Below, one piece after another: positions 1 to 64,000 of a stretch of 64,000 nt of DNA. The translations under genes were made by a program, and so were the position numbers. The first letter of the stretch is position 1. Each line of letters opens with the position of its first letter. The stretch is from Candidatus Edwardsbacteria bacterium RifOxyA12_full_54_48 (GTDB lineage Bacteria > Edwardsbacteria > AC1 > EtOH8), in assembly GCA_001777915.1 (NCBI GenBank), contig MFFN01000009.1:1-64000 (forward strand). The letters are read 5' to 3'. Below the pieces are notes generated by a model. It ran no database searches. It saw only the letters and a list, made by a program, of their open reading frames with translations, and was not told where the DNA came from.

Positions 1-88
1 CATCGCCATGGAGAAGGGCCTGAAGTTCGCCATCCGCGAGGGCGGCCGCACCGTGGGCGCCGGAACCGTCACCGAGATAATGGAATAG
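1..88 (+). CDS. tuf: Elongation factor Tu, C-terminal end (partial)
   Basis: Only the last 28 codons and the TAG stop are in the window; the reading frame starts at base 2. The visible end (AIREGGRTVGAGTVTEI) is the highly conserved domain III terminus of EF-Tu, the GTPase that delivers aminoacyl-tRNA to the ribosome. It lies 60 bases upstream of rpsJ, the usual str-to-S10 junction, so the rest of the gene should lie just outside the left edge. Confidence 0.95.
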   Translation, partial: IAMEKGLKFAIREGGRTVGAGTVTEIME

Positions 89-148
89 GACTGCCCTCCC
101 GGCAACGGAGAGGGAAATATTTGGAAATCAGATAAAAGGAATATAAAG

Positions 149-463
149 GTGTCAGTTCAAAGCATCAGAATAAAACTTAAGGCCTATGATCACGCGGTGC
201 TGGACCAGTCGGTGGCCGAGATCGTCAACACCGCCAAACGGACCGGAGCCAGGATCTCCGGCCCCATTCCCCTGCCGACCAAGAAGACGATCTATACCGT
301 CAACCGTTCCACCCATGTCGACAAGAAATCGCGGGAGCAGTTCGAACGGAGGATCCACAAAAGGCTGATAGATATTCTCAACTCCACCCCCCAGACCATC
401 ACTGCCCTGACCAAGCTGGAGCTTCCGGCCGGGGTGGATATCGAGATCAAGAGCGGCCTGTAA
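149..463 (+). CDS. rpsJ: 30S ribosomal protein S10
   Basis: The 104-residue product has normal S10 length and the family's central loop ([10 protein letters not shown]) and [10 protein letters not shown] helix. S10 sits in the 30S head and also takes part in NusB antitermination. Translation starts at GTG 149, preceded by an A/G-rich stretch that can serve as ribosome-binding site. It is the first gene of the S10 operon. Confidence 0.97.
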
Positions 464-520
464 GTTTTACCGGCCTGCCCCACAGAATCAAGAATTCAGA
501 ATCGATAATAAGGCTATATC

Positions 521-1141
521 ATGAACGCAATGATCGGCAGAAAGATCGGGATGACCCAGGTATTCGGCGAGAGCAACGTCATGGTTCCGGTGACGGTGCT
601 GGAGGTCGGGCCCTGCGTGGTTACCCAGATCAAAACCAAGGACAAGGACGGCTACAGCGCCGTTCAGCTGGGATTCGGATCCAAGAAGCCCGGCAAGGTG
701 AACAAACCAATCACCGGCCATCTGGCCAAATCCAAGGCCCAGCCGGTCCAGGTGATGCAGGAGTTCCGGGTTGACGATACGGCGGGCTATCAGCTGGGCC
801 AGGTGATAACCGCTGATATTTTTGCCGCCGGCGACAGGATCAAGGTTGCCGGTACCACCAAGGGGAAAGGCACCGCCGGCGTTATGAAGCGCCATAAATT
901 CCACGGCGGACCGGCCAGCCACGGGCAGACCGACCGCAACCGTCATGCCGGAGCCGTCGGCTCGGGCTCGTCCCCGGGCCGGGTGTATCCCGGCACCAAG
1001 ATGGCCGGGCACATGGGGGATGTTAAATTCTCGGTCAGGAACCTGAAGGTGGTCAAAGTAGATCAGTCCAAGAACATTATTCTGGTCAAGGGAGCGGTAC
1101 CCGGAGCTCCGGACGGAATCTTGTCAATCCATAAGATATAA
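521..1141 (+). CDS. rplC: 50S ribosomal protein L3
   Basis: L3 is an early 50S assembly protein near the peptidyl-transferase centre. The 206-residue product begins with the typical IGRKIGMTQVF segment and has the central HGGPASHGQTDRNR and PGTKMAGHMG motifs of the loop that reaches the active site. A second in-frame ATG at 530 would also give a plausible start; 521 is kept because its MNA extension resembles normal L3 N-termini. It follows rpsJ by 57 bases. Confidence 0.97.
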   Translation: MNAMIGRKIGMTQVFGESNVMVPVTVLEVGPCVVTQIKTKDKDGYSAVQLGFGSKKPGKVNKPITGHLAKSKAQPVQVMQEFRVDDTAGYQLGQVITADIFAAGDRIKVAGTTKGKGTAGVMKRHKFHGGPASHGQTDRNRHAGAVGSGSSPGRVYPGTKMAGHMGDVKFSVRNLKVVKVDQSKNIILVKGAVPGAPDGILSIHKI

Positions 1142-1156
1142 GGAAAGCATTCATCA

Positions 1157-1783
1157 ATGTTATCTGTAAATCTGTTCGATGATAAGGGGAAGAAATCCGG
1201 CAGTCTGGAGGTTCCGGAGGATGTCTTCGGCACCCGCCCCAATCAGCATCTGCTGTATCTGGCGGTCAGGGAATACCTGGACAACCAGAGACAGGGCACG
1301 GCCTGCTCCCAGAATGCGGCCGATGTCCGGGGCGGCGGGAAGAAGCCTTTCAAACAGAAGGGCACCGGCCGGGCCCGCCAGGGCAGCACCAGATCCTCCA
1401 TCATGGTGGGAGGCTATGCGGCCCACGGCCCGGAGCCCCGGGATCATTACTGGGAGCTTCCCAAAAAATCCCGCAAGGCTGCCCTCCGCTCGGCCTGGTC
1501 CGACGGCTTCAAGTCCGGCAAGCTGGGGGTGATAGAATCGCTTAAGACCACCGGCAAGACCAAGGAGATGGTGGAGCTGTTCAAGACCATGGAGATGGGC
1601 GGGCAGAAAGTTCTGCTGCTGGACGAGACCCATTCCCCGGAGGTCCGCAAATCAGGACGCAACATACCGGGCCTGACCTTAAAGCCGGTCAGGGAGGTCA
1701 ATCCCTACGATATCATCAAGGCCGACAAGGTGATCCTTACCAGGAAGGGCCTGGAAGCCGTAAAGGAGGCATTCGCCAAATGA
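1157..1783 (+). CDS. rplD: 50S ribosomal protein L4
   Basis: The 208-residue product has the family's basic loop ([19 protein letters not shown]) that lines the exit tunnel and the C-terminal [15 protein letters not shown] segment. In gamma-proteobacteria L4 represses its own operon; no such leader can be recognised here. Its last codons overlap the start of rplW by four bases (ATGA), suggesting coupled translation. Confidence 0.97.
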
Positions 1784-2064
1784 ACTACAGAATCATCATA
1801 AGACCGCTGATCACCGAGAAGATCACCAACCTCCGCGAGGAATTCAACCGTTACGGTTTCGAAGTGTCCCGGGATGCCAATAAGCACCAGATAAAGCAGG
1901 CGGTGGAAACGCTGTTCAAGGTCAAGGTCAAGGAAGTGACCACCATGAACGTGATGGGCAAGACCAAGCGCCTGGGGCGCAACCAGGGGAAGAGGCCGGA
2001 CTGGAAGAAGGCCATTGTCACCCTGGCCAAGGACCAGAAGATCGAGATGATCGAAGGCATTTAA
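1780..2064 (+). CDS. rplW: 50S ribosomal protein L23
   Basis: At 94 residues it has normal L23 length, and it starts with [11 protein letters not shown], the family signature. L23 lies at the tunnel exit and docks SRP and trigger factor. The [18 protein letters not shown] loop is the basic tunnel extension. The gene overlaps rplD by four bases and is followed by an unusually long 160-base gap before rplB. Confidence 0.97.
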
Positions 2065-2065
2065 A

Positions 2066-2187
2066 CTTTCCCCACCAAACACACTAAATGACCCGAAACA
2101 ACACAGCAATAGTTTTGAAACTTTAAAATTTTAGTTTACCGTTTGGGATCTTTTGTGAATTTAGTGGGAAGCTTAGGGAAAATAAAA
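2066..2187 (+). other. Intergenic element between rplW and rplB with a motif shared with the rplX-rplE gap
   Basis: This gap breaks the tight ribosomal operon. It begins with CTTTCCCCACCAAACACAC (2066-2084, followed by TAA), and nearly the same sequence occurs at 6170-6190. The CACTAAAT at 2082-2089 is complementary to ATTTAGTG about 70 bases downstream, so the RNA could fold. No gene is visible. The function is unknown; a regulatory or RNA-processing element is an inference. Confidence 0.45.
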
Positions 2188-2224
2188 ATATTCCGGGATA
2201 TAAAATTTAGGAGAACTTCGTTAG

Positions 2225-3049
2225 ATGGCTATCAAATCATATAAACCGACCACCCCGGGAATGCGTCATCGCACCGGGTACAGTTTTGACGAGATCACAT
2301 CATCAAAACCAAAAAAGTCTTTATTGTCATCGCTGAACAAATCGGGCGGACGCAACAGCCACGGGCGGGTGACGGCCGATCACCGGGGCGGCGGCCATAA
2401 AAGGGCCTACCGGCTGATAGATTTCAAGCGCAATAAATTCGCCATCCCGGCCACCGTGGCCGCCATTGAATACGACCCCAACCGTTCCTGCCGCATAGCG
2501 CTGCTGAAATATGCCGACGGCGAATGGCGCTATATCATCGCTCCCCTGGGACTGACGGTGGGCGACAAGATCCTGTCCGGCTCAGGCATCGATATCAAAG
2601 TCGGCAATTGCATGCCCCTGTCCGAGATCCCCCTGGGCAGCGCCATCCATAACATCGAACTTAAAAAGGGCAAGGGCGGGCAGATGGTCCGGACCGCCGG
2701 CGGCTCGGCCCAGCTGATGGCCAAGGAAGGGGAGAACGCCCACCTTCGTCTGCCGTCGGGCGAGGTCCGCCTGGTCCGGCTGGAGTGCATGGCCACCCTG
2801 GGACAGGTGGGCAACCTGGAAAACGAGAATATTTCCATCGGCAAGGCCGGGCGCAACCGCTGGCTGGGCGTCAAACCCCACAGCCGGGGCGTGGCCAAGA
2901 ACCCGCATGATCACCCGATGGGCGGTGGCGAGGGAAAATCCTCCGGCGGCAGGCATCCCTGCAGTTCCAAGGGCCTGCTGTCCAAGGGCAAAAAGACCAG
3001 AAAGAAGAAGAAGACAACCAGTAAATTCATCCTTAAGAGGAGAAAATAA
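2225..3049 (+). CDS. rplB: 50S ribosomal protein L2
   Basis: The 274-residue product is of normal L2 length and binds 23S rRNA at the subunit interface close to the peptidyl-transferase centre. The RNA-binding core, including [17 protein letters not shown], is conserved. The usually invariant NPVDHPHGGGEG segment reads [12 protein letters not shown], so the first His of the pair is kept while the second is Met. GGAG lies 12 bases before ATG 2225. The stop shares one base with the start of rpsS. Confidence 0.97.
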
Positions 3050-3399
3050 TGTCCCGCTCCCTTAAAAAAGGACCCTATATCGATCCCAAACTGCTGGCCA
3101 AGATCGAGGCCCTGGTGGCCTCCGGGGAAAAGAAGGTCATCAAGACCTGGGCCCGGCGCTCCATGGTGCCACCCGAATTCGTCAGCTATACCATCGCGGT
3201 CCACAACGGCAATAAATTCATCCCGGTATATATCACCGAAAATATGGTGGGGCACAAGCTGGGCGAATTCGCGCCCACCCGGACCTTCCGCAAGCACGGG
3301 GCGGTCGGCAAGGAAGTGGACAAAAAGAAAAGGACCGAGACCACTACCGCCGCCATACCGGCAGCTGCAGCGGCGGCCCCGGCGGCCACCAAGGCATAA
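3049..3399 (+). CDS. rpsS: 30S ribosomal protein S19 with Ala-rich tail
   Basis: The first ~92 residues are standard S19 ([27 protein letters not shown]), which pairs with S13 in the 30S head. The protein is 116 residues, about 20-25 longer than usual, because of a low-complexity tail rich in Ala, Thr and Lys after residue ~93. The start ATG 3049 overlaps the rplB stop by one base, after AGGAG at 3038-3042. Similar tails occur on S5 and L17 in this window. Confidence 0.96.
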
Positions 3400-3416
3400 G
3401 GAGCGACAGATAGAAG

Positions 3417-3764
3417 ATGGAAGCATTATCCAGAAAAAGGCATATCCGGGTCACCCCCCGGAAGATGAGGGCGGTGGCCGACCTGATCAGGGGCAAGAAA
3501 TGCAACGAAGCCCTGTCGATACTCAAATTCGTTCCCAAATCGGGCAGCCCCCACCTGGCCAAGGCTGTCAAATCGGCGGTGGCCTCGGCGGTGGAGACCG
3601 CCGGCAACGCCAAGGCCGATCCCGATACCCTGAGGATATCCGAGATCAGGGTGGACGAGGGCATCATCATGAAGCGGTTCCGCCCCCGGGCCCGGGGCCG
3701 GGCCGACCGCCGGCTGAAGCGCACCAGTAATCTCTTGGTTCGGGTTTCCGACCAGGCTAAATAA
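3417..3764 (+). CDS. rplV: 50S ribosomal protein L22
   Basis: The 115-residue product has the L22 start (KRHIRVTPRKMRAVADLIRG) and the C-terminal beta-hairpin (KRFRPRARGRADRR) that reaches into the exit tunnel and affects macrolide binding. It is 17 bases from rpsS and 18 from rpsC. Confidence 0.97.
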   Translation: MEALSRKRHIRVTPRKMRAVADLIRGKKCNEALSILKFVPKSGSPHLAKAVKSAVASAVETAGNAKADPDTLRISEIRVDEGIIMKRFRPRARGRADRRLKRTSNLLVRVSDQAK

Positions 3765-3782
3765 ATTAACGGAGGTAAAGGT

Positions 3783-4430
3783 TTGGGTCAGAAGACACAT
3801 CCCATAGGGTTAAGGCTGGGGATCATCAAGACCTGGGACTCCAGGTGGTTCGCCAAGAATGATTTTGCCAGCCTGCTGGAGGAGGACGAGAGGATCCGGC
3901 GCTACCTGCGGCAGAAGCTGATGAATGCCAGCATTTCCAAGATAGAGATCGAAAGGACATCCAAGCGGGTGACGGTGACCATCCACACTTCCAGGCCGGG
4001 CATCGTCATCGGCCGCAAGGGCGGCGAGATCGAGAAGCTTAAGGCCGAGATCCAGCACCTGACCGCCCAGAAGGAGGTCCACCTGAATATCTCCGAGATA
4101 AAGGTGCCCGAGATGGATGCCCGCCTGGTGGCCGACAATATCGCCCGCCAGCTGGAACAGCGGATCTCCTTCCGCCGGGCCATGAAGAAGGCCGTTCAGA
4201 GCACGCTCCGAATGGGGGCCTACGGGATCAAGATCGCCTGCGGCGGGCGCCTGGGAGGGGCCGAGATCGCCCGAACCGAAAGCTACCGCGAGGGCCGGGT
4301 GCCCATGCATACCCTCCGGGCCGATATCGATTACGCCACCTCCACCTCGCACACCACCTTCGGCTGCATCGGGATCAAGGTCTGGATATTCAAGGGCGAG
4401 GTGCTGGGCAAGCAGGCGGTAGCCAAATAG
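3783..4430 (+). CDS. rpsC: 30S ribosomal protein S3
   Basis: S3 forms part of the mRNA entry site. The 215-residue product starts at TTG 3783 with an excellent GGAGG at 3771-3775; the N-terminal [12 protein letters not shown] confirms that start. The KH domain carries [14 protein letters not shown] (about residues 74-87), and the C-terminal domain has the expected [12 protein letters not shown] segment. Confidence 0.97.
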
Positions 4431-4466
4431 GAATAATTAACCGACTTTCTGGAGTTGTAAAACACT

Positions 4467-4895
4467 ATGTTGATGCCAAAGCGGGTAAAACACCGCAAAC
4501 AAAGAAGGGGACGCAGGTGCGGCCTGGCCACCAGGGGACATTACGTAGCTTTCGGTGAATTCGGGCTCCAATCGCTGGACGCCGCCTGGATCACCGACCG
4601 GCAGATAGAGGCGGCCCGGGTGGCCATGACCAGATTCATCAAGAGAGGCGGCCGGGTCTGGATCAGGATCTTTCCCGATAAACCGGTGACCTCCAAGCCG
4701 GCCGAGACCAGGATGGGCAAGGGCAAAGGGGCCCCCGATCACTGGGTGGCCGTGGTCAAGCCGGGCCGGGTGATGTTCGAGATCGGCGGGATCCCAGAGG
4801 CCACCGCCAAGAAGGCCATGCTGCTGGCTTCCCACAAATTGCCCATTAAAACCAGGATGGTTCCGCGCCATCGCCATATCGAGGTGACGAAATGA
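4467..4895 (+). CDS. rplP: 50S ribosomal protein L16
   Basis: The 142-residue product has the L16 start ([16 protein letters not shown]), the [15 protein letters not shown] motif and the [17 protein letters not shown] segment containing the site hydroxylated in other bacteria. L16 helps position tRNA in the A site. The last codon overlaps the rpmC start (ATGA at 4892). Confidence 0.97.
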
Positions 4896-5122
4896 AAAAG
4901 ACCAAAGAGCTTCGGGAGATGACCCGGGCCGAAGTGGAGCAGAAGCTGAAGGAGGAGACCGAGGCCAACTTCAACCTGAAACTGCGCCGCAACACCCAGC
5001 AGATCCCCAATCCCCTGCAACTTAGGCACACCCGCCGTTCGGTGGCCCGGATGAAGACGGTTCTCAATGAGGACCTCAAGAGCATCCGCAAACTGGCCGC
5101 CGGCGCCGGATCGAAGGAGTAG
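4892..5122 (+). CDS. rpmC: 50S ribosomal protein L29
   Basis: The 76-residue helical protein has the L29 core ([18 protein letters not shown], then NFNLKLRR and [13 protein letters not shown]). L29 sits beside L23 at the tunnel exit. It is about ten residues longer than the E. coli protein because of a C-terminal extension. Confidence 0.96.
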
Positions 5123-5127
5123 AACAG

Positions 5128-5385
5128 ATGGCAGAGAGAAATTTAAGAAAGACCAGGATCGGCAAGGTGGTGGGAGACAAGATGAACAAGACCATCGTCG
5201 TGGCTGTGGAGCGAAGGGTCAAGCATCCTCTGTACAGCAGGGTGGTCAAAAGGACCACCAAATATTACGCCCATTCCGAGGAGCAATCGGCCAAGCTGGG
5301 CGATACCGTCAGGATCATAGAGACCAAGCCCATTTCCAAGACCAAGCGCTGGCGCCTGGTGGAAGTGGTGGAGAAGGCCAAGTAG
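5128..5385 (+). CDS. rpsQ: 30S ribosomal protein S17
   Basis: The 85-residue product has the OB-fold S17 core ([21 protein letters not shown]) and the [17 protein letters not shown] end. S17 binds the 5' domain of 16S rRNA early in 30S assembly. It starts five bases after rpmC, continuing the tight operon. Confidence 0.97.
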
Positions 5386-5460
5386 TAATCAATCGTTATA
5401 TTTAAACCAAATATAAGATAAACAATCCCTGAAAAAACGGGGCAGCAAGGCAGGAAAAAT

Positions 5461-5829
5461 ATGATTCAACAATATACCAGGGTAAATATCGCCGACAACT
5501 CGGGCGCCAAGAAGGCCATGTGCATTCAGGTGATGGGCGGCCATTTCCGCCGCTACGGTTCGGTGGGCGATATCATCAAGGTGGCCGTCAAGGACGTGTT
5601 GCCCGGCGGGGCCATCAAAAAAGGCGAGGTGGCCAGGGCGGTGATCGTCCGGACCAGGAAGGAGATCCGCCGCAAGGATGGTTCCTACATCCGGTTCGAC
5701 GATAACGCTGCGGTGATCATCGATGACAAGAACGAGCCCAAGGGCACCCGTATTTTCGGCCCGGTGGGCCGGGAGCTGAGGGACCGTCAGTTCATGAAGA
5801 TCATCTCTTTGGCCCCGGAAGTGATATAG
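5461..5829 (+). CDS. rplN: 50S ribosomal protein L14
   Basis: The 122-residue product is standard L14 ([18 protein letters not shown] at the start, [22 protein letters not shown] at the end, quoted in part). It forms a subunit bridge and the docking site for RsfS. A 75-base AT-rich gap separates it from rpsQ; no promoter is obvious there. Confidence 0.97.
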
Positions 5830-5842
5830 GAGCGGATGTAAA

Positions 5843-6160
5843 ATGAAGATCAAAAAAAGCGACAGCGTCATAGTAATAGCCGGCAATGACAAGGGCAAGA
5901 AGGGAAAGGTCCTGAAGATTTTGCCGGATAAGGGACGGGCCATCGTGGAGGGGGTTAATTTCATCAAGCGCCATACCAAGCCCCGCAAACAGGGCGAGAA
6001 GAGCGGGATCTTGGAGAAGGAGGCGGCCATAAACCTCACCAACCTGATGGTGGTCTGCACCAAGTGCGACAAGGGGGTCAGGGTGGGCATCCGGACCCTG
6101 GCCGATGGCAAGCGGGCCCGGGTCTGCAAGTCCTGCGGCGAGATGCTGGACAAAGAATAG
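5843..6160 (+). CDS. rplX: 50S ribosomal protein L24
   Basis: The 105-residue product has a KOW motif at the start (VIVIAGNDKGKKGKVLKI) and a C-terminal zinc-ribbon-like set CTKC...CKSC, the Cys-containing form of L24. L24 is an assembly initiator of the 50S subunit. It is followed by a 124-base gap holding a motif shared with the rplW-rplB gap. Confidence 0.96.
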   Translation: MKIKKSDSVIVIAGNDKGKKGKVLKILPDKGRAIVEGVNFIKRHTKPRKQGEKSGILEKEAAINLTNLMVVCTKCDKGVRVGIRTLADGKRARVCKSCGEMLDKE

Positions 6161-6169
6161 GCCGTTGGG

Positions 6170-6235
6170 CTTTCCCGCCAAACACACTAATATGGTTTAC
6201 TCTTATATATTTCGCGTTTTTTGTGGGGAAAAGAA
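6170..6235 (+). other. Intergenic element between rplX and rplE, second copy of the shared motif
   Basis: CTTTCCCGCCAAACACAC (6170-6187, followed by TAA) matches the 2066-2087 element with one indel/substitution. The later GGGGAAAAG (6226-6234) can pair with the CTTTCCC start, as a closing stem also seems possible in the first copy. No coding sequence is visible in the gap. The role is unknown. Confidence 0.4.
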
Positions 6236-6284
6236 TAGGTCAAAAGTTACCGCAGTAAGTTCATACTAAAAAATTAGGAACAAA

Positions 6285-6827
6285 ATGGCAAGATTAAGAG
6301 AGAAATACACCAAGGAAGTCAAGCCGGCCCTGGTCAAAAAATTCGGATACAAGAGCGTGATGCAGGCCCCCCGCCTGGAGAAGGTGGTGGTCAACATGGG
6401 CTTGGGCGAGGGCACCCAGGATCCCAAGCTGGTGGAGGCCGCCGCCAAGGATCTGGGCACCATCACCGGCCAGAAGCCCTCCATCCGCAAAGCCAAGAAA
6501 TCCATCGCCACCTTCAAGCTGCGGGCCGGGGTGCCCATCGGCGCCATGGTGACCCTGCGGGGCAATATCATGTACGAATTTATCGACCGGCTGCTCAACG
6601 TGGCCATTCCCCGTATCCGCGACTTCCGGGGCGTGCCCACCAGGTCGTTTGACGGCCGGGGCAACTACACCCTGGGGGTCAAGGAGCAGATCATCTTTCC
6701 CGAGATCAACTACGACAAGATCGTCAAAGTTTTCGGCATGGACATCACCATCGTCACCACCGCCAAGACCGACGAGGAGGCCAAGGAACTGCTGCGCCTG
6801 ATGGGCATGCCGTTCCAGCAGAAGTAG
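6285..6827 (+). CDS. rplE: 50S ribosomal protein L5
   Basis: The 180-residue product matches L5 throughout: [33 protein letters not shown], and [16 protein letters not shown] near residues 125-140. L5 binds 5S rRNA in the central protuberance. The start at ATG 6285 follows a weak AGGAA. Confidence 0.97.
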
Positions 6828-6890
6828 CCGCCGCCAGCATCAGACGGTTTTAATAAAACAGAACATATAACCAGGAAGGAATAACAACCT

Positions 6891-7073
6891 ATGGCCAGAA
6901 AGGCTATGATCGAAAAGGCTGCCAGGCCAAAATATCAGGTGAGACAGCATAATCGCTGCAACCGCTGCGGCCGCTCCCGTGCATATTACCGGGATTTCGG
7001 CTTATGCCGCATCTGCCTGAGGGAACTGATACTGCGGGGCGAGGTCCCGGGCCTGACCAAAGCCAGCTGGTAA
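6891..7073 (+). CDS. rpsN: 30S ribosomal protein S14, zinc-binding (type Z)
   Basis: The 60-residue product is the short S14 form with Cys23, Cys26, Cys39 and Cys42 spaced as a zinc ribbon ([15 protein letters not shown]). It ends in the diagnostic GLTKASW. S14 is a late 30S head assembly protein. The zinc form implies no zinc-free paralogue is needed here, though one could exist elsewhere. Confidence 0.96.
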
Positions 7074-7106
7074 TTCGATTCTAAAGAATTTTAGGAGAAT
7101 AACGAT

Positions 7107-7505
7107 ATGTCGATGACCGATCCCATTGCCGATATGCTGACCAGGATCCGAAATGCGGGCAAAGCCAAACTAAAGAAGGTGGACATCCCGTCATCCAAGA
7201 TGAAGCTGGGGATCACCAAGATCCTGATGAAGGAGCGCCTGATCTCCAACTTCAAATATATCACCGACAACCGGCAGAATATCATCCGGGTCTACATTAG
7301 ATACGATGATAAGGGCAGCCATTTCATCAAGGGGCTGAAAAGGGTCAGCACCCCCGGCCTGAGGGTCTACGCCCCCGGGGACAAAGTGCCCAAGGTGAAA
7401 AGCGGAACCGGCCTGGCCATTATCTCTACCTCCCAGGGCCTGATGAAGGACAAGGATGCCCGCAAGAGCGGGGTGGGCGGTGAAGTAGTCTGTTACATCT
7501 GGTAA
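7107..7505 (+). CDS. rpsH: 30S ribosomal protein S8
   Basis: The 132-residue product begins SMTDPIADMLTRIRNA and ends GVGGEVVCYIW, both strong S8 signatures. S8 binds the central domain of 16S rRNA and in E. coli represses the spc operon. AGGAG lies at 7092-7096, eleven bases before ATG 7107. Confidence 0.97.
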   Translation: MSMTDPIADMLTRIRNAGKAKLKKVDIPSSKMKLGITKILMKERLISNFKYITDNRQNIIRVYIRYDDKGSHFIKGLKRVSTPGLRVYAPGDKVPKVKSGTGLAIISTSQGLMKDKDARKSGVGGEVVCYIW

Positions 7506-7532
7506 TTGATAGTTTTTTTAAGGAGAAATGAA

Positions 7533-8114
7533 GTGTCTCGGGTTGGAAAAAAACCAATAAACTTGCCCCAGGGGGTGAAGGCCGAAATAAAAGCCGGCTC
7601 GGTCAAAGTGACCGGCCCCAAGGGATCCATAGAACAGCCCTTCCACCCCAACATCAAGGTGGCGCTGGAGGGCGACAAATTGACGGTGTCCCGGAGCAGC
7701 GACGATAAGTTCGACCGGGCTTTGCACGGATTGACCCGGGCCCTGCTGGCCAACGCGGTCACCGGGGTGAGCCAGGGTTTCCAGAAAGTGCTGCAGGTAT
7801 ACGGGATCGGCTACAAGGCGGTGATAGAGCCCAAGGGCCTGACCCTGTCGCTGGGATATTCCCACACCGTCTTCCTGCCCAAGCCGGACGGCATAGATTT
7901 TGAGATCCAGGACCAGCCGCTGCTGAAGGTCAAGGACAAGACCTATCAGACCAGCATCGTGGTCAAGGGCATCAATCGCCAGACGGTGGGGGAGGTGGCG
8001 GCCGCCATCAGGCAGTTCCGCAAGCCGGAGCCCTACCAGGGCAAGGGGATCCGCTACCAGGATGAGGTCGTCCGCCGCAAGGCCGGCAAGGCCGCTGCGG
8101 GGGCCGGCGGGTAA
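7533..8114 (+). CDS. rplF: 50S ribosomal protein L6
   Basis: The start is set at GTG 7533, seven bases after AGGAG (7521-7525), giving SRVGKKPINLPQGV, the normal L6 beginning and 193 residues; the frame is open further upstream but that part is not L6-like. Two L6 repeats are seen, and the C-terminal half contains KPEPYQGKGIRYQDEVVRRK, the sarcin-ricin-loop-binding segment. A 103-base gap follows. Confidence 0.95.
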   Translation: MSRVGKKPINLPQGVKAEIKAGSVKVTGPKGSIEQPFHPNIKVALEGDKLTVSRSSDDKFDRALHGLTRALLANAVTGVSQGFQKVLQVYGIGYKAVIEPKGLTLSLGYSHTVFLPKPDGIDFEIQDQPLLKVKDKTYQTSIVVKGINRQTVGEVAAAIRQFRKPEPYQGKGIRYQDEVVRRKAGKAAAGAGG

Positions 8115-8217
8115 CGGATCAGGGCGCCCCAAAATATATTCACCGGGCTTTGGCAGAAGTAAGCCATAACGGATCAGCCTTCAAACCGAAAATTCCTAAT
8201 TAACCGGATATACAAAG

Positions 8218-8571
8218 ATGTCAGATAAAGCAAAACAGATCAGAGATGCCAGGATCAGGCGTCACATCAGAATTCGCCGCAAGGTCAGGGGGACCGGGGA
8301 GCGTCCCCGGCTGTGTGTGTTCCGCAGTTCCAAACACATCTATGCCCAGATCATCGACGATTTCAACCACAAGACCCTGGCCTCCACCGGGCGGCTGGAG
8401 CATACCGACAGCGGCAAGATAGCCGAGAGCAAGTTGGTGGGCCAAAGGATCGCCAAACTGGCCATGGACAAGGGGATCACCCAGGTGATCTTCGACCGAG
8501 GGGGATACATCTACCACGGCCGGGTCAAGGCCTTGGCCGAAGCAGCCAGAGAAGCAGGTTTAAAATTCTAA
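8218..8571 (+). CDS. rplR: 50S ribosomal protein L18
   Basis: The 117-residue product has the L18 motifs [18 protein letters not shown] and [24 protein letters not shown] (quoted as a region, about residues 90-115). L18 binds 5S rRNA with L5. It lies 22 bases before rpsE. Confidence 0.97.
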
Positions 8572-8593
8572 AGCTATTTTAGGAGATAAGATT

Positions 8594-9166
8594 TTGGCAA
8601 AGGTAAACTTAAATTCCCTGGGCGATATCAAAGAGCAGGTGGTGCACATCAACCGGGTGGCCAAGGTGGTCAAAGGCGGCAAGCGCTTTGGCTTTACGGC
8701 CCTGGTGACGGTGGGCGACGGCAACGGACATGTGGGCATCGGCAAGGGAAAGGCCCGCGAAGTGTCGGAGGCCATCCGCAAGGCCACCGAGGATGCCAAG
8801 AAGAGCATCTCCCACTACTCCATCGCCGACGGCAAGATCCCCTATCAGGTCCTGGGAAAATACGGCGCCAGCCAGGTGGTCCTGCGCCCCGCCGGGCCGG
8901 GCACCGGAGTGATAGCCGGCAATGTGGTCCGCTCGGTGCTGGAGGCCTGCGGGGTCACCGACATTCTGACCAAGAGCCTGGGCTCCAACAATCCCCATAA
9001 CCTGGTCAAGGCCACCCTGAACGGCCTGAAGCAGCTGCGCCTGCCCCAGGATATCATGGCCGAGAGGTTCAAGGATAAGGAGGCCAAGCCCGCCGCCAAA
9101 CCGGTTGAAATCAAGCCGGCCGAAGCCGTTCCGGCCGAAGCCAAGCCGGAAGCGCCGGCCCAGTAG
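8594..9166 (+). CDS. rpsE: 30S ribosomal protein S5 with Ala/Pro/Glu tail
   Basis: S5 helps decoding fidelity. The start is TTG 8594 after TAGGAG (8579-8584). The core is clear: [19 protein letters not shown] and the C-terminal [16 protein letters not shown]. The 190-residue length exceeds the common ~165 because of a tail after residue ~160 made mostly of Ala, Lys, Pro and Glu. Confidence 0.96.
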
Positions 9167-9235
9167 GAAGCCAACCGATCTATTTGCAGGCAGCCCCTGC
9201 CATGTTATAAATGATTTGTCAGTGAGGAATTTTCC

Positions 9236-9439
9236 GTGTCAAAAACAAAGAAGCTAAGAATAACCCAGGTCCATTCCACCATCGACCGCACCGAGAAGCA
9301 GAAGAAGATCGTCCGATCGCTGGGCATCAGAAAACTCTACCATACGGTGGAGCAGAACGATACCCCCCAGATCAGGGGGATGGTCAAAAAGATCGAGCAC
9401 CTGCTGAAAGTGGAAGAGATCACCGAAGGAGCCAAGTAA
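9236..9439 (+). CDS. rpmD: 50S ribosomal protein L30
   Basis: The 67-residue product starts at GTG 9236 (SKTKKLRITQVHSTIDR) and has the L30 signature LGIRKLYHTVEQNDTPQIRG (about residues 29-48). The stop is one base before the rplO start, indicating coupled translation. Confidence 0.95.
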   Translation: MSKTKKLRITQVHSTIDRTEKQKKIVRSLGIRKLYHTVEQNDTPQIRGMVKKIEHLLKVEEITEGAK

Positions 9440-9440
9440 C

Positions 9441-9887
9441 ATGAATCTTAACGATATCAGGCCGGCCAAGGGCTCGGTCAAGAACAGCAAGCGGCGAGGC
9501 TGCGGGACCGGCTCCGGACACGGCGGCACCTCCACCCGGGGGCACAAGGGGCAGAAATCACGGGCCGGCTCGGGGGCCAAGGTCCCGGCCTGGTTCGAGG
9601 GCGGCCAGATGCCGCTGCAGCGCCGGCTTCCCAAGCGGGGCTTCACCCCGCTGAAGAGAAGGATCTATCAGCTGGTGGACATCTCCTCCTTGGCCAAGAT
9701 CTCCGGGGCCAAGGAGATCGATCCGGCCTACCTGGCCAAGAAAGGGCTGATCAAAAGCACCCAGAAGCCGGTCAAGATCCTGGGCAAAGGCGAACTCAAG
9801 AACGCCCTGACCGTCAAGGCCAGCGCCTTCTCCGAAGGGGCCCGGAAATCTATAAAAGCCGCCGGGGGCAAGGCCGAGGTAGCCTAG
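9441..9887 (+). CDS. rplO: 50S ribosomal protein L15
   Basis: The 148-residue product has the Gly-rich L15 N-terminus (RRGCGTGSGHGGTSTRGHKG) and the FEGGQMPLQRRLPKRGF motif. L15 is a late assembly protein bridging 23S rRNA domains. It precedes secY as in most spc operons. Confidence 0.97.
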   Translation: MNLNDIRPAKGSVKNSKRRGCGTGSGHGGTSTRGHKGQKSRAGSGAKVPAWFEGGQMPLQRRLPKRGFTPLKRRIYQLVDISSLAKISGAKEIDPAYLAKKGLIKSTQKPVKILGKGELKNALTVKASAFSEGARKSIKAAGGKAEVA

Positions 9888-9948
9888 ATCGCAGCACCAT
9901 GCTTGGCCCAAGAATTTAATTGCTAATTTACAGTAATGGATTTGGGTG

Positions 9949-11262
<1,314 letters not shown>

Positions 11263-11265
11263 CCC

Positions 11266-11919
11266 ATGAGAATAGTCCTGTTCGGGGCCCCGGGCTCCGG
11301 CAAGGGAACCCAGGCGGCTTTCATCAGCCGGGATCGCAGGATACCGCATATCTCCACCGGCGACATGCTCAGGGAGGCCGCCAGGAACGGGACGGAGGTG
11401 GGGTTAAAGGCCAGATCCTTCATGGACCGCGGGGCTTTGGTGCCGGACCAGGTGATGATCGAGGTGGTGGCCCAGCGGCTGGAAAAGGATGACGCCCAAA
11501 AAGGATTTTTACTGGATGGCTTCCCCCGGACGGTGGAACAGGCCGAAAAGCTGGATGAGATCCTAAAGCTCCGGGGGATGAGCATCGATGTTGTTCTCTG
11601 GCTGGAGGTGGACGACCGGGAGCTGGTGAAAAGACTGACCTCCCGCCGGACCTGCCCCGGATGCGGGGCGATCTACAACCTTCTGTTCCAGGCCCCCAAA
11701 ATCCCGGACAGATGCGATAAATGCGGATCGGCCCTGGACCAAAGGGTGGACGACCAGCCGGCCACCGCAAAAAAAAGGCTGGAGGTTTACCAACAGCAGA
11801 CCTCCCCGCTGAAGGATTATTACCTCTCGCGCGGCATCCTCAAAAAGATAGACGGCGCTAAAACCCCCGATCAAGTATACAGTTCTTTAAAAGAAACCCT
11901 GTGGTCCGGGCGGAAATGA
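11266..11919 (+). CDS. adk: Adenylate kinase, zinc-lid form
   Basis: Adenylate kinase interconverts AMP, ADP and ATP. The 217-residue protein has the P-loop GAPGSGKGTQ (residues 7-16), the DGFPRT motif (84-89), and a long LID with Cys130, Cys133, Cys150 and Cys153 that fits the zinc-binding subtype. It starts three bases after secY, and its stop overlaps the map start. Confidence 0.97.
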   Translation: MRIVLFGAPGSGKGTQAAFISRDRRIPHISTGDMLREAARNGTEVGLKARSFMDRGALVPDQVMIEVVAQRLEKDDAQKGFLLDGFPRTVEQAEKLDEILKLRGMSIDVVLWLEVDDRELVKRLTSRRTCPGCGAIYNLLFQAPKIPDRCDKCGSALDQRVDDQPATAKKRLEVYQQQTSPLKDYYLSRGILKKIDGAKTPDQVYSSLKETLWSGRK

Positions 11920-12665
11920 TAATCATCAACAGCAGCTCCGATATCTCCCGGATCAGGGAGGCCGGCAAGATAATCGCCGGTCTGTGGGATGTTTTTAAAA
12001 AATCCGTTGCCCCGGGCATATCAACCCTGGAGCTGGATGACCTGGCCTGCGATTTCATCAGGCAGCGGGGCGGCGAATGCGCCTTCAAGGGCTACCGCAA
12101 CTATCCTGCCAACCTGTGCATCTCCATAAATCACGAGGTGGTCCACGGCATACCCCGGGCCGATCGGAAACTGAAATCAGGCGACCTGGTGGGGATAGAC
12201 GTGGGGGTCCGCAAAGCGGGCTTTATCGCCGACGCCGCCCGGAGCTACCTGGTGGGCGACAGCCCCTCGCCGGAGGCCTTGAAGCTGATGGCGGTGACCC
12301 GGCAGTCGCTGGAGCTGGGGATCGAGCAGGCCCGGGCCGGCCACAAGGTCACCGACATCTCCAAGGCCGTCCAGCGGACGGCAGAGAACGCCGGATTTTC
12401 GGTGGTGCGGGAGCTGTGCGGCCACGGGGTGGGGGCCAGCCTCCACCAGGAGCCGGAGATCCCCAATTATTTCCGGCCCGGCCACAGCCCGGAGCTCAAG
12501 GCCGGGATGTCGCTGGCCATCGAGCCGATGATCAACACCGGGGGGGGCGAGGTGAAATTCCTGTCCGACGGCTGGACGGTGGTGACCAGGGACGGCAGCC
12601 TGTCGGCCCATTTTGAGGACACGGTGATAGTCACCGACGGAGACCCGGAGATAGTCACCAGATAG
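11916..12665 (+). CDS. map: Methionine aminopeptidase, type I
   Basis: It removes the initiator Met from nascent proteins. ATG 11916 overlaps the adk TGA (ATGA) and gives [19 protein letters not shown], a normal MetAP start of 249 residues; an upstream in-frame GTG at 11901 is less likely. Pita-bread fold motifs are visible: [17 protein letters not shown] with two Asp ligands, [20 protein letters not shown] with the His, and the Glu ligands in AIEPMIN and HFEDTVIV. Confidence 0.95.
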
Positions 12666-12715
12666 AGCGACCAGCCGGTAGCGATAACCCAATAACATCA
12701 GTAACCAAGGAGTGC

Positions 12716-12934
12716 ATGGCCAAACAGGAAGGGATACAGGTAGAAGGAACGGTGGTGGAGAATCTTCCCAACGCCACCTTCAGAGTGGAACTGCCCAATG
12801 GTCATAAGATACTGGCCCATATCTCCGGGAAGATGAGGATGCATTTCATCAAGATCCTTCCCGGTGACAAGGTGACGGTGGAGCTTTCTCCTTACGACCT
12901 GACCCGGGGCCGGATAGTATACCGTTTCAAGTAA
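12716..12934 (+). CDS. infA: Translation initiation factor IF-1
   Basis: The 72-residue OB-fold protein has the classic IF-1 pattern: [20 protein letters not shown], then [21 protein letters not shown] and [11 protein letters not shown]-1 occupies the A site during initiation. The AAGGAG just upstream (12706-12711) is a good ribosome-binding site. Confidence 0.97.
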
Positions 12935-12971
12935 AAAAACAGTCCGTTAAGAATAAAGGAAATGGGATAAA

Positions 12972-13085
12972 ATGAAAGTAAGGGCTTCGATAAAAAAGAT
13001 CTGCGAACACTGCAAAATGATCCGCCGCAAGGGGGTCTTAAGGATCATCTGCAAGAACCCCCGCCATAAGCAGAGGCAGGGCTAG
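12972..13085 (+). CDS. rpmJ: 50S ribosomal protein L36
   Basis: This 37-residue gene begins [15 protein letters not shown] and ends NPRHKQRQG. Cys11, Cys14, Cys27 and His32 form the L36 zinc knuckle. ATG 12972 follows an A-rich leader with weak AAGGA at 12956-12960. Its place between infA and rpsM is the normal alpha-operon order. Confidence 0.96.
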
Positions 13086-13123
13086 TTAAATTTTTAAGCG
13101 TTTATATTTAAGGAGGCAATAAG

Positions 13124-13507
13124 GTGGCCAGAATTGCTGGTGTTGATCTTCCCCGCGAGAAGCGGATAGAGGTAGGGTTAACCTATATTTTCGGTATCGG
13201 CCCGACTTCCGCCAAGAAGATACTTTCGGCAGGCAAGGTCGATCCCAATAAAAGGGTCAAGGATCTCACCGAGGACGAGGTGGGTCGGCTACGTTCCATC
13301 ATCGAGGCCGAGCACAAGGTGGAGGGCACCAAGCGGACCGAGGTGGCTCTGTCGATCAAGCGCCTGATGGAGATCGGCTGCTACCGGGGCCTCCGGCACC
13401 GCCGGGGACTGCCGGTGAGGGGCCAGCGCACCAAGACCAACGCCCGGACCAGGAAAGGGCCCAAGAAGGCCGGGGTGGTCAAGAAGAAGGCCCCGCCCAA
13501 GAAGTAA
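13124..13507 (+). CDS. rpsM: 30S ribosomal protein S13
   Basis: The 127-residue product starts at GTG 13124 after AAGGAGG (13110-13116). It has [20 protein letters not shown] and the C-terminal [19 protein letters not shown] basic tail contacting P-site tRNA. S13 forms intersubunit bridges with L5. Confidence 0.97.
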
Positions 13508-13551
13508 GATAAACTTTTCAGCGGTTAACATTTTCGATATAAAGGGGAAAA

Positions 13552-13941
13552 ATGGCTGAGGATAAAAAAAGCCAAAAGAAAAAAGAGAAGAAGATAGAGT
13601 CGGCCGGGATAGCCCATATCCAGTCGACCTTCAACAATACCATCGTCACCATTACCGACAAGAACGGCAACGTGATCGCCTGGGCCTCGGCCGGCAAGGC
13701 CGGGTTCAAGGGGTCCCGCAAATCCACCCCCTTTGCTGCCCAGGTGGCCGCCGAGAGCTGCGCCAAGGTCGCCCTGGGGTTGGGCATGCAGCGGGTGGAG
13801 GCCTGGGTCAAGGGCCCCGGCGGCGGACGGGAATCGGCCATCCGCTCTTTGCAGGCGGCCGGACTCAACATCAGCGTCATCCGGGATGTCACCCCGGTGC
13901 CGCACAACGGCTGCCGGGCCCCCAAGAGGAGGCGGGTCTAA
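13552..13941 (+). CDS. rpsK: 30S ribosomal protein S11
   Basis: The 129-residue product has the S11 core: [37 protein letters not shown], and the end [19 protein letters not shown]11 lies on the platform near the E site. The N-terminus is a short Lys-rich extension. Confidence 0.97.
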
Positions 13942-14028
13942 AAGTCCGCAGGCGCTTTCGTCTGCGGTGTCGGAGGATCAACCCCGGGATAATTTTCAAG
14001 GAAATCATTAAGGAGGTTTTTTACACAG

Positions 14029-14658
14029 ATGGCCAGATATACGGACGCTAGATGCAAACTGTGCCGCCGCGAGGGCACCAAGCTGTTTTTGAAGGGCGAG
14101 CGCTGCAATTCCGCCAAATGCGCCTTTGAGAAGAGGAGCTATCCTCCGGGCGAGCGCGGCAAAGAGATCAACCGGAAGCCTTCGGGCTATGCCATCCATC
14201 TCCGGGAAAAGCAGAAGGTGCGCCGCATCTACGGCATCCTGGAACGCCAGTTCCGGGGATACTTTGACAAGGCCTCCCGCATGAAGGGGGTCACCGGCGA
14301 GAACCTGCTGTCGCTGCTGGAGAGGCGGATGGACAACGTGGTCTTCCGGATGGGGATGGCCCCCTCCCGCTCGGCCGCCCGCCAGCTGGTGGGCCACAAG
14401 CATTTCCTGGTGAACGATAAGGTGGTGAACATCCCCTCCTACCTGATCAAGCCGGGGGACGTGATCAAGGTCAAGGACAAGAGCAAAGAGAACATCATCA
14501 TCAAGGAATCTCTGGATAAGAATAAAAGCCGAGCCCTGGTCTCCTGGCTGAAGTACGAGCCGGCCACCATGAGCGGCAGCCTGCTTAACGTGCCGACCCG
14601 GGACACCATCGGATTGCCGATCAACGAGCAGTTGATCATCGAGCTCTATTCCAAGTAG
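14029..14658 (+). CDS. rpsD: 30S ribosomal protein S4, zinc form
   Basis: S4 nucleates 30S assembly. The 209-residue product keeps four N-terminal cysteines (Cys9, Cys12, Cys26, Cys31), the zinc-binding version. An S4 RNA-binding domain follows at about residues 99-160 ([20 protein letters not shown]). AAGGAGG lies at 14010-14016. In E. coli S4 represses the alpha operon; no leader structure could be assigned here. Confidence 0.97.
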
Positions 14659-14738
14659 GCCTTAACTGCCTGGCTGGCCGCTGATAAAAAAGCGGCGGGC
14701 TCAACCTTCAACCGTTAAACAAGGGGGCAGACTTAACC

Positions 14739-15728
14739 ATGAGATGGAAAAGTTTACAGATGCCGAAAGGCATTATCATAGATGAAGCCAACAATACCGA
14801 CATTTTCGGACGTTTTACCGCCGAACCCCTGGAGCGCGGCTACGGCCTGACCCTGGGCAACGCTCTGCGCCGGGTTCTGCTGTCCTCCATAACCGGGTCA
14901 GCAGTGGTGGCGGTCAAGATCGAGGGGGTGCTGCATGAGTTCTCCACCATCCCCGGCATCATGGAGGATGTCACCGAGATCGTGCTCAACCTGAAGCAGC
15001 TCAGGATCCGGCTGCATTCCGAGCATCCCAAGACCGTCTACCTGAAGGCCCAGACCAAGGGCCGGATCACCGCCGCCCAGATCGAGGGCGACCCCGATGT
15101 GGAGATCCTGAACCCCGATCTGCACCTGGCCACCCTGTCCGAGGACGGCAGCCTGAAGATGGAGCTGACGGTGGATCACGGCCGGGGATACGTGCCGGCC
15201 GAGGTGTTCCGCAAGTCATACAACACCATCGGGCTGATCCCGCTGGATGCGGCCTTCTCCCCGGTCTCCAAGGTGAATTTCCACGTGGAGAACTGCCGGG
15301 TGGGCGAGCGCACCGACTACGACCGCCTGATACTGGAGGTCCACACCGACGGCTCCATCAAGCCGGACATGGCGGTATCCTACGCCGCCAAACTGCTGCA
15401 GGACCACATCGGGCTGTTCCAGTCCTTTGGAGACAAACCCGACGAACTGCGCGAGGATGCGGTGGATAACGACATGCTTAAGATGCGGGATATGCTCAAC
15501 AAGCCGGTGGAGGAGCTGGAGCTGTCGGTCCGCTCGGCCAACTGCCTGAGAGCCAATAATATCAACACTCTGGGCGACCTGGTGCAGAAGACCGAGAGCG
15601 AGATGCTCAAGTACCGTAATTTCGGACGCAAATCCTTGGCCGAGCTGTCGGTGATCCTCAAGGCTATGAGCCTGAGCTTCGGAATGAAGGTCGACCAATT
15701 TCTGGAAACCAAGAAGAAATCCAAGTAA
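14739..15728 (+). CDS. rpoA: RNA polymerase alpha subunit
   Basis: The 329-residue product has the N-terminal dimerisation domain (FTAEPLERGYGLTLGNALRR) and the C-terminal DNA/activator-binding domain (LELSVRSANCLRANNINTLG, KYRNFGRKSLAEL). Both domains are complete, of normal length. It is placed between rpsD and rplQ as usual. Confidence 0.98.
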   Translation: MRWKSLQMPKGIIIDEANNTDIFGRFTAEPLERGYGLTLGNALRRVLLSSITGSAVVAVKIEGVLHEFSTIPGIMEDVTEIVLNLKQLRIRLHSEHPKTVYLKAQTKGRITAAQIEGDPDVEILNPDLHLATLSEDGSLKMELTVDHGRGYVPAEVFRKSYNTIGLIPLDAAFSPVSKVNFHVENCRVGERTDYDRLILEVHTDGSIKPDMAVSYAAKLLQDHIGLFQSFGDKPDELREDAVDNDMLKMRDMLNKPVEELELSVRSANCLRANNINTLGDLVQKTESEMLKYRNFGRKSLAELSVILKAMSLSFGMKVDQFLETKKKSK

Positions 15729-15770
15729 ACAACATTTTTCGACTACTTTTCTTAAGTAGAATGGAGATCA

Positions 15771-16313
15771 ATGAGACACCGTAAAGATACCGTCAAATTA
15801 AGCCGCACCCGGTCCCACCGGGCCGCATTGGTCAGCAACATGGTGACCTCCCTGTTCAAATACGAGCGGATAAAGACCACCATCACCAAGGCCATGGTGA
15901 TCCGGCGCGACGCCGAGCACATGATCAGCATCGCCCAGAAGGGCACCCTGGCCGCCCGGCGCCAGGTGGCCACCGTGGTCAAGGACCAGACGGTGCTGAG
16001 GAAGCTGTTCGATGTGATCGTCCCCCGGATGAAGGACAAGAAGTCGGGCTTTATCTCCATCGTCAAGCTGTGGCCCCGCCACGGCGACGCCGCCCTGCTG
16101 GCCCAGATGGAGCTGTTCGGCGCTCCGGACAAGGTGAAGCCCGAGGAGGCCGGAAAGAAGGCCAAGGCCGCACCCAAGAAGAAGCCCGCCTCCGCCAAGG
16201 CTGCGGCGGACAAGTCCGAGAAAAAGGAAGAGGGCGAGAAAAAGGCCCCCAAGGCCAAGAAGGAAAAGCCGGAGAAGAAGGCCGTCAAAAAAGAGGCCAA
16301 GAAGGCGGAATAA
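15771..16313 (+). CDS. rplQ: 50S ribosomal protein L17 with Lys/Ala/Glu tail
   Basis: The first ~118 residues are L17 (MRHRKDTVKLSRTRSHRAAL, KAMVIRRDAEHMI). A further ~60 residues of mainly Lys, Ala and Glu form a highly charged tail not found in most L17 proteins. It ends the alpha operon and is followed by a strong terminator. The tail is probably disordered and could touch rRNA; that is inference. Confidence 0.96.
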   Translation: MRHRKDTVKLSRTRSHRAALVSNMVTSLFKYERIKTTITKAMVIRRDAEHMISIAQKGTLAARRQVATVVKDQTVLRKLFDVIVPRMKDKKSGFISIVKLWPRHGDAALLAQMELFGAPDKVKPEEAGKKAKAAPKKKPASAKAAADKSEKKEEGEKKAPKAKKEKPEKKAVKKEAKKAE

Positions 16314-16331
16314 TATCCTTTGAACAATGCG

Positions 16332-16364
16332 GGCGCAGGGTGATTTTCACCTTGCGCCTTTTTT
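16332..16364 (+). terminator. Intrinsic terminator after rplQ; copy 1 of a repeated terminator sequence
   Basis: A 12-bp stem (GGCGCAGGGTGA with TCACCTTGCGCC, one G-U pair, 3-base loop) is followed by six T. It lies 18 bases past the rplQ stop. The same core sequence recurs at 16672-16702 and 25147-25178. Confidence 0.9.
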
Positions 16365-16424
16365 ATGAATCAAACGGGAAAAGCAATTAACTTTGGAATA
16401 CATCAGCCTGGATCTGCCCCTGGC

Positions 16425-16660
16425 GCAACGTTGTTACTTTCTTGTGACCAAGAAAGTAACCAAAGAAGTCACAACCGCCCAGTTGCGCGGCGGGCAGGGC
16501 GTTTGCTCCGGCATTCATTGGACCAGAGCCGGCAGAAAGCAGATAACGCAATGAATGCTTTTTCGGAGCTGCGGCAATGCCGCTCCACTGAAGGCGGGGA
16601 CCAGAAAGCCAGGAAATTTGTGCCTATTAGCGGTTCCATTTTATCCGAGCACAGTCGTGG
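16425..16660 (+). repeat. Dispersed repeat element, partial copy
   Basis: It opens with a perfect 12-bp inverted repeat GTTACTTTCTTG / CAAGAAAGTAAC (16433-16460, 4-base loop). The following ~170 bases resemble, in inverted orientation, the element at 44700-45100, including the segments CCGCCCAGTTGCGCGG and CCGCTCCACT. The second palindromic end seen in the other copy is not found here, so this copy looks truncated. Apparent reading frames inside it are not convincing genes. Confidence 0.6.
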
Positions 16661-16671
16661 GATTGTTAACT

Positions 16672-16702
16672 GCGCAGGGTGATTTTCATCTTGCGCCTTT
16701 TT
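16672..16702 (+). terminator. Repeated terminator sequence, copy 2
   Basis: GCGCAGGGTGA and TCATCTTGCGC form an 11-bp stem followed by CTTTTTG. It has no gene directly upstream; it closes the repeat-rich spacer and precedes the promoter at 16722. Confidence 0.75.
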
Positions 16703-16721
16703 GTTTGCCAGAAAATAATGC

Positions 16722-16750
16722 TTGACAGGTTATGGCAATAATGATACTAT
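16722..16750 (+). promoter_or_regulatory. Predicted sigma-70 promoter
   Basis: TTGACA (16722-16727), a 17-base spacer, then TACTAT (16745-16750). Transcription would start near 16757 and run through the CCAGA array, a hairpin at 16937 and into the gene at 17028. Confidence 0.65.
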
Positions 16751-16777
16751 GCAATAAAGTTTGGTATATGGTAAAAA

Positions 16778-16915
16778 ATGATGAATAAAAGCGTAAAAAT
16801 ATATTCGTTTGGCATATACCTTGCCAGACCAGACCAGACCAGACCAGACCAGACCAGACCAGACCAGACCAGACCAGACCAGACCAGACCAGACCAGACC
16901 AGACCAGTTATATAA
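16778..16915 (+). CDS. Possible 45-residue leader peptide with five RPDQT repeats
   Basis: From ATG 16778 a frame runs through the CCAGA array: a short start (MMNKSVKIYSFGIYLA), five RPDQT repeats, then RPVI and TAA. It lies between a promoter and an attenuator-like hairpin, 21 bases before the hairpin. No good ribosome-binding site is seen, and any 5-base repeat encodes a 5-residue repeat in all frames, so coding is uncertain. Confidence 0.25.
   Translation: MMNKSVKIYSFGIYLARPDQTRPDQTRPDQTRPDQTRPDQTRPVI
16824..16907. repeat. CCAGA pentanucleotide tandem array, about 17 copies
   Basis: Eighty-four bases of perfect CCAGA repeats (16.8 units) without a single interruption. Such purity suggests recent or ongoing slippage. 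The array lies within the expected 5' leader of the gene at 17028. A change of one unit would shift any reading frame that crosses it. Confidence 0.97.
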
Positions 16916-16936
16916 GTTATTACCGACAGAAAACGT

Positions 16937-16980
16937 CCCGTCTTGCTTCCCGCAAGGAAGCAGGGCGGGTTTTTTGTTTT
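16937..16980 (+). terminator. Intrinsic terminator or attenuator in the leader of the 17028 gene
   Basis: CCCGTCTTGCTTCC and GGAAGCAGGGCGGG form a long stem (minor mismatches) with a CGCAA-type loop followed by six T. It lies between the promoter at 16722 and the gene at 17028, so readthrough would be needed for expression from that promoter. Confidence 0.8.
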
Positions 16981-17027
16981 AAGTTTTCCCACCTATTTTA
17001 ATGTGAGTATGAAAGGAGGTGAAACTT

Positions 17028-17378
17028 GTGGCAATAAGAATTGGACGCAGCTTTGCCGATCTGATAAGCATATTGGAGCAGGTCACGGCTGGCCTTAAAT
17101 CGGCTGCCGGCGACGCCAAGCAAAAGGCTTATGCGTTGGAACTGGGTAAATATTTGAGTGTTTTGCGTGCATTGGATGAAAAGCAGGAGAAGGCCAAGGC
17201 CGAACTGCACAAGCTTTCCAAGGACTTGAAGAAAAACGAAACCGAAGTGCGGTTGCTGCTGGGCAAGGTGGTAAGCTATTTGGAATCGGAATATGGGAAA
17301 TCTTCGCCGGAACTGCAAAAGTACGGGGTGGCCCGCAGGCAGCCGGGCGGGAAAAAGGGGCCCAGGGTAAAAGCCTAG
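17028..17378 (+). CDS. Small helical protein, unknown function
   Basis: The start is taken as GTG 17028, eight bases after an ideal AGGAGG (17014-17019), giving 116 residues. The protein is almost entirely helical, with heptad-like stretches rich in Leu, Lys and Glu (about residues 15-90) and a basic, Gly-rich end (RRQPGGKKGPRVKA). No signal peptide or membrane segment is seen. I do not recognise the family. It sits alone between the repeat spacer and the RHS gene. A nucleic-acid-binding or bundle-forming role is speculation. Confidence 0.7.
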   Translation: MAIRIGRSFADLISILEQVTAGLKSAAGDAKQKAYALELGKYLSVLRALDEKQEKAKAELHKLSKDLKKNETEVRLLLGKVVSYLESEYGKSSPELQKYGVARRQPGGKKGPRVKA

Positions 17379-17560
17379 TGTATTAGAAAAACAGCACACA
17401 GTATCTCGGGGTGGTATCCAGGTATTATGTTAATATACGGCATTAGTATGTCAAGGTAATCTACTATTAAACAATAGAATATTATAGTATTGTTTATATT
17501 TATAATAAACTGAAAATGGTTGGCCAAACTGAAATATTAAACGTAGAAAGAAGGTTTTAT

Positions 17561-20500
17561 ATGATAAAGCGAATAATACTAAGTGCGATGCTTTTGTTGG
17601 CGTTTTCTAATTCGTTTGCTGCTTTTGGAATTAAGTATGTTCCAATAAAAGATACAATATTATTATCACCTGGTGAATCATTTTCTGGTAGCGTGTATCG
17701 TTATGCTTGGTCGAACGAACCTGGTTGGTACACCTTTATAGATGATTGTATACGCCCATTGTTTGACCGAAATTTATCTTTTAATAGTGGTTGGCCTTAT
17801 GTGCTAGATACGGGAAATAATAAAATTCATGTCAGAGGGTTAGATTCTGATAGTACTTGGGGTTTAAATGCACCTAGTACACACTATGCAAGCGGATTTT
17901 GCACATATTCACTATGGATTGATCCAGACGCAACGCCGAGCAGTACATTGTATGCCGTTCATGTTCTTAATGGTGGGTCAGATATTGGGAATGCCGTTCA
18001 TGTTCTTAATGGTGGGTCAGATATTGGGAATGCCGTTCATTTTAAAGTTGTAGCTAAAAAGCCGAAAGGATGTGATGGAATAGGGAATCCTGTATCTGCT
18101 CTATATGGCAATAAAATTCTTGATGAAAATGATATTTCGTATAAAGATTTATATTTCCAAAGAAAATACGCAAAAGGAATAAAATCATTAAGTGATAGCA
18201 GTAAATATTGGAGAAAACCATTTGGAAGCATTGATTGGAATCATAGTTGGAATATATATCTTACTAAAAGTTCTAATAACGATACTATAATATTGATTGA
18301 TGGCATCAATGGTTGGAATAAATATTTACGTATTTCTGGTAGTACAGATTATTTATCAGAGCGACAGGACGGAAATTATTTGGATAGTATTACCGGCGGG
18401 GGGTGGAATTTAAATAAATCTGACGGTACCAGGTATAGATTCAATATTTATGGCACAGTGGATAGTATAATTCTGAAAAGCGGCAAGTTTTATAAACTAT
18501 GGCATGCTGCAGATAGCACATACCTTGATAGCATTTCAAGTTATTGTGGTAGCAACCTAACTTTACGCTATGGTGTTTCAAATCAATTATTAAGGTTGTT
18601 TTATGATTCTTTAGAATATTACGTTGAATATAGATATGATACAACAAGAGCAGGTATGAATATCAGTCAAGTAATTTCTCATATTAACAGCGATGGTTCG
18701 GAGAACATTTTAAGCAGATTTTATTACAATGGCGATATTACTAAAAGTATAAACGGGGATTATGGTTCTGGCAGATTGTCTGTATATCAAAGGGGTTTAG
18801 GTTGTATAGACACAACCTATAGAGGTAGTAATAAAAAATATGATCGTCTTTGTTGCTGGTATGATTCAACTAATAACAAATTATGTTATCAGGAAATGAT
18901 AAAAGGCGATAACGATACTAATATAACAAACGACAAGGTGGTTTATAAGGCTTATATAAAATATTTCTTTAACTCATCAACTACTACAGGATATGATAGT
19001 ACTAAAGTATACTACTGGGAAGAAAATTCGATAATAGGTGCACATGATCCTACTAATCACAACTTTAATCCTAAGGACAGCCTTGCTGCCTGGACCGATA
19101 ACGAAAAATATTTTATAAAAACTTTAATATTCAACAAGGACGGAACCAAATACAAGGACATGACCTATAGCCCCATTACCGGGATTACTGTTACTACAAA
19201 AGATACAATTTATGACAAGGATTACAATCCCGGTTTGGTGATTGGCCCCAATGACGACAGCACGAAATATTATTACTCCACCTATAAAAACCCCGGTGAC
19301 ACTACCACCCGCTACTGGCCCAGCCCCAGCAAGGTAAAATACCCCAACGGGGATTCGGTGATGACCTACTTCTCGGCCAAGGGGGATTCCAATTACCGGC
19401 TGCCGGATTCGAGCCGGGACGAGATGGGGCGGATAACGGTCTACCATTACGATTCTGAATACAACGATACGGCAGTGGTGTATAAGAACCGGGTGCTGGC
19501 CGACGGCGAGGGCAGCAACCACGACGTGACCACCAGATACCATTACAACAGCAAGGGCAACCTGATTGAAACCCTGGATCCTCTGGGGCACAAGACCATC
19601 ATGCATTACACCGATTCCGATACCGGGCAATATATGATAGAACAGCGGATAGACATGGGAACATCCGGGGAGGGTAACGAGGATATAGTCACCCAGTACG
19701 GGTATAATTTGAGTAATGGGACTATGGATACCATGACATTCTACCGGGATTACCCCAACAATCCCAGCCGGACCTATTATACCTACGACCAGTTCAAGCA
19801 TCTGGTAAAGACGGTTTATCCCGATACCGCCAGGGATTCCATGGTTTACGACCTAAAGGGTAATCTGCTTAAAAAATACACCATCAAGACAGATACGCTT
19901 TATAAGGCGGAATACGAATACGACCCGCACGACCATCTGACCAAGCTAAAGGAATACCGTTCGCCCAACGATTCGGCCAATGCCTATGATTCCACCCTGT
20001 ATGCCTACAACCTACACGATAAGATGATATCCCAGACCAACGCTTTGGGTAAAATTACCAATTATACTTACTGCATGGACCGGTTGGTCAAAATCGCCTA
20101 TCCCGATACCACGTATGATAGCATGGGCTACTGGCCCGGGGGCGATCTGAAGTTCAAAAAAGACCGCAAGGGCCAGGTGACGTATTACCAGTACGACGGC
20201 TATTCCGCCGGCTGCGGCTGTATGTCGTCCAGCCGCTCAAGATTGGCCAAAAAGTATTATTACGACAGCTTGGACCAGTATGTCAACGGGTTCAACTATC
20301 CTTCTGATTCGGTGATCTACGATTATGACCAGGTTGGCAACCGCACAAAAATGGTTGACAAAAACGGAACTACGATGTATTCTTACGACGGGCTTTATAG
20401 GCTGCAAACCGACTCCTGCGGCTATTTGAACACCAAGAACAGATACCAATATGATATGGCCGGCAACCGGACCCGGTTGAAGGTTTATAAGGGCGATGAC

Positions 20501-22027
20501 ACTACTATTTGCTATCTTGACCAGAATGATACTTTATATGATAATGCCAATCGGTTGGGGCGCACAACGGTGTCCGGGGATAACTACGATTTTACCTATT
20601 GGGATACCGGCATACCAAAGAGGATAAGCTATCCCACCTATGGTTTTTATTTATACGAAGACTATTGGGCTACACCCCGTGGTTATATTGATTCTATGAA
20701 AACAACTTACAGAGATGAACAGGGAACCTTTGTATGGTTTAGGAATAAATATACTTACAACGGCTTGGGCGACCGGCTTACCAACTACGTTTACATGACG
20801 CGTCCCGGCACTTCGGTGCTTTCCGGCACGATAAATTATACCTACGACGGCCTGCGGCGGCTGAAAAAAGTGCAGAACCCGGCCGGCTTCAACAATGCGG
20901 CCACCATAGATTACGCTTATGACGGTCTCGGCAACCGGCTTTCCAAGTACCGGAGCAATGGAAACGACACCTCCTACGCATACAACCAGGCAAACAATCA
21001 ATTGACAATTTACGATAACATACCGCCCAGCGCGGAGGGATTTTACAACTACTACGACGCCAACGGCAACATGACCACCAGATCCGAATGGGCCGAATGG
21101 TATTTCAGCTACGACTATGAGAACCGCTTGACAAAGTGCAAAACGGAGAGCAGCGACAGCACCTTGCTTTATTACAATGGCGACGGGGCAAGGTTAAAAA
21201 AGGTGGGAACGAATGACAGCTCCAAGCAGTATATACCGGACGGCATGTATTCGGTGGTGGAAAGAACCAATAGCGACAGGCTGCGGTACAAATACGTTTA
21301 CGCCAACGGCATGCTGCTGGCACGCACAGACAGTTCTGGCAATACCTACCAATACCAGCATAATGCGCTGGGGAGCGTTATTGGGGTTAATGATAAGAGT
21401 TCGGCGGTGTATAAAAGTTATCTGTACGACGAGTTCGGGGATTCTTTAGGGGCTTGGGGCAGCCTGAGCAATAGCTATCGCTATACCGGGCAGGAATGGG
21501 ACGCCTTGCCGCTGAAAGGGTACAATTTACGGGCACGAGAATATTACCCGAAAGTCGGCAGGTTTATGCAGAATGACCCGATAGGTAATGCAGGCGGTAG
21601 TTTGAATTGGTATTTGTATGTGGCAAATAATCCGGTGAATTATATTGATATTCTTGGATTGAGTGAATGTACTCGTGAAGAAATGGTTAACGATGCCGCA
21701 GGTATTATGGGTAAGTCTATAAGGTTTTATCGTAATAACGTAAATAGTGGTATGGATTGTGCTCATTGGGCAAAGGCATTTCAAAATATGTTTGGTACCC
21801 CAAATACTAAATGTTGTAAAATGACAGATGTAGGTTATTGGTGGTTTAATAATCGTAATTGGCCAATGCATAATTTAATACGTGTTGATTGCACAAGTAA
21901 ATGTGATGATGATAAATATATTTTCTTTATTGATGGATGGTTGGCTGCATTAATTGGTAATAAAACGCCAATATTCTTCGATATGCCTGGTTCACAACCT
22001 ACGGGCTACCCTTGGGGAGGAAATTAA
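17561..22027 (+). CDS. Secreted RHS/YD-repeat protein with variable C-terminal toxin domain
   Basis: The product is 1488 residues from ATG 17561 (AGAAGG eight bases upstream) and begins with a Sec signal peptide (KRIILSAMLLLAFSNSFA). An AT-rich N-terminal region of about 550 residues of unknown fold is followed by a GC-richer run of YD repeats (YDGLYRLQT, YQYDMAGNRTRL, FSYDYENRLTK) building the RHS shell, then the conserved core end (YNLRAREYYPKVGRFMQNDP, NNPVNYIDILGL). After that junction the last 121 residues are unrelated to the core: the toxin tip. The tip has Cys1400 (GMDCAHWAKAF), His1437 (WPMHNLI) and Asp1458 (FFIDGW), an order compatible with a papain-like fold; that is inference. RHS proteins are polymorphic toxins used against neighbouring cells. 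The membrane protein gene one base downstream is the likely immunity gene. Confidence 0.9.
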   Translation: MIKRIILSAMLLLAFSNSFAAFGIKYVPIKDTILLSPGESFSGSVYRYAWSNEPGWYTFIDDCIRPLFDRNLSFNSGWPYVLDTGNNKIHVRGLDSDSTWGLNAPSTHYASGFCTYSLWIDPDATPSSTLYAVHVLNGGSDIGNAVHVLNGGSDIGNAVHFKVVAKKPKGCDGIGNPVSALYGNKILDENDISYKDLYFQRKYAKGIKSLSDSSKYWRKPFGSIDWNHSWNIYLTKSSNNDTIILIDGINGWNKYLRISGSTDYLSERQDGNYLDSITGGGWNLNKSDGTRYRFNIYGTVDSIILKSGKFYKLWHAADSTYLDSISSYCGSNLTLRYGVSNQLLRLFYDSLEYYVEYRYDTTRAGMNISQVISHINSDGSENILSRFYYNGDITKSINGDYGSGRLSVYQRGLGCIDTTYRGSNKKYDRLCCWYDSTNNKLCYQEMIKGDNDTNITNDKVVYKAYIKYFFNSSTTTGYDSTKVYYWEENSIIGAHDPTNHNFNPKDSLAAWTDNEKYFIKTLIFNKDGTKYKDMTYSPITGITVTTKDTIYDKDYNPGLVIGPNDDSTKYYYSTYKNPGDTTTRYWPSPSKVKYPNGDSVMTYFSAKGDSNYRLPDSSRDEMGRITVYHYDSEYNDTAVVYKNRVLADGEGSNHDVTTRYHYNSKGNLIETLDPLGHKTIMHYTDSDTGQYMIEQRIDMGTSGEGNEDIVTQYGYNLSNGTMDTMTFYRDYPNNPSRTYYTYDQFKHLVKTVYPDTARDSMVYDLKGNLLKKYTIKTDTLYKAEYEYDPHDHLTKLKEYRSPNDSANAYDSTLYAYNLHDKMISQTNALGKITNYTYCMDRLVKIAYPDTTYDSMGYWPGGDLKFKKDRKGQVTYYQYDGYSAGCGCMSSSRSRLAKKYYYDSLDQYVNGFNYPSDSVIYDYDQVGNRTKMVDKNGTTMYSYDGLYRLQTDSCGYLNTKNRYQYDMAGNRTRLKVYKGDDTTICYLDQNDTLYDNANRLGRTTVSGDNYDFTYWDTGIPKRISYPTYGFYLYEDYWATPRGYIDSMKTTYRDEQGTFVWFRNKYTYNGLGDRLTNYVYMTRPGTSVLSGTINYTYDGLRRLKKVQNPAGFNNAATIDYAYDGLGNRLSKYRSNGNDTSYAYNQANNQLTIYDNIPPSAEGFYNYYDANGNMTTRSEWAEWYFSYDYENRLTKCKTESSDSTLLYYNGDGARLKKVGTNDSSKQYIPDGMYSVVERTNSDRLRYKYVYANGMLLARTDSSGNTYQYQHNALGSVIGVNDKSSAVYKSYLYDEFGDSLGAWGSLSNSYRYTGQEWDALPLKGYNLRAREYYPKVGRFMQNDPIGNAGGSLNWYLYVANNPVNYIDILGLSECTREEMVNDAAGIMGKSIRFYRNNVNSGMDCAHWAKAFQNMFGTPNTKCCKMTDVGYWWFNNRNWPMHNLIRVDCTSKCDDDKYIFFIDGWLAALIGNKTPIFFDMPGSQPTGYPWGGN
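17954..18031 (+). repeat. 39-bp perfect tandem duplication inside the RHS gene
   Basis: Two identical 39-base units (17954-17992 and 17993-18031) encode AVHVLNGGSDIGN twice, followed by the start of a third (AVH). The frame is kept. The lack of any difference indicates a recent duplication or slippage, or an assembly artefact. Confidence 0.95.
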
Positions 22028-22028
22028 A

Positions 22029-22463
22029 ATGTTAAAAAATATTAAGTATCAAGAATTATTTATTTTTATTATTGCTATTTTATTTGTGACGGTTTTCGTA
22101 ATAATATCTTTTAATAATGCAATATTTATTATTTCACCTTTAGGTATTGCGCTTTATGTTGTAGCAATATTACTAACTGTTTCATTAACTATAACTAAAG
22201 CAAAGGAAAGACGGCGGAATATACGCTTTGTAATAATCAATCTAATATTTTTATTATTTCTTTTTTCTATAGCACTTAGATTAGTCTTACATGAAAAAAC
22301 GATATTGCCAATAGTAAAATATAATACATTATCAAATAAATTATATTTATATTCCGCATTATTAGCAATAATATATTTTATAATATTTGGCCTGATTGAT
22401 TTTGTTAAGTTTATTGTTGAACGCTTTAAGGTTTTTATAACTACATGCAAAATGGCCCGATAG
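22029..22463 (+). CDS. Multi-pass membrane protein, putative immunity to the RHS tip
   Basis: The 144-residue AT-rich gene starts at ATG 22029, one base after the RHS stop, with GGGGAGG (22014-22020) inside the RHS end, so the two are translationally coupled. About four hydrophobic segments are seen (residues ~10-28, 32-55, 68-85, 108-128). Position and size fit an immunity protein for the adjacent toxin tip. Its last residues (ITTCKMAR) are encoded by bases homologous to the RHS core (TGCAAAATGGCCCGATAGG) in another frame, so its original 3' end may have been replaced by recombination. Confidence 0.65.
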   Translation: MLKNIKYQELFIFIIAILFVTVFVIISFNNAIFIISPLGIALYVVAILLTVSLTITKAKERRRNIRFVIINLIFLLFLFSIALRLVLHEKTILPIVKYNTLSNKLYLYSALLAIIYFIIFGLIDFVKFIVERFKVFITTCKMAR

Positions 22464-22891
22464 GCAATAATGGCGGGAGTTTGAACTGGTATTTGTACGT
22501 GAGAAATAATCCGGTGAACTGGACAGACCCGACGGGTTTGAAAACGTGCATTAATTGGGGTCATACCCCCTGGGTAATAAAAAATAAAATATACGGTTCA
22601 TGGGAATTTTATACAATTTTCCCACCCGACAATGGCATTTTGCCAGGGAAGGCTCTATGTACTTGGAAGCGTACTTATTCATATGTAAAAAGTGCTATAA
22701 AAATAAAAAAATGTTGGGAAGATTGTAGTGATCAATTTTCGTGGTTTGAAATGGATGGTGAGACTGCTGTTGATGTTTCGACTTTTAATTATAAGCGTAC
22801 TGAAGGACGAAATATCCCAGGGGTAGGTTCACAATGCAGACATCCAAATAATTCTGCGTGGATTACTGTAGGACCAGGAAACGAGCATTAA
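22445..22891 (+). CDS. Orphan RHS C-terminal cassette 1
   Basis: The first ~32 residues repeat the end of the RHS core (GSLNWYLYVRNNPVNWTDPTGL, about residues 11-32), starting at a MQNGPIGNN equivalent of MQNDPIGNA in the full-length gene. A different 116-residue tip follows, rich in Trp and Cys (CWEDCSDQFSWFEMDGE), which I do not recognise. It lacks the shell and a signal peptide and overlaps the preceding gene by 19 bases, so it is probably silent, serving as a donor for recombination into the full-length gene. Expression as a free toxin cannot be excluded. Confidence 0.75.
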   Translation: MQNGPIGNNGGSLNWYLYVRNNPVNWTDPTGLKTCINWGHTPWVIKNKIYGSWEFYTIFPPDNGILPGKALCTWKRTYSYVKSAIKIKKCWEDCSDQFSWFEMDGETAVDVSTFNYKRTEGRNIPGVGSQCRHPNNSAWITVGPGNEH

Positions 22892-22955
22892 AGTGGGAAA
22901 TAAATATTGAACGGATGAATATTTATCCGCAATAAGTCAATATAAAGGAGTTGAT

Positions 22956-23474
22956 ATGACTAAGATATTGAAATCTATATTTGTAATAACATTTTTTTTA
23001 GTATGCTTTAATTTATTTTTGTTTACTGTTTTAATGATAATGCCACAATTATTTTTTACAACATCAGTGTTGGTATATGCAAGAATTATTTGTGCAGTTA
23101 TTTGCACCGTTTTATCATTGTATTTAGTGGTAAAATATATTAAAAAAGAGATAAAAACCACTAATTGGTTCAGATTAAATTTCAGAGATAAAATTATTGT
23201 TTTTTGTTGCGTGTATTTTGTTTTTTCGGCTTTGTTGCATCCATTAACTATTACTATCGTTACTTTTGTAAAACAACCAATTGATAAAGTTGTTTTTGAT
23301 TTTATCGATTTGATATTCTTGCGTATTATAAAATTTCCAGGTTATTATATTACTGCTATCAAACCATCACGTTATATTTATCAAGGCTTAGGCCAAATAG
23401 TAACAACAATATTTTGGACATTTATATATGCACTGTATGTTTATATAAATGGAAGAAAGAAAATTGTTAAATAA
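22956..23474 (+). CDS. Multi-pass membrane protein, putative immunity for orphan tip 1
   Basis: The 172-residue AT-rich gene has a good AAAGGAG (22944-22950) five bases before ATG 22956. It has about four to five hydrophobic segments (residues ~7-30, 36-62, 82-105, 145-165). No family is recognised. It follows the orphan tip by 64 bases and is followed by a hairpin terminator, as expected for a tip/immunity pair carried as one cassette. Confidence 0.65.
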   Translation: MTKILKSIFVITFFLVCFNLFLFTVLMIMPQLFFTTSVLVYARIICAVICTVLSLYLVVKYIKKEIKTTNWFRLNFRDKIIVFCCVYFVFSALLHPLTITIVTFVKQPIDKVVFDFIDLIFLRIIKFPGYYITAIKPSRYIYQGLGQIVTTIFWTFIYALYVYINGRKKIVK

Positions 23475-23479
23475 TTATA

Positions 23480-23505
23480 AGCCCCACAAAATGTGGGGCT
23501 TTATT
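23480..23505 (+). terminator. Hairpin terminator at cassette boundary
   Basis: AGCCCCACA and TGTGGGGCT form a perfect 9-bp stem with an AAA loop, followed by TTATT. RHS core homology of the next cassette begins inside the hairpin's 3' arm, so the hairpin marks the exact junction between the two cassettes. Confidence 0.75.
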
Positions 23506-24317
23506 ACAAAGGCGATGGGGTGCGCTTGGCCAAGAGCACCAATGCCGATGTTGAGAAGCGATATGTGGTTGACGGCATGAACACGGTGGTGGAGCAGGAT
23601 GCCGGCGGGTATTTGCGGTATAAATATGTGTATGCCAACGGAATGCTTTTGGCCAGGGTAGACAGCCTCGGAAGAAAATTCTGCTACCACCACGATGCCC
23701 TGGGAAGCACCATTGGTATAAGCGATAGCAATTACGCTGTTTACAAGAGTTACCTCTATGATGAGTTTGGCGACAGCCTGGGGGCCTGGGGTTCTACCCC
23801 TTATAATGCTTATAGGTACACCGGGCAGGAGTATGATGGAAAGCCTGCATATGCTTACAACCTGCGGGCTAGGGAGTATTACCCCAAGCTGGGCCGTTTC
23901 ATGCAGAATGATCCGATAGGGGACCAGGGCGGGAGCTTAAACTGGTATTTGTACGTGGCAAATAATCCGATTAATGCCACGGACCCGACGGGATTGTTCG
24001 CGTGGTATATGCGGTATGGCCATTATTGTGGCAAAGGACAAGATGCTGGCCGACCTACGCCGATTGATGCACTTGATGCTGCTTGCCAAGCACATGATGA
24101 CTGTTATGGCAAACTTAATCTTGCTGGGATTGTGGGTGCTTTAGATCCATTCTTGCAGAGTGAGCGAGCATGTGGGAGAGATAAATGCGATAAAGCACTG
24201 TGTGAAGCTGCTAAGAACTTCAAGATACCTTATACCGATGCTGCCGGAATGATGGCGGCGAGAAATGCACGTGGTCTTATAATCCTAAAATTCTGTAGCG
24301 GTACTTCTGTCCAATAA
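23493..24317 (+). CDS. Orphan RHS C-terminal cassette 2 with phospholipase A2-like tip
   Basis: The 274-residue frame opens at GTG 23493 within the terminator hairpin. Residues ~3-168 match the last ~165 residues of the RHS core, from LYYKGDGVRL to NNPINATDPTGL. The tip (169-274) has the secreted phospholipase A2 pattern: calcium loop YGHYCGKG (175-182) and DAACQAHDDCY (195-205) with the catalytic His201-Asp202 and paired Cys. PLA2 cleaves the sn-2 ester of phospholipids, so this tip would attack membranes. With no promoter or ribosome-binding site visible and the shell missing, it is likely a stored cassette. Confidence 0.85.
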   Translation: MGLYYKGDGVRLAKSTNADVEKRYVVDGMNTVVEQDAGGYLRYKYVYANGMLLARVDSLGRKFCYHHDALGSTIGISDSNYAVYKSYLYDEFGDSLGAWGSTPYNAYRYTGQEYDGKPAYAYNLRAREYYPKLGRFMQNDPIGDQGGSLNWYLYVANNPINATDPTGLFAWYMRYGHYCGKGQDAGRPTPIDALDAACQAHDDCYGKLNLAGIVGALDPFLQSERACGRDKCDKALCEAAKNFKIPYTDAAGMMAARNARGLIILKFCSGTSVQ

Positions 24318-24338
24318 TTTAGTTAAGAGGAAACGAAA

Positions 24339-24701
24339 ATGAAAAATATAAAGAATGTGATTTTAACTATCGGTATCATCTTTGGCATAGTATATTTCAA
24401 GGATGTACCAAAGGCAATATTTACAATGGGGAATAATATACAGTTTTGGGAATATATATTTTTTATCACCGGGCCGGTAGCGACTTTACCCATAGCAGTA
24501 GTAGGTTGCTTTCATTATAGACTCAGTGGATATATATTATTGATGTGTTCGGTGATAACGTGTATATCCATCATATTTTGTAAAAACCAGGAACATAAAC
24601 TGTGGTTAATACTATATTTTAGTCTGCCAGTACTAATTATGAGTATAGCAATTATTATAACAAGTAGATGGAACGTAAAGCCGGTAGCAACGCAAACGTA
24701 A
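24339..24701 (+). CDS. Small membrane protein, putative immunity to the PLA2 tip
   Basis: The 120-residue product starts at ATG 24339 after AAGAGGAAA (24324-24332) and has four hydrophobic segments (residues ~6-22, 36-58, 64-84, 92-110). It is 21 bases downstream of the PLA2 cassette and closed by a strong terminator. The family is not recognised. A membrane location would suit protection against a phospholipase, but this is positional inference. Confidence 0.65.
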   Translation: MKNIKNVILTIGIIFGIVYFKDVPKAIFTMGNNIQFWEYIFFITGPVATLPIAVVGCFHYRLSGYILLMCSVITCISIIFCKNQEHKLWLILYFSLPVLIMSIAIIITSRWNVKPVATQT

Positions 24702-24719
24702 AGTAAAATAAAATAAAGA

Positions 24720-24745
24720 AGCCCCGCCGTATGGCGGGGCTTTTT
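24720..24745 (+). terminator. Intrinsic terminator of the RHS island
   Basis: AGCCCCGCC and GGCGGGGCT form a 9-bp stem with a GTAT loop followed by five T. Confidence 0.9.
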
Positions 24746-24757
24746 ATTGGTGTTCGT

Positions 24758-24785
24758 AAAGCCTGGCTTAATGCCGGGCTTTTTC
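24758..24785. terminator. Hairpin terminator, probably bidirectional
   Basis: AGCCTGGC and GCCGGGCT (one G-U pair) with T-runs on both strands. It lies between the RHS island and the convergent Xre-type gene and can terminate both. Confidence 0.75.
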
Positions 24786-24811
24786 CCTTCGATAGAACTC
24801 AGGGCATGCTT

Positions 24812-25195
24812 TTAACGGCCGTTTGCCGTCTTTAACTGCTGTGGCGGCTTACGGAGCTTTTCCCGTTCGAGGTAGGTATCCAATAGCTGGACTATCTGCT
24901 TGCGTTCCTTGGCAGGCAGCTTCTCCAATTGGCTTAAACGGCGGTAAAGCCTGTTGTCTTTGGTCTTGGGCGCCGCTTTCAATTTATCCAAGCCCATCAA
25001 TTGGTCTACGGTCACGTCCAGGGCTTTAGAAATCTTGGGCAGCAGGTGGGCCGGTATGTGCTTGGTCTGCTTCTCGTAGTAGGCGATCACCAGTTGTGGT
25101 ATGCCGGTCTCGGCCTGCAGGTCCCGCTGTGAATACCCGGCTTCCCGGCGCAGGGTGATTTTCACCTTGCGCCTTTTTGTTTTTTCGGGTATCAT
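24812..25195 (-). pseudogene. Xre-family HTH regulator, apparently truncated at its N-terminus
   Basis: Most of a Cro/C1-type helix-turn-helix is clear: EAGYSQRDLQAETGIPQLVI, then AYYEKQTKHIPAHLLPKISKALDVTVDQLMG (read as a region), followed by a helical tail. The family normally begins with a first helix of the type RIxxLRxEAG; here that part is replaced by KTKRRKVKITLRREAG, encoded by the antisense of the repeated terminator at 25147. ATG 25195 is the first reasonable start and has no clear ribosome-binding site. It is therefore probably a 5'-overwritten gene, though a functional protein with an altered start is possible. Confidence 0.6.
25147..25178 (+). terminator. Repeated terminator sequence, copy 3, inside the HTH gene
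   Basis: GGCGCAGGGTGA and TCACCTTGCGCC with five T, identical over the core to the copy after rplQ (16332). It points toward the 25206 gene and overlies the first codons of the minus-strand HTH gene. Confidence 0.8.
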
Positions 25196-25205
25196 TAACC
25201 ACAAT

Positions 25206-26324
25206 ATGATAAAAACCAACCTTCATATATCGCTGATATCCGGGCTTTTCCTGCTTCTGTTGGCAGTACCCGTATTTGCCCAGGTCAAGGGCATGTGGGT
25301 GGTGCGCTATTCGCTGACCTCGCCCCAGAACGTCAAGAAGATCGTGGCCCAGGCCCACCAGGCCGGGGTCAACAACCTGTTCGTCCAGTTCTACGCCCGG
25401 GGCGAGGCCTATTACGATTCCAAGCTGGCGCCTACCGCCGACTGCGTGACCAGGAATTTCGACCCGCTGGCCCTGATGGTCAAGGAGTGCAAGGCCAGGG
25501 GGATCAAGATCCACGCCTGGATCAATGTCTATTTCGTCTGGTCGTCGGACCGCAGGCCGCGGGACGGCCGCCATGCCTATTACCAGGATGACGGCTGGTT
25601 CGCCGCCGACCCCCAGGGCCGGAGTTTAAAGGATTACTCCCAGAAGGAGCTGGGTCAGAGAAACCTGGAGGGGGTCTACCTTTCGCCCTCCAGCCCGGAG
25701 GTGAAGACCTATCTGCGGGAGCTGGTGAGGGAGATCCTTTTCAAATACGACGTGGACGGCATCCACCTGGATTATGTCCGGTACGGAAGCATCAATTATT
25801 CCTACGACGTCTCCAGCCGCACCAGCTTCTACAACCAGTACAAGGTCGATCCCTTCGCCCTGCTGGAGGGGAACCGGGCCCTGGAGCCGTATTGGGCCAC
25901 CTGGCAGCAGTGGCGGATGTACCAGATATCCGACCTGGTGGCCCAGCTGAAGTTGGACATCATGAAATTCAACCCCTGGGTCCAGCTGTCGGCGGCGGTC
26001 AAGCCCGACCCCGACGAGGCCCGGCTGTCGTTCGGCCAGGACTGGCCGGCCTGGCTGGAGAACCGCTGGGCCGATTTCGTGGTGCTGATGGACTATTCGT
26101 CCAATACCGGCACCGTGGTGCGGCTGGCCCGGAAGGCCGTAGCCTACAAGGGGCAGGGCCAGGTCTATGTGGGGCTGGGGGCCTGGCGGGACAGCATGGA
26201 CGGGCTGATGGAGAAGATCCGGGCCCTGCGCAAGGCAGGGATCAACGATATCGTCCTTTTTTCCTATGACGGGCTGGCCCAGCGCAAGATAAGTTTCGAG
26301 ATGCTGAAACACCGGGGATTCTAG
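25206..26324 (+). CDS. GHL10-type glycoside hydrolase-like protein (DUF187/YngK family)
   Basis: ATG 25206 gives a clear signal peptide (IKTNLHISLISGLFLLLLA) and 372 residues; the frame continues upstream but only over the repeat. The TIM-barrel GHL10 domain starts right after the signal (VKGMWVVRYSLTSPQNV) and contains the family motif VDGIHLDYVRYGS near residue 185 with acidic residues expected at the active site. Related proteins are exported glycan hydrolases of uncertain substrate. It is followed by a terminator. Confidence 0.85.
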   Translation: MIKTNLHISLISGLFLLLLAVPVFAQVKGMWVVRYSLTSPQNVKKIVAQAHQAGVNNLFVQFYARGEAYYDSKLAPTADCVTRNFDPLALMVKECKARGIKIHAWINVYFVWSSDRRPRDGRHAYYQDDGWFAADPQGRSLKDYSQKELGQRNLEGVYLSPSSPEVKTYLRELVREILFKYDVDGIHLDYVRYGSINYSYDVSSRTSFYNQYKVDPFALLEGNRALEPYWATWQQWRMYQISDLVAQLKLDIMKFNPWVQLSAAVKPDPDEARLSFGQDWPAWLENRWADFVVLMDYSSNTGTVVRLARKAVAYKGQGQVYVGLGAWRDSMDGLMEKIRALRKAGINDIVLFSYDGLAQRKISFEMLKHRGF

Positions 26325-26342
26325 ATTTTGATTGAATTGACC

Positions 26343-26370
26343 GCCTGTCGTCATAAACGGCAGGCTTTTT
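26343..26370 (+). terminator. Intrinsic terminator after the GHL10 gene
   Basis: GCCTGTCG and CGGCAGGC (one mismatch) with a 7-base loop, followed by five T, 20 bases past the stop. Confidence 0.8.
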
Positions 26371-26414
26371 ATTTATATCTTGCATTTATTCAACCCTGAG
26401 AGTAAAATTACATC

Positions 26415-27071
26415 ATGAAAAGAATCTTTGTCATCATAGCTCTGATTGTCCTCTTTGCCGGATTTAACGCCTGCCTGGCCGGGGGGATAGACATCGCCCG
26501 GCTCAAATACGGCGGGGGCGGGGACTGGTACAACGACCCCGATGAGGAGACCAATCTGCTCAAGGAATTCTCCGCCCGGACCGGACAGGAGGTCAATCCT
26601 GAAAAATTCAATATCTCAGCTGATGACGACCAGTTGTTCTCCCATCCTTTTTTGTTCATCACCGGACACGGCGGGATAAAATTCACCGAACGGGAGGTCA
26701 AAAGGCTCCGACGATATATCGAATCAGGGGGATTCATCTATGCCGACGACGATTATGGTATGGACACCACCTTCCGGAGGGAGATCAAACGTATCCTGCC
26801 GGAATGTTCTTTGCAGGAACTGCCCTTCACCCATCCCATCTACAACTGCTATTACGACTTCAGCGGCGGCCTGCCCAAGATCCACGAGCACGAGAAGGGC
26901 CGCCCGGTGGGTTATGGCATATATTTTCAGGAGCGGCTGGTGCTGTTCTACAGTTTCAATACCAATATCTCGGACGGCTGGACCAATGCCCATAACGACC
27001 CGCCGGAGGTGCGGGAGCAGGCCATCAGGATGGGGATAAACATCCTGTGGTATGCCGTTACCAATCCGTAG
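26415..27071 (+). CDS. DUF4159 domain protein, exported
   Basis: The 218-residue product has an N-terminal hydrophobic signal (RIFVIIALIVLFAGFNACLA; the Cys-containing end does not fit a good lipobox). The DUF4159 features are IARLKYGGGGDWYNDP and FLFITGHGGIKFTEREVKRL, a glutamine-amidotransferase-like fold without known catalysis. DUF4159 genes often neighbour MoxR/BatA-type operons; here the next gene is the large DUF4175-like protein 416 bases on. Confidence 0.8.
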   Translation: MKRIFVIIALIVLFAGFNACLAGGIDIARLKYGGGGDWYNDPDEETNLLKEFSARTGQEVNPEKFNISADDDQLFSHPFLFITGHGGIKFTEREVKRLRRYIESGGFIYADDDYGMDTTFRREIKRILPECSLQELPFTHPIYNCYYDFSGGLPKIHEHEKGRPVGYGIYFQERLVLFYSFNTNISDGWTNAHNDPPEVREQAIRMGINILWYAVTNP

Positions 27072-27426
27072 GGATTCAACCGACCTAACCCTTAAACCGT
27101 CCCCTCCTTGACCAAGGAGAGCCTGCACTGAGCCGTACAGGTTATTTTTAGCTAGCGAAGTGGGATAAAGGGGTGGTCAGATGGATGTATAGTTTTATAA
27201 TTATTAATGGGGTCAGTATATAAGTAACATTTTTATTAGGAATCCATGAAACCATGAACACTTAACTGTAAAAACCCTATCGATTCCTGCGTTCCTGGCT
27301 TCCTTATAGAATAAATCCATTTGTCTTCGGCCGTTATGCAATTAATTAAGTGCTCTGGTTAATAAAACAATATTTTGCTATATTAGTATATTTAAACACC
27401 GTGGTCATGCCCTAGGCAGGGGTACA

Positions 27427-27461
27427 AAGCCTGGATTCCTTCCTTCGAAGGAATGACAGGC
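27427..27461. repeat. Short dispersed repeat, GGATTCC...GGAATGACA type, copy 1
   Basis: ATTCCTTC and GAAGGAAT form a hairpin inside GGATTCC...GAATGACAGG. Related sequences occur at 39008-39085 and 47816-47873. The rest of the 416-base gap (27072-27487) shows no gene. Confidence 0.65.
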
Positions 27462-27487
27462 GATGCTATTAATTGACGCAGTATAAA

Positions 27488-30400
27488 ATGGATCAAAAAA
27501 GGGATAACATAACTTTAAAAACAGCCCTTCAGGGTATTCACCGGAGGCAGCGGTTTGTAAGCACGATAAATATATTGATTGTTTCATTATATATCGGCTT
27601 AGGCTGGCTGTTGCTGCTCCACCTGGCCGACGGGATATTCATGCTTCCATCATATATCAGACAGGCCTCGTCTTACGTGACCCTTGCCGCCTTGCCGGGA
27701 TTGGCCATATATCTTCTGATAACATCTCTGCGGCAGCCCGATCACCGGAAGACAGCAGCCAATATCGAAAACGTCCTGCCGGAGCTTAAACAGGAGATAT
27801 CCACTGCGGTTCAGTTCGGGCTGGGTGAGGAAAGCCGGGAAAATTATTCCCGACAGTTGATAGCCGATCTCATCCAGAGGGCGGAGGAGAAGCTGAAAGT
27901 GATCCGGGGCGGAAGCTTTTTACCGGTAAGGGCATTGCCTTTCGGCAAGCTTGCGGTATATATTTTAATTTCGCTTACGCTCATCAGCCTGATCAAACCG
28001 GCGGAGCTTGGCATCAGCCTGGAGCGATTTATTCATCCCGATGGGGTCATTGGCAATTGGGAGGGGATCGAAATAAACCCCGGAGATGCCCGGGTGGCCA
28101 GGGGAAGCGAAATAAGGGTCGACGTCGCCAATCCGGGTCGAACATCGGGCAGGATAGAGTGGCGGGGAGCCGCCAACGGCTCGGCTCCCATGACAATCAC
28201 CAATGGTAAGCTGGAGGCCGGGATAAAAGCGATCGACTCTTCACTTGCCTACCGCATAGTGCTGGGGCGCCGGCAGAGCCGGTTTTACCGGATAGACTGC
28301 TACACTCCGCTGCTGCTGTCGGACATCAGGATCAAGATAACACCCCCCAGATACACCGGCTTTCAGATCCGGCAGACGGAGAACCAGGGGGATATCACCG
28401 CCATCAGGGGTTCCCGGGTGTATATAAGTGCCGTTTCCACCTTGCCGCTGGAGGAGGCCGGGCTGACCTTTGACCGGAGCGGACAGAAGGATGTGGCGAT
28501 AACCGAAGGCCGGCAGTTGTCGGCAAGCTTTTATGTCGGCAAAGACGAAAATTACCGCCTATGGGGCCGCACCACCCAGGGTGACACCTTTGTCAACCCG
28601 GCGGAATATAGAATAACCTGCCTGGAGGACGAGCCGCCGGTGATCGAGATCACCTCCCCGGAGGGCGAGGTCCTGCTGGGCGAGGACATGAAGGTGTCAT
28701 TAACGGGTTTGGCCAGCGACGATCTCGGCCTCTCGGCCGTAAGGTTGGGCTATATCAGCCGCGATCGGGAACAACGCCAGGATATCAACCGCTGGCAGAA
28801 ATGCCTGGCGGCCGCCGCGGTGGAATATGTCTGGGAGGTCGGGCGGCTGGATGTCCTGCCGGGCGATTCGGTGGCCTACTGGCTGGAGGCCCTGGACAAC
28901 GATGCGGTATCCGGGCCCAAGACCGGACGCAGCCGGGTTCAGATGATAAGGGTTCCCACCATCGAGGACATCTACCGGTCGCTGGCCACGGCCGACTCTG
29001 CGGCCATTGAGGAGATCGGAAGGGCCGAGCAGGCCCGCAGCCAATTGAACCAGGAGATCGACAAACTGGCCCAAAGCCTGAAGGAATCCAGGAAGATCGA
29101 CTGGCAGCAGCAGGCGGCGGCCGAACAGGTGCTGAAAAAACAGCAGGAGCTGGCGGATCGGCTGGAGAAGGCCATGGAACAGGCGTCCGAAGATCTGGCC
29201 CAGCGGGAGAACAAGTGGAGCTTCGATCAGGAAACCATGGAGAAGCTGGCCCAGCTGAGGGAGCTGTTCGACCAGGTGGCTACCGATAAAATGCGGCAGG
29301 ATATGGAACGGCTGAGACAGGCCCTGGACAAGCTGGACAAGCAGGAGGTCAGCCGGGCCCTGGACAATCTGAAACTGTCACAAGAGGACTTCAATCGTCA
29401 GCTGGACCAGACCATGGAGCTTTTGAAGGAGCTGCAGCGGGAACGGCAGATGGAGAAGCTGGACCGCCAGCTGCAGGATCTGACCCAACGGCAGAAGGAC
29501 CTGAAGGATAGGACCGAGGAGCGCCCGGATCATGATCAAAACCAAAGGTTGTCGGCCCAGCAGAAAGGGCTGGCGGAGGACCTCAAGAAGATCTCAGGCG
29601 AAATGCAGGAGCTGGCCAGGGAGCTCAAGGAGCCCAACCGGGAGGCCTCACAGAAGCTGAGCGAAAGCGCCGATCGCCTGCAGCAGAAACAGACCGGCCG
29701 AAAAATGGAGAAAGCCTCGCAATCGCTGTCCCAGAATGAAAATTCACAGGCGGCCGACCTGCAGAAACAGGTGCTGTCGGAGCTATCGATGGTCTCCTCC
29801 GGCATGCAGAGCGCCCGCAGCAGCATGCGGCAGGCCAAAAATAAGGCGGCGGCCAAAGCCGTCCGGCAAAGGGCCCGGGACCTGCTGGACCTTTCCCGCC
29901 AGCAGGAAAGCCTGAACCAGATCGGAACCGATGCGGCGGCCGACCGGAACGATCTGGCCAACCAGCAGCAGATAATCCGGCGCCAGGCCGAACGGATCAG
30001 ACAGGAGCTGGACAACATGGCCCGGAATAACATGCTGCTGTCACCCCGTTCCCAGCAGATGATGCAGGAGGCCTCCAGACAGATGGACCAAGCCGCCCAG
30101 GCCCATTCGGAGGGACGCGGGGACCAGGCCCAAAAGGGCGGCCAGAAGGCCCTGGCCGCGCTCAACGGGGCCGCCATCAGCCTGATGGAATCATCCAGCG
30201 GCCAGGGCGGGGGCTCCGGCGACATGATGCAGGACCTGGCCGGCCTCTCCGGCCAGCAGCAATCGATCAATGAAGGAACCAGCTCAACGCTGCCCCTGCC
30301 CCAGGAGGGCGGCGGACAGATGTCGCAGCAGGCCCGTAGCCAGATGTCAAGGCTGGCCGCCCGGCAGGAGGCGGTCCGGCAGGGCATGGAGGAGTTCAAC

Positions 30401-30757
30401 CAAAAATACGGCGGCCGGCGGGATAAAACCGGGAGAATGGATGATCTGGTGGAGGAGATGAAACAGGTGATAGAGGACCTCAAAAAACAGCAGGTCAGCC
30501 GGCAGACCATCGAGAGGCAAGAGAAGATCCTGACCCGGATGCTGGACGCCCAGCAGTCCCTGAAGGAGAGGGATTTCTCCAAGCAGCGCCAGGCCGAAAG
30601 CGGCCGCCTGCCGGAGAACGGCTATCTCCCGCCCAGGACGGATAAAGGGAAATGGACCCCGCAGGGGCTGCCGGCCTGGAAGAACTGGCGGCAGGAGTAT
30701 TACCCCCTGGAATATAAAGAGATATTGGAGGAGTACTTCAGATCGCTGGGACAATGA
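27488..30757 (+). CDS. DUF4175-like membrane protein with long coiled coil
   Basis: The 1089-residue product starts at ATG 27488. The N-terminal part has two transmembrane helices (residues ~26-46 and 55-75) and another at ~155-175, then Ig-like segments (residues ~185-480). From ~495 to ~1000 it is almost pure Gln/Glu/Lys/Arg coiled coil with repeated LxxQxxL heptads. This plan fits DUF4175 proteins of diderm bacteria, whose role is unknown but which are linked with cell-envelope/aerotolerance-type operons. The stop overlaps the next gene's ATG by four bases. Confidence 0.75.
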   Translation: MDQKRDNITLKTALQGIHRRQRFVSTINILIVSLYIGLGWLLLLHLADGIFMLPSYIRQASSYVTLAALPGLAIYLLITSLRQPDHRKTAANIENVLPELKQEISTAVQFGLGEESRENYSRQLIADLIQRAEEKLKVIRGGSFLPVRALPFGKLAVYILISLTLISLIKPAELGISLERFIHPDGVIGNWEGIEINPGDARVARGSEIRVDVANPGRTSGRIEWRGAANGSAPMTITNGKLEAGIKAIDSSLAYRIVLGRRQSRFYRIDCYTPLLLSDIRIKITPPRYTGFQIRQTENQGDITAIRGSRVYISAVSTLPLEEAGLTFDRSGQKDVAITEGRQLSASFYVGKDENYRLWGRTTQGDTFVNPAEYRITCLEDEPPVIEITSPEGEVLLGEDMKVSLTGLASDDLGLSAVRLGYISRDREQRQDINRWQKCLAAAAVEYVWEVGRLDVLPGDSVAYWLEALDNDAVSGPKTGRSRVQMIRVPTIEDIYRSLATADSAAIEEIGRAEQARSQLNQEIDKLAQSLKESRKIDWQQQAAAEQVLKKQQELADRLEKAMEQASEDLAQRENKWSFDQETMEKLAQLRELFDQVATDKMRQDMERLRQALDKLDKQEVSRALDNLKLSQEDFNRQLDQTMELLKELQRERQMEKLDRQLQDLTQRQKDLKDRTEERPDHDQNQRLSAQQKGLAEDLKKISGEMQELARELKEPNREASQKLSESADRLQQKQTGRKMEKASQSLSQNENSQAADLQKQVLSELSMVSSGMQSARSSMRQAKNKAAAKAVRQRARDLLDLSRQQESLNQIGTDAAADRNDLANQQQIIRRQAERIRQELDNMARNNMLLSPRSQQMMQEASRQMDQAAQAHSEGRGDQAQKGGQKALAALNGAAISLMESSSGQGGGSGDMMQDLAGLSGQQQSINEGTSSTLPLPQEGGGQMSQQARSQMSRLAARQEAVRQGMEEFNQKYGGRRDKTGRMDDLVEEMKQVIEDLKKQQVSRQTIERQEKILTRMLDAQQSLKERDFSKQRQAESGRLPENGYLPPRTDKGKWTPQGLPAWKNWRQEYYPLEYKEILEEYFRSLGQ

Positions 30758-32289
30758 AAATAAAATTAAATCTGCTGATAGTTCCGGCGCTTTGCCTGGC
30801 CATCTTTGCGGCCCAGGGGCAGAAGCCCCAACGCTTCGACCGATCAATTTGGCAGAAGGCGGTGGCCTGCCTGAGGGATGGCAACCGGGAGGCGGCTTTG
30901 GAGCAATTCAAGACATCCCTGGCAGACCCGCCCGACCAGGAGATGGTCCGCCAAGCCGGCCGCCTGTTGCAGCAGGCGGAGGCCGCTACCCAGGCCGAGG
31001 CTATCTATCTGTGGGGCCGGAAGGCTCTGAAAGAAAAGGAGCTTTTTGCTTACGAGCTGGGCGAAATATATCAGCAGCAGCTGAAATACCGGGAGGCGGT
31101 GCGGGAGTTTGGCCGGACCCTGAAACAACAGCCGGGAAGGGCCATGGGAAAATTCGAGGAGCTCTCCCTGCAGGCTGGGTACAAGGCCGTCTCCCTCCTG
31201 GCCGAAAACGAGGTGGCTGTCGAAACGGATGACGGGAGATGGCTGTTGGGAGAGCTTTTCCGCAAGTCAGGCGATCATCAAAGGGCCTGGCATTATTACA
31301 AGAAAATAAAGGAAGAAAAACGCCTGCGAATGGCGGTCGGCCAGCTGGCGGCCCAGCCCGGCCAGGATGTTTCATCGGTCATTTCGGTCATTGCCGAATA
31401 TTTGGAGGGGCAGAGGTCCGATAGCCTCTTTTGGGAGATGAAACTGTCCGGATTATATCTTGCCAAAGGCGATCATCAAAGGGCCGAAAATATGTTGACC
31501 TCATTATCCGGCAAAAAGATACCACAGGCCCAACTGGAACTGGCCAGTCTCTGGCTGCGGCATAAGAACAATCCCCGCCGGGCCATGGCTCTGATAGACG
31601 ATCAGAAAAAACACTGGCCCGATTCGTTGAAGATTGAGGGCGAATTCACCTCCGGACTGTGCCTGATGGCCATGGGAGATTGGGAGCGGGCCGGAGATAA
31701 ATGGGCCGGGCTGGCTGAGGGGAGATATGATACTAATGTAAAACAGCGGGCCTATTATATGCTGGGTGAAATAAAACTGGCCCAAAATCAAGCCGATGAG
31801 GCCCTGAAATATTACGGACAGGCGGCCCGGGCCGACCCCCAAGGGTCATATACCAACGATGCCCTGGCCAGGATACTATTGATTTCCCAGGCCAAAACTG
31901 ATAAAATCTCTGATGTCGAGTTGCTGGGCCGGGCGATGGCTTTCAAATATCGGGGCGAGCAGGCCCGGGCCGAAATAACCTTCGCCCAACTGGCCGATTC
32001 GGCCTCGGGCACCATGGCCGGGGACCTGGCCCTGACCGAGCTGGCGGAGATGGCCCTCTCCCGGGGCCATTTTGAAAGGGCTATCGAACCCTTGAAGAAA
32101 CTGGCCGAAAGCACTTCGGACACAACGACCGCGGCCAGCGCCTATCACCGGATGGGCCGGATATACTACCACCAGGTCAAGCAGAAAAAGGCGGCCCTGG
32201 AGTGCTGGCGGGCCGGGATCATGAAATATCCCAACACCTCGTGGGCCGAGATGATGCGCCAAGAGATGGAATCCGGGCAGGTTCAATAG
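30754..32289 (+). CDS. Exported TPR-repeat protein
   Basis: The 511-residue product has a signal peptide (KLNLLIVPALCLAIFAAQG) and a series of TPR-like helix pairs over residues ~60-505, such as LGEIYQQQLKYREAVREFGR and RMGRIYYHQVKQKKAALECW. It overlaps the DUF4175-like gene (ATGA), so the two are likely a functional pair with the TPR protein as periplasmic scaffold. No catalytic domain is visible. Confidence 0.8.
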   Translation: MKIKLNLLIVPALCLAIFAAQGQKPQRFDRSIWQKAVACLRDGNREAALEQFKTSLADPPDQEMVRQAGRLLQQAEAATQAEAIYLWGRKALKEKELFAYELGEIYQQQLKYREAVREFGRTLKQQPGRAMGKFEELSLQAGYKAVSLLAENEVAVETDDGRWLLGELFRKSGDHQRAWHYYKKIKEEKRLRMAVGQLAAQPGQDVSSVISVIAEYLEGQRSDSLFWEMKLSGLYLAKGDHQRAENMLTSLSGKKIPQAQLELASLWLRHKNNPRRAMALIDDQKKHWPDSLKIEGEFTSGLCLMAMGDWERAGDKWAGLAEGRYDTNVKQRAYYMLGEIKLAQNQADEALKYYGQAARADPQGSYTNDALARILLISQAKTDKISDVELLGRAMAFKYRGEQARAEITFAQLADSASGTMAGDLALTELAEMALSRGHFERAIEPLKKLAESTSDTTTAASAYHRMGRIYYHQVKQKKAALECWRAGIMKYPNTSWAEMMRQEMESGQVQ

Positions 32290-32325
32290 AAAAACAGATC
32301 AATCATAAAATATCAGGAGGCAACC

Positions 32326-32925
32326 ATGAGTTTAGTACCGATAGTGATCGAGCAGAGCGGCAGGGGGGAGCGGGCCTACGACATATATTCCCGGCTGTTG
32401 AAGGAGCGGATAATCTTCATCGGGACCCCGCTGGATGATATCGTTTCCAACCTGATCATAGCCCAGCTGCTGTTTCTGGAGGCCGACGACCCCGAGAAGG
32501 ACATCTTTCTCTACATCAACTCGCCGGGCGGCGGGGTCTCCTCGGGGCTGGCCATCTACGACACCATCCAGTACATCAAGCCGGACGTGGTGACCATCTG
32601 CATGGGCATGGCCGCCTCCATGGGGGCCCTGCTGCTGTCCAGCGGCGCCAAGGGAAAGCGCTTCGCCCTGCCCAACGCCCGGGTGATGATCCACCAGCCG
32701 CTGGGCGGAGTGTCGGGCCAGGCGGCCGACATCGAGATCCACGCCAAGGAGATCCTGCTGATCCGGGAACAGCTGAACCGGATCCTGGCCGACCATACCG
32801 GCCAGCCGGTGGACAAGATATCCAAGGACACCGACCGGAACTTCTGGATGTCCTCCGATGAGGCCCGGGAATACGGGATCATAGACGATATCATGAAGAC
32901 CAGGAACCAGCTGCCCAAAAAGTAA
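32326..32925 (+). CDS. clpP: ATP-dependent Clp protease proteolytic subunit with Ser-His-Asn site
   Basis: ClpP forms the tetradecameric proteolytic chamber served by ClpX/ClpA. The 199-residue product has nucleophile Ser98 ([12 protein letters not shown]) and His123 (VMIHQPLGG). The usual catalytic Asp, 49 residues after the His, is Asn172 here (KDTDRNFWM; codon AAC), whereas most ClpPs read DRD. Listeria ClpP1 also has Asn at this place and is weakly active alone. AGGAGG lies at 32315-32320. clpX or lon is not adjacent, unlike in many bacteria. Confidence 0.95.
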
Positions 32926-32931
32926 AATTAT

Positions 32932-32961
32932 TTGACTTTTCAATTATATATCTGATATAAT
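32932..32961 (+). promoter_or_regulatory. Predicted sigma-70 promoter of tRNA-Phe
   Basis: TTGACT (32932-32937), an 18-base spacer and a perfect TATAAT (32956-32961), with the expected start about 16 bases before the mature tRNA. Confidence 0.8.
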
Positions 32962-32983
32962 TACTTTCTTTGAAAAAGTCTAA

Positions 32984-33059
32984 GCCACGGTAGCTCAGGT
33001 GGTAGAGCAGGGGACTGAAAATCCCCGTGTCGGCAGTTCAACTCTGTCCCGTGGCACCA
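32984..33059 (+). tRNA. tRNA-Phe (GAA)
   Basis: A 76-base cloverleaf: acceptor GCCACGG pairs with CCGTGGC, D-loop AGCTCAGGTGGTAGAGC, anticodon GAA at 33017-33019 flanked by a perfect GGGGA/TCCCC stem, T-arm with GTTCAACTC, and an encoded ACCA end (33056-33059). Confidence 0.97.
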
Positions 33060-33066
33060 TAATAAA

Positions 33067-33090
33067 GCCGGGCGTGAAGCCCGGTTTTTC
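33067..33090 (+). terminator. Intrinsic terminator of tRNA-Phe
   Basis: GCCGGGC and GCCCGG pair across a 5-base loop, followed by TTTTTC, eight bases after the tRNA. Confidence 0.9.
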
Positions 33091-33109
33091 TTTTAGGATT
33101 CAGATGGTT

Positions 33110-33360
33110 ATAAGTTGTGCTTTTCGGCAGTTCTCAGCCGGCAGCAAGGATATACCTCGAAACGACGGCTGATCGTCCGACGCCATAGGCGCCACTATGA
33201 ATTGTCGGCTTTGGCCGACGGTGTCCGCCGCCGGATGGCAGGACAGGAATGCTGCTGGCGGAAACTCTGTCCCGAGCCTGTCCGCCCTACCCCGCTGTTG
33301 GCGGGGGCAGGAGGAGCACCAGATAGAGCCGGGAATAATATCCCGGCTCTATCTTTTTTG
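33110..33360 (+). ncRNA. Structured non-coding stretch ending in a strong terminator
   Basis: This stretch has no credible gene but contains several hairpins (GTCGGC/GCCGAC at 33204-33219, GGACAGG/CCTGTCC at 33241-33283, CCCCGC/GCGGGG at 33290-33306). It ends with a perfect 14-bp stem AGATAGAGCCGGGA/TCCCGGCTCTATCT and T6 (33321-33359). It matches no RNA family I know (not 6S, SRP, tmRNA or RNase P by motif). A small RNA, or a decayed RNA gene, is possible. Confidence 0.35.
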
Positions 33361-33462
33361 GCAATAAACGGCCTATGTTGTTCTGCCAACAAAAGCGCCA
33401 ACAGGAAAATATTTTACGCCACATCGCGGCCCGTAAAATATATAATTTTTTACCCTTTTAGA

Positions 33463-33491
33463 TTGACAGAGCAGGCCCATAATAGTATAAT
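33463..33491 (+). promoter_or_regulatory. Consensus sigma-70 promoter
   Basis: TTGACA (33463-33468), 17-base spacer, TATAAT (33486-33491): an exact consensus promoter with start near 33498, 55 bases before the outer-membrane protein gene. Confidence 0.9.
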
Positions 33492-33552
33492 TTTAAAGGT
33501 TAGGCAGACACTCTGTAATCTATAAAACAGCAACAATTTAAGGAGAAACAAA

Positions 33553-34869
33553 ATGGCAAAAAGGATCTCGGCTCTCTTGGCGGTTTTAATGATTATTTCG
33601 GCATCTTTTGTCCTGGCCCAGACCGAGGAACCGGCCGACCAGCCGGCTGCCACCGGCGATTTCGCCGCACAGATGATGGGTGGGCTGGGAGTGGTGATGA
33701 TAGACGGTGACATGTACTATAGGGTCCAGCTGGTTCCGGAGCTGTCGTTCTCCAAGATCGGCCTGGGCCTGGATGTGGACCTGCTGTTCAACAACGACGG
33801 CATCCGCAAGGAGGACTGGAACCCCAAGAGCCGCTGGGTGCGGATCATCCGTTATGCCCGCTGGGGGCAGAAGCGTGACGTATTTTATGTCCGGCTGGGG
33901 GCGCTGGACGCCGCCACTTTGGGACACGGCTCCATCATGTACCGTTACGGCAACCAGGTCAACGATGCCGACCGCAAGATAGGCATGGAACTGGACCTGG
34001 ACTTCGGCATGGCCGGGTTCGAATCGGTGGTGTCCAACTTCGGGCGGGCCGAGATCTACGGCGGCCGGGGCTACGTCCGGCCGCTTAAATCCACCGGGAT
34101 ACCGATCATCAAGAATTTCGAGGTTGGTGCAACGGTGGTAAGCGACCTGGATCCCGACCAGAATTCCGGAGTAGATGACAAGGTAACTGTCTTCGGGGCC
34201 GATCTGGGCCTGCCGATCATCAATACCAAACTGCTTTATACCCAGCTGTATTACGACTTTGCCAAGATAAAAAACTATGGCTCCGGCAATGTAGTGGGCA
34301 TTTCGGCCGACCTTAAATTCCCCGGAGAGATCCTGACCTTGTCGTCAAAACTGGAACAGAGATTTTTGGGTGCAGAATATCTGCCCCAGTATTTCGATCG
34401 CTTTTATGAGGTGGAACGCTATCAGTTTGGGGCCTTACCACCAAGGAAAGTATTACTGCTGAATTACCTGACCGAGTCCCGCAACGGGACCTACGGAGAG
34501 CTGGCGGCCACCCTGGTGGGCAGGCTGACCATACTGGGAAGCTACCAGGCCATTCACAAGGTGCCCTACAGCGGAATGCTGCATTTCGGCACCGACCTGT
34601 CGAAATTGATCCCCAACAACAAGATGGAGATCCGGGCGGCCTACGACCAGAAGGGCATCAACGGGGCCAAGGACCTGTTCACCAACAACGAGAACACCCT
34701 GGTGACGGTGGAGGGAGGCTATCAGGTGTATTCCCATGTGATGCTGTACCTGACCTACCTGAAGACCTACGAAAAAATCACCAAGGATGATGATGGAAAC
34801 ACCATTCCGGCCTATTACAAGTCGGTGGAGAAATTCTCCCCCCGGCTGGCGGTCAAGTTCAGCTTCTAA
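33553..34869 (+). CDS. Predicted beta-barrel outer-membrane protein
   Basis: The 438-residue product has a signal peptide (KRISALLAVLMIISASFVLA) and AAGGAG nine bases upstream. The mature part alternates polar and hydrophobic residues in strands typical of a porin-like barrel and ends with Phe (LAVKFSF), the C-terminal signal recognised by the Bam machinery. The exact consensus promoter suggests high expression, so it may be a major outer-membrane protein. The substrate is unknown. Confidence 0.75.
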   Translation: MAKRISALLAVLMIISASFVLAQTEEPADQPAATGDFAAQMMGGLGVVMIDGDMYYRVQLVPELSFSKIGLGLDVDLLFNNDGIRKEDWNPKSRWVRIIRYARWGQKRDVFYVRLGALDAATLGHGSIMYRYGNQVNDADRKIGMELDLDFGMAGFESVVSNFGRAEIYGGRGYVRPLKSTGIPIIKNFEVGATVVSDLDPDQNSGVDDKVTVFGADLGLPIINTKLLYTQLYYDFAKIKNYGSGNVVGISADLKFPGEILTLSSKLEQRFLGAEYLPQYFDRFYEVERYQFGALPPRKVLLLNYLTESRNGTYGELAATLVGRLTILGSYQAIHKVPYSGMLHFGTDLSKLIPNNKMEIRAAYDQKGINGAKDLFTNNENTLVTVEGGYQVYSHVMLYLTYLKTYEKITKDDDGNTIPAYYKSVEKFSPRLAVKFSF

Positions 34870-34902
34870 ATTCAGGGCCAGCGGTCATCGTCTTCCATAA
34901 AG

Positions 34903-35640
34903 ATGAATGCCATGCACCGGCATATAAGTTCTTTTTTCGGCAGTCTGGCGGATTTCGTCTTTCCTCCCTTTTGCAGTCACTGTCACCGGAGGACCTCGGA
35001 AGGGCTGGCGGGCGGGATCTGCCGGGGCTGCTGGTCCTTGGTCAAAAAATGGCAGGACGGGCAGTGCCAGCGCTGCGGCCAGCCGGTGGCGGAAGCTGGA
35101 TCCCTATGCCGGCATTGTCTGATCCCCGAATGGGGCTGCAGCGATATCAAGACCATCGGGCCTTTTGAGGCCCCGCTGTCCGAGGCCGTTCATATGCTCA
35201 AATATTCGGATGCCAAAAGCGTGTCCCGCCGGCTGGGGGCCATGATGGCCGAGCGTATTGTTTCGGACCAAAGGTATAATAAAGCGGATTTGGTGCTGGC
35301 CGTGCCGCTCCATATAGCTCGGAAAAGGGAGCGGGGATACAACCAGGCCCAGCTTCTGGCCGAACAGCTGGGAAAGTCCCTGGGCGTACCCTCTCCGGAA
35401 GGCCTGCTAACCAGGGCCCGGCACACCAGAACCCAGACCACCCTGAACAGGGAACAAAGGCTCAGGAACGTTAAAGGAATATTTGCTGTGCATAATCCAG
35501 ACAGAATCAAGGGCAGATCAATAATACTAGTTGACGACGTGTTGACCACCGGGGCCACCATAGGCTCCTGTGGTCAATCTCTTTTTTCGGCCGGGGCCCG
35601 GGAGGTGCTGGCCCTGACGGCGGCCGCCGCCCCGCTGTGA
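34903..35640 (+). CDS. ComF-family phosphoribosyltransferase-like protein
   Basis: The 245-residue product begins with a Cys-rich zinc-finger-like part (FCSHCHRR, CRGC, CQRCGQP, CRHC) and ends with a PRPP-binding motif IILVDDVLTTGAT near residue 205-220. This is the ComF/GntX architecture, tied to DNA uptake in naturally competent bacteria. ATG 34912 is an alternative start. No other competence genes are in the window. Confidence 0.88.
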   Translation: MNAMHRHISSFFGSLADFVFPPFCSHCHRRTSEGLAGGICRGCWSLVKKWQDGQCQRCGQPVAEAGSLCRHCLIPEWGCSDIKTIGPFEAPLSEAVHMLKYSDAKSVSRRLGAMMAERIVSDQRYNKADLVLAVPLHIARKRERGYNQAQLLAEQLGKSLGVPSPEGLLTRARHTRTQTTLNREQRLRNVKGIFAVHNPDRIKGRSIILVDDVLTTGATIGSCGQSLFSAGAREVLALTAAAAPL

Positions 35641-35813
35641 TCGCCTTTTAATGGGACGCGGATCTGCAGGGATTTTTAATTCAAAGGGTTCTCTTTGTAA
35701 TTCCCTCACTTCATTGCCTTCAGTGTAAACCCCGAGCCAGCAGGACTTGCTTGCCTTACTCAGGGCAGGCTTCCAGCGGGAATCCGGGCCGGTAACTAAA
35801 AGCCCGATTTCGG

Positions 35814-35842
35814 TTGACATGCCCGAAGGGTAGTGATAAACT
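35814..35842 (+). promoter_or_regulatory. Predicted sigma-70 promoter upstream of PPi-PFK
   Basis: TTGACA (35814-35819), 17-base spacer, TAAACT (35837-35842). The start would be about 23 bases before ATG 35872. Confidence 0.55.
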
Positions 35843-35871
35843 AAATTTTGACAGTTGATAAGGGATCTTGT

Positions 35872-37959
35872 ATGAAAGAAATTTCCATCCTGCAGAAACA
35901 CCGGTCCAACTACCAGCCCAAACTGCCTCCGGTTTTCATCCAAAAAGAAACATCGGTCGAAGTCCGGGAGGGGGAGCAAGCGGAGCCGCAGTCCGACCAG
36001 AAAGCCGTCAACGAAAGATTTCCCAGGACCTACGGGCTTCCATTACTGACCTTTGAGACCACCGAGAAGGCCGAACTTCCGGCCATCAATGTGGGGGTGG
36101 TGCTTTCCGGGGGGCAGTCTCCCGGCGGGCATAATGTCATCGCCGGGCTGTTCGACGCTATAAAGCAATTCAACCATAAGAGCCAGCTCTACGGCTTTCT
36201 GGAGGGTCCCAGCGGGCTGATAGATAATAAGCAGCTGCTGCTGACCGAAGAGATCGTAGACCAGTACCGCAATACCGGGGGTTTCGACATCATCGGCTCG
36301 GGACGTACCAAACTGGAGAAGGAGGCGCAATTCGACCAGGCGGCCGCCACCTGCCGTTCGGCCGGGATCGGAGCCATAGTGATCATCGGCGGCGACGACT
36401 CCAACACCAACGCCGCCATGCTGGCGGAGTATTTTCTGCAGAAGGACATCGATATAAAGGTGATCGGCTGCCCCAAGACCATCGACGGCGACCTGAAGAA
36501 TAAGCAGGTCGAGATCTCCTTCGGATTCGACACCGCCACCAAGGTCTACTGCGAACTGCTGGGCAACATCCAGCGGGACGATCAGTCGGCCAAGAAATAC
36601 TGGCACTTTATCCGGGTGATGGGCCGGGCGGCCTCGCATATCGCCCTGGAATGCGCCCTGCAGTGCCATCCCAACATCACCATCATCTCCGAGGAGGTGG
36701 CCGACCAGGGTCGGCGGCTTAAGGAGATCGTGGAATACATCGCCGGGGTGGTCCGGGACCGCTCCCTGAACGGCATGGATTACGGGGTGGTGGTCATCCC
36801 CGAGGGGCTGATAGAGTTCATCCCGGAGATCAAAAAGCTGATAGCCGAGCTCAACGACCTGATGGCCGAGCACAAGGACTATTTCAACGGCCTGACCACC
36901 CCGGAGGACAAGCACCAGTTCATCAACAAGAACCTGACCGCCCAGTCGGCCCAGGCTTTCGCTTCGATCCCCCAGGAGATCCAGTGGCAATTATTGGAGG
37001 ATCGCGACCCCCACGGCAACGTCCAGGTGTCCCGGATCGAGACCGAAAAACTGCTGATCGACATGGTGGGAGACCTGCTGAGGGAATGGAGGGCCGAGGG
37101 AAAATTCTCCGGCAAGTTCAGCCCCCAGAACCATTTCTTCGGCTACGAGGGGCGGTGCTCCGCGCCCTCCAATTTCGACGCCGACTACAGCTACAGTCTG
37201 GGCTATGCCGCGGCGGCCCTGGTGGCCTGCGGCAAGACCGGCTATATGGCTCAGATCGCCAATCTGGCCGAGCCTCCGGGCAACTGGGTGGCGGGCGGCA
37301 TTCCCCTGACCATGATAATGAATCTGGAGCGGCGGCAGGGCAGGGATGTTCCGGTGATCAGGAAGGCCCTGGTGAACCTGAACGGCGGACCGTTCAAGGA
37401 ATTCGCCCGGCAGCGGGATGGCTGGGCCAAGGGCAACGACTACATCTATCCCGGGCCGATCCAGTATTTCGGGCCGGCCGAGGTCTGCGACCGCAGTACC
37501 ATGACCCTGGCGCTGGAGCAGGGCGAGGACATTCTGAATATTCTGCAGGGCCTGGATGTCCTGCGGGACTCAGATGTCTTTTCCGAGCTGGGGCCGGAGG
37601 CCATCATCCGTCTGTTAAGCCTGGTGCAAAGGCTGTACATCAAACCCGGACAGATGGTCATCCGCCGGGGCGAGCTGGGGCAGTGCTTCTACATCGTGAT
37701 GGATGGCGAGCTGGAGGTGATGGGCAAGGACGACAAGACCCCGGTGGCCACCCTCAAGAAGGGCGACCCCTTCGGGGAGATCGCCCTGCTGACCGACGTG
37801 CCCCGGACCGCCAACGTGGTGGCCAGGACCGACGGCAGCGTGCTGTTTTTGGATTCCTACAGTTTCAAGGATTTTCTGGCCGAGTTCGGCAATCTGGGAG
37901 ACAGACTGGAGAAGCTGGGTGCGGAGAGGCTGAAGGAGCTGGAGGGGAAGGGGAACTGA
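35872..37959 (+). CDS. Diphosphate-dependent phosphofructokinase fused to a cyclic-nucleotide-binding domain
   Basis: It should phosphorylate fructose 6-phosphate with PPi, reversibly. ATG 35872 (AAGGGA upstream) gives 695 residues. Residues ~70-560 are the long PFP type: LSGGQSPGGHN (79-89), GGDDSNTNA (173-181) where Asp176 replaces the Gly of ATP enzymes, PKTIDGDLKN (201-210) with the PPi-specifying Lys, and MGRAASHIALE (250-260). Residues ~578-675 form a cNMP-binding domain: RLYIKPGQMVIRRGELG, then the phosphate-binding cassette FGEIALLTDVPRTANV (634-649) with the conserved Glu and Arg. The junction is seamless with no stop or frameshift. Allosteric control by cAMP or cGMP is an inference. 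FBP aldolase follows directly. Confidence 0.9.
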   Translation: MKEISILQKHRSNYQPKLPPVFIQKETSVEVREGEQAEPQSDQKAVNERFPRTYGLPLLTFETTEKAELPAINVGVVLSGGQSPGGHNVIAGLFDAIKQFNHKSQLYGFLEGPSGLIDNKQLLLTEEIVDQYRNTGGFDIIGSGRTKLEKEAQFDQAAATCRSAGIGAIVIIGGDDSNTNAAMLAEYFLQKDIDIKVIGCPKTIDGDLKNKQVEISFGFDTATKVYCELLGNIQRDDQSAKKYWHFIRVMGRAASHIALECALQCHPNITIISEEVADQGRRLKEIVEYIAGVVRDRSLNGMDYGVVVIPEGLIEFIPEIKKLIAELNDLMAEHKDYFNGLTTPEDKHQFINKNLTAQSAQAFASIPQEIQWQLLEDRDPHGNVQVSRIETEKLLIDMVGDLLREWRAEGKFSGKFSPQNHFFGYEGRCSAPSNFDADYSYSLGYAAAALVACGKTGYMAQIANLAEPPGNWVAGGIPLTMIMNLERRQGRDVPVIRKALVNLNGGPFKEFARQRDGWAKGNDYIYPGPIQYFGPAEVCDRSTMTLALEQGEDILNILQGLDVLRDSDVFSELGPEAIIRLLSLVQRLYIKPGQMVIRRGELGQCFYIVMDGELEVMGKDDKTPVATLKKGDPFGEIALLTDVPRTANVVARTDGSVLFLDSYSFKDFLAEFGNLGDRLEKLGAERLKELEGKGN

Positions 37960-37968
37960 GCTAAACCA

Positions 37969-38021
37969 AACTCAACCCCTACCCCCTTCTCTTGCGAAGA
38001 GAAGGGGTCGGGGTATGAGTT
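37969..38021. repeat. CT-rich inverted repeat, copy 1
   Basis: AACTCAACCCCTACCCCC...TGAGTT can fold into a long hairpin with TTCTCTT/AAGAGAA at its tip. A related sequence occurs at 58197-58262. It may also act as a terminator between PFK and fba, though it lacks a clean T-run. Confidence 0.6.
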
Positions 38022-38071
38022 CAAAGCTGAAAGCTATAATCCTTAATCTTTAATCCATTCGGGAGGACATC

Positions 38072-38992
38072 ATGCCACTAGTCGGAACCCGCGAGATGTT
38101 CAAAAAGGCCTATGACGGCGGCTACGCCATCGGGGCCTTCAACGTCAACAACATGGAATTATTGCAGGCCATCGTCGATGCCGGCACCGAGGAGCGGGCA
38201 CCCCTGATCCTGCAGGTGTCGGCCGGGGCCCGCAAATACGCCCGGCAGGAATACCTGATCCACCTGGTACAGGCGGCCATGGAGACCACCGACATTCCGG
38301 TGGCCCTGCACCTGGACCACGGCGACAGCTTCGAGCTGTGCCAGGCCTGCGTGGACGGGGGATTCTCCTCAGTGATGATCGACGCCTCGCATTTCCCCTT
38401 CGAGGAAAACGTGGCCCTCACCAAAAAAGTGGTGGACTATGCCCACGCCAAGGGGGTGCCGGTGGAGGCCGAGCTGGGCAAGCTGACCTCCACCTCCGAC
38501 GAGCCGGGGGCCCGGGAGGCGGTGTACACCGACCCGGACGAGGTGGTCGAATTTGTCAAACAGACCGGATGCGATTCGCTGGCCATATCCATCGGGACCT
38601 CCCACGGGGCCTACAAATTCAAGGGCGAGGCCACCCTGGACTTCCCGCGCTTAGAAAAGATCCAAAACCTGCTGCCGGGATATCCCATCGTGCTGCACGG
38701 GGCCTCTTCGGTTCCGGCCGAGCTGGTGGATATCTGCAACAAATACGGCGGCAAACTGCCGGGCACCCGCGGGGTGCCGGAAGAATTCCTGGCCCGGGCC
38801 GCCAAGATGGCGGTCTGCAAGATCAATGTGGACACCGACCTGCGGATCGCCATGACCGGTGCCATCCGCCAGGTCTTTGCCGAGAGCCCTTCGGAGTTCG
38901 ATCCCCGCAAATACCTGGGCCCGGCCCGGGAGGCGGTCAAGCAGGTGGTCAAGGGCAAGGTCAAGCTGTTCGGCTGTGCCGGGAAGGCATAA
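38072..38992 (+). CDS. fba: Class II fructose-bisphosphate aldolase
   Basis: It cleaves fructose 1,6-bisphosphate to the two triose phosphates with a zinc ion. The 306-residue product has the motif ALHLDHGDSFELC (78-90) with His83 as zinc ligand and Asp82 catalytic, and later IVLHGASSVPAELV and CKINVDTDLRIAMTGAIR segments for metal and phosphate binding. GGGAGGA lies at 38060-38066. Grouping with PPi-PFK upstream and GAPDH downstream marks a glycolytic/gluconeogenic cluster. Confidence 0.95.
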   Translation: MPLVGTREMFKKAYDGGYAIGAFNVNNMELLQAIVDAGTEERAPLILQVSAGARKYARQEYLIHLVQAAMETTDIPVALHLDHGDSFELCQACVDGGFSSVMIDASHFPFEENVALTKKVVDYAHAKGVPVEAELGKLTSTSDEPGAREAVYTDPDEVVEFVKQTGCDSLAISIGTSHGAYKFKGEATLDFPRLEKIQNLLPGYPIVLHGASSVPAELVDICNKYGGKLPGTRGVPEEFLARAAKMAVCKINVDTDLRIAMTGAIRQVFAESPSEFDPRKYLGPAREAVKQVVKGKVKLFGCAGKA

Positions 38993-39007
38993 GCATAAAG
39001 TTATTAT

Positions 39008-39085
39008 CATGCCATTCCCGCATAAAGTGCGGAATAAATTTCGAATGGCATCCAGGGCTGGATTCCCTCGTTTGAGGGAATGACA
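39008..39085. repeat. Short dispersed repeat, GGATTCC...GGAATGACA type, copy 2
   Basis: CATTCCCGC at its left end is followed by GGCTGGATTCCCTC with GAGGGAATGACAG (39057-39086); ATTCCCTC/GAGGGAAT is a perfect stem with a 4-base loop. It sits in the fba-baeRF gap. Confidence 0.7.
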
Positions 39086-39216
39086 GATTAAAGCATTGGT
39101 TGTCTGAAAATGCAAAAATCATAATAATCATGTAAGGAGGAATGATATTGGGCGACAATTAACGTCCTTTTAGACTATCTGAATCAACCAGTAAACTAAA
39201 AAGGAGCGTGAACATC

Positions 39217-40371
39217 ATGAGCACCGATATCAAAAAATCCCTTCGCGAGCTGACCAAAATGCAGCCCGGCGAGGGCTACGTGCTGAGCGTCTACGTCAAC
39301 GCCGCCCCGGACGGCAAGGGGCGCAGGAGTTACAACGTTTTTCTCAAGAAGAAATTCAATGAGATCGAGAAGAGCTTAAACCCGCACAGCCCCGAAGCGG
39401 AAAGTTTTCCCAAGGACGTCAAGGAGATAAACCGCTACCTGGAGGAGGACCTGAAGCCGGAGAGCAAGGGGGCCGCCCTATTCATTTCCCAGAGCAAGAA
39501 AATATTCAAGAGCTTCCAGACGGTGCTGCCGCTGGCCAACCGGGTGATAGTGTCCCGGGTTCCGTTCATCTACCCCCTGGCCAGGATGTCCGACAATTAT
39601 TACCCTTACGGCGTGATCATCAGCGACGAGAAGCAGGCCAGAATGCTGAAGATATACCTGGGCAACCTGGAGGAGGAGGCCGACATAGTCACCGCCGCCG
39701 ACGACATCTCGGCCAAGGGCTACGAGACCAGGAAGGGCCGGCTGGGCCTGTCCGACGAGAAACACCAGCGGCACCTTAAGGATCTCCGGGCCAAACACGT
39801 AAAAAGCGTCATCCGGGAGGCCCAGAGATTCTTCCAGGGCGATACCGCCCATCTGCTGGTGGCGGCGGAGAACGGGACTTTGGCCGAGATCAACCGGCAG
39901 CTGCCGGCCGCCCTCAAGGACAAGGTGATCACCACCGCCAAATTCGACATCAAATCCCCCAACAAAAAGGTGCTGGATGAATCGCTGAAGCTGTTCCATG
40001 ACCTGGAGAACCAGGAGTCCCAGAGGATAGCCCGGGAGGCCGTGGTGCTGGCTAAAAGCAAGGGGGGCCGGGCCATGCTGGGCACCAAGGCCATCCTGGC
40101 GGCCCTGCAGGACGGCCGGGCCGAGACCCTGGTGATCTCGGAAAAATACTCCGGGCAGGGCTGGCAGTGCGCCGACTGCCTGATGCTGGGAGCCCTGGGC
40201 AAACCCAAGGTATGCGTTTATTGCGGCGGCAAGGCCATCGACAAAGATCCGGATATGAAGGAGGAGATGGTGGGCCTGGCCCTGAGGCACGGGGTCAAGG
40301 TGGAATTCGTGGAGGGATCGGCCGAACTGGACCAGAACGGCGGGATCGGGGTCCTGATGAAGAACAGATGA
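39217..40371 (+). CDS. eRF1-like protein, bacterial archaeo-eukaryotic release factor family (baeRF10-like)
   Basis: ATG 39217, ten bases after AAGGAG, gives 384 residues. The C-terminal third has the eRF1/L7Ae-type pattern: LVISEKYSGQGWQC, a CxxC...CxxC zinc knuckle (CADC, CVYC) and the end VEFVEGSAELDQNGGIGVLM. The middle domain has RKGRLGLSDEKHQRHLKDL, where related proteins carry a catalytic Gln loop; no GGQ is present. baeRF proteins are thought to act on stalled ribosomes or peptidyl-tRNA, by similarity with Vms1. The family number is a judgement from memory of the pattern. Confidence 0.75.
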   Translation: MSTDIKKSLRELTKMQPGEGYVLSVYVNAAPDGKGRRSYNVFLKKKFNEIEKSLNPHSPEAESFPKDVKEINRYLEEDLKPESKGAALFISQSKKIFKSFQTVLPLANRVIVSRVPFIYPLARMSDNYYPYGVIISDEKQARMLKIYLGNLEEEADIVTAADDISAKGYETRKGRLGLSDEKHQRHLKDLRAKHVKSVIREAQRFFQGDTAHLLVAAENGTLAEINRQLPAALKDKVITTAKFDIKSPNKKVLDESLKLFHDLENQESQRIAREAVVLAKSKGGRAMLGTKAILAALQDGRAETLVISEKYSGQGWQCADCLMLGALGKPKVCVYCGGKAIDKDPDMKEEMVGLALRHGVKVEFVEGSAELDQNGGIGVLMKNR

Positions 40372-40426
40372 ATCTAAAATCATATTTACCCCTAAAAGCC
40401 CATAAATCAATTTTGAGGAGAGCCAT

Positions 40427-42170
<1,744 letters not shown>

Positions 42171-42184
42171 CCGGAGGCTTTAAG

Positions 42185-42221
42185 GGCGCCGCATGGTTTT
42201 GGATTGTGCGGCGCCGTATTT
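42185..42221 (+). terminator. Hairpin terminator after gap
   Basis: GGCGCCGCA and TGCGGCGCC form a perfect 9-bp stem with a 13-base loop, followed by GTATTTG. The weak T-run makes it moderate. Confidence 0.6.
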
Positions 42222-42227
42222 GTATCC

Positions 42228-44603
42228 ATGAAAAAGATATTCTTAATAACGATCCTGGTGATCATATCCTCCGGGCGGTATGTTTTTTCCGATGCCACAG
42301 CCCGGGAATTGCAGATATTCCAGACCAATTCCACCAACGGGAACCTATTCCCCTGTCGCTGCCCCAGCGAGCCCAAGGGGGGACTTGCCAAACAGGCATC
42401 CCTGATAAAGAAGCTGGCCGGCGGCGGACCTTACTGGCTGCTGGAGTCCGGGGACATCTTCGGGATCAACACCGACCGGCCCTCGGATTCGCTGGTTTTG
42501 GCGGCCTACCAGGCCATGAAGTACCAGGCGGTGGCCGTCGGCGACCAGGAGCTGGCCAAGGGGGGCGACTATTTCCTGCAATTGAAAGACCGGTTTGACA
42601 TTCCCTTTGTTTCCGCCAATCTGCTTTACAATGGCAGACCGATGGCCGAAGCCTACCTTATCTGCTCTTTAGGCAAACCAGCGGTAAAAGCTGCGGTGAT
42701 CGGGCTGATATCGCCCCAGACCATGCTATATTACCCCCAGGAAAAACTGGCGGGCATACAGATCCTTCCGCCCCAACCGGTGCTCCGTGGCCTGATCGAC
42801 AGTTTAAAGGGCAAGGTTGACCTGTTCATCCTGGCCTCGCATCTGGGGTTCGAGGAAGAGGTTGAGATCGCCCAAAAATTTCCGGAGCTGTCGCTGATCA
42901 TCGGCGGGCACAGCCAGACCGAATTGAATGAAGCGGACCGTACCGGAAACGTGCCGATAGTAGAATCGGGCTCCAGCGGCAAACGGCTGACCAGAGCGGT
43001 TTTGACCAGAAAGAACGGCAAGTGGCTGTTATCGGAATCAAAGCTTTATGGAATAACCTCCGACCTGCCCGACGATCCCGCAGTTTCTAAAATTATAGGA
43101 CCAATGCCGGGTTATTCCCATCATAATAGCGACACAGTAAGCAGCGCCAAGATCGAAAGATCGGTCATTCATATCTTTGTGGCCCCGGACTGCCCCGACT
43201 GCCAAAAGCTGGAGGATGGGCTTTTCAAAAAAACAGCCCGCCAATATTCCAGCCAACTCAAGATCCAGTATCATATGGTTGATGATTCCCGGGAATACAA
43301 GTTACTGCTGGATTATGAAAAATTATGTAACGATAAAAACAATGAGATACCGGCGGTAGTCATAAACGGCCGGATCCTGGCCGGGGTGGAGGAGATCGAA
43401 AAAGAATTGGAGGGCCTGCTGGGCCTGCAGTTGAACCGGAAAACTATAGAGAACACAAAAGATAAAAGATCAGATATAAAAAACAGCGGACTAGAAAACA
43501 CGACAGCAAACGAGGCATTCGTCGATAGCATCTACCTGGCCTTGGTCACCGACCTGCGCTGCCAGAAATGCGGCCGGGCCGAGTACATGATAAGGGCTTT
43601 GCAGGATGAGCATCCCCGGTTGGCGGTCAGGAAGTTCGACCTGCAGACCAGGGAGGGCAAGCTGATGGCCGAGGCCCTGGGCCTGCTATACGGCCTGCCG
43701 GGCGACAGCCGCCTTAAGGCTCCGGCGGCCTACCTGGGGGAAGACTATCTGCTGGAGGCCCAGATGGACGATCAGGCCCTGTCGTCCCTGATCGCCAAGT
43801 ACCAGGCCGGCACTCTCCGCATTCCCTGGGAGGAGGCCCAGGTCCTGGCCGACCGGGCAGGCCAGAGCATCTTCCAGCGCTTCAAATCCTTCGGCCTGCT
43901 GGGGGTGATGGGGGCGGGTCTGCTGGACGGGATCAACCCCTGTTCCCTGGCGGTGTTGGTGTTCTTCATCTCCTACCTGGCCTTTGTGGGCCGCAAAAGA
44001 TGGGAGATCCTGGCGGTGGGCATCTCCTACACCCTGGCCGACTTCCTGGTGTACTTCCTGATCGGCATCGGGAGCCTGTCTTTCCTGATGACCCTCAAGT
44101 CACTTCCCCTGCTAAGCAAAATACTTTACTGGCTGGCGGTGGTCGCCGGGTTCATCCTAGCCTTCTATAATTTCAGGGATTATTTGAAAGCCCGCCGGGG
44201 AGATCTCTCCGGAATGGACCTTCAGTTGTCCAGCAAGACCAAACAGCGAATACACAAGGTCATCCGCGACCGAATGGGGGCCGGGGGGCTTATCGGAGGT
44301 GCTTTTGTGGCGGGGCTGATCACCTCGGTCCTGGAGTTCGCCTGCACCGGGCAGGTCTATTTGCCCACCATCGCCTTTGTCAGCCAGATATCCTCGGCCA
44401 GATACCAGGCCTACGGCTATCTGCTGTTGTACAACCTGATGTTCGAGGTGCCGATGATAGTCACCTTCGTCATCGCCTTCTGGGGGGTGTCATCCAAGAC
44501 CATCGCCGGATGGGCTCAGCGCTCGGTGGCCGGAGTGAAACTGGCCACCGCCATACTGTTCACGGTGATGAGCCTGGCGCTGATATTGATTCTGCTAGGT
44601 TAA
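42228..44603 (+). CDS. Fusion: degenerate 5'-nucleotidase-type metallophosphatase, two thioredoxin-like modules, CcdA/DsbD-like membrane domain
   Basis: ATG 42228 gives 791 residues with a signal peptide (KKIFLITILVIISSGRYVFS). Residues ~27-275 have the UshA-like plan, but the metal motif TNDxHG reads TNSTNGN and GNHE reads GDQE, so several ligands are lost; instead CRCPSEPKGGLAKQ (43-56) is present. Two redox motifs follow: CPDC (322-325) and CQKC (445-448). Residues ~555-791 have about six membrane helices with Cys572 (GINPCSLAVL) and a second buried Cys (EFACTGQVYLP), the redox pair of CcdA/DsbD electron carriers. It probably moves electrons across the inner membrane to periplasmic thiols; the role of the phosphatase-like part is unclear. 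Confidence 0.8.
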   Translation: MKKIFLITILVIISSGRYVFSDATARELQIFQTNSTNGNLFPCRCPSEPKGGLAKQASLIKKLAGGGPYWLLESGDIFGINTDRPSDSLVLAAYQAMKYQAVAVGDQELAKGGDYFLQLKDRFDIPFVSANLLYNGRPMAEAYLICSLGKPAVKAAVIGLISPQTMLYYPQEKLAGIQILPPQPVLRGLIDSLKGKVDLFILASHLGFEEEVEIAQKFPELSLIIGGHSQTELNEADRTGNVPIVESGSSGKRLTRAVLTRKNGKWLLSESKLYGITSDLPDDPAVSKIIGPMPGYSHHNSDTVSSAKIERSVIHIFVAPDCPDCQKLEDGLFKKTARQYSSQLKIQYHMVDDSREYKLLLDYEKLCNDKNNEIPAVVINGRILAGVEEIEKELEGLLGLQLNRKTIENTKDKRSDIKNSGLENTTANEAFVDSIYLALVTDLRCQKCGRAEYMIRALQDEHPRLAVRKFDLQTREGKLMAEALGLLYGLPGDSRLKAPAAYLGEDYLLEAQMDDQALSSLIAKYQAGTLRIPWEEAQVLADRAGQSIFQRFKSFGLLGVMGAGLLDGINPCSLAVLVFFISYLAFVGRKRWEILAVGISYTLADFLVYFLIGIGSLSFLMTLKSLPLLSKILYWLAVVAGFILAFYNFRDYLKARRGDLSGMDLQLSSKTKQRIHKVIRDRMGAGGLIGGAFVAGLITSVLEFACTGQVYLPTIAFVSQISSARYQAYGYLLLYNLMFEVPMIVTFVIAFWGVSSKTIAGWAQRSVAGVKLATAILFTVMSLALILILLG

Positions 44604-44699
44604 TAATTTTGACTCTAAATGAAATTGATATACAGCTTATAGCATGTAATATTTGTAAATGGCAGTGTTGCAAGGGAAGAAACACCGTTTTGAGGCTTG

Positions 44700-45105
44700 G
44701 CTTCTTTTACCGCTTTCTCTTTAAAGAGAAAGCTACAAAGTCACGCCAAAGGCGGATCCGCCTATATGGATTTACCTGCGGTGGCGGAAGAACTGTCGCT
44801 GCACCGCTGCCTGGAAGTTTTAATATCCATCTGCCTAAATGTCTTGACCACGAAACAGGGCACTCGCAGGCAAAACATTCTTTACGGCAGCTTTTGCCAA
44901 ACAGCAGCGCTGATGCGACCCGGGACCCCGCCTTTAAGTGGAGCGGTGTAAGCATCAGCCCCGATAAAGCAGTCATTGTGTCATTTGCATCAGGCTTGTT
45001 CTGGTTCAATGGATGCCGGGGCGCAGGTCTTACTGTCCGCGCAACTGGGCGGAAAGGACATCTTTGGTTACTTTCTTGGTTACAAGAAAGTAACAGGTAA
45101 GACAT
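44700..45105 (-). repeat. Dispersed repeat element, fuller copy, with hairpins at both ends
   Basis: This ~400-base element fills most of the 560-base gap between the fusion gene and 45164. One end has the perfect palindrome GCTTTCTCTTT/AAAGAGAAAGC (44712-44733), the other GTTACTTTCTTG/CAAGAAAGTAAC (45067-45094). On the minus strand its sequence parallels 16433-16600. Short open frames inside it have no conserved features. It may be a non-autonomous mobile element. Confidence 0.65.
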
Positions 45106-45163
45106 TGCAGGAATGCTTTTGTACAAACTAAATACCGAAAAAATATAATTATAAAAGAGAGTT

Positions 45164-45496
45164 ATGCCGAGTAATTATTTTCAACAGAACAAAGATTATC
45201 TTATGGCCACCGCCGTGGGATTATTGGCCGGATGGCTGGACCTGCTTCATGTCAGCTGGATATGGGCCGCCTTGTTGGTATTGTTTGGCGGAGCAGCTTT
45301 GGGACATTTCTTCGAACGGCACCCCCGCAGCCTGGCTTTCTCGCTGGGGTTCGGACCGTTCCTGCTGCAGCTGGCGGCCCTGATGTTCGACCGGATGCCG
45401 GCTTTCAAGCAGAACCTGTTCTTCTCCCTGCTGGCTCTGATCCCGGCTTTCCTAGGGGTCTATGCCGGGCAGCTGTTCAAAAAACTTAATAAATAG
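45164..45496 (+). CDS. Small membrane protein, unknown
   Basis: The 110-residue product has four hydrophobic stretches (residues ~14-28, 30-47, 57-74, 84-104) and no recognisable motif. A weak GAGAG precedes ATG 45164. It lies 20 bases upstream of the TPR gene and may be co-transcribed with it and kdsA. Confidence 0.65.
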   Translation: MPSNYFQQNKDYLMATAVGLLAGWLDLLHVSWIWAALLVLFGGAALGHFFERHPRSLAFSLGFGPFLLQLAALMFDRMPAFKQNLFFSLLALIPAFLGVYAGQLFKKLNK

Positions 45497-45516
45497 CAAT
45501 AGGACTTTGGCCGGAT

Positions 45517-46956
45517 ATGAACAGCGGCTCCCTCGACAGTTCCCAGAAAAACCCCAGGTACAAACGGCCGATGCTTTGGCTGGAATCGGTGTCCGGCTAT
45601 TTTTATCCTTTTGAAATAATAGAGCGCAAGATAGACACGCTGGAGATCATCGGGGAATGGGAAACGGCTGAGGCCATCCTTACCGGTTCGCTGTTAGAAC
45701 TGGATAGGTTCGATGACAAGATCATGCTGGCCGAAGCCTGCAGCCGGCTGGGCAGCCTGAAGGTCAATCGGGGCCAGTATTCTGATGCCGGCAAGGTATT
45801 CGATCGGTCCCTTACCATCTTTCAGGATGCGGACGATAAAAGAGGACAGGGCCGGGTGCTGTGCAACATCGCCAGCATCCATCACAACCGGGGGGACTAC
45901 GACAGCGCCCTGGACTGCCTGAAAGAGGCCCTGGGGTACGCCGAAGAGTTGGATAACAAACAGGGGATCAGCCGGGCCATCGGCAATATCGGTATCATCT
46001 ATTATGAGAAGGGCGATTTCCAGAAGGCGGTCGAGTATTACCAGCGGGCCATGGATATCTCCCGGGAGCTGGGCGACCAGGAGACCGAGACCATCTCGGT
46101 GGGCAATATCGGGATGATCTACCAGGAGATAGGCGACTATCCCAAGGCTTTGGAGTATTGCACCCGTTATCTGAAGATGGCCCAGAGCCAGGGGAACAAA
46201 CAGGTGATCAGCTATGCCCTGGGAAATGTGGGATCCATCTATTTCGAACTGGACGAACTGAAAAAGGCCAGGGAATACTTTAAGAAATACCTGGAGATAT
46301 CCCTTGAATTGGGGGACAAACCGGGCCAGATAGTGGCCTGCGACGACATGGGGATCACAGAGATGTTTCTGGGCAACTTCCCGGCCAGTCAGGAATATTA
46401 CGACAAGGCTTTGGAGCTGACCTCCGAACTGAGCAATGCCGAGAATCTGGCGGTCCTTTTGGCCAACATCGGCAAACTGCAGGCCCGGCTGGGAAATATG
46501 GTCCAGGCGGAGGGATATTTTGTCAAAGGCATAGAAAGCGCCAAGAAAACAGAAAATAATTTTCAACTGGCGCAGAATTACTTTTTCCTGGCCGATTTCT
46601 ATCATAAGGAAGGGCGGCTGCAGCCGGCCAGGGAGTACAATCAAAGGGCATTGGAACTGGCCCGGGAGACCAACTGCCGGGAGGTGATCATAAACGCGGG
46701 GATACTGGAGAACCTTCTGCTGGCAGGGGATGACAGGCCCCGGGCCGTCTCCGGCCTGGAAACCATGCTGTCGGACATTCAAACCGAGAAACACCGGGCG
46801 GAGATAAATTATCACCTTCTCAAGCTGGCCGGCCGGGAAGTCAACCGGAAAATTGCCGCCGGGCTTTATAGGGAACTTTGGCAGAGATCGGGCAATATAG
46901 ATTACCGTGACCGGCTGAAAGAAATTCAAACATCCATTAATAAAAGGGAACCATGA
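45517..46956 (+). CDS. Cytosolic TPR protein (Rap/LGN-like repeats)
   Basis: The 479-residue product has no signal peptide. Residues ~30-430 hold about ten TPRs of the PF13424 type, repeating GNIGxIYxExGDYxKALEY (e.g. GNIGIIYYEKGDFQKAVEYY, GNIGMIYQEIGDYPKALEY). Such arrays bind protein partners in signalling. No output domain is attached, so its partner is unknown. It overlaps kdsA by four bases (ATGA). Confidence 0.85.
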   Translation: MNSGSLDSSQKNPRYKRPMLWLESVSGYFYPFEIIERKIDTLEIIGEWETAEAILTGSLLELDRFDDKIMLAEACSRLGSLKVNRGQYSDAGKVFDRSLTIFQDADDKRGQGRVLCNIASIHHNRGDYDSALDCLKEALGYAEELDNKQGISRAIGNIGIIYYEKGDFQKAVEYYQRAMDISRELGDQETETISVGNIGMIYQEIGDYPKALEYCTRYLKMAQSQGNKQVISYALGNVGSIYFELDELKKAREYFKKYLEISLELGDKPGQIVACDDMGITEMFLGNFPASQEYYDKALELTSELSNAENLAVLLANIGKLQARLGNMVQAEGYFVKGIESAKKTENNFQLAQNYFFLADFYHKEGRLQPAREYNQRALELARETNCREVIINAGILENLLLAGDDRPRAVSGLETMLSDIQTEKHRAEINYHLLKLAGREVNRKIAAGLYRELWQRSGNIDYRDRLKEIQTSINKREP

Positions 46957-47780
46957 AAGAGCTGATACTTAAGAACGTGAAGATAGGCCGTGGGAATCCG
47001 CTGGCCCTGATAGCCGGGCCCTGCGTGCTGGAGGACGAGGCGGTGGTGATGAGGACCGCCGAACAGGTAAAAAAGATCTCCGAAAAGCTGAAGATCGGCC
47101 TGGTGTTCAAGTCCTCCTATAAAAAAGACAACCGTTCTTCGGCCAAGAGCTACCAGGGGCCGGGGCTGGAAAAGGGTTTGAAAATACTGGAGAAGGTCAA
47201 AAAGCAGTTCGATGTGCCGGTGCTCTCCGATGTGCATTATCCCGAGGAGGTGGCGGCCTGCGCCCAGGTGCTGGACATCATCCAGATCCCGGCCTATCTG
47301 TGCATGCAGACAGAGCTGACATTAAGGGTCGCCAAGACCGGCAAGGTGGTCAACATAAAAAAGGGGCAGTTTTTGGCCCCGGAGGATATGGGACATATCG
47401 TCAAAAAGATCGAGGAGACCGGCAATACCAATATCCTGCTGACCGAGCGCGGCAGTTGCTTCGGCTACCACAACCTGGTGGTGGATTTTAAGGCCCTGCC
47501 CATCATGCGTTCGCTGGGATATCCGGTGGTGTTCGACGTCACCCACACCATCCGCAAATATGGCAAGCCATCCAGCGATCCGGCCGGGGGGAGCCCGGAA
47601 TTCATCGAGCCGCTGGCCCGGGCCGGGGTGGCCTGCGGCTGCGACGCCATATTCATCGAGACCCATCCCAGGCCCTGCGAGGCCAAATGCGATGCAGCCA
47701 GCATGCTGGAGCTGTCAAAATTGGAGCGGCTGCTGGAGAGTTTAATGGAACTGGACCAGGTGGCCAGGAAGTACGTTTAA
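46953..47780 (+). CDS. kdsA: 3-deoxy-8-phosphooctulonate synthase, metal-dependent type
   Basis: It condenses arabinose 5-phosphate and phosphoenolpyruvate to KDO 8-phosphate, the first committed KDO step. The 275-residue product has LALIAGPCVLED with Cys24, the ligand that marks the metal-dependent (Aquifex-like) class, and KSSYKKDNRSS, LTERGSCFGYHNLVVDF and DVTHTIRKYG motifs. Presence of kdsA implies an LPS-type outer membrane. Confidence 0.95.
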   Translation: MKELILKNVKIGRGNPLALIAGPCVLEDEAVVMRTAEQVKKISEKLKIGLVFKSSYKKDNRSSAKSYQGPGLEKGLKILEKVKKQFDVPVLSDVHYPEEVAACAQVLDIIQIPAYLCMQTELTLRVAKTGKVVNIKKGQFLAPEDMGHIVKKIEETGNTNILLTERGSCFGYHNLVVDFKALPIMRSLGYPVVFDVTHTIRKYGKPSSDPAGGSPEFIEPLARAGVACGCDAIFIETHPRPCEAKCDAASMLELSKLERLLESLMELDQVARKYV

Positions 47781-47801
47781 CCACCAAGCCACCAAGAAAT
47801 T
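47777..47801 (+). repeat. CCACCAAG repeat, single partial copy
   Basis: TTTAACCACCAAGCCACCAAG resembles the inverted pair flanking the GxxExxY gene at 49585 and 50035. It lies right at the kdsA stop. Confidence 0.5.
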
Positions 47802-47815
47802 ATCTGGAGCTAAAG

Positions 47816-47873
47816 TGTCATCCCCGCAACAGCGGGAATCCAGGTTTGGATGCCCGTTTTCACGGGCATGACA
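47816..47873. repeat. Short dispersed repeat with outer inverted ends, copy 3
   Basis: TGTCAT (47816-47821) and ATGACA (47868-47873) bracket two hairpins, CCCGC/GCGGG and TGCCCGT/ACGGGCA. It is the most complete of the three copies of this type (27427, 39008, 47816). Confidence 0.75.
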
Positions 47874-47905
47874 AATAGGATGAAATAAAGCCAAAGGAGT
47901 AAGTG

Positions 47906-49582
47906 ATGAAAAAGATTATCCTGATCTCAGCCCTGATGCTGATAGCCTCCGGCACGTTTGCTCTGCAGACCATAGAGCAGAAGACCCCCATTTCGCAGGT
48001 GGTGATCTACAACGACCGGGTGGAGATAACCCGGATGCACAAGACCGGCTACCAGCCCGGGGAATACCAGCTCAAGATGACCGACCTGCCGTCCTCGCTG
48101 GACGAGAACTCGGTGCGGACCTCGGGGAGCGGCACGGCCGAGGTCAAGATCAACGGGGTGAAGATCGAAACGGTCTACCTGGACACCACCACCAACCAGA
48201 AATACAAGGCCCTGGAGGATTCGGTGGAGCAGCTCAAGGAACAGCAGAAGATCTACGACGACCGCTACGGTCTGCTGCAGAAGGAGGCCGATTACCTGGA
48301 GAAGATAAAAAATGCCAGCACTGCTTTGCCTTCAGGCAGAGAATCCGAAAAGCCCAGATCCACCACGGTCAGCGAGTGGACCGGGCTGTATAATTTCTAC
48401 GATGCCAAATTCGAAGCCATAAACAAGGAACAGCGGAGCATCGAGAAAAACAAGAAGGCCCTGCAGGCCAGGCTGAACGCCCTGCAGAGCCGCCTGCACA
48501 AGATATCGGCCGGGGCCAACCTGACCAAGAAGAACGTCAGCGTCAGCTTCACCGTCAAAAAGGAGGGCAGTTTGGCCCTAGCCTTAAGCTATATGATGAT
48601 GGGGGCCTCCTGGCATCCCCAATACGACATCCGGGTGTCGCCGGAGAACAAGGAGGTGGAGTTCACCTATTACGGGGTGATCTACCAGAACACCGGCGAG
48701 GATTGGAAGAACGTCAAAATAACGCTGTCCACCGCCCAGCCGTCCATCTCCGGCTCCATGCCGGCCCTCAAGCCCTGGTATGTGGATGTCTATCAACAGT
48801 ATTATCAGAAGGGACAAGCACCGCAAAGAGCCAAACAGATCCTTTCTGTCGGTAAAGAAATGCAACAGGTTCAGTCTCCTATTTTTGATGAGGCAACTTC
48901 ACCATCACGAGGTGTTATAGGAAATACGGCTGGAATAGTTACTTCTGATGTTGAATTCACAGGCACCTCCTACGTTTACCTGACACCCGGCGAGAACAAC
49001 ATCCCCTCGGACGGCGAGCCGCACAAGATCCCCATCGCCTTCGAGACCCTGAAGGCCGACTTCGAATATTCTTCGGCCCCCCGCCTGAAACAGTACGCCT
49101 ACCTGCAGGGCAAGGTCAAGAACACCACCGAGTATCCCTTCATCGCCGGGGACATCAACGTTTTCTTCGGCAATAATTTCGTGGGCACTTCGGCCATCAA
49201 CACCGTCATCCCCTCGGAAAAGTTCGACGTCTCGCTGGGCATAGACGAGGGCATCAAGATCACCCGGCAGAAGGTGAGGGACCTGGTCGAGAACGGCAAG
49301 CGGATCAAGCGAACCTACGGCTACAAGGTGACGGTCAAGAATCTCAAGAAAACCAAGGAGATCCTGACGGTCAACGAACAGTATCCGGTCTCCCGGAATG
49401 ATAAGATCAAGGTCAAATTGGTGTCGCCCAAGTTCGACGACGAAAAGCTGGAATACGGGATCAAGGAAAAGGCCAACGGCATCATCGAATGGAAGATGGA
49501 ACTGGGCCCGCAGGAGAAGAAGGAGATGGAATTGGAGTACATTTTGGAATATCCCGGCGGGGTCAGCGTGACCGGACTATAA
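47906..49582 (+). CDS. MuiA-like exported protein (DUF4139/DUF4140)
   Basis: ATG 47906 with AAGGAG eight bases upstream gives 558 residues and a signal peptide (KKIILISALMLIASGTFA). The N-terminal part (VVIYNDRVEITR, LKMTDLPSSLDENSVR) is the DUF4140 type; a coiled coil (~95-180) follows; the C-terminal DUF4139 has LSYMMMGASWHPQYDIRV and IYQNTGEDWKNVKITLSTAQ. It resembles the mucoidy-inhibitor MuiA family. A ~130-base internal AT-richer stretch (48800-48960) encodes an insertion. The biochemical role is unknown. Confidence 0.85.
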   Translation: MKKIILISALMLIASGTFALQTIEQKTPISQVVIYNDRVEITRMHKTGYQPGEYQLKMTDLPSSLDENSVRTSGSGTAEVKINGVKIETVYLDTTTNQKYKALEDSVEQLKEQQKIYDDRYGLLQKEADYLEKIKNASTALPSGRESEKPRSTTVSEWTGLYNFYDAKFEAINKEQRSIEKNKKALQARLNALQSRLHKISAGANLTKKNVSVSFTVKKEGSLALALSYMMMGASWHPQYDIRVSPENKEVEFTYYGVIYQNTGEDWKNVKITLSTAQPSISGSMPALKPWYVDVYQQYYQKGQAPQRAKQILSVGKEMQQVQSPIFDEATSPSRGVIGNTAGIVTSDVEFTGTSYVYLTPGENNIPSDGEPHKIPIAFETLKADFEYSSAPRLKQYAYLQGKVKNTTEYPFIAGDINVFFGNNFVGTSAINTVIPSEKFDVSLGIDEGIKITRQKVRDLVENGKRIKRTYGYKVTVKNLKKTKEILTVNEQYPVSRNDKIKVKLVSPKFDDEKLEYGIKEKANGIIEWKMELGPQEKKEMELEYILEYPGGVSVTGL

Positions 49583-49584
49583 TA

Positions 49585-49610
49585 TAACCACCAAGACACC
49601 AAGGCACCAA
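49585..49610 (+). repeat. Left inverted repeat flanking the GxxExxY gene
   Basis: TAACCACCAAGACACCAAGG and following bases match the reverse complement of 50035-50061 at 23 of 26 positions. Confidence 0.8.
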
Positions 49611-49631
49611 TAATCTAATTCAATTTCCAAA

Positions 49632-50033
49632 GTGGATATGGATAAGCTTGTGCCCTTGCCAGAACATCTAGATAGATTGGCGAAAATAGTGGTGGACTCT
49701 GCTTATAAAGTTCATACTGCACTTGGCCCAGGGTTGCTTGAATCCGTGTATGAAAAATGTATGTTGCCTGAACTAAGGTCACGGAACATTAAATGCAAAG
49801 AGCAAGTGGAAGTGCCGATCACTTATGGAGAAGTAAAAATAGATGCAGGTTTTCGGATAGATATTATAGTTGAGGATGAGGTAATTGTAGAACTTAAGGC
49901 AGTAGAAAAACATAACCCCCTATACGAAGCCCAATTGTTGACATATTTAAAACTCACCAAAAAGCGATTAGGATTATTGATAAATTTCAATGTTCCTGTT
50001 ATCAAACAAGGGATAAAAAGAATAGTTTTATAA
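49632..50033 (+). CDS. GxxExxY protein (PD-(D/E)XK-like small protein)
   Basis: The 133-residue product has the defining motif GLLESVYEKC (Gly34, Glu37, Tyr40) and a later IDAGFRIDIIVEDEVIVELKA with the Asp...Glu-x-Lys layout of nuclease-like folds. The function of the family is unknown; it is sporadic and highly paralogous across bacteria. Start is GTG 49632 or ATG 49638; neither has a good ribosome-binding site. It is AT-richer than its neighbours, is bracketed by inverted CCACCAAG repeats and splits the kdsA-kdsD region. Confidence 0.88.
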   Translation: MDMDKLVPLPEHLDRLAKIVVDSAYKVHTALGPGLLESVYEKCMLPELRSRNIKCKEQVEVPITYGEVKIDAGFRIDIIVEDEVIVELKAVEKHNPLYEAQLLTYLKLTKKRLGLLINFNVPVIKQGIKRIVL

Positions 50034-50034
50034 A

Positions 50035-50061
50035 CTTCGTGTCTTGGGGTCTTGGTGGTTA
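50035..50061 (-). repeat. Right inverted repeat flanking the GxxExxY gene
   Basis: CTTCGTGTCTTGGGGTCTTG and following GTGGTTA is the inverted partner of 49585-49610, just 2 bases after the gene's stop. Confidence 0.8.
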
Positions 50062-50077
50062 AAAAGAAGGAAGGAAA

Positions 50078-51052
50078 ATGAAGAACAGCAATAAGAGCAT
50101 AGTCAACCTGGGCAGGAAGGTCATCAAGACCGAGGCCCTGGCCCTGAACGAATTGGCCGACCGTCTCAATGGCAATTTCGACCAGGCGGTGGATGTTCTG
50201 TTTAAGGTCAAACGCAAGGTGATCGTCACCGGGGTGGGAAAATCCGGGCTGATCGGCCAGAAGATAGCCGCCACTTTGACCTCCACCGGCACCCCGGCCT
50301 TCTTTCTGCATCCCACCGACGCCCTGCACGGCGACCTGGGGCTGGTGCGCAAGGGCGACGCGGCCATCATCATCTCCAAGAGCGGGGAGACCGACGAGCT
50401 GTACGAACTGCTGTCTGTCCTGAAGAGGGTGGGGGTCAAGATCATTGCCCTGCTGGGCAAGCTGGATTCCCCGCTGGCCGGGCTGTCCGACGTGGTGCTG
50501 GACGTCTCGGTCAAAGAGGAGGCCTGCCCGCACGATCTGGTGCCCACCTCCAGCACCACCGCCGCCCTGGCCATGGGCGACGCCCTGGCCGTGGCCCTGT
50601 TGGACCAGCGTAATTTCAGCCCGGAGGACTTCGCCTGTTTCCATCCCGGCGGTGGGCTGGGCAAAAGGCTACTGCTGAAGGTGTCCGACCTGATGCTGAC
50701 CGGGAAGGATGTTCCCATCGTCGCCAGCGGATCGGGCATGAAGGAGGCCCTGATAGAGATGACCGCCAAGCGCGGGGTGACCTCGGTGGTGGACGAGAAG
50801 GGCAGACTGCTGGGGATCATCACCGACGGCGACCTCAAAAGACTATTGGCCAGGACCAACGACATCTTTTCCTTAAAGGTGGACGAGGTGATCGGCAGGA
50901 ACCCCAAGACTGTTGACCAGGAGCGCCTGGCGGTCAAGGCCGCCAAGATGATGGAGGACCACCGGGTGACCTCCCTGCTGGTGGTGGACAAGGAGAAGAA
51001 GCCGGTGGGGATAATCCATCTGCATGACATAATGCAGGCGGGAGTGCTTTAG
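50078..51052 (+). CDS. kdsD: Arabinose-5-phosphate isomerase
   Basis: It converts ribulose 5-phosphate to arabinose 5-phosphate for KdsA. The 324-residue product has a SIS domain (VIVTGVGKSGLIGQKIAATL, SKSGETDELYEL, HDLVPTSSTTAALAMGDALA) and two C-terminal CBS domains (residues ~205-324, LLGIITDGDLKR, MMEDHRVTSLLVVD). This is the KdsD/KpsF architecture. GGAAGGAAA precedes the start. Confidence 0.93.
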   Translation: MKNSNKSIVNLGRKVIKTEALALNELADRLNGNFDQAVDVLFKVKRKVIVTGVGKSGLIGQKIAATLTSTGTPAFFLHPTDALHGDLGLVRKGDAAIIISKSGETDELYELLSVLKRVGVKIIALLGKLDSPLAGLSDVVLDVSVKEEACPHDLVPTSSTTAALAMGDALAVALLDQRNFSPEDFACFHPGGGLGKRLLLKVSDLMLTGKDVPIVASGSGMKEALIEMTAKRGVTSVVDEKGRLLGIITDGDLKRLLARTNDIFSLKVDEVIGRNPKTVDQERLAVKAAKMMEDHRVTSLLVVDKEKKPVGIIHLHDIMQAGVL

Positions 51053-51129
51053 ATTTTTAAAATCTTTCCAGAAGATGGTAGACATTTAATAGAAATTTAT
51101 ATACAACTTAACTAAATATTGGAGATAAC

Positions 51130-51609
51130 ATGGATACTTCAAAATTACGGACCCTTTATCAAAAAAATGAAATTGCCCATTTGTTTTTTGACTATATTGC
51201 AAATAGAAAAAATAATGCATCTGAAAGTCGTATACACCGTATAATATCTAATATAAAACAAGGCAACAATGATATTTCAAGAAGCCAAGTTATTGAACTT
51301 TTAAAAGAATTAGAAAACATCGGTTGTGGTGAGTTTGTTGCTGGTCGTCATGGTTGGCCTTCTAGATTTGTTTGGAACGTCGGTATGATTAGTGTTGGTA
51401 AAATCGCTCGAGGCGAATCACAAGAAGCTGAAGAGTTGCCAGAAGAAATTGAAACACAAGAGGAAGATATTGAAATGATTGCCCATGCATATTTTTTGCG
51501 AGCTAATATGCAAATTGAAATAGAGTTGCCGGATAATTTAACAAAAAGCGAAGCAAACAGAATGGCTGAATTTATTAAATCGCTTCCTTTTGAAAATAAT
51601 GAACAGTGA
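51130..51609 (+). CDS. AT-rich hypothetical protein, probably acquired
   Basis: The 159-residue product starts MDTSKLRTLYQKNEIAHLFF and has FFDYIANRKNNASESRIHRI, a region GCGEFVAGRHGWPSRFVWN (about residues 68-86) reminiscent of small DNA-associated or HTH-like proteins, and an acidic, Glu-rich part (~98-115). I recognise no named function. Codon use is far more AT-rich than kdsD before it and the acyltransferase after it, so it is likely horizontally acquired and interrupts the envelope operon. GGAG lies at 51120-51123. Confidence 0.6.
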   Translation: MDTSKLRTLYQKNEIAHLFFDYIANRKNNASESRIHRIISNIKQGNNDISRSQVIELLKELENIGCGEFVAGRHGWPSRFVWNVGMISVGKIARGESQEAEELPEEIETQEEDIEMIAHAYFLRANMQIEIELPDNLTKSEANRMAEFIKSLPFENNEQ

Positions 51610-51769
51610 AGTATTTTGTAATAATTAAAAACACCATAAAAAACAAATGGTTTTTCGTTTATCTGGCATAACAATTCTGGTATAAATTTTGCTGTGCTAT
51701 TGACAAATGAAACCACGCTCCTCTAATTTATTGACAGATAAATCGTTATAAAAGACTTCAAATTTTATT

Positions 51770-51802
51770 AAGCGGCCTTTTTATTAAAAAAGGCCGCTTT
51801 TT
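51770..51802 (+). terminator. Intrinsic terminator
   Basis: AAGCGGCCTTTTT and AAAAAGGCCGCTT form a 13-bp stem around a 3-base loop with a T-run. It isolates the 51130 gene from the acyltransferase. Confidence 0.9.
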
Positions 51803-51818
51803 AGCTTGAAAAGGGCAG

Positions 51819-52718
51819 GTGGCTGTGGTAAATTTAACTGTGCGAAAAAAAATACGACGCCATATACAATACATCCTGATCCGGGCAGTTCTCTTTGTCA
51901 TCCAAATACTTCCCAGAGGGGCGGCCGTCTTCGCCGCCGCCGGGCTATCCGGCCTGGCCTGGCGCCTCCTGAAAAAGGAAAGAAGGAAAACCCTCTTCAA
52001 CCTGGCCCTGATCTTTCCGGAGCGCAGCGACCATGAGGCCGTGGGGCGGAAGGTCTTCAGGAACGTGGCGGTCTTGGCGGCCGATGCCTTCAAACTGTCC
52101 GAGCTGAGTGATAAGCAGATGAACGAACTGGTGACGGTGGAAGGGCGGGAGCATTTCGATGCCGCCTATAACCTGGGCAGGGGCCTGGTGGCCGTCACCG
52201 GGCATATCGGCTGCTGGGAGCTGATCCCGGCCTGGTTCTCCCGCCAGGGCTACAAGATCAGCGTCATCGGCAAGCGGGTATATGATCCCCGGCTGGACAA
52301 ACTGCTGATCAAAATGCGCTCCGGCCAGGGAGTCAATATAATCGACCGGGACAGCGGGGCCAAGGATGCCCTGCGCGATCTGCGCAGCGGCCATGCGGTG
52401 GGGATACTGATAGACCAGGACACCCGGGTGGCCAGCATCGACGTGGAGTTCTTCGGGCATCAGGCCAGCACTCCGGTGGGGGCGGCCGCCCTGGCCGACA
52501 AGACCGGGGCCCCGGTGGTGCCGCTGGCCATCCTCCGCCAGCCGGATGGAAAATACCTGCTGTCCATCAAGCCGGCCATAGCCTTCAACAACGATCTGCC
52601 CAAGCAGGAACGGATCCGGGCCATGGTCCAGGAGCAGACCCGCCAGCTGGAGGAGTTCATCCGGCGTGACATCACCCAATGGGTGTGGATGCACCTGCGG
52701 TGGAAGGAAAAGCCTTGA
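51819..52718 (+). CDS. Lipid A biosynthesis acyltransferase-like protein (LpxL/HtrB family)
   Basis: It is expected to transfer an acyl chain to a lipid A precursor at the inner membrane. The 299-residue product has an N-terminal hydrophobic anchor (~18-50), the acyltransferase motif VAVTGHIGCWELIPAW (His-x4-Glu near residue 128), and GILIDQDTRV and FFGHQASTPVGAAALADKTG motifs. The GTG 51819 start follows AAAAGGGCAGG. It groups with kdsD, lptC and lptA. Confidence 0.87.
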   Translation: MAVVNLTVRKKIRRHIQYILIRAVLFVIQILPRGAAVFAAAGLSGLAWRLLKKERRKTLFNLALIFPERSDHEAVGRKVFRNVAVLAADAFKLSELSDKQMNELVTVEGREHFDAAYNLGRGLVAVTGHIGCWELIPAWFSRQGYKISVIGKRVYDPRLDKLLIKMRSGQGVNIIDRDSGAKDALRDLRSGHAVGILIDQDTRVASIDVEFFGHQASTPVGAAALADKTGAPVVPLAILRQPDGKYLLSIKPAIAFNNDLPKQERIRAMVQEQTRQLEEFIRRDITQWVWMHLRWKEKP

Positions 52719-52826
52719 GTTAACGATTGATATAAGATGGTCGGACAGCGTCATACAATAGGGAAACGAAAGTCACTATCAAAAAGACATATAAAATCTT
52801 AGACATTTAATTGACATTCTTTTGCA

Positions 52827-53369
52827 ATGAGAAACAGATCGATATATATATTGTCATTAATATTACTGGCGGGGTGCGGGACCAAGGACCAGCCGGCCCG
52901 GATCCAGCCGGTTCAAGGCAGAACGCCCTCCCAGACCATCGTGGATTTCAACCTGATCGAGACCATCCTGGGCCGCCGCTCCTGGGTGCTCAGGGCCGAC
53001 CAGGCCGACACCTACGACCAGAGCCAGGAGGTGGACCTGCGCAAGCTGGATATTGATTTCTACAAGACCGGCACCGACTCGGTCAACGCCACACTGACGG
53101 CTGATTTCGGCAAGGTCAACATGGCCTCCCGCGACATGGAGGCCAGCCGGAATGTCCGGATGGTGACCAGCGACAGCCTGGTGCTGACCACCGACCACCT
53201 TACCTGGAATAACGATACCAAAAAATTGTTCACCGAATCGGCCATCCGCCTGGAGAAGGGCACCGACTGGCTGACCGGCGACGGACTGGAGGCCAGCTCG
53301 GATCTCAAGGAGATCCAGATCAAAAGGAACGTCAGGGGCCAAAAAGATCTGTTGAACATAGAACGATGA
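52827..53369 (+). CDS. lptC: LptC-like LPS export lipoprotein
   Basis: The 180-residue product has a lipobox (ILLAGC, Cys17), so it would be lipid-anchored rather than having the single helix of E. coli LptC. The LptC family features follow: DFNLIETILGRRSWVLRAD, TADFGKVNMASRDMEASRNV and LTTDHLTWNNDTKKLFTES, repeated strands of the periplasmic LPS bridge. It overlaps the next gene by four bases. Confidence 0.85.
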   Translation: MRNRSIYILSLILLAGCGTKDQPARIQPVQGRTPSQTIVDFNLIETILGRRSWVLRADQADTYDQSQEVDLRKLDIDFYKTGTDSVNATLTADFGKVNMASRDMEASRNVRMVTSDSLVLTTDHLTWNNDTKKLFTESAIRLEKGTDWLTGDGLEASSDLKEIQIKRNVRGQKDLLNIER

Positions 53370-54418
53370 GCTGCCTTGCCGGAATATTGATAGCCGCCCT
53401 GATGGCGGCCGCGGCGCCCGACACCAGCCAGCCCTACATGGTGTCGGCCAATTCCATGAAGGTCCAATTAGTGGGACAGGACAAGGTGACCTGGCTGCGG
53501 GGAGGGGTGGAGATCATCCACGGGCCGACCGTCATCCGGGGCGACAGCGCCCGGGTGTCCACCCTGCAGGAGCAGGCCCTGATCTGGGGCCATGTCCGGA
53601 TAACCGACCGGACGGCCGAGCTGGCCGGGCAGAGCGCGGTCTACTTTAAAAGATACGGCCGGAGCGTCCTGCAGGGCCGGTCAAACCTTAGGGACGGCGG
53701 CTGGACCCTGACGGCCGATTCCCTGGTCCATCTCCGGGACCAGGCCAAGAGTTACGCCTTCGGCCAGGTGGAAATGCGGGACTCGTCAGGCAAGAGCAAT
53801 ATCCAAAGCGACTACGGGGAATACTGGCACCAGGAGAGCTATGGCCTGCTGACCGGAAGCCCCAAGTACTCCATCACCGGCGGTGGCGGCAAGCTCAGCA
53901 CCATCACCTCCGACCGGATGGAGGCCTATCAGCAGGGCCAGGTGGCCATCGCCACCGGCAATGTCAATTACTCCGAGGACAGCGTCTGGGCCTCGGCCGG
54001 TAGGATGTCCTACTTCAGGAACGAGGGCCGGTTGTTCCTGGAGGAGCAGCCCCGGGTGTGGCGCAGCGATGCCGACCTGTCGGGCCGGACCATTGAGCTT
54101 TCCTTCTACCGGGACAGTCTGAAGAACTCGGTGGTGCGCGATTCGGTGGTGCTGCGGCAGTTTTTGGCCGAGCCGGGCGACATCGACCTGATCAAATGCG
54201 ACAGCCTGTGGATAGAATTCTCCCAGGGAAAGCTCTCCCAGGCCCGGGCCACCGGCAGCGCCTGGAGCCGCTACCACCAGCTGGACAAGGGCCAGGTCTC
54301 GGGCTGGAACGTCACGGCCGGCGACCAGATGGAATTTTATTTTACCCAAGGTAAGATTGATAAACTCAAGGTGAATCAAAAATCTCGGGGTGCCTATTTC
54401 GAATTGGAGAAGCCATGA
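53366..54418 (+). CDS. lptA: LptA/OstA-like periplasmic LPS transport protein
   Basis: The 350-residue product has a signal-like start (SCLAGILIAALMAAAA) and successive OstA-type strands: LRGGVEIIHGPTVIRGDSAR, IWGHVRITDRTAELAG, GQVAIATGNVNYSEDSVWAS. It is about twice the E. coli LptA length, resembling longer OstA-like proteins of other phyla. It would bridge inner and outer membranes in LPS export. No lptB ATPase gene follows, unlike in Proteobacteria. Confidence 0.82.
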   Translation: MSCLAGILIAALMAAAAPDTSQPYMVSANSMKVQLVGQDKVTWLRGGVEIIHGPTVIRGDSARVSTLQEQALIWGHVRITDRTAELAGQSAVYFKRYGRSVLQGRSNLRDGGWTLTADSLVHLRDQAKSYAFGQVEMRDSSGKSNIQSDYGEYWHQESYGLLTGSPKYSITGGGGKLSTITSDRMEAYQQGQVAIATGNVNYSEDSVWASAGRMSYFRNEGRLFLEEQPRVWRSDADLSGRTIELSFYRDSLKNSVVRDSVVLRQFLAEPGDIDLIKCDSLWIEFSQGKLSQARATGSAWSRYHQLDKGQVSGWNVTAGDQMEFYFTQGKIDKLKVNQKSRGAYFELEKP

Positions 54419-55815
54419 GTCCCACTAAGATGGGATTAAGGCAGGAACTGCGACAGGTGCTGGCTCCGGAGATGCTGCAACTGCTGAAACTGCTGCAGCT
54501 GCCGACCCTGGAACTGCAGCAGCTGGTGCGCCAGGAGCTGGAGATCAATCCCCTGCTGGAGGAGATCCTGGAGGAGCCCTCCAGCGATATGCAGAAGGAG
54601 ACGGAGGAACGGGAGGAGCACAACGAGCCGTCCCCGGAGCTGGACCGCATCGACTGGCGGGATTACATGCAGGAGGGGGTGGACGACCGGTACCTGAAGA
54701 ACCTGGAGCCCACCGAGGAGCCCGAGGGCCCCATCATCGCCCAGAAGGACACCTTTCAGGATTATCTGCTGTTCCAGTTGAGGACCTCGGCGGCCGATCC
54801 CCAGGCCACCGCCATCGGAGAGTACCTGATCGGCAACCTAAGCGACGACGGATACCTGACCACCACCCTGGAGGAGGTGGCCCAGGCCCTGGACCAGGAT
54901 ATAGGCGCGGTGGAGCGAGCCCTGGCCGAGGTCCAGAAGCTGGACCCGCCGGGGGTGTGCTGCCGGGATCTGCGGGAATGCCTGCTGATCCAGCTGGGGA
55001 TACTGGGGCAGGAGGAGAGCCTGGCGGCCAGGATCGTGTCCGGCCACCTGGACGACCTGGTGCACCAGCGATACCCGGTCATCGCCCGGGCTTTGGGCGT
55101 CCTGGAATCCCAGGTGCTGCAGGCCCGGGAGCTGATCTCTTCGCTGTCGCCCAAGCCGGGGGCCAGTTTCACCAGCGACCAGTCGCAGTATGTCTACCCC
55201 GACCTGGTGATAGAGAAAAGGGACGGGGAATACCTGGTCAGAACCAACGACCAGGCGGTGCCGCGGGTCAGGCTGACCACCGGCTACCGCCAGATATTAA
55301 GCCAATCCAGAAAATCCAGCCCCCAGGACCGGGAGTATGTGGTCAAGAGGCTGGAGGCGGCCCGGTTCATCGTCCGGATGATAGAGCAGCGCCGCCGGAC
55401 CATGAGCCGGATAATGCAGGCCATCATCCAAAGGCAGACGGAGTTCCTGGACAAGGGCATCAGGTACCTCAAGCCCCTGACCATGAAGCTGATAGCCCAG
55501 GACATCGAGATGCATGAATCCACCGTCAGCCGGGCGGTGCACAACAAATACGTGATCACCCCCAACGGGATGCTGCCGGTGAAATATTTCTTCGGGGTGG
55601 GGCTGAAGTCCGATTCCGGGGAGGATTCCGCCAAATCGATCAAGGACACCATCGCCGAAATGATCAGGCAGGAGATCTCCCAAAAACCCTTAAGCGACCA
55701 GGAGATCGCCGATAAGCTGAGCCGCCAGGGGATCACCATCGCCAGGCGGACGGTGGCCAAGTACCGCGAGGAGCTGAAGATACTTCCCACCAAATACCGC
55801 CGGGAAAAAAGATGA
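54415..55815 (+). CDS. rpoN: RNA polymerase sigma-54 factor
   Basis: The 466-residue product has the Gln/Leu-rich region I (QELRQVLAPEMLQLLKLLQL), an acidic region II, the core-binding domain (CCRDLRECLLIQLGIL) and the C-terminal RpoN box (ARRTVAKYREELK, 443-455) that reads the -24 element. It overlaps lptA by four bases. Sigma-54 needs an AAA+ activator; none lies in this window. Confidence 0.95.
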   Translation: MSPTKMGLRQELRQVLAPEMLQLLKLLQLPTLELQQLVRQELEINPLLEEILEEPSSDMQKETEEREEHNEPSPELDRIDWRDYMQEGVDDRYLKNLEPTEEPEGPIIAQKDTFQDYLLFQLRTSAADPQATAIGEYLIGNLSDDGYLTTTLEEVAQALDQDIGAVERALAEVQKLDPPGVCCRDLRECLLIQLGILGQEESLAARIVSGHLDDLVHQRYPVIARALGVLESQVLQARELISSLSPKPGASFTSDQSQYVYPDLVIEKRDGEYLVRTNDQAVPRVRLTTGYRQILSQSRKSSPQDREYVVKRLEAARFIVRMIEQRRRTMSRIMQAIIQRQTEFLDKGIRYLKPLTMKLIAQDIEMHESTVSRAVHNKYVITPNGMLPVKYFFGVGLKSDSGEDSAKSIKDTIAEMIRQEISQKPLSDQEIADKLSRQGITIARRTVAKYREELKILPTKYRREKR

Positions 55816-56702
55816 GCATTACGGAAAGCAAAACAATAAAATCCGGTCCGGGGCGGCTGCCCGGCCATTTCAAACAGCGGGTCGTCAGGTCCCCCAAGGT
55901 GGAGGAGGTGGCCGGCACCTTGAGCCGCTTAGGCCTGCATTCGGTCTGCGAGGAGGCCCGGTGCCCCAACCGCAACCATTGCTATTCCGAGGGCACGGCC
56001 ACCTTTCTGATAATGGGAGGCAGCTGCACCAGATCCTGCGGGTTCTGCGCCGTCAGCAAGAGCGCTCCCCAAGGGCTGGATCCCGAGGAACCGCGGGCGG
56101 TGGCCCGGGCGGCAGCCGAACTCAAACTGAAATATGCGGTGGTGACCTCGGTCACCCGCGATGATCTGGAGGACGGCGGGGCCGGCCATTTCGTGGCGGT
56201 CATCGAGAATATCCGGCTGCTGGATCCCCCGGTCCTGATAGAAGTGCTGACCCCGGATTTTAGGGGCCGTCCGGAATCGATCGATGCGGTGATCGCCGCC
56301 GGGCCGGATATCTTCAACCATAACCTGGAGACCATCGCCCGGCTGTATCCCCTGGTGCGCCCCCAGGCCGATTATAAAAGATCACTGGGACTGATAACCA
56401 GGGTCAAGAAAAACGGCCTGACCACCAAGTCCGGGCTGATGGCCGGGCTGGGAGAATCGCTGGCCGAGATAAAGGCCGCCATGTCCCATCTGGCCGATGC
56501 CGGCTGCGACATCATTACCATCGGGCAGTACCTGGCGCCATCGGCCCTGCATTATCCGGTGGCCCGGTATTGGGAGCCGGAGGAATTCGAGGAATGCCGG
56601 GCCTACGGCCAGGATCTGCTGGGCCTCAAAGCGGTGGTGGCCGGACCCCTGGTAAGAAGCTCTTATTACGCCCACCAAACATACCAGACCATAAACCATT
56701 AA
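55812..56702 (+). CDS. lipA: Lipoyl synthase
   Basis: This radical-SAM enzyme inserts two sulfurs into octanoyl groups. The 296-residue product shows both iron-sulfur sites: Cys46, Cys51, Cys57 (CEEARCPNRNHC) for the auxiliary cluster and CTRSCGFC (72-79) for the SAM cluster, with a C-terminal RSSY motif supplying a Ser ligand. It overlaps rpoN by four bases, standing where ptsN/hpf normally begin; no lipB or lipoylated enzyme is nearby. Confidence 0.95.
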   Translation: MSITESKTIKSGPGRLPGHFKQRVVRSPKVEEVAGTLSRLGLHSVCEEARCPNRNHCYSEGTATFLIMGGSCTRSCGFCAVSKSAPQGLDPEEPRAVARAAAELKLKYAVVTSVTRDDLEDGGAGHFVAVIENIRLLDPPVLIEVLTPDFRGRPESIDAVIAAGPDIFNHNLETIARLYPLVRPQADYKRSLGLITRVKKNGLTTKSGLMAGLGESLAEIKAAMSHLADAGCDIITIGQYLAPSALHYPVARYWEPEEFEECRAYGQDLLGLKAVVAGPLVRSSYYAHQTYQTINH

Positions 56703-56717
56703 CCGAGGAGGGACAAA

Positions 56718-57038
56718 ATGGATCTGAACATCACCACCAGGCATTTCGACGGGCTGAGCGATTCGCTGCGGTCGGATATCGAAACCAGGATGGTCAAGCT
56801 GGAAAAATTCTTCGACCGCATCGTGGAGGCCAAAGTGATCTTAAGCGAGGAGAAGAACCGGCAGATCGCCGAGGTCTCAATCCATCTGCCGGGCGGGGTC
56901 CGGTTGCTGGCCAAGGAGGAGGCCGGGGACATGTGGGCCGCGGCGGAGCTGGCCATCAAGAAGATAGAGATCCAGGTCAAGAAGGTCAAGGACCGGAAAA
57001 AGGACCGCCAGCGAACCACCCTCAGGAAATCGCTATAA
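56718..57038 (+). CDS. hpf: Ribosome hibernation promoting factor, short form
   Basis: The 106-residue product starts with the family fold (LNITTRHFDGLSDSLRSDI, EKFFDRIVEAKVILSEEK) and ends with a basic helix (KKVKDRKKDRQ). Short HPF dimerises or inactivates 70S ribosomes in stationary phase. It is the usual neighbour of rpoN and carries the older name sigma-54 modulation protein. GGAGGGAC lies ten bases upstream. Confidence 0.92.
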   Translation: MDLNITTRHFDGLSDSLRSDIETRMVKLEKFFDRIVEAKVILSEEKNRQIAEVSIHLPGGVRLLAKEEAGDMWAAAELAIKKIEIQVKKVKDRKKDRQRTTLRKSL

Positions 57039-57059
57039 ACCAACCAACCGGAGGCGCCC

Positions 57060-58028
57060 ATGAAAGCGGTATTGGTAAAGGAGCTGCTGGCCGACCGCCA
57101 GGAGGCCCTGCATTTGGAGGTCCTGACCGGGGATAGCGGCCTGGACCGGAAGATAATCATCGCCGACACCAACCGGCCCGGCCTGGCCTTTACCGGCTAT
57201 ATGGGCTATTTCCTGTGGGAGAGGGTGCAGATAATCGGCATCACCGAGACCGGCTACCTGGAGACCCTGCCGTCGGATAAACGGATCGAGGCCATCAAGC
57301 GGGTCACCTCTTTCGAGCTGCCCTGCATCGTGGTCACCAAGAAGCTGGGGGTGCACCCCGAGCTGCTGTCCGAGGCCAAGGCCAGGAATATTCCGGTGTT
57401 GAGGACCGATATCGACACCACCGAGTTCATTCACCGGCTGTCGTCCTACATCGACAACATGCTGGCGCCCACCACCACCATGCACGGCACCCTGGTGGAT
57501 GTCTACGGGGTGGGCCTTTTGTACACCGGCGACTCCGGCATCGGCAAGAGCGAATGCGCCCTGGACCTGATCGAGCGGGGACACCGGCTGGTGGCCGACG
57601 ATGTGGTCACCATCAAGAAGCGGGGGGAGAGGGTGCTGATGGGCTACGGCAACCAGATGCTGCAGCATCATATGGAGATCCGGGGGATCGGGATAGTGGA
57701 CCTGACCACCCTGTTCGGCATCCGTTCGGTGCGGATGCGCAAAAGGATAGAGGTGGAGGTCCGGCTCAAGCGCTGGTCGGACGACGAGGATTACGAAAGG
57801 CTGGGGCTGGAGGAGAAGCCCACCACCATCCTGGGGGTGGAGATCCCCTTGATCACCGTTCCGGTGGTGTCGGGCAAGAACATCAGCGTGATCTCCGAAG
57901 TGCTGGCCATGAACCATCTGCTGAAACTGTGCGGATACAGCAGCGCCGAGGAGTTCAACAACCGGCTGCTGGATTCCATGCAAAAGAAGTTCGAGTCGGC
58001 CCGGTTCGTGGAGGACGATCTGGAGTGA
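57060..58028 (+). CDS. hprK: HPr kinase/phosphorylase
   Basis: It phosphorylates and dephosphorylates Ser46 of HPr. The 322-residue product has the Walker A motif GDSGIGKS (157-164), the signature MEIRGIGIVDLTTLFGI and the C-terminal PVVSGKNISVISEVLAMN region. The matching HPr with Ser46 and Enzyme I are 2.3 kb downstream, so a Ser/His-regulated relay is complete here. CGGAGG precedes the start. Confidence 0.95.
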   Translation: MKAVLVKELLADRQEALHLEVLTGDSGLDRKIIIADTNRPGLAFTGYMGYFLWERVQIIGITETGYLETLPSDKRIEAIKRVTSFELPCIVVTKKLGVHPELLSEAKARNIPVLRTDIDTTEFIHRLSSYIDNMLAPTTTMHGTLVDVYGVGLLYTGDSGIGKSECALDLIERGHRLVADDVVTIKKRGERVLMGYGNQMLQHHMEIRGIGIVDLTTLFGIRSVRMRKRIEVEVRLKRWSDDEDYERLGLEEKPTTILGVEIPLITVPVVSGKNISVISEVLAMNHLLKLCGYSSAEEFNNRLLDSMQKKFESARFVEDDLE

Positions 58029-58093
58029 CAGGCATCCTTTTCCTCCGCCAAGACCGTGAACGGCCTGCTATGGTGTGCGGCTATCGATGACGT

Positions 58094-58121
58094 CTAACCC
58101 AGACCTTAAGGTCTGGGTTAG
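58094..58121. repeat. 28-base perfect palindrome
   Basis: CTAACCCAGACCTT is followed by its exact reverse complement with no loop. It lies in the hprK-GH57 gap and may be a protein-binding site, cruciform or terminator stem. Confidence 0.8.
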
Positions 58122-58196
58122 GACAGTACATGCGATGATTAAAGGCCATTTATGGATGACGGATCGAACGCTGCCACTGAAAGTTAAATCAACTCA

Positions 58197-58262
58197 ACTC
58201 AACCCCAACCCTTCTCTTGACCTTTTGCTGGACCAGTCGAAGTGAAGGGAGAGGGATGGGGT
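58197..58262. repeat. CT-rich inverted repeat, copy 2
   Basis: ACTCAACCCCAACCCTTCTC near its start and GGGAGAGGGATGGGGT near its end mirror the 37969-38021 element. The remainder of the 253-base gap shows no gene. Confidence 0.55.
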
Positions 58263-58281
58263 AAAAAATAATAAATCAATT

Positions 58282-60354
58282 ATGCCCAAACTTAAATTTA
58301 TATTCGGGGTTCACAACCACCAGCCGGTGGGCAATTTTGATTTCGTCTTCCAGGAGGCGTATCAAAAGGCCTATCTGCCGTTCCTGGAGATGGCCGCCCG
58401 ATACCCCTGGTTCCGCTTCACCATCCACAACAGCGGATGCCTGTGGGAATGGCTGGAGGCCAATCACCCGGAATATTTGGACAAGGTCAAGGTCTTGGTC
58501 AAATCCGGGCAGGTGGAGCTGATGGGCGGGGGCTTTTATGAACCGGTGCTGCCGGCCATTCCGGAGGACGACCGCCGTGGCCAGTTGGAGATGATGTCCG
58601 GATATCTGAAGGATAGGTTCGGTGAAACTCCGGCCGGGGCCTGGGTGGCCGAACGGGTGTGGGAGCCCTGCCTGGCATCGACCCTGGCCGGGGCCGGCAT
58701 CAAATACACGGTGCTGGACGACTACCACTTCAAGTGCGCCGGAAAACAGGAGAAGGACCTGGGCGGTTATTACCTGACCGACGACCAGGGCCAAACGCTG
58801 TCGGTTTTTCCCATCAGCCAGAAACTCAGGTACCTGATACCATTCCATGACGTGGACGAGGTCATGGCTTATCTCCGGGAGCTGTATGATGCCAATAATA
58901 AGGCCCTGGCCATCCTGGCCGACGACGGGGAAAAATTCGGCATCTGGCCCGGAACCTATGACCATGTCTATACCAAGGGCTGGCTGGAACGCTTCCTGGA
59001 AAAACTGTCCCAGAACCTGGACTGGATCGAGCTAAGCACCTTCTCGGAAGCGCTCAAGGAAACATCCCCTTTGGGACGGATATATCTGCCCACCGGATCC
59101 TACGCCGAGATGGGCCAGTGGGTACTGGAGCCGGAATCCGAAGTGATCTATCGGGAGTTGGCGGACCGTCTGAAGAATGATGGCAGCTACCAGCGCTACA
59201 GCCCGTTCGTCCGCGGGGGGATCTGGCGCAACTATCTGGTGAAATATCCCGAATCCAACAATATCTACCGCAAGATGCTTCACATCAGCGGCAAAGCCGC
59301 AGGCTCCGGGGATGATATCAAGCGGGAGCTGTACCGGGGACAGTGCAACTGCGCTTACTGGCACGGGATCTTCGGCGGGCTTTACCTGCCCCACTTGCGG
59401 GAAGCCCTGTACCGGCACCTGATCCGGGCGGAGAATTTGGCGAACAAGGAACGGCCGCCGGAATATCCCACGGTTGAAAGGAAAGATTTCGACGGGGACG
59501 GGCATCAGGAGATCCTTTTGTCCAACGACAAAATGAACCTCTACCTCTCCCCGGAACAGGGGGGGACGATATTCGAATGGGACCTTAAAGAAAAGGAAAT
59601 AAACCTTTTTGACACCCTGGCCCGCCGGCCGGAGAATTATCACCGCCAGATAGCCGACATCGGCCACGGGGACCAGGGGCAGGGGAAGAGCATCCATGAG
59701 ACGCTGACCGCCAAGGAGCAGGGCCTGGAGAAACTTCTCCATTACGACAGATTCCGCCGGGTGGGATCGGTGGACCATCTGTTCGTCGAAGGAACCACCC
59801 TGGAGGAATTCATTGCCTGCGCCCATAAAGAGACCGACCAGACACTGGGCTCTAAGTGGGAGGCCGGAACATCCCAGGAGGGCGAGCTGATAAAAGTAGA
59901 GCTGGCAAAAATATCGGGCGATCTTCAAATATCAAAAACCATATCTCTAGGTGCGGACGGATCGTTTGGGGTTCACTATCGGTGGACCAACAACGGAAAG
60001 GCGGGCCTTGATATTTGGCCGGGGGTGGAGTTCAATTTCGGCTTGCTGTCATCCGGGCCTGGGAGGCATTGCAGCTCGCCGGACCCGCTGATCACCGAAA
60101 GGCTGGATCAGCCGGCATCCGACAATGCGATCAGCCGGCTGACGGTCCACGACCAGCATCGTAAAATGGAGATAGTTCTCTCCCTGAGCCGGCCGGCCGA
60201 CCTGTGGCGGTTCCCGGTGGAGACGGTGTCCCAGTCGGAATCCGGCCTGGAAAGGAATTACCAGTGCTCTTGCTTTTTATGGCATGCCAAATTAAGATTG
60301 GAACCCGGGGAAGGATACAACCTGAACTTTGAAGTAGGATACAAAGGGGTTTGA
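58282..60354 (+). CDS. GH57 4-alpha-glucanotransferase
   Basis: It moves maltodextrin segments between alpha-1,4-glucans. The 690-residue product begins with the GH57 start motif FGVHNHQPVGNFD (8-20), has the nucleophile Glu124 (WVAERVWEP) and acid Asp214 (LADDGEKFG), the same numbering as the Thermococcus litoralis enzyme, and long C-terminal beta domains (DUF1925/DUF1926 type). It is cytosolic, with no signal peptide. Placement between hprK and HPr links storage-glucan use to the phosphorelay. Confidence 0.93.
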   Translation: MPKLKFIFGVHNHQPVGNFDFVFQEAYQKAYLPFLEMAARYPWFRFTIHNSGCLWEWLEANHPEYLDKVKVLVKSGQVELMGGGFYEPVLPAIPEDDRRGQLEMMSGYLKDRFGETPAGAWVAERVWEPCLASTLAGAGIKYTVLDDYHFKCAGKQEKDLGGYYLTDDQGQTLSVFPISQKLRYLIPFHDVDEVMAYLRELYDANNKALAILADDGEKFGIWPGTYDHVYTKGWLERFLEKLSQNLDWIELSTFSEALKETSPLGRIYLPTGSYAEMGQWVLEPESEVIYRELADRLKNDGSYQRYSPFVRGGIWRNYLVKYPESNNIYRKMLHISGKAAGSGDDIKRELYRGQCNCAYWHGIFGGLYLPHLREALYRHLIRAENLANKERPPEYPTVERKDFDGDGHQEILLSNDKMNLYLSPEQGGTIFEWDLKEKEINLFDTLARRPENYHRQIADIGHGDQGQGKSIHETLTAKEQGLEKLLHYDRFRRVGSVDHLFVEGTTLEEFIACAHKETDQTLGSKWEAGTSQEGELIKVELAKISGDLQISKTISLGADGSFGVHYRWTNNGKAGLDIWPGVEFNFGLLSSGPGRHCSSPDPLITERLDQPASDNAISRLTVHDQHRKMEIVLSLSRPADLWRFPVETVSQSESGLERNYQCSCFLWHAKLRLEPGEGYNLNFEVGYKGV

Positions 60355-60620
60355 TGCAGGAGATAAAAGCGCTCATCGTCAACCGCCTGGGCATGCATGC
60401 CAGGCCGGCCGCCCTGTTCGTCAAGACATCCAGTAAGTTCCAGTCCAAGATCTGGGTCCGCAAGGATGATCTGGAGGTCAACGGAAAGAGCATCATGGGG
60501 GTGATGATGCTGGCCGCCGAACCCGGCAGCAGCCTGATCATCAAAGCCGACGGTCCGGACGAGCAGGAAGCCCTGGAGGCCCTGGCCAAGCTGGTAGCTG
60601 ATAAATTCTATGAGGATTGA
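60354..60620 (+). CDS. ptsH: Phosphocarrier protein HPr
   Basis: The 88-residue product has the active-site motif GMHARPAAL with His15, and Ser46 in GKSIMGVMML, the site modified by HPr kinase. ATG 60354 shares its first base with the GH57 stop (TGATG). With HprK present, P-Ser-HPr could act in carbon control as in Firmicutes and some diderms. Confidence 0.95.
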   Translation: MQEIKALIVNRLGMHARPAALFVKTSSKFQSKIWVRKDDLEVNGKSIMGVMMLAAEPGSSLIIKADGPDEQEALEALAKLVADKFYED

Positions 60621-60622
60621 TC

Positions 60623-62386
60623 ATGGCCAATGAGACCAGATTATACGGGATCCCCGTCTCCCCGGGTTTCGGCATCGGCCAGGCTTTCATCTATCGCAAA
60701 AACCTGCCGGTGCTCAAGCGGCGGATGGTGGATAATGCCAACAAGGAGATCGCCAGATTTCACAACGCCCTTAGCAACGCCCGGCTGGAGATCGCCGAGC
60801 TTCGGGATATGATCGCCGGCCGGCTGGGGAGGGATGAGGCCGAGCTGTGGACCGCCCAGCTGATGATGCTGGAGGACGTGACGGTGATCCAAGCCACCGC
60901 CGACAGGATCAGGGAAAAGAAACAGGATGCCGCCTCGGCCTTCCAGGAGACGATCAGCCAGGTGGCCGAGACCATCGAGTCGTCCTCCAATCAGTATCTC
61001 AAAGAGCGGGTGGCCGATATCCGGGATATCTCCTGGCGGGTGATAAAACACATCCAATCCGGGAATCCATCGGTTCTGCATAAGCTTTCCCGGAATTCGG
61101 TGGTGGTGTCCCACGACCTGTCGGCGGCCGATACTGCTTTGATGTCGGCCCGGAATATAGCCGGCTTCATCACCGAGGTGGGAGGCAAGACATCGCATAC
61201 CGCCATTGTGGCCCGCTCCCTGGAGATCCCGGCGGTGGTGGGCATCAAGGACGCTCTGCAGCAGCCCCTGCCCGGCGCCATGGTCATCGTGGACGGCACC
61301 AGGGGGGTGGTCATACTGGACCCGCTGCCCCAGACCCTGGAATCTTACCAACAGGAGCAGAAGGAATACCAGAAGCATATCTCCGACCTGAAGAGGCTGC
61401 GGAAAAGCAAGCCGGTGACCCTGGACGGGCGCCGGATAGAATTGTCTGCCAATATAGAATTGCCGGAAGAGATCCCCTCGGTAAAATCACACGGGGCCAA
61501 GGGCATCGGGCTTTTCAGGACGGAATACCTTTTCCTGACATCCTCCCAGCTGCCCGATGAGGAGCAGCAGTTCGCTATCTACAAACAGGTAGCCGAGAAA
61601 ATCGCCCCGGATCCGGTGATAATCCGCACTTTTGATCTGGGCGGGGACAAGATCAACGGCCACGGCTTCTCGCCCGAGGCCAATCCCTTCCTGGGGTGGC
61701 GGGCCATCAGGTTCTGCCTGGACCGTCCGGAGATCTTCCGGGCCCAGCTCAGGGCCATCCTGAGGGCCTCGGCCTTCGGCTCGGTCAGGATCATGCTCCC
61801 CATGATCTGCTGCCTGGAGGAGGTAACCCAGACCAAGGTCATTCTGGATTCCATCCGACTGGAGCTGGACGAAAAGAAGATCGCCTATGACCGCAACTGC
61901 CAGCTGGGAGTGATGATAGAGACCCCGGCAGCAGCCCTGACCAGCGACATCCTGGCCCCAGAGGTGGATTTCTTCAGCATCGGCTCCAACGATCTTACCC
62001 AATACACCCTGGCGGTGGACCGGGTCAACGAGAAGGTGGCTAAATTGTACGATCCCTTCAATCCGGCGGTGCTTAAACTGATCAAGCAGGTGATAGAATC
62101 CGGGCACCGCTCAGGCATCTGGGTGGGCCTGTGCGGGGAGATGTGCGCCGATCCCCTGGCGGTGCCGCTGTTATTGGGATTGGGTCTGGATGAGTTCAGC
62201 ATGAACGCGGTCTCGGTCCCCGAGGTCAAACGGATGATCCTCAAACTCAGGTTGGAGGATTGCCAAAAGGTGGCCGGGAGGGCCATGGAAGCAAAAAGCG
62301 CGTTGCAGGCCAGGACCGTACTTTCGGAGTTTGTACTGAACATCTTTCCGGACCTGGCCCTGAGCTGTGCCCTGGAAAGATCATGA
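60623..62386 (+). CDS. ptsI: PTS Enzyme I (PEP-protein phosphotransferase)
   Basis: It takes phosphate from PEP and passes it to HPr. ATG 60623 with GAGGA six bases upstream gives 587 residues. Phosphohistidine motif GGKTSHTAIVARS has His192; PEP-binding motifs FFSIGSNDLTQYTLAVDR and VGLCGEMCADP are complete. No sugar-specific EII is in the window, so the relay may be regulatory. Confidence 0.95.
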   Translation: MANETRLYGIPVSPGFGIGQAFIYRKNLPVLKRRMVDNANKEIARFHNALSNARLEIAELRDMIAGRLGRDEAELWTAQLMMLEDVTVIQATADRIREKKQDAASAFQETISQVAETIESSSNQYLKERVADIRDISWRVIKHIQSGNPSVLHKLSRNSVVVSHDLSAADTALMSARNIAGFITEVGGKTSHTAIVARSLEIPAVVGIKDALQQPLPGAMVIVDGTRGVVILDPLPQTLESYQQEQKEYQKHISDLKRLRKSKPVTLDGRRIELSANIELPEEIPSVKSHGAKGIGLFRTEYLFLTSSQLPDEEQQFAIYKQVAEKIAPDPVIIRTFDLGGDKINGHGFSPEANPFLGWRAIRFCLDRPEIFRAQLRAILRASAFGSVRIMLPMICCLEEVTQTKVILDSIRLELDEKKIAYDRNCQLGVMIETPAAALTSDILAPEVDFFSIGSNDLTQYTLAVDRVNEKVAKLYDPFNPAVLKLIKQVIESGHRSGIWVGLCGEMCADPLAVPLLLGLGLDEFSMNAVSVPEVKRMILKLRLEDCQKVAGRAMEAKSALQARTVLSEFVLNIFPDLALSCALERS

Positions 62387-62438
62387 TGGAAAATGGAACG
62401 GACAACCATAAAACCAAAATATAATCAAAGAAGGAAAA

Positions 62439-63554
62439 ATGGACGAGAAGAAGAAACTGCAATTGCTGGATCTGGCCGCCCAATACCAGACCATCAAGCC
62501 GGAGATTGATGAGGCCATCGCCAAGGTGGTCTCCACCGGCGGATTCATCCTGGGCAAGACCGTGGAGGAGTTTGAAAAATCGGTAGCCGGGTTCGTGGGA
62601 GTGAAATACGGCATCGGGGTGAATTCTGGGACCGACGCCCTGTATCTGGCCCTTAAGGCCGCCGGGGTCAAGGAGGGGGATGAGGTGATCACCACCCCGT
62701 TCACCTTCATCGCCACCGCCGAGGTGATCTGCTGGATACCGGCCAAGCCGGTGTTCGTGGACATCTGCCCCGACACCCTTAACATCGATCCGGCCAAGCT
62801 GGAGAAAGCCATCAGCCCCAGGACCAAGGCCATCATCCCGGTCCACCTATACGGGCAGGCGGCCGACATGACCGCGATCATGGAGATAGCCAAAAAGCAT
62901 AAACTGGCGGTGATCGAGGACTGCGCCCAGAGCCTGGGGGCCAAATACCAGGGCCAGCAGACCGGCAGCATCGGCCACATTGCGGGTTTAAGCTTTTTCC
63001 CCAGCAAGAACCTGGGGGCCTACGGCGATGGCGGTATGGTGCTGACCAATGATGAGGAGATGATGAAGATGGTCAAGATGCTGCGCCAGCACGGGCAGGA
63101 CAAGAAATACCACCACCTCAAGCTGGGGGTCAACTCCCGGCTGGATGCCCTGCAGGCCGCGGTGCTGTCGGTCAAGTTGAAGCATCTGGAAAGATGGAAT
63201 CGGGCCCGACAGGAGAAGGCCGGATATTACAATCAGCGCTTTGCCGGGATCGGCGACATCAAAATTCCCCAGGTGCGCCCAAGCAATGAAGCCATCTATC
63301 ACCAGTACACCCTGAGGACCGCCAAGCGGGATGCCATGGTGGAGTTCCTGGGGCAGAACGGGGTGCCGACCGCGGTGCATTATCCCATCCCGCTGCATAT
63401 GCAGCCGGCCTTTGCATTTTTGGGTCACCAGAAGGGGGGCTTTCCGGTGGCCGAAGAGGCCGCCAGTCAGGTGTTCTCCCTGCCGATATACCCTGAGATC
63501 ACCAGGGAACAGCAGGACCAGGTGGTGGACGCCATCGCCAAATTCTACAAATAA
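62439..63554 (+). CDS. DegT/DnrJ/EryC1/StrS-family sugar aminotransferase
   Basis: A PLP-dependent enzyme that aminates nucleotide-linked keto-sugars for surface glycans. The 371-residue product has GVNSGTDALYLALKAAGV, IPVHLYGQAADM, VIEDCAQSLGAKYQG (PLP-contacting Asp) and the Schiff-base Lys in FFPSKNLGAYGDGGM. AAGGAAAA precedes ATG 62439. The exact sugar cannot be told; no other sugar-nucleotide gene is adjacent. Confidence 0.9.
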   Translation: MDEKKKLQLLDLAAQYQTIKPEIDEAIAKVVSTGGFILGKTVEEFEKSVAGFVGVKYGIGVNSGTDALYLALKAAGVKEGDEVITTPFTFIATAEVICWIPAKPVFVDICPDTLNIDPAKLEKAISPRTKAIIPVHLYGQAADMTAIMEIAKKHKLAVIEDCAQSLGAKYQGQQTGSIGHIAGLSFFPSKNLGAYGDGGMVLTNDEEMMKMVKMLRQHGQDKKYHHLKLGVNSRLDALQAAVLSVKLKHLERWNRARQEKAGYYNQRFAGIGDIKIPQVRPSNEAIYHQYTLRTAKRDAMVEFLGQNGVPTAVHYPIPLHMQPAFAFLGHQKGGFPVAEEAASQVFSLPIYPEITREQQDQVVDAIAKFYK

Positions 63555-63563
63555 AATATTAAA

Positions 63564-63587
63564 GACCCAGCCCGCAAGGGCTGGGTC
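63564..63587. terminator. Hairpin terminator between convergent genes
   Basis: GACCCAGCCC and GGGCTGGGTC form a perfect 10-bp stem with a GCAA loop; the T-run is on the minus-strand side (TTTAATATTTT), so it mainly ends rlmN. Confidence 0.8.
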
Positions 63588-63607
63588 CTGGTGGTGGCAG
63601 CGTCTCT

Positions 63608-64000
63608 TCAGGTTTGTTTTGATATTGCCGCGGCCCTCAACTGCCCGCAGGCGGCGCTGATGTCCTGGCCTTTGCTGATCCTGACGGTCACCGCCACCCC
63701 CAACTGGTGCAGCCTTTCAAAGAAGGCCTGCTGGACCTGGGGCGATGAGGGCCTGAAGACACCTTCTCTGCCCCCCGGATTATAAGGTATCAGATTGACC
63801 TTGGCCGGGATGTTCTTTAATAACTTCGACAGTCGGTCGGCATCGCCCAAACTGTCGTTTATCCCGGCCAGCAGGATATATTCAAAGAACACCAGCTTGC
63901 CTTTCCGGTTGCTGAAATCCCGAGCGGCGGTCAGCAGCTCTTTTAAAGGATATTTTTTATTTACCGGCATGATCTTATCTCGAACGGCATCACTGGTGGC
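63608..64000 (-). CDS. rlmN: 23S rRNA/tRNA adenine-C2 methyltransferase RlmN, C-terminal part (partial)
   Basis: A minus-strand gene cut by the right edge; 130 codons are visible. The frame at the edge (ATSDAVRDKIMPVNKKYPL) and what follows (FFEYILLAGINDS, KVNLIPYNPGG, VTVRISKGQDISAACGQL) are typical of RlmN, the radical-SAM enzyme that methylates A2503. The Cys in AACGQL is the conserved C-terminal methyl-carrier cysteine. The radical-SAM CxxxCxxC should lie beyond the window. Confidence 0.93.
   Translation of the reverse strand, partial: ATSDAVRDKIMPVNKKYPLKELLTAARDFSNRKGKLVFFEYILLAGINDSLGDADRLSKLLKNIPAKVNLIPYNPGGREGVFRPSSPQVQQAFFERLHQLGVAVTVRISKGQDISAACGQLRAAAISKQT

Follow-up and report, generated by a model that had tools for sequence, protein, structure and literature searches.

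Bacterial cAMP is mostly known to act via transcription factors, and to our knowledge there are few cases in which it acts directly on a metabolic enzyme. We regard the mycobacterial acetyltransferase Pat (MSMEG_5458, Rv0998; structure 4avc) as the nearest enzyme precedent for the protein described here, since both combine an enzyme of metabolic control with a fused cyclic-nucleotide-binding domain (CNBD). MsPat and MtPat are allosterically activated by cAMP, whereby autoinhibition is relieved (PMC8556138). In Pat, however, the CNBD is N-terminal, and the enzyme is a GNAT acetyltransferase that acts on other proteins and is not glycolytic. The CNBDs of SthK, the HCN channel, PKA and PKG have the same fold and cassette, but what they govern is an ion pore or a protein kinase. 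In 2014, Pfam held no fusion of a CNBD with a glycolytic enzyme except a degenerate PGK-like protein (PMC4106842). This protein, Trypanosoma PGKL (PGK, CNBD and HTH), joins a glycolytic-enzyme domain to a CNBD, but is eukaryotic, flagellar and predicted to be catalytically dead, and its cNMP contacts are missing (PMC4106842). A further central carbon enzyme with a C-terminal CNBD, G6PDH-CNBD (UniProt Q0F2T2), belongs to the pentose phosphate pathway and is represented by one bacterial sequence, mentioned without characterisation (PMC4106842). With respect to PPi-dependent phosphofructokinases (PPi-PFK, PFP), all characterised bacterial members are non-allosteric according to a 2025 review (PMC12203962), and the Borrelia burgdorferi enzyme (1kzh/2f48) terminates at residue 555 without a CNBD. 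A literature search found no paper describing a PFK-CNBD fusion.

Such a fusion is encoded in the window, i.e. the whole 64,000-nucleotide stretch analysed here, taken from the start of contig 9; the genome measures 2.74 Mb in 9 contigs (completeness reported as 100%). A single uninterrupted ORF runs on the plus strand from the ATG at 35872 to a stop codon ending at 37959; it encodes 695 aa and has no internal stops. The original prediction had placed a PPi-PFK with a C-terminal CNBD in one frame at exactly these coordinates, and this was confirmed by matches to TIGR02477 and PF00027. As the PFK/PFKA_PPi and the cNMP_binding matches both lie far over their cut-offs, chance is excluded, and the fusion of a PPi-PFK with a CNBD is real in sequence. 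Both domains are of known families; judged by these matches, what is new is their combination in one protein. In contrast to PGKL, this protein keeps both the catalytic and the cNMP-contacting residues. The features of the locus are as follows.

35872..37959 (+): PFP-CNBD fusion, 695 aa plus stop (ORF; present in nine of ten genomes of the phylum)
36082..37521 (+): PFP catalytic region, aa 71-550 (TIGR02477, PF00365, model vs 1kzh_A)
36388..36411 (+): GGDDSNTN, aa 173-180, with D176 and N180, predicted PPi-specificity residues (alignment; PMC12203962)
36472..36492 (+): PKTIDGD, aa 201-207, with K202 and the catalytic Asp motif (alignment; PMC12203962)
37012..37014 (+): codon of H381 (alignment with the Borrelia enzyme; invariant among homologues)
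37522..37626 (+): linker and helices, aa 551-585, from the enzyme to the CNBD beta-barrel (model; identity comparison)
37627..37896 (+): CNBD beta-barrel and first C-helix, aa 586-675 (PF00027; CNBD-only model; fold matches)
37768..37821 (+): phosphate-binding cassette, aa 633-650, with E636 and R645 (unchanged in nine fused proteins)
38072..38992 (+): class II fructose-bisphosphate aldolase, next gene downstream and next enzyme of the pathway (TIGR01859, 376 bits)
41058..42170 (+): GAPDH, same cluster (TIGR01534, 440 bits)

An alternative start, TTG at 35848 in the same frame, is less likely: the ATG is preceded by a Shine-Dalgarno-like AAGGGA, and PFP-CNBD homologues within the genus begin with MKEIS or MNEIS, which supports the ATG at 35872.

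The enzyme part matched the NCBIfam equivalog TIGR02477 (PPi-phosphofructokinase) at aa 7-550 with 790 bits (cut-off 587.95; profile positions 1-539 of 539) and NF005482 (family TIGR02477/PRK07085) with 801 bits (cut-off 446). Pfam PF00365 was matched as well, and the N-terminal extension (aa 1-70) likewise belongs to the PFP family. Similarity to the Borrelia PPi-PFK extends over aa 5-549 (651 bits; 51% identity over 544 residues). A full-length AlphaFold2 model superposed on 1kzh_A with a Z of 43.0 and an rmsd of 2.3 over 544 aligned residues. The specificity residues of the Borrelia enzyme are Asp177 in GGDD, Asn181, Lys203 in PKTIDxD and His384, the last of which blocks the ATP ribose (PMC12203962). 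All four are present here as D176, N180, K202 and H381, and none of them varies among 25 aligned proteins, fused and unfused. The PPi-type residues of the original prediction, GGDD (aa 173-176) and PKTIDGD (aa 201-207), are thus present, within a full specificity set. The Lys by itself is not diagnostic of PPi use (PMC12203962); the Asp and the bulky Asn can be regarded as the stronger signs. By profile and residue matches, the enzyme part is a full-length long-type PPi-PFK and a predicted PPi user.

The C-terminal part matched PF00027 (Pfam cNMP_binding) at aa 589-671 with 71.5 bits against a gathering score of 27.5, covering positions 3-88 of 89. The predicted cassette FGEIALLTDVPRTANV was found at aa 634-649. 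Within it, we take E636 to be the ribose contact and R645 the contact to the cyclic phosphate, in line with the residue roles in CNBDs. When the CNBD was modelled alone with its relatives, the mean pLDDT was 91.7. This CNBD-only model (VIA-align) superposed on HCN2 with cAMP (1q5o, Z 20.6), SthK with cAMP (4d7t, Z 20.4), PKA RIalpha and the cAMP-regulated acetyltransferase Rv0998 (Z 18.6), with values of Z 18-21 for the channel and kinase CNBDs; Pat CNBD resemblance was also seen in sequence (NF058543, 47 bits). Profile, cassette and modelled fold all fit, indicating that the CNBD is complete, and it quite probably binds a cyclic mononucleotide. Including the leading helices it comprises about 140 residues (aa 553-693), so that the earlier size of ~118 residues was too small. 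The earlier description as CAP-like holds in a broad sense; the domain is closer to those of CNG channels, PKA and PKG (SthK, HCN2, PKA RIalpha, PKG). CAP/CRP transcription factors carry a C-terminal helix-turn-helix, whereas no such motif was detected by Pfam after the CNBD, where only a helix of ~20 residues is left.

Outside the phylum, domain and profile searches found a CNBD in none of the about 300 PFPs listed. The architecture, which had been called unusual, therefore appears to be rare and was seen in this phylum alone. Among the 80 top-ranking PFP loci from named genomes of other phyla, none had a CNBD nearby. No fusion was seen either among the PFPs listed from 105 genomes of the phylum to which a Fibrobacter genome belongs, from 127 sampled out of the 387 genomes in the phylum of a Lentisphaerae genome, from 13 genomes of another candidate phylum and from 18 further distant genomes. 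These sampled sets overlap and amount to roughly 300 distinct non-eukaryotic genes among the matches listed. In the compared phyla, PFP matches stop near aa 550. Because a divergent linker might conceal a CNBD, 32 further PFP regions (open frames over about 600 aa plus a few others) were searched with a CNBD profile. No match was obtained, and two fused controls scored ~186 bits; the additional length in these 32 frames lay nearly always upstream of the PFP start. The long C-terminal frame of one candidate PFP, in genome G598, turned out to be a GH4 glycosidase and not a CNBD. At this locus (L158, contig 134), where the contig starts, the PFP frame continues into the glycosidase, which may reflect an error in assembly or frame.

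Within the phylum, which is uncultured, the full-length fusion was present with identical junction in nine of ten genomes, representing three genera (63-95% identity). In the tenth genome, of a fourth genus and 89% complete, a PFP of this type was not matched. The enzyme parts of the nine proteins group as a single clade (SH-aLRT 100), as expected from one fusion event. Conservation of the cNMP-binding residues in homologues had been set beforehand as the test on which the original prediction should stand or fall; these residues are kept in all nine. The pattern KGDPFGEIALLxDVPRTAxV is invariant outside the x positions in every fused protein, and the cassette is identical even between genera that are only 63-66% identical overall. 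Estimates of dN/dS (Nei-Gojobori) were made within genus, dS between genera being too high for use, and gave 0.04-0.09 for the CNBD and 0.09-0.11 for the enzyme. By these estimates, purifying selection on the CNBD is as strong as on the enzyme within genus. A lone TAG in one homologue (L025) is its natural stop.

Putative components of cyclic nucleotide signalling are encoded elsewhere in the genome, in which 11 CNBDs and three class III cyclases were matched. Two of the cyclases (contig 4, near 488 kb and 926 kb) retain the two metal-binding Asp residues, a Lys and a Thr, and the catalytic Asn and Arg when compared with CyaB and CyaC. The Lys and Thr presumably go with ATP as substrate (adenine-specifying). 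The third match is without the catalytic Arg. A check of the genome for adenylate cyclases had been proposed with the original prediction, and these two class III enzymes with adenylate-type residues are plausible candidates. One of them has as neighbours two stand-alone CNBD proteins and a membrane protein of 1080 aa that carries two CNBDs. Since a cyclase stands beside three CNBD proteins, the lineage appears to use cAMP-type signalling broadly. This cluster (locus L124, 1575-4814, 5612-6555 and 6945-10751; contig 4 of the genome, G000, 920.6-929.8 kb) comprises the membrane protein, whose CNBDs are C-terminal and which has no other Pfam domains, the adenylate cyclase with AAA and TPR regions, and the two stand-alone CNBD proteins. 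The second CNBD of the 1080-aa protein is the nearest paralogue by identity (38%) of the CNBD fused to PFP. The probable ligand of the latter is cAMP.

The reading that we favour, with some confidence, is a reversible PFP with its activity set by cAMP via the fused CNBD. In this reading, the CNBD would have been gained once, C-terminally, by the ancestor from which the sampled lineage of the phylum descends. As in other long-type reversible PFPs, the reaction would be F6P + PPi <-> F1,6BP + Pi. cAMP from the class III adenylate cyclases would occupy the CNBD through E636 and R645, the C-helix would close on it, and the motion would reach the enzyme via the linker helices (aa 551-585), changing its activity or its oligomeric state. 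With respect to the sign we favour relief of an inhibitory contact, so that cAMP would activate, which is a guess. A second messenger would thereby set a near-equilibrium step in both directions. Precedents for such CNBD motion are PKA, CNG channels and mycobacterial Pat. The effector site that ATP-PFKs ordinarily have is disrupted in the Borrelia enzyme by its C-terminal extension (PMC12203962), and a domain appended there would be well placed to act. We hold it slightly more probable than its opposite that cNMP binding alters PFP activity. The weakest point of the mechanism is the linker, with helices at 552-566 and 575-582 in the full-length model. Its identity is 94-100% within genus and 37-49% across genera, so that no fixed transmission path is evident, and the C-tail is also weakly conserved across genera. 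Confidence in and near the CNBD is low in the full-length model because six of 25 alignment rows cover it, and the predicted domain arrangement thus gives no basis for inference.

Three other explanations have to be weighed against this reading. A merging of two genes by sequencing or assembly error, or a pseudogene, is ruled out by the identical junction in nine independent genomes on separate contigs; the purifying selection on both parts and the ORF without internal stop also speak against an artefact, to which we give practically no credence. It is quite improbable that the CNBD binds cGMP, or cUMP or cCMP, and places the enzyme under control of that messenger. This possibility is suggested by PRTA, where a Thr follows the phosphate-binding Arg as in PKG, by the best PDB sequence matches of the CNBD, which are apicomplexan cGMP-dependent kinases (PKG), and by the cUMP-bound CNBD 8jsk, which the CNBD-only model matched about equally (Z 19.0). 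However, other CNBDs of the genome also carry Thr or Ser after this Arg, as do cAMP-binding bacterial CNBDs, and the two well-conserved cyclases carry adenylate-type residues.

Alternatively, the CNBD might be passive, helping the protein to oligomerise, to stay stable or to be positioned close to other proteins, and no ligand would affect the enzyme. CNBD-like domains occur in some bacterial proteins that make no use of cNMP, and the weak conservation of linker and C-tail across genera would fit such a role, as would the fact that the characterised bacterial PFPs are all non-allosteric (PMC12203962). A purely structural role would not, however, predict that the cassette contacting the ligand varies less than any other part of the CNBD, nor that it is the same in all nine proteins. 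We consider a passive CNBD unlikely.

The reading as a cAMP-controlled reversible PFP can also be viewed in its metabolic setting. The gene order is comF, PFP-CNBD, class II FBP aldolase, a ribosome-hibernation-factor homologue, a cytidylate-kinase-like gene and GAPDH. The order of the GAPDH cluster is retained in three further genomes (G001, G002, G007); in other genera the aldolase lies near the fusion and much of the order is retained, with PFP and aldolase often separated by one or two inserted genes. The genome encodes a membrane pyrophosphatase, and no match to class I or class II FBPase was obtained in it. The clustering with FBP aldolase and GAPDH, together with the lack of FBPase I/II matches, is circumstantially in line with control of carbon flux. 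Given a reversible PFP and no FBPase I/II match, the enzyme may also serve gluconeogenesis. A second PFK (contig 8, 2759-3682; L012) of the mixed group TIGR02483 carries GGDG and PKTIDND, and is probably ATP-dependent on account of its GGDG. According to the review, it is undetermined whether any organism has a PPi-PFK as the main enzyme both ways (PMC12203962). The fusion suggests that a second messenger directly switches PFP, an enzyme type without such control in its studied bacterial members. That a cAMP-gated reversible PPi-PFK acts in this phylum as the principal valve between F6P and F1,6BP, whichever way the flux runs, appears doubtful to us, though possible. If it were so, this enzyme would be the first bacterial PPi-PFK with allosteric control, and a second messenger would directly switch the glycolysis/gluconeogenesis step. 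With PFP-CNBD in a genome that has putative adenylate cyclases, a membrane pyrophosphatase and no FBPase I/II match, the questions of allostery and of a two-way main enzyme become testable in one protein.

Several further genes were noted around the fusion. The ribosome-hibernation-factor homologue (39208-40371; baeRF family 10) matched NF052288 with 106 bits, below the cut-off of 480; it lies with the cytidylate-kinase-like gene (40427-41080) between aldolase and GAPDH in an order largely retained in the phylum. The inserts between PFP-CNBD and aldolase differ by genome (L116, L117, L119, L121) and, as identified by eye, include a secreted protein with a C-terminal sorting-like tail and a formylglycine-type SUMF-like protein. 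The same window also holds HPr kinase/phosphorylase and PTS enzyme I (57060-58028 and 60617-62386), near sigma-54 and a GH57 amylase, so that a regulatory PTS lies at a distance of about 20 kb from PFP-CNBD. In other bacteria, HPr kinase/phosphorylase is responsive to F1,6BP and able to make PPi, and a link to PFP is therefore conceivable.
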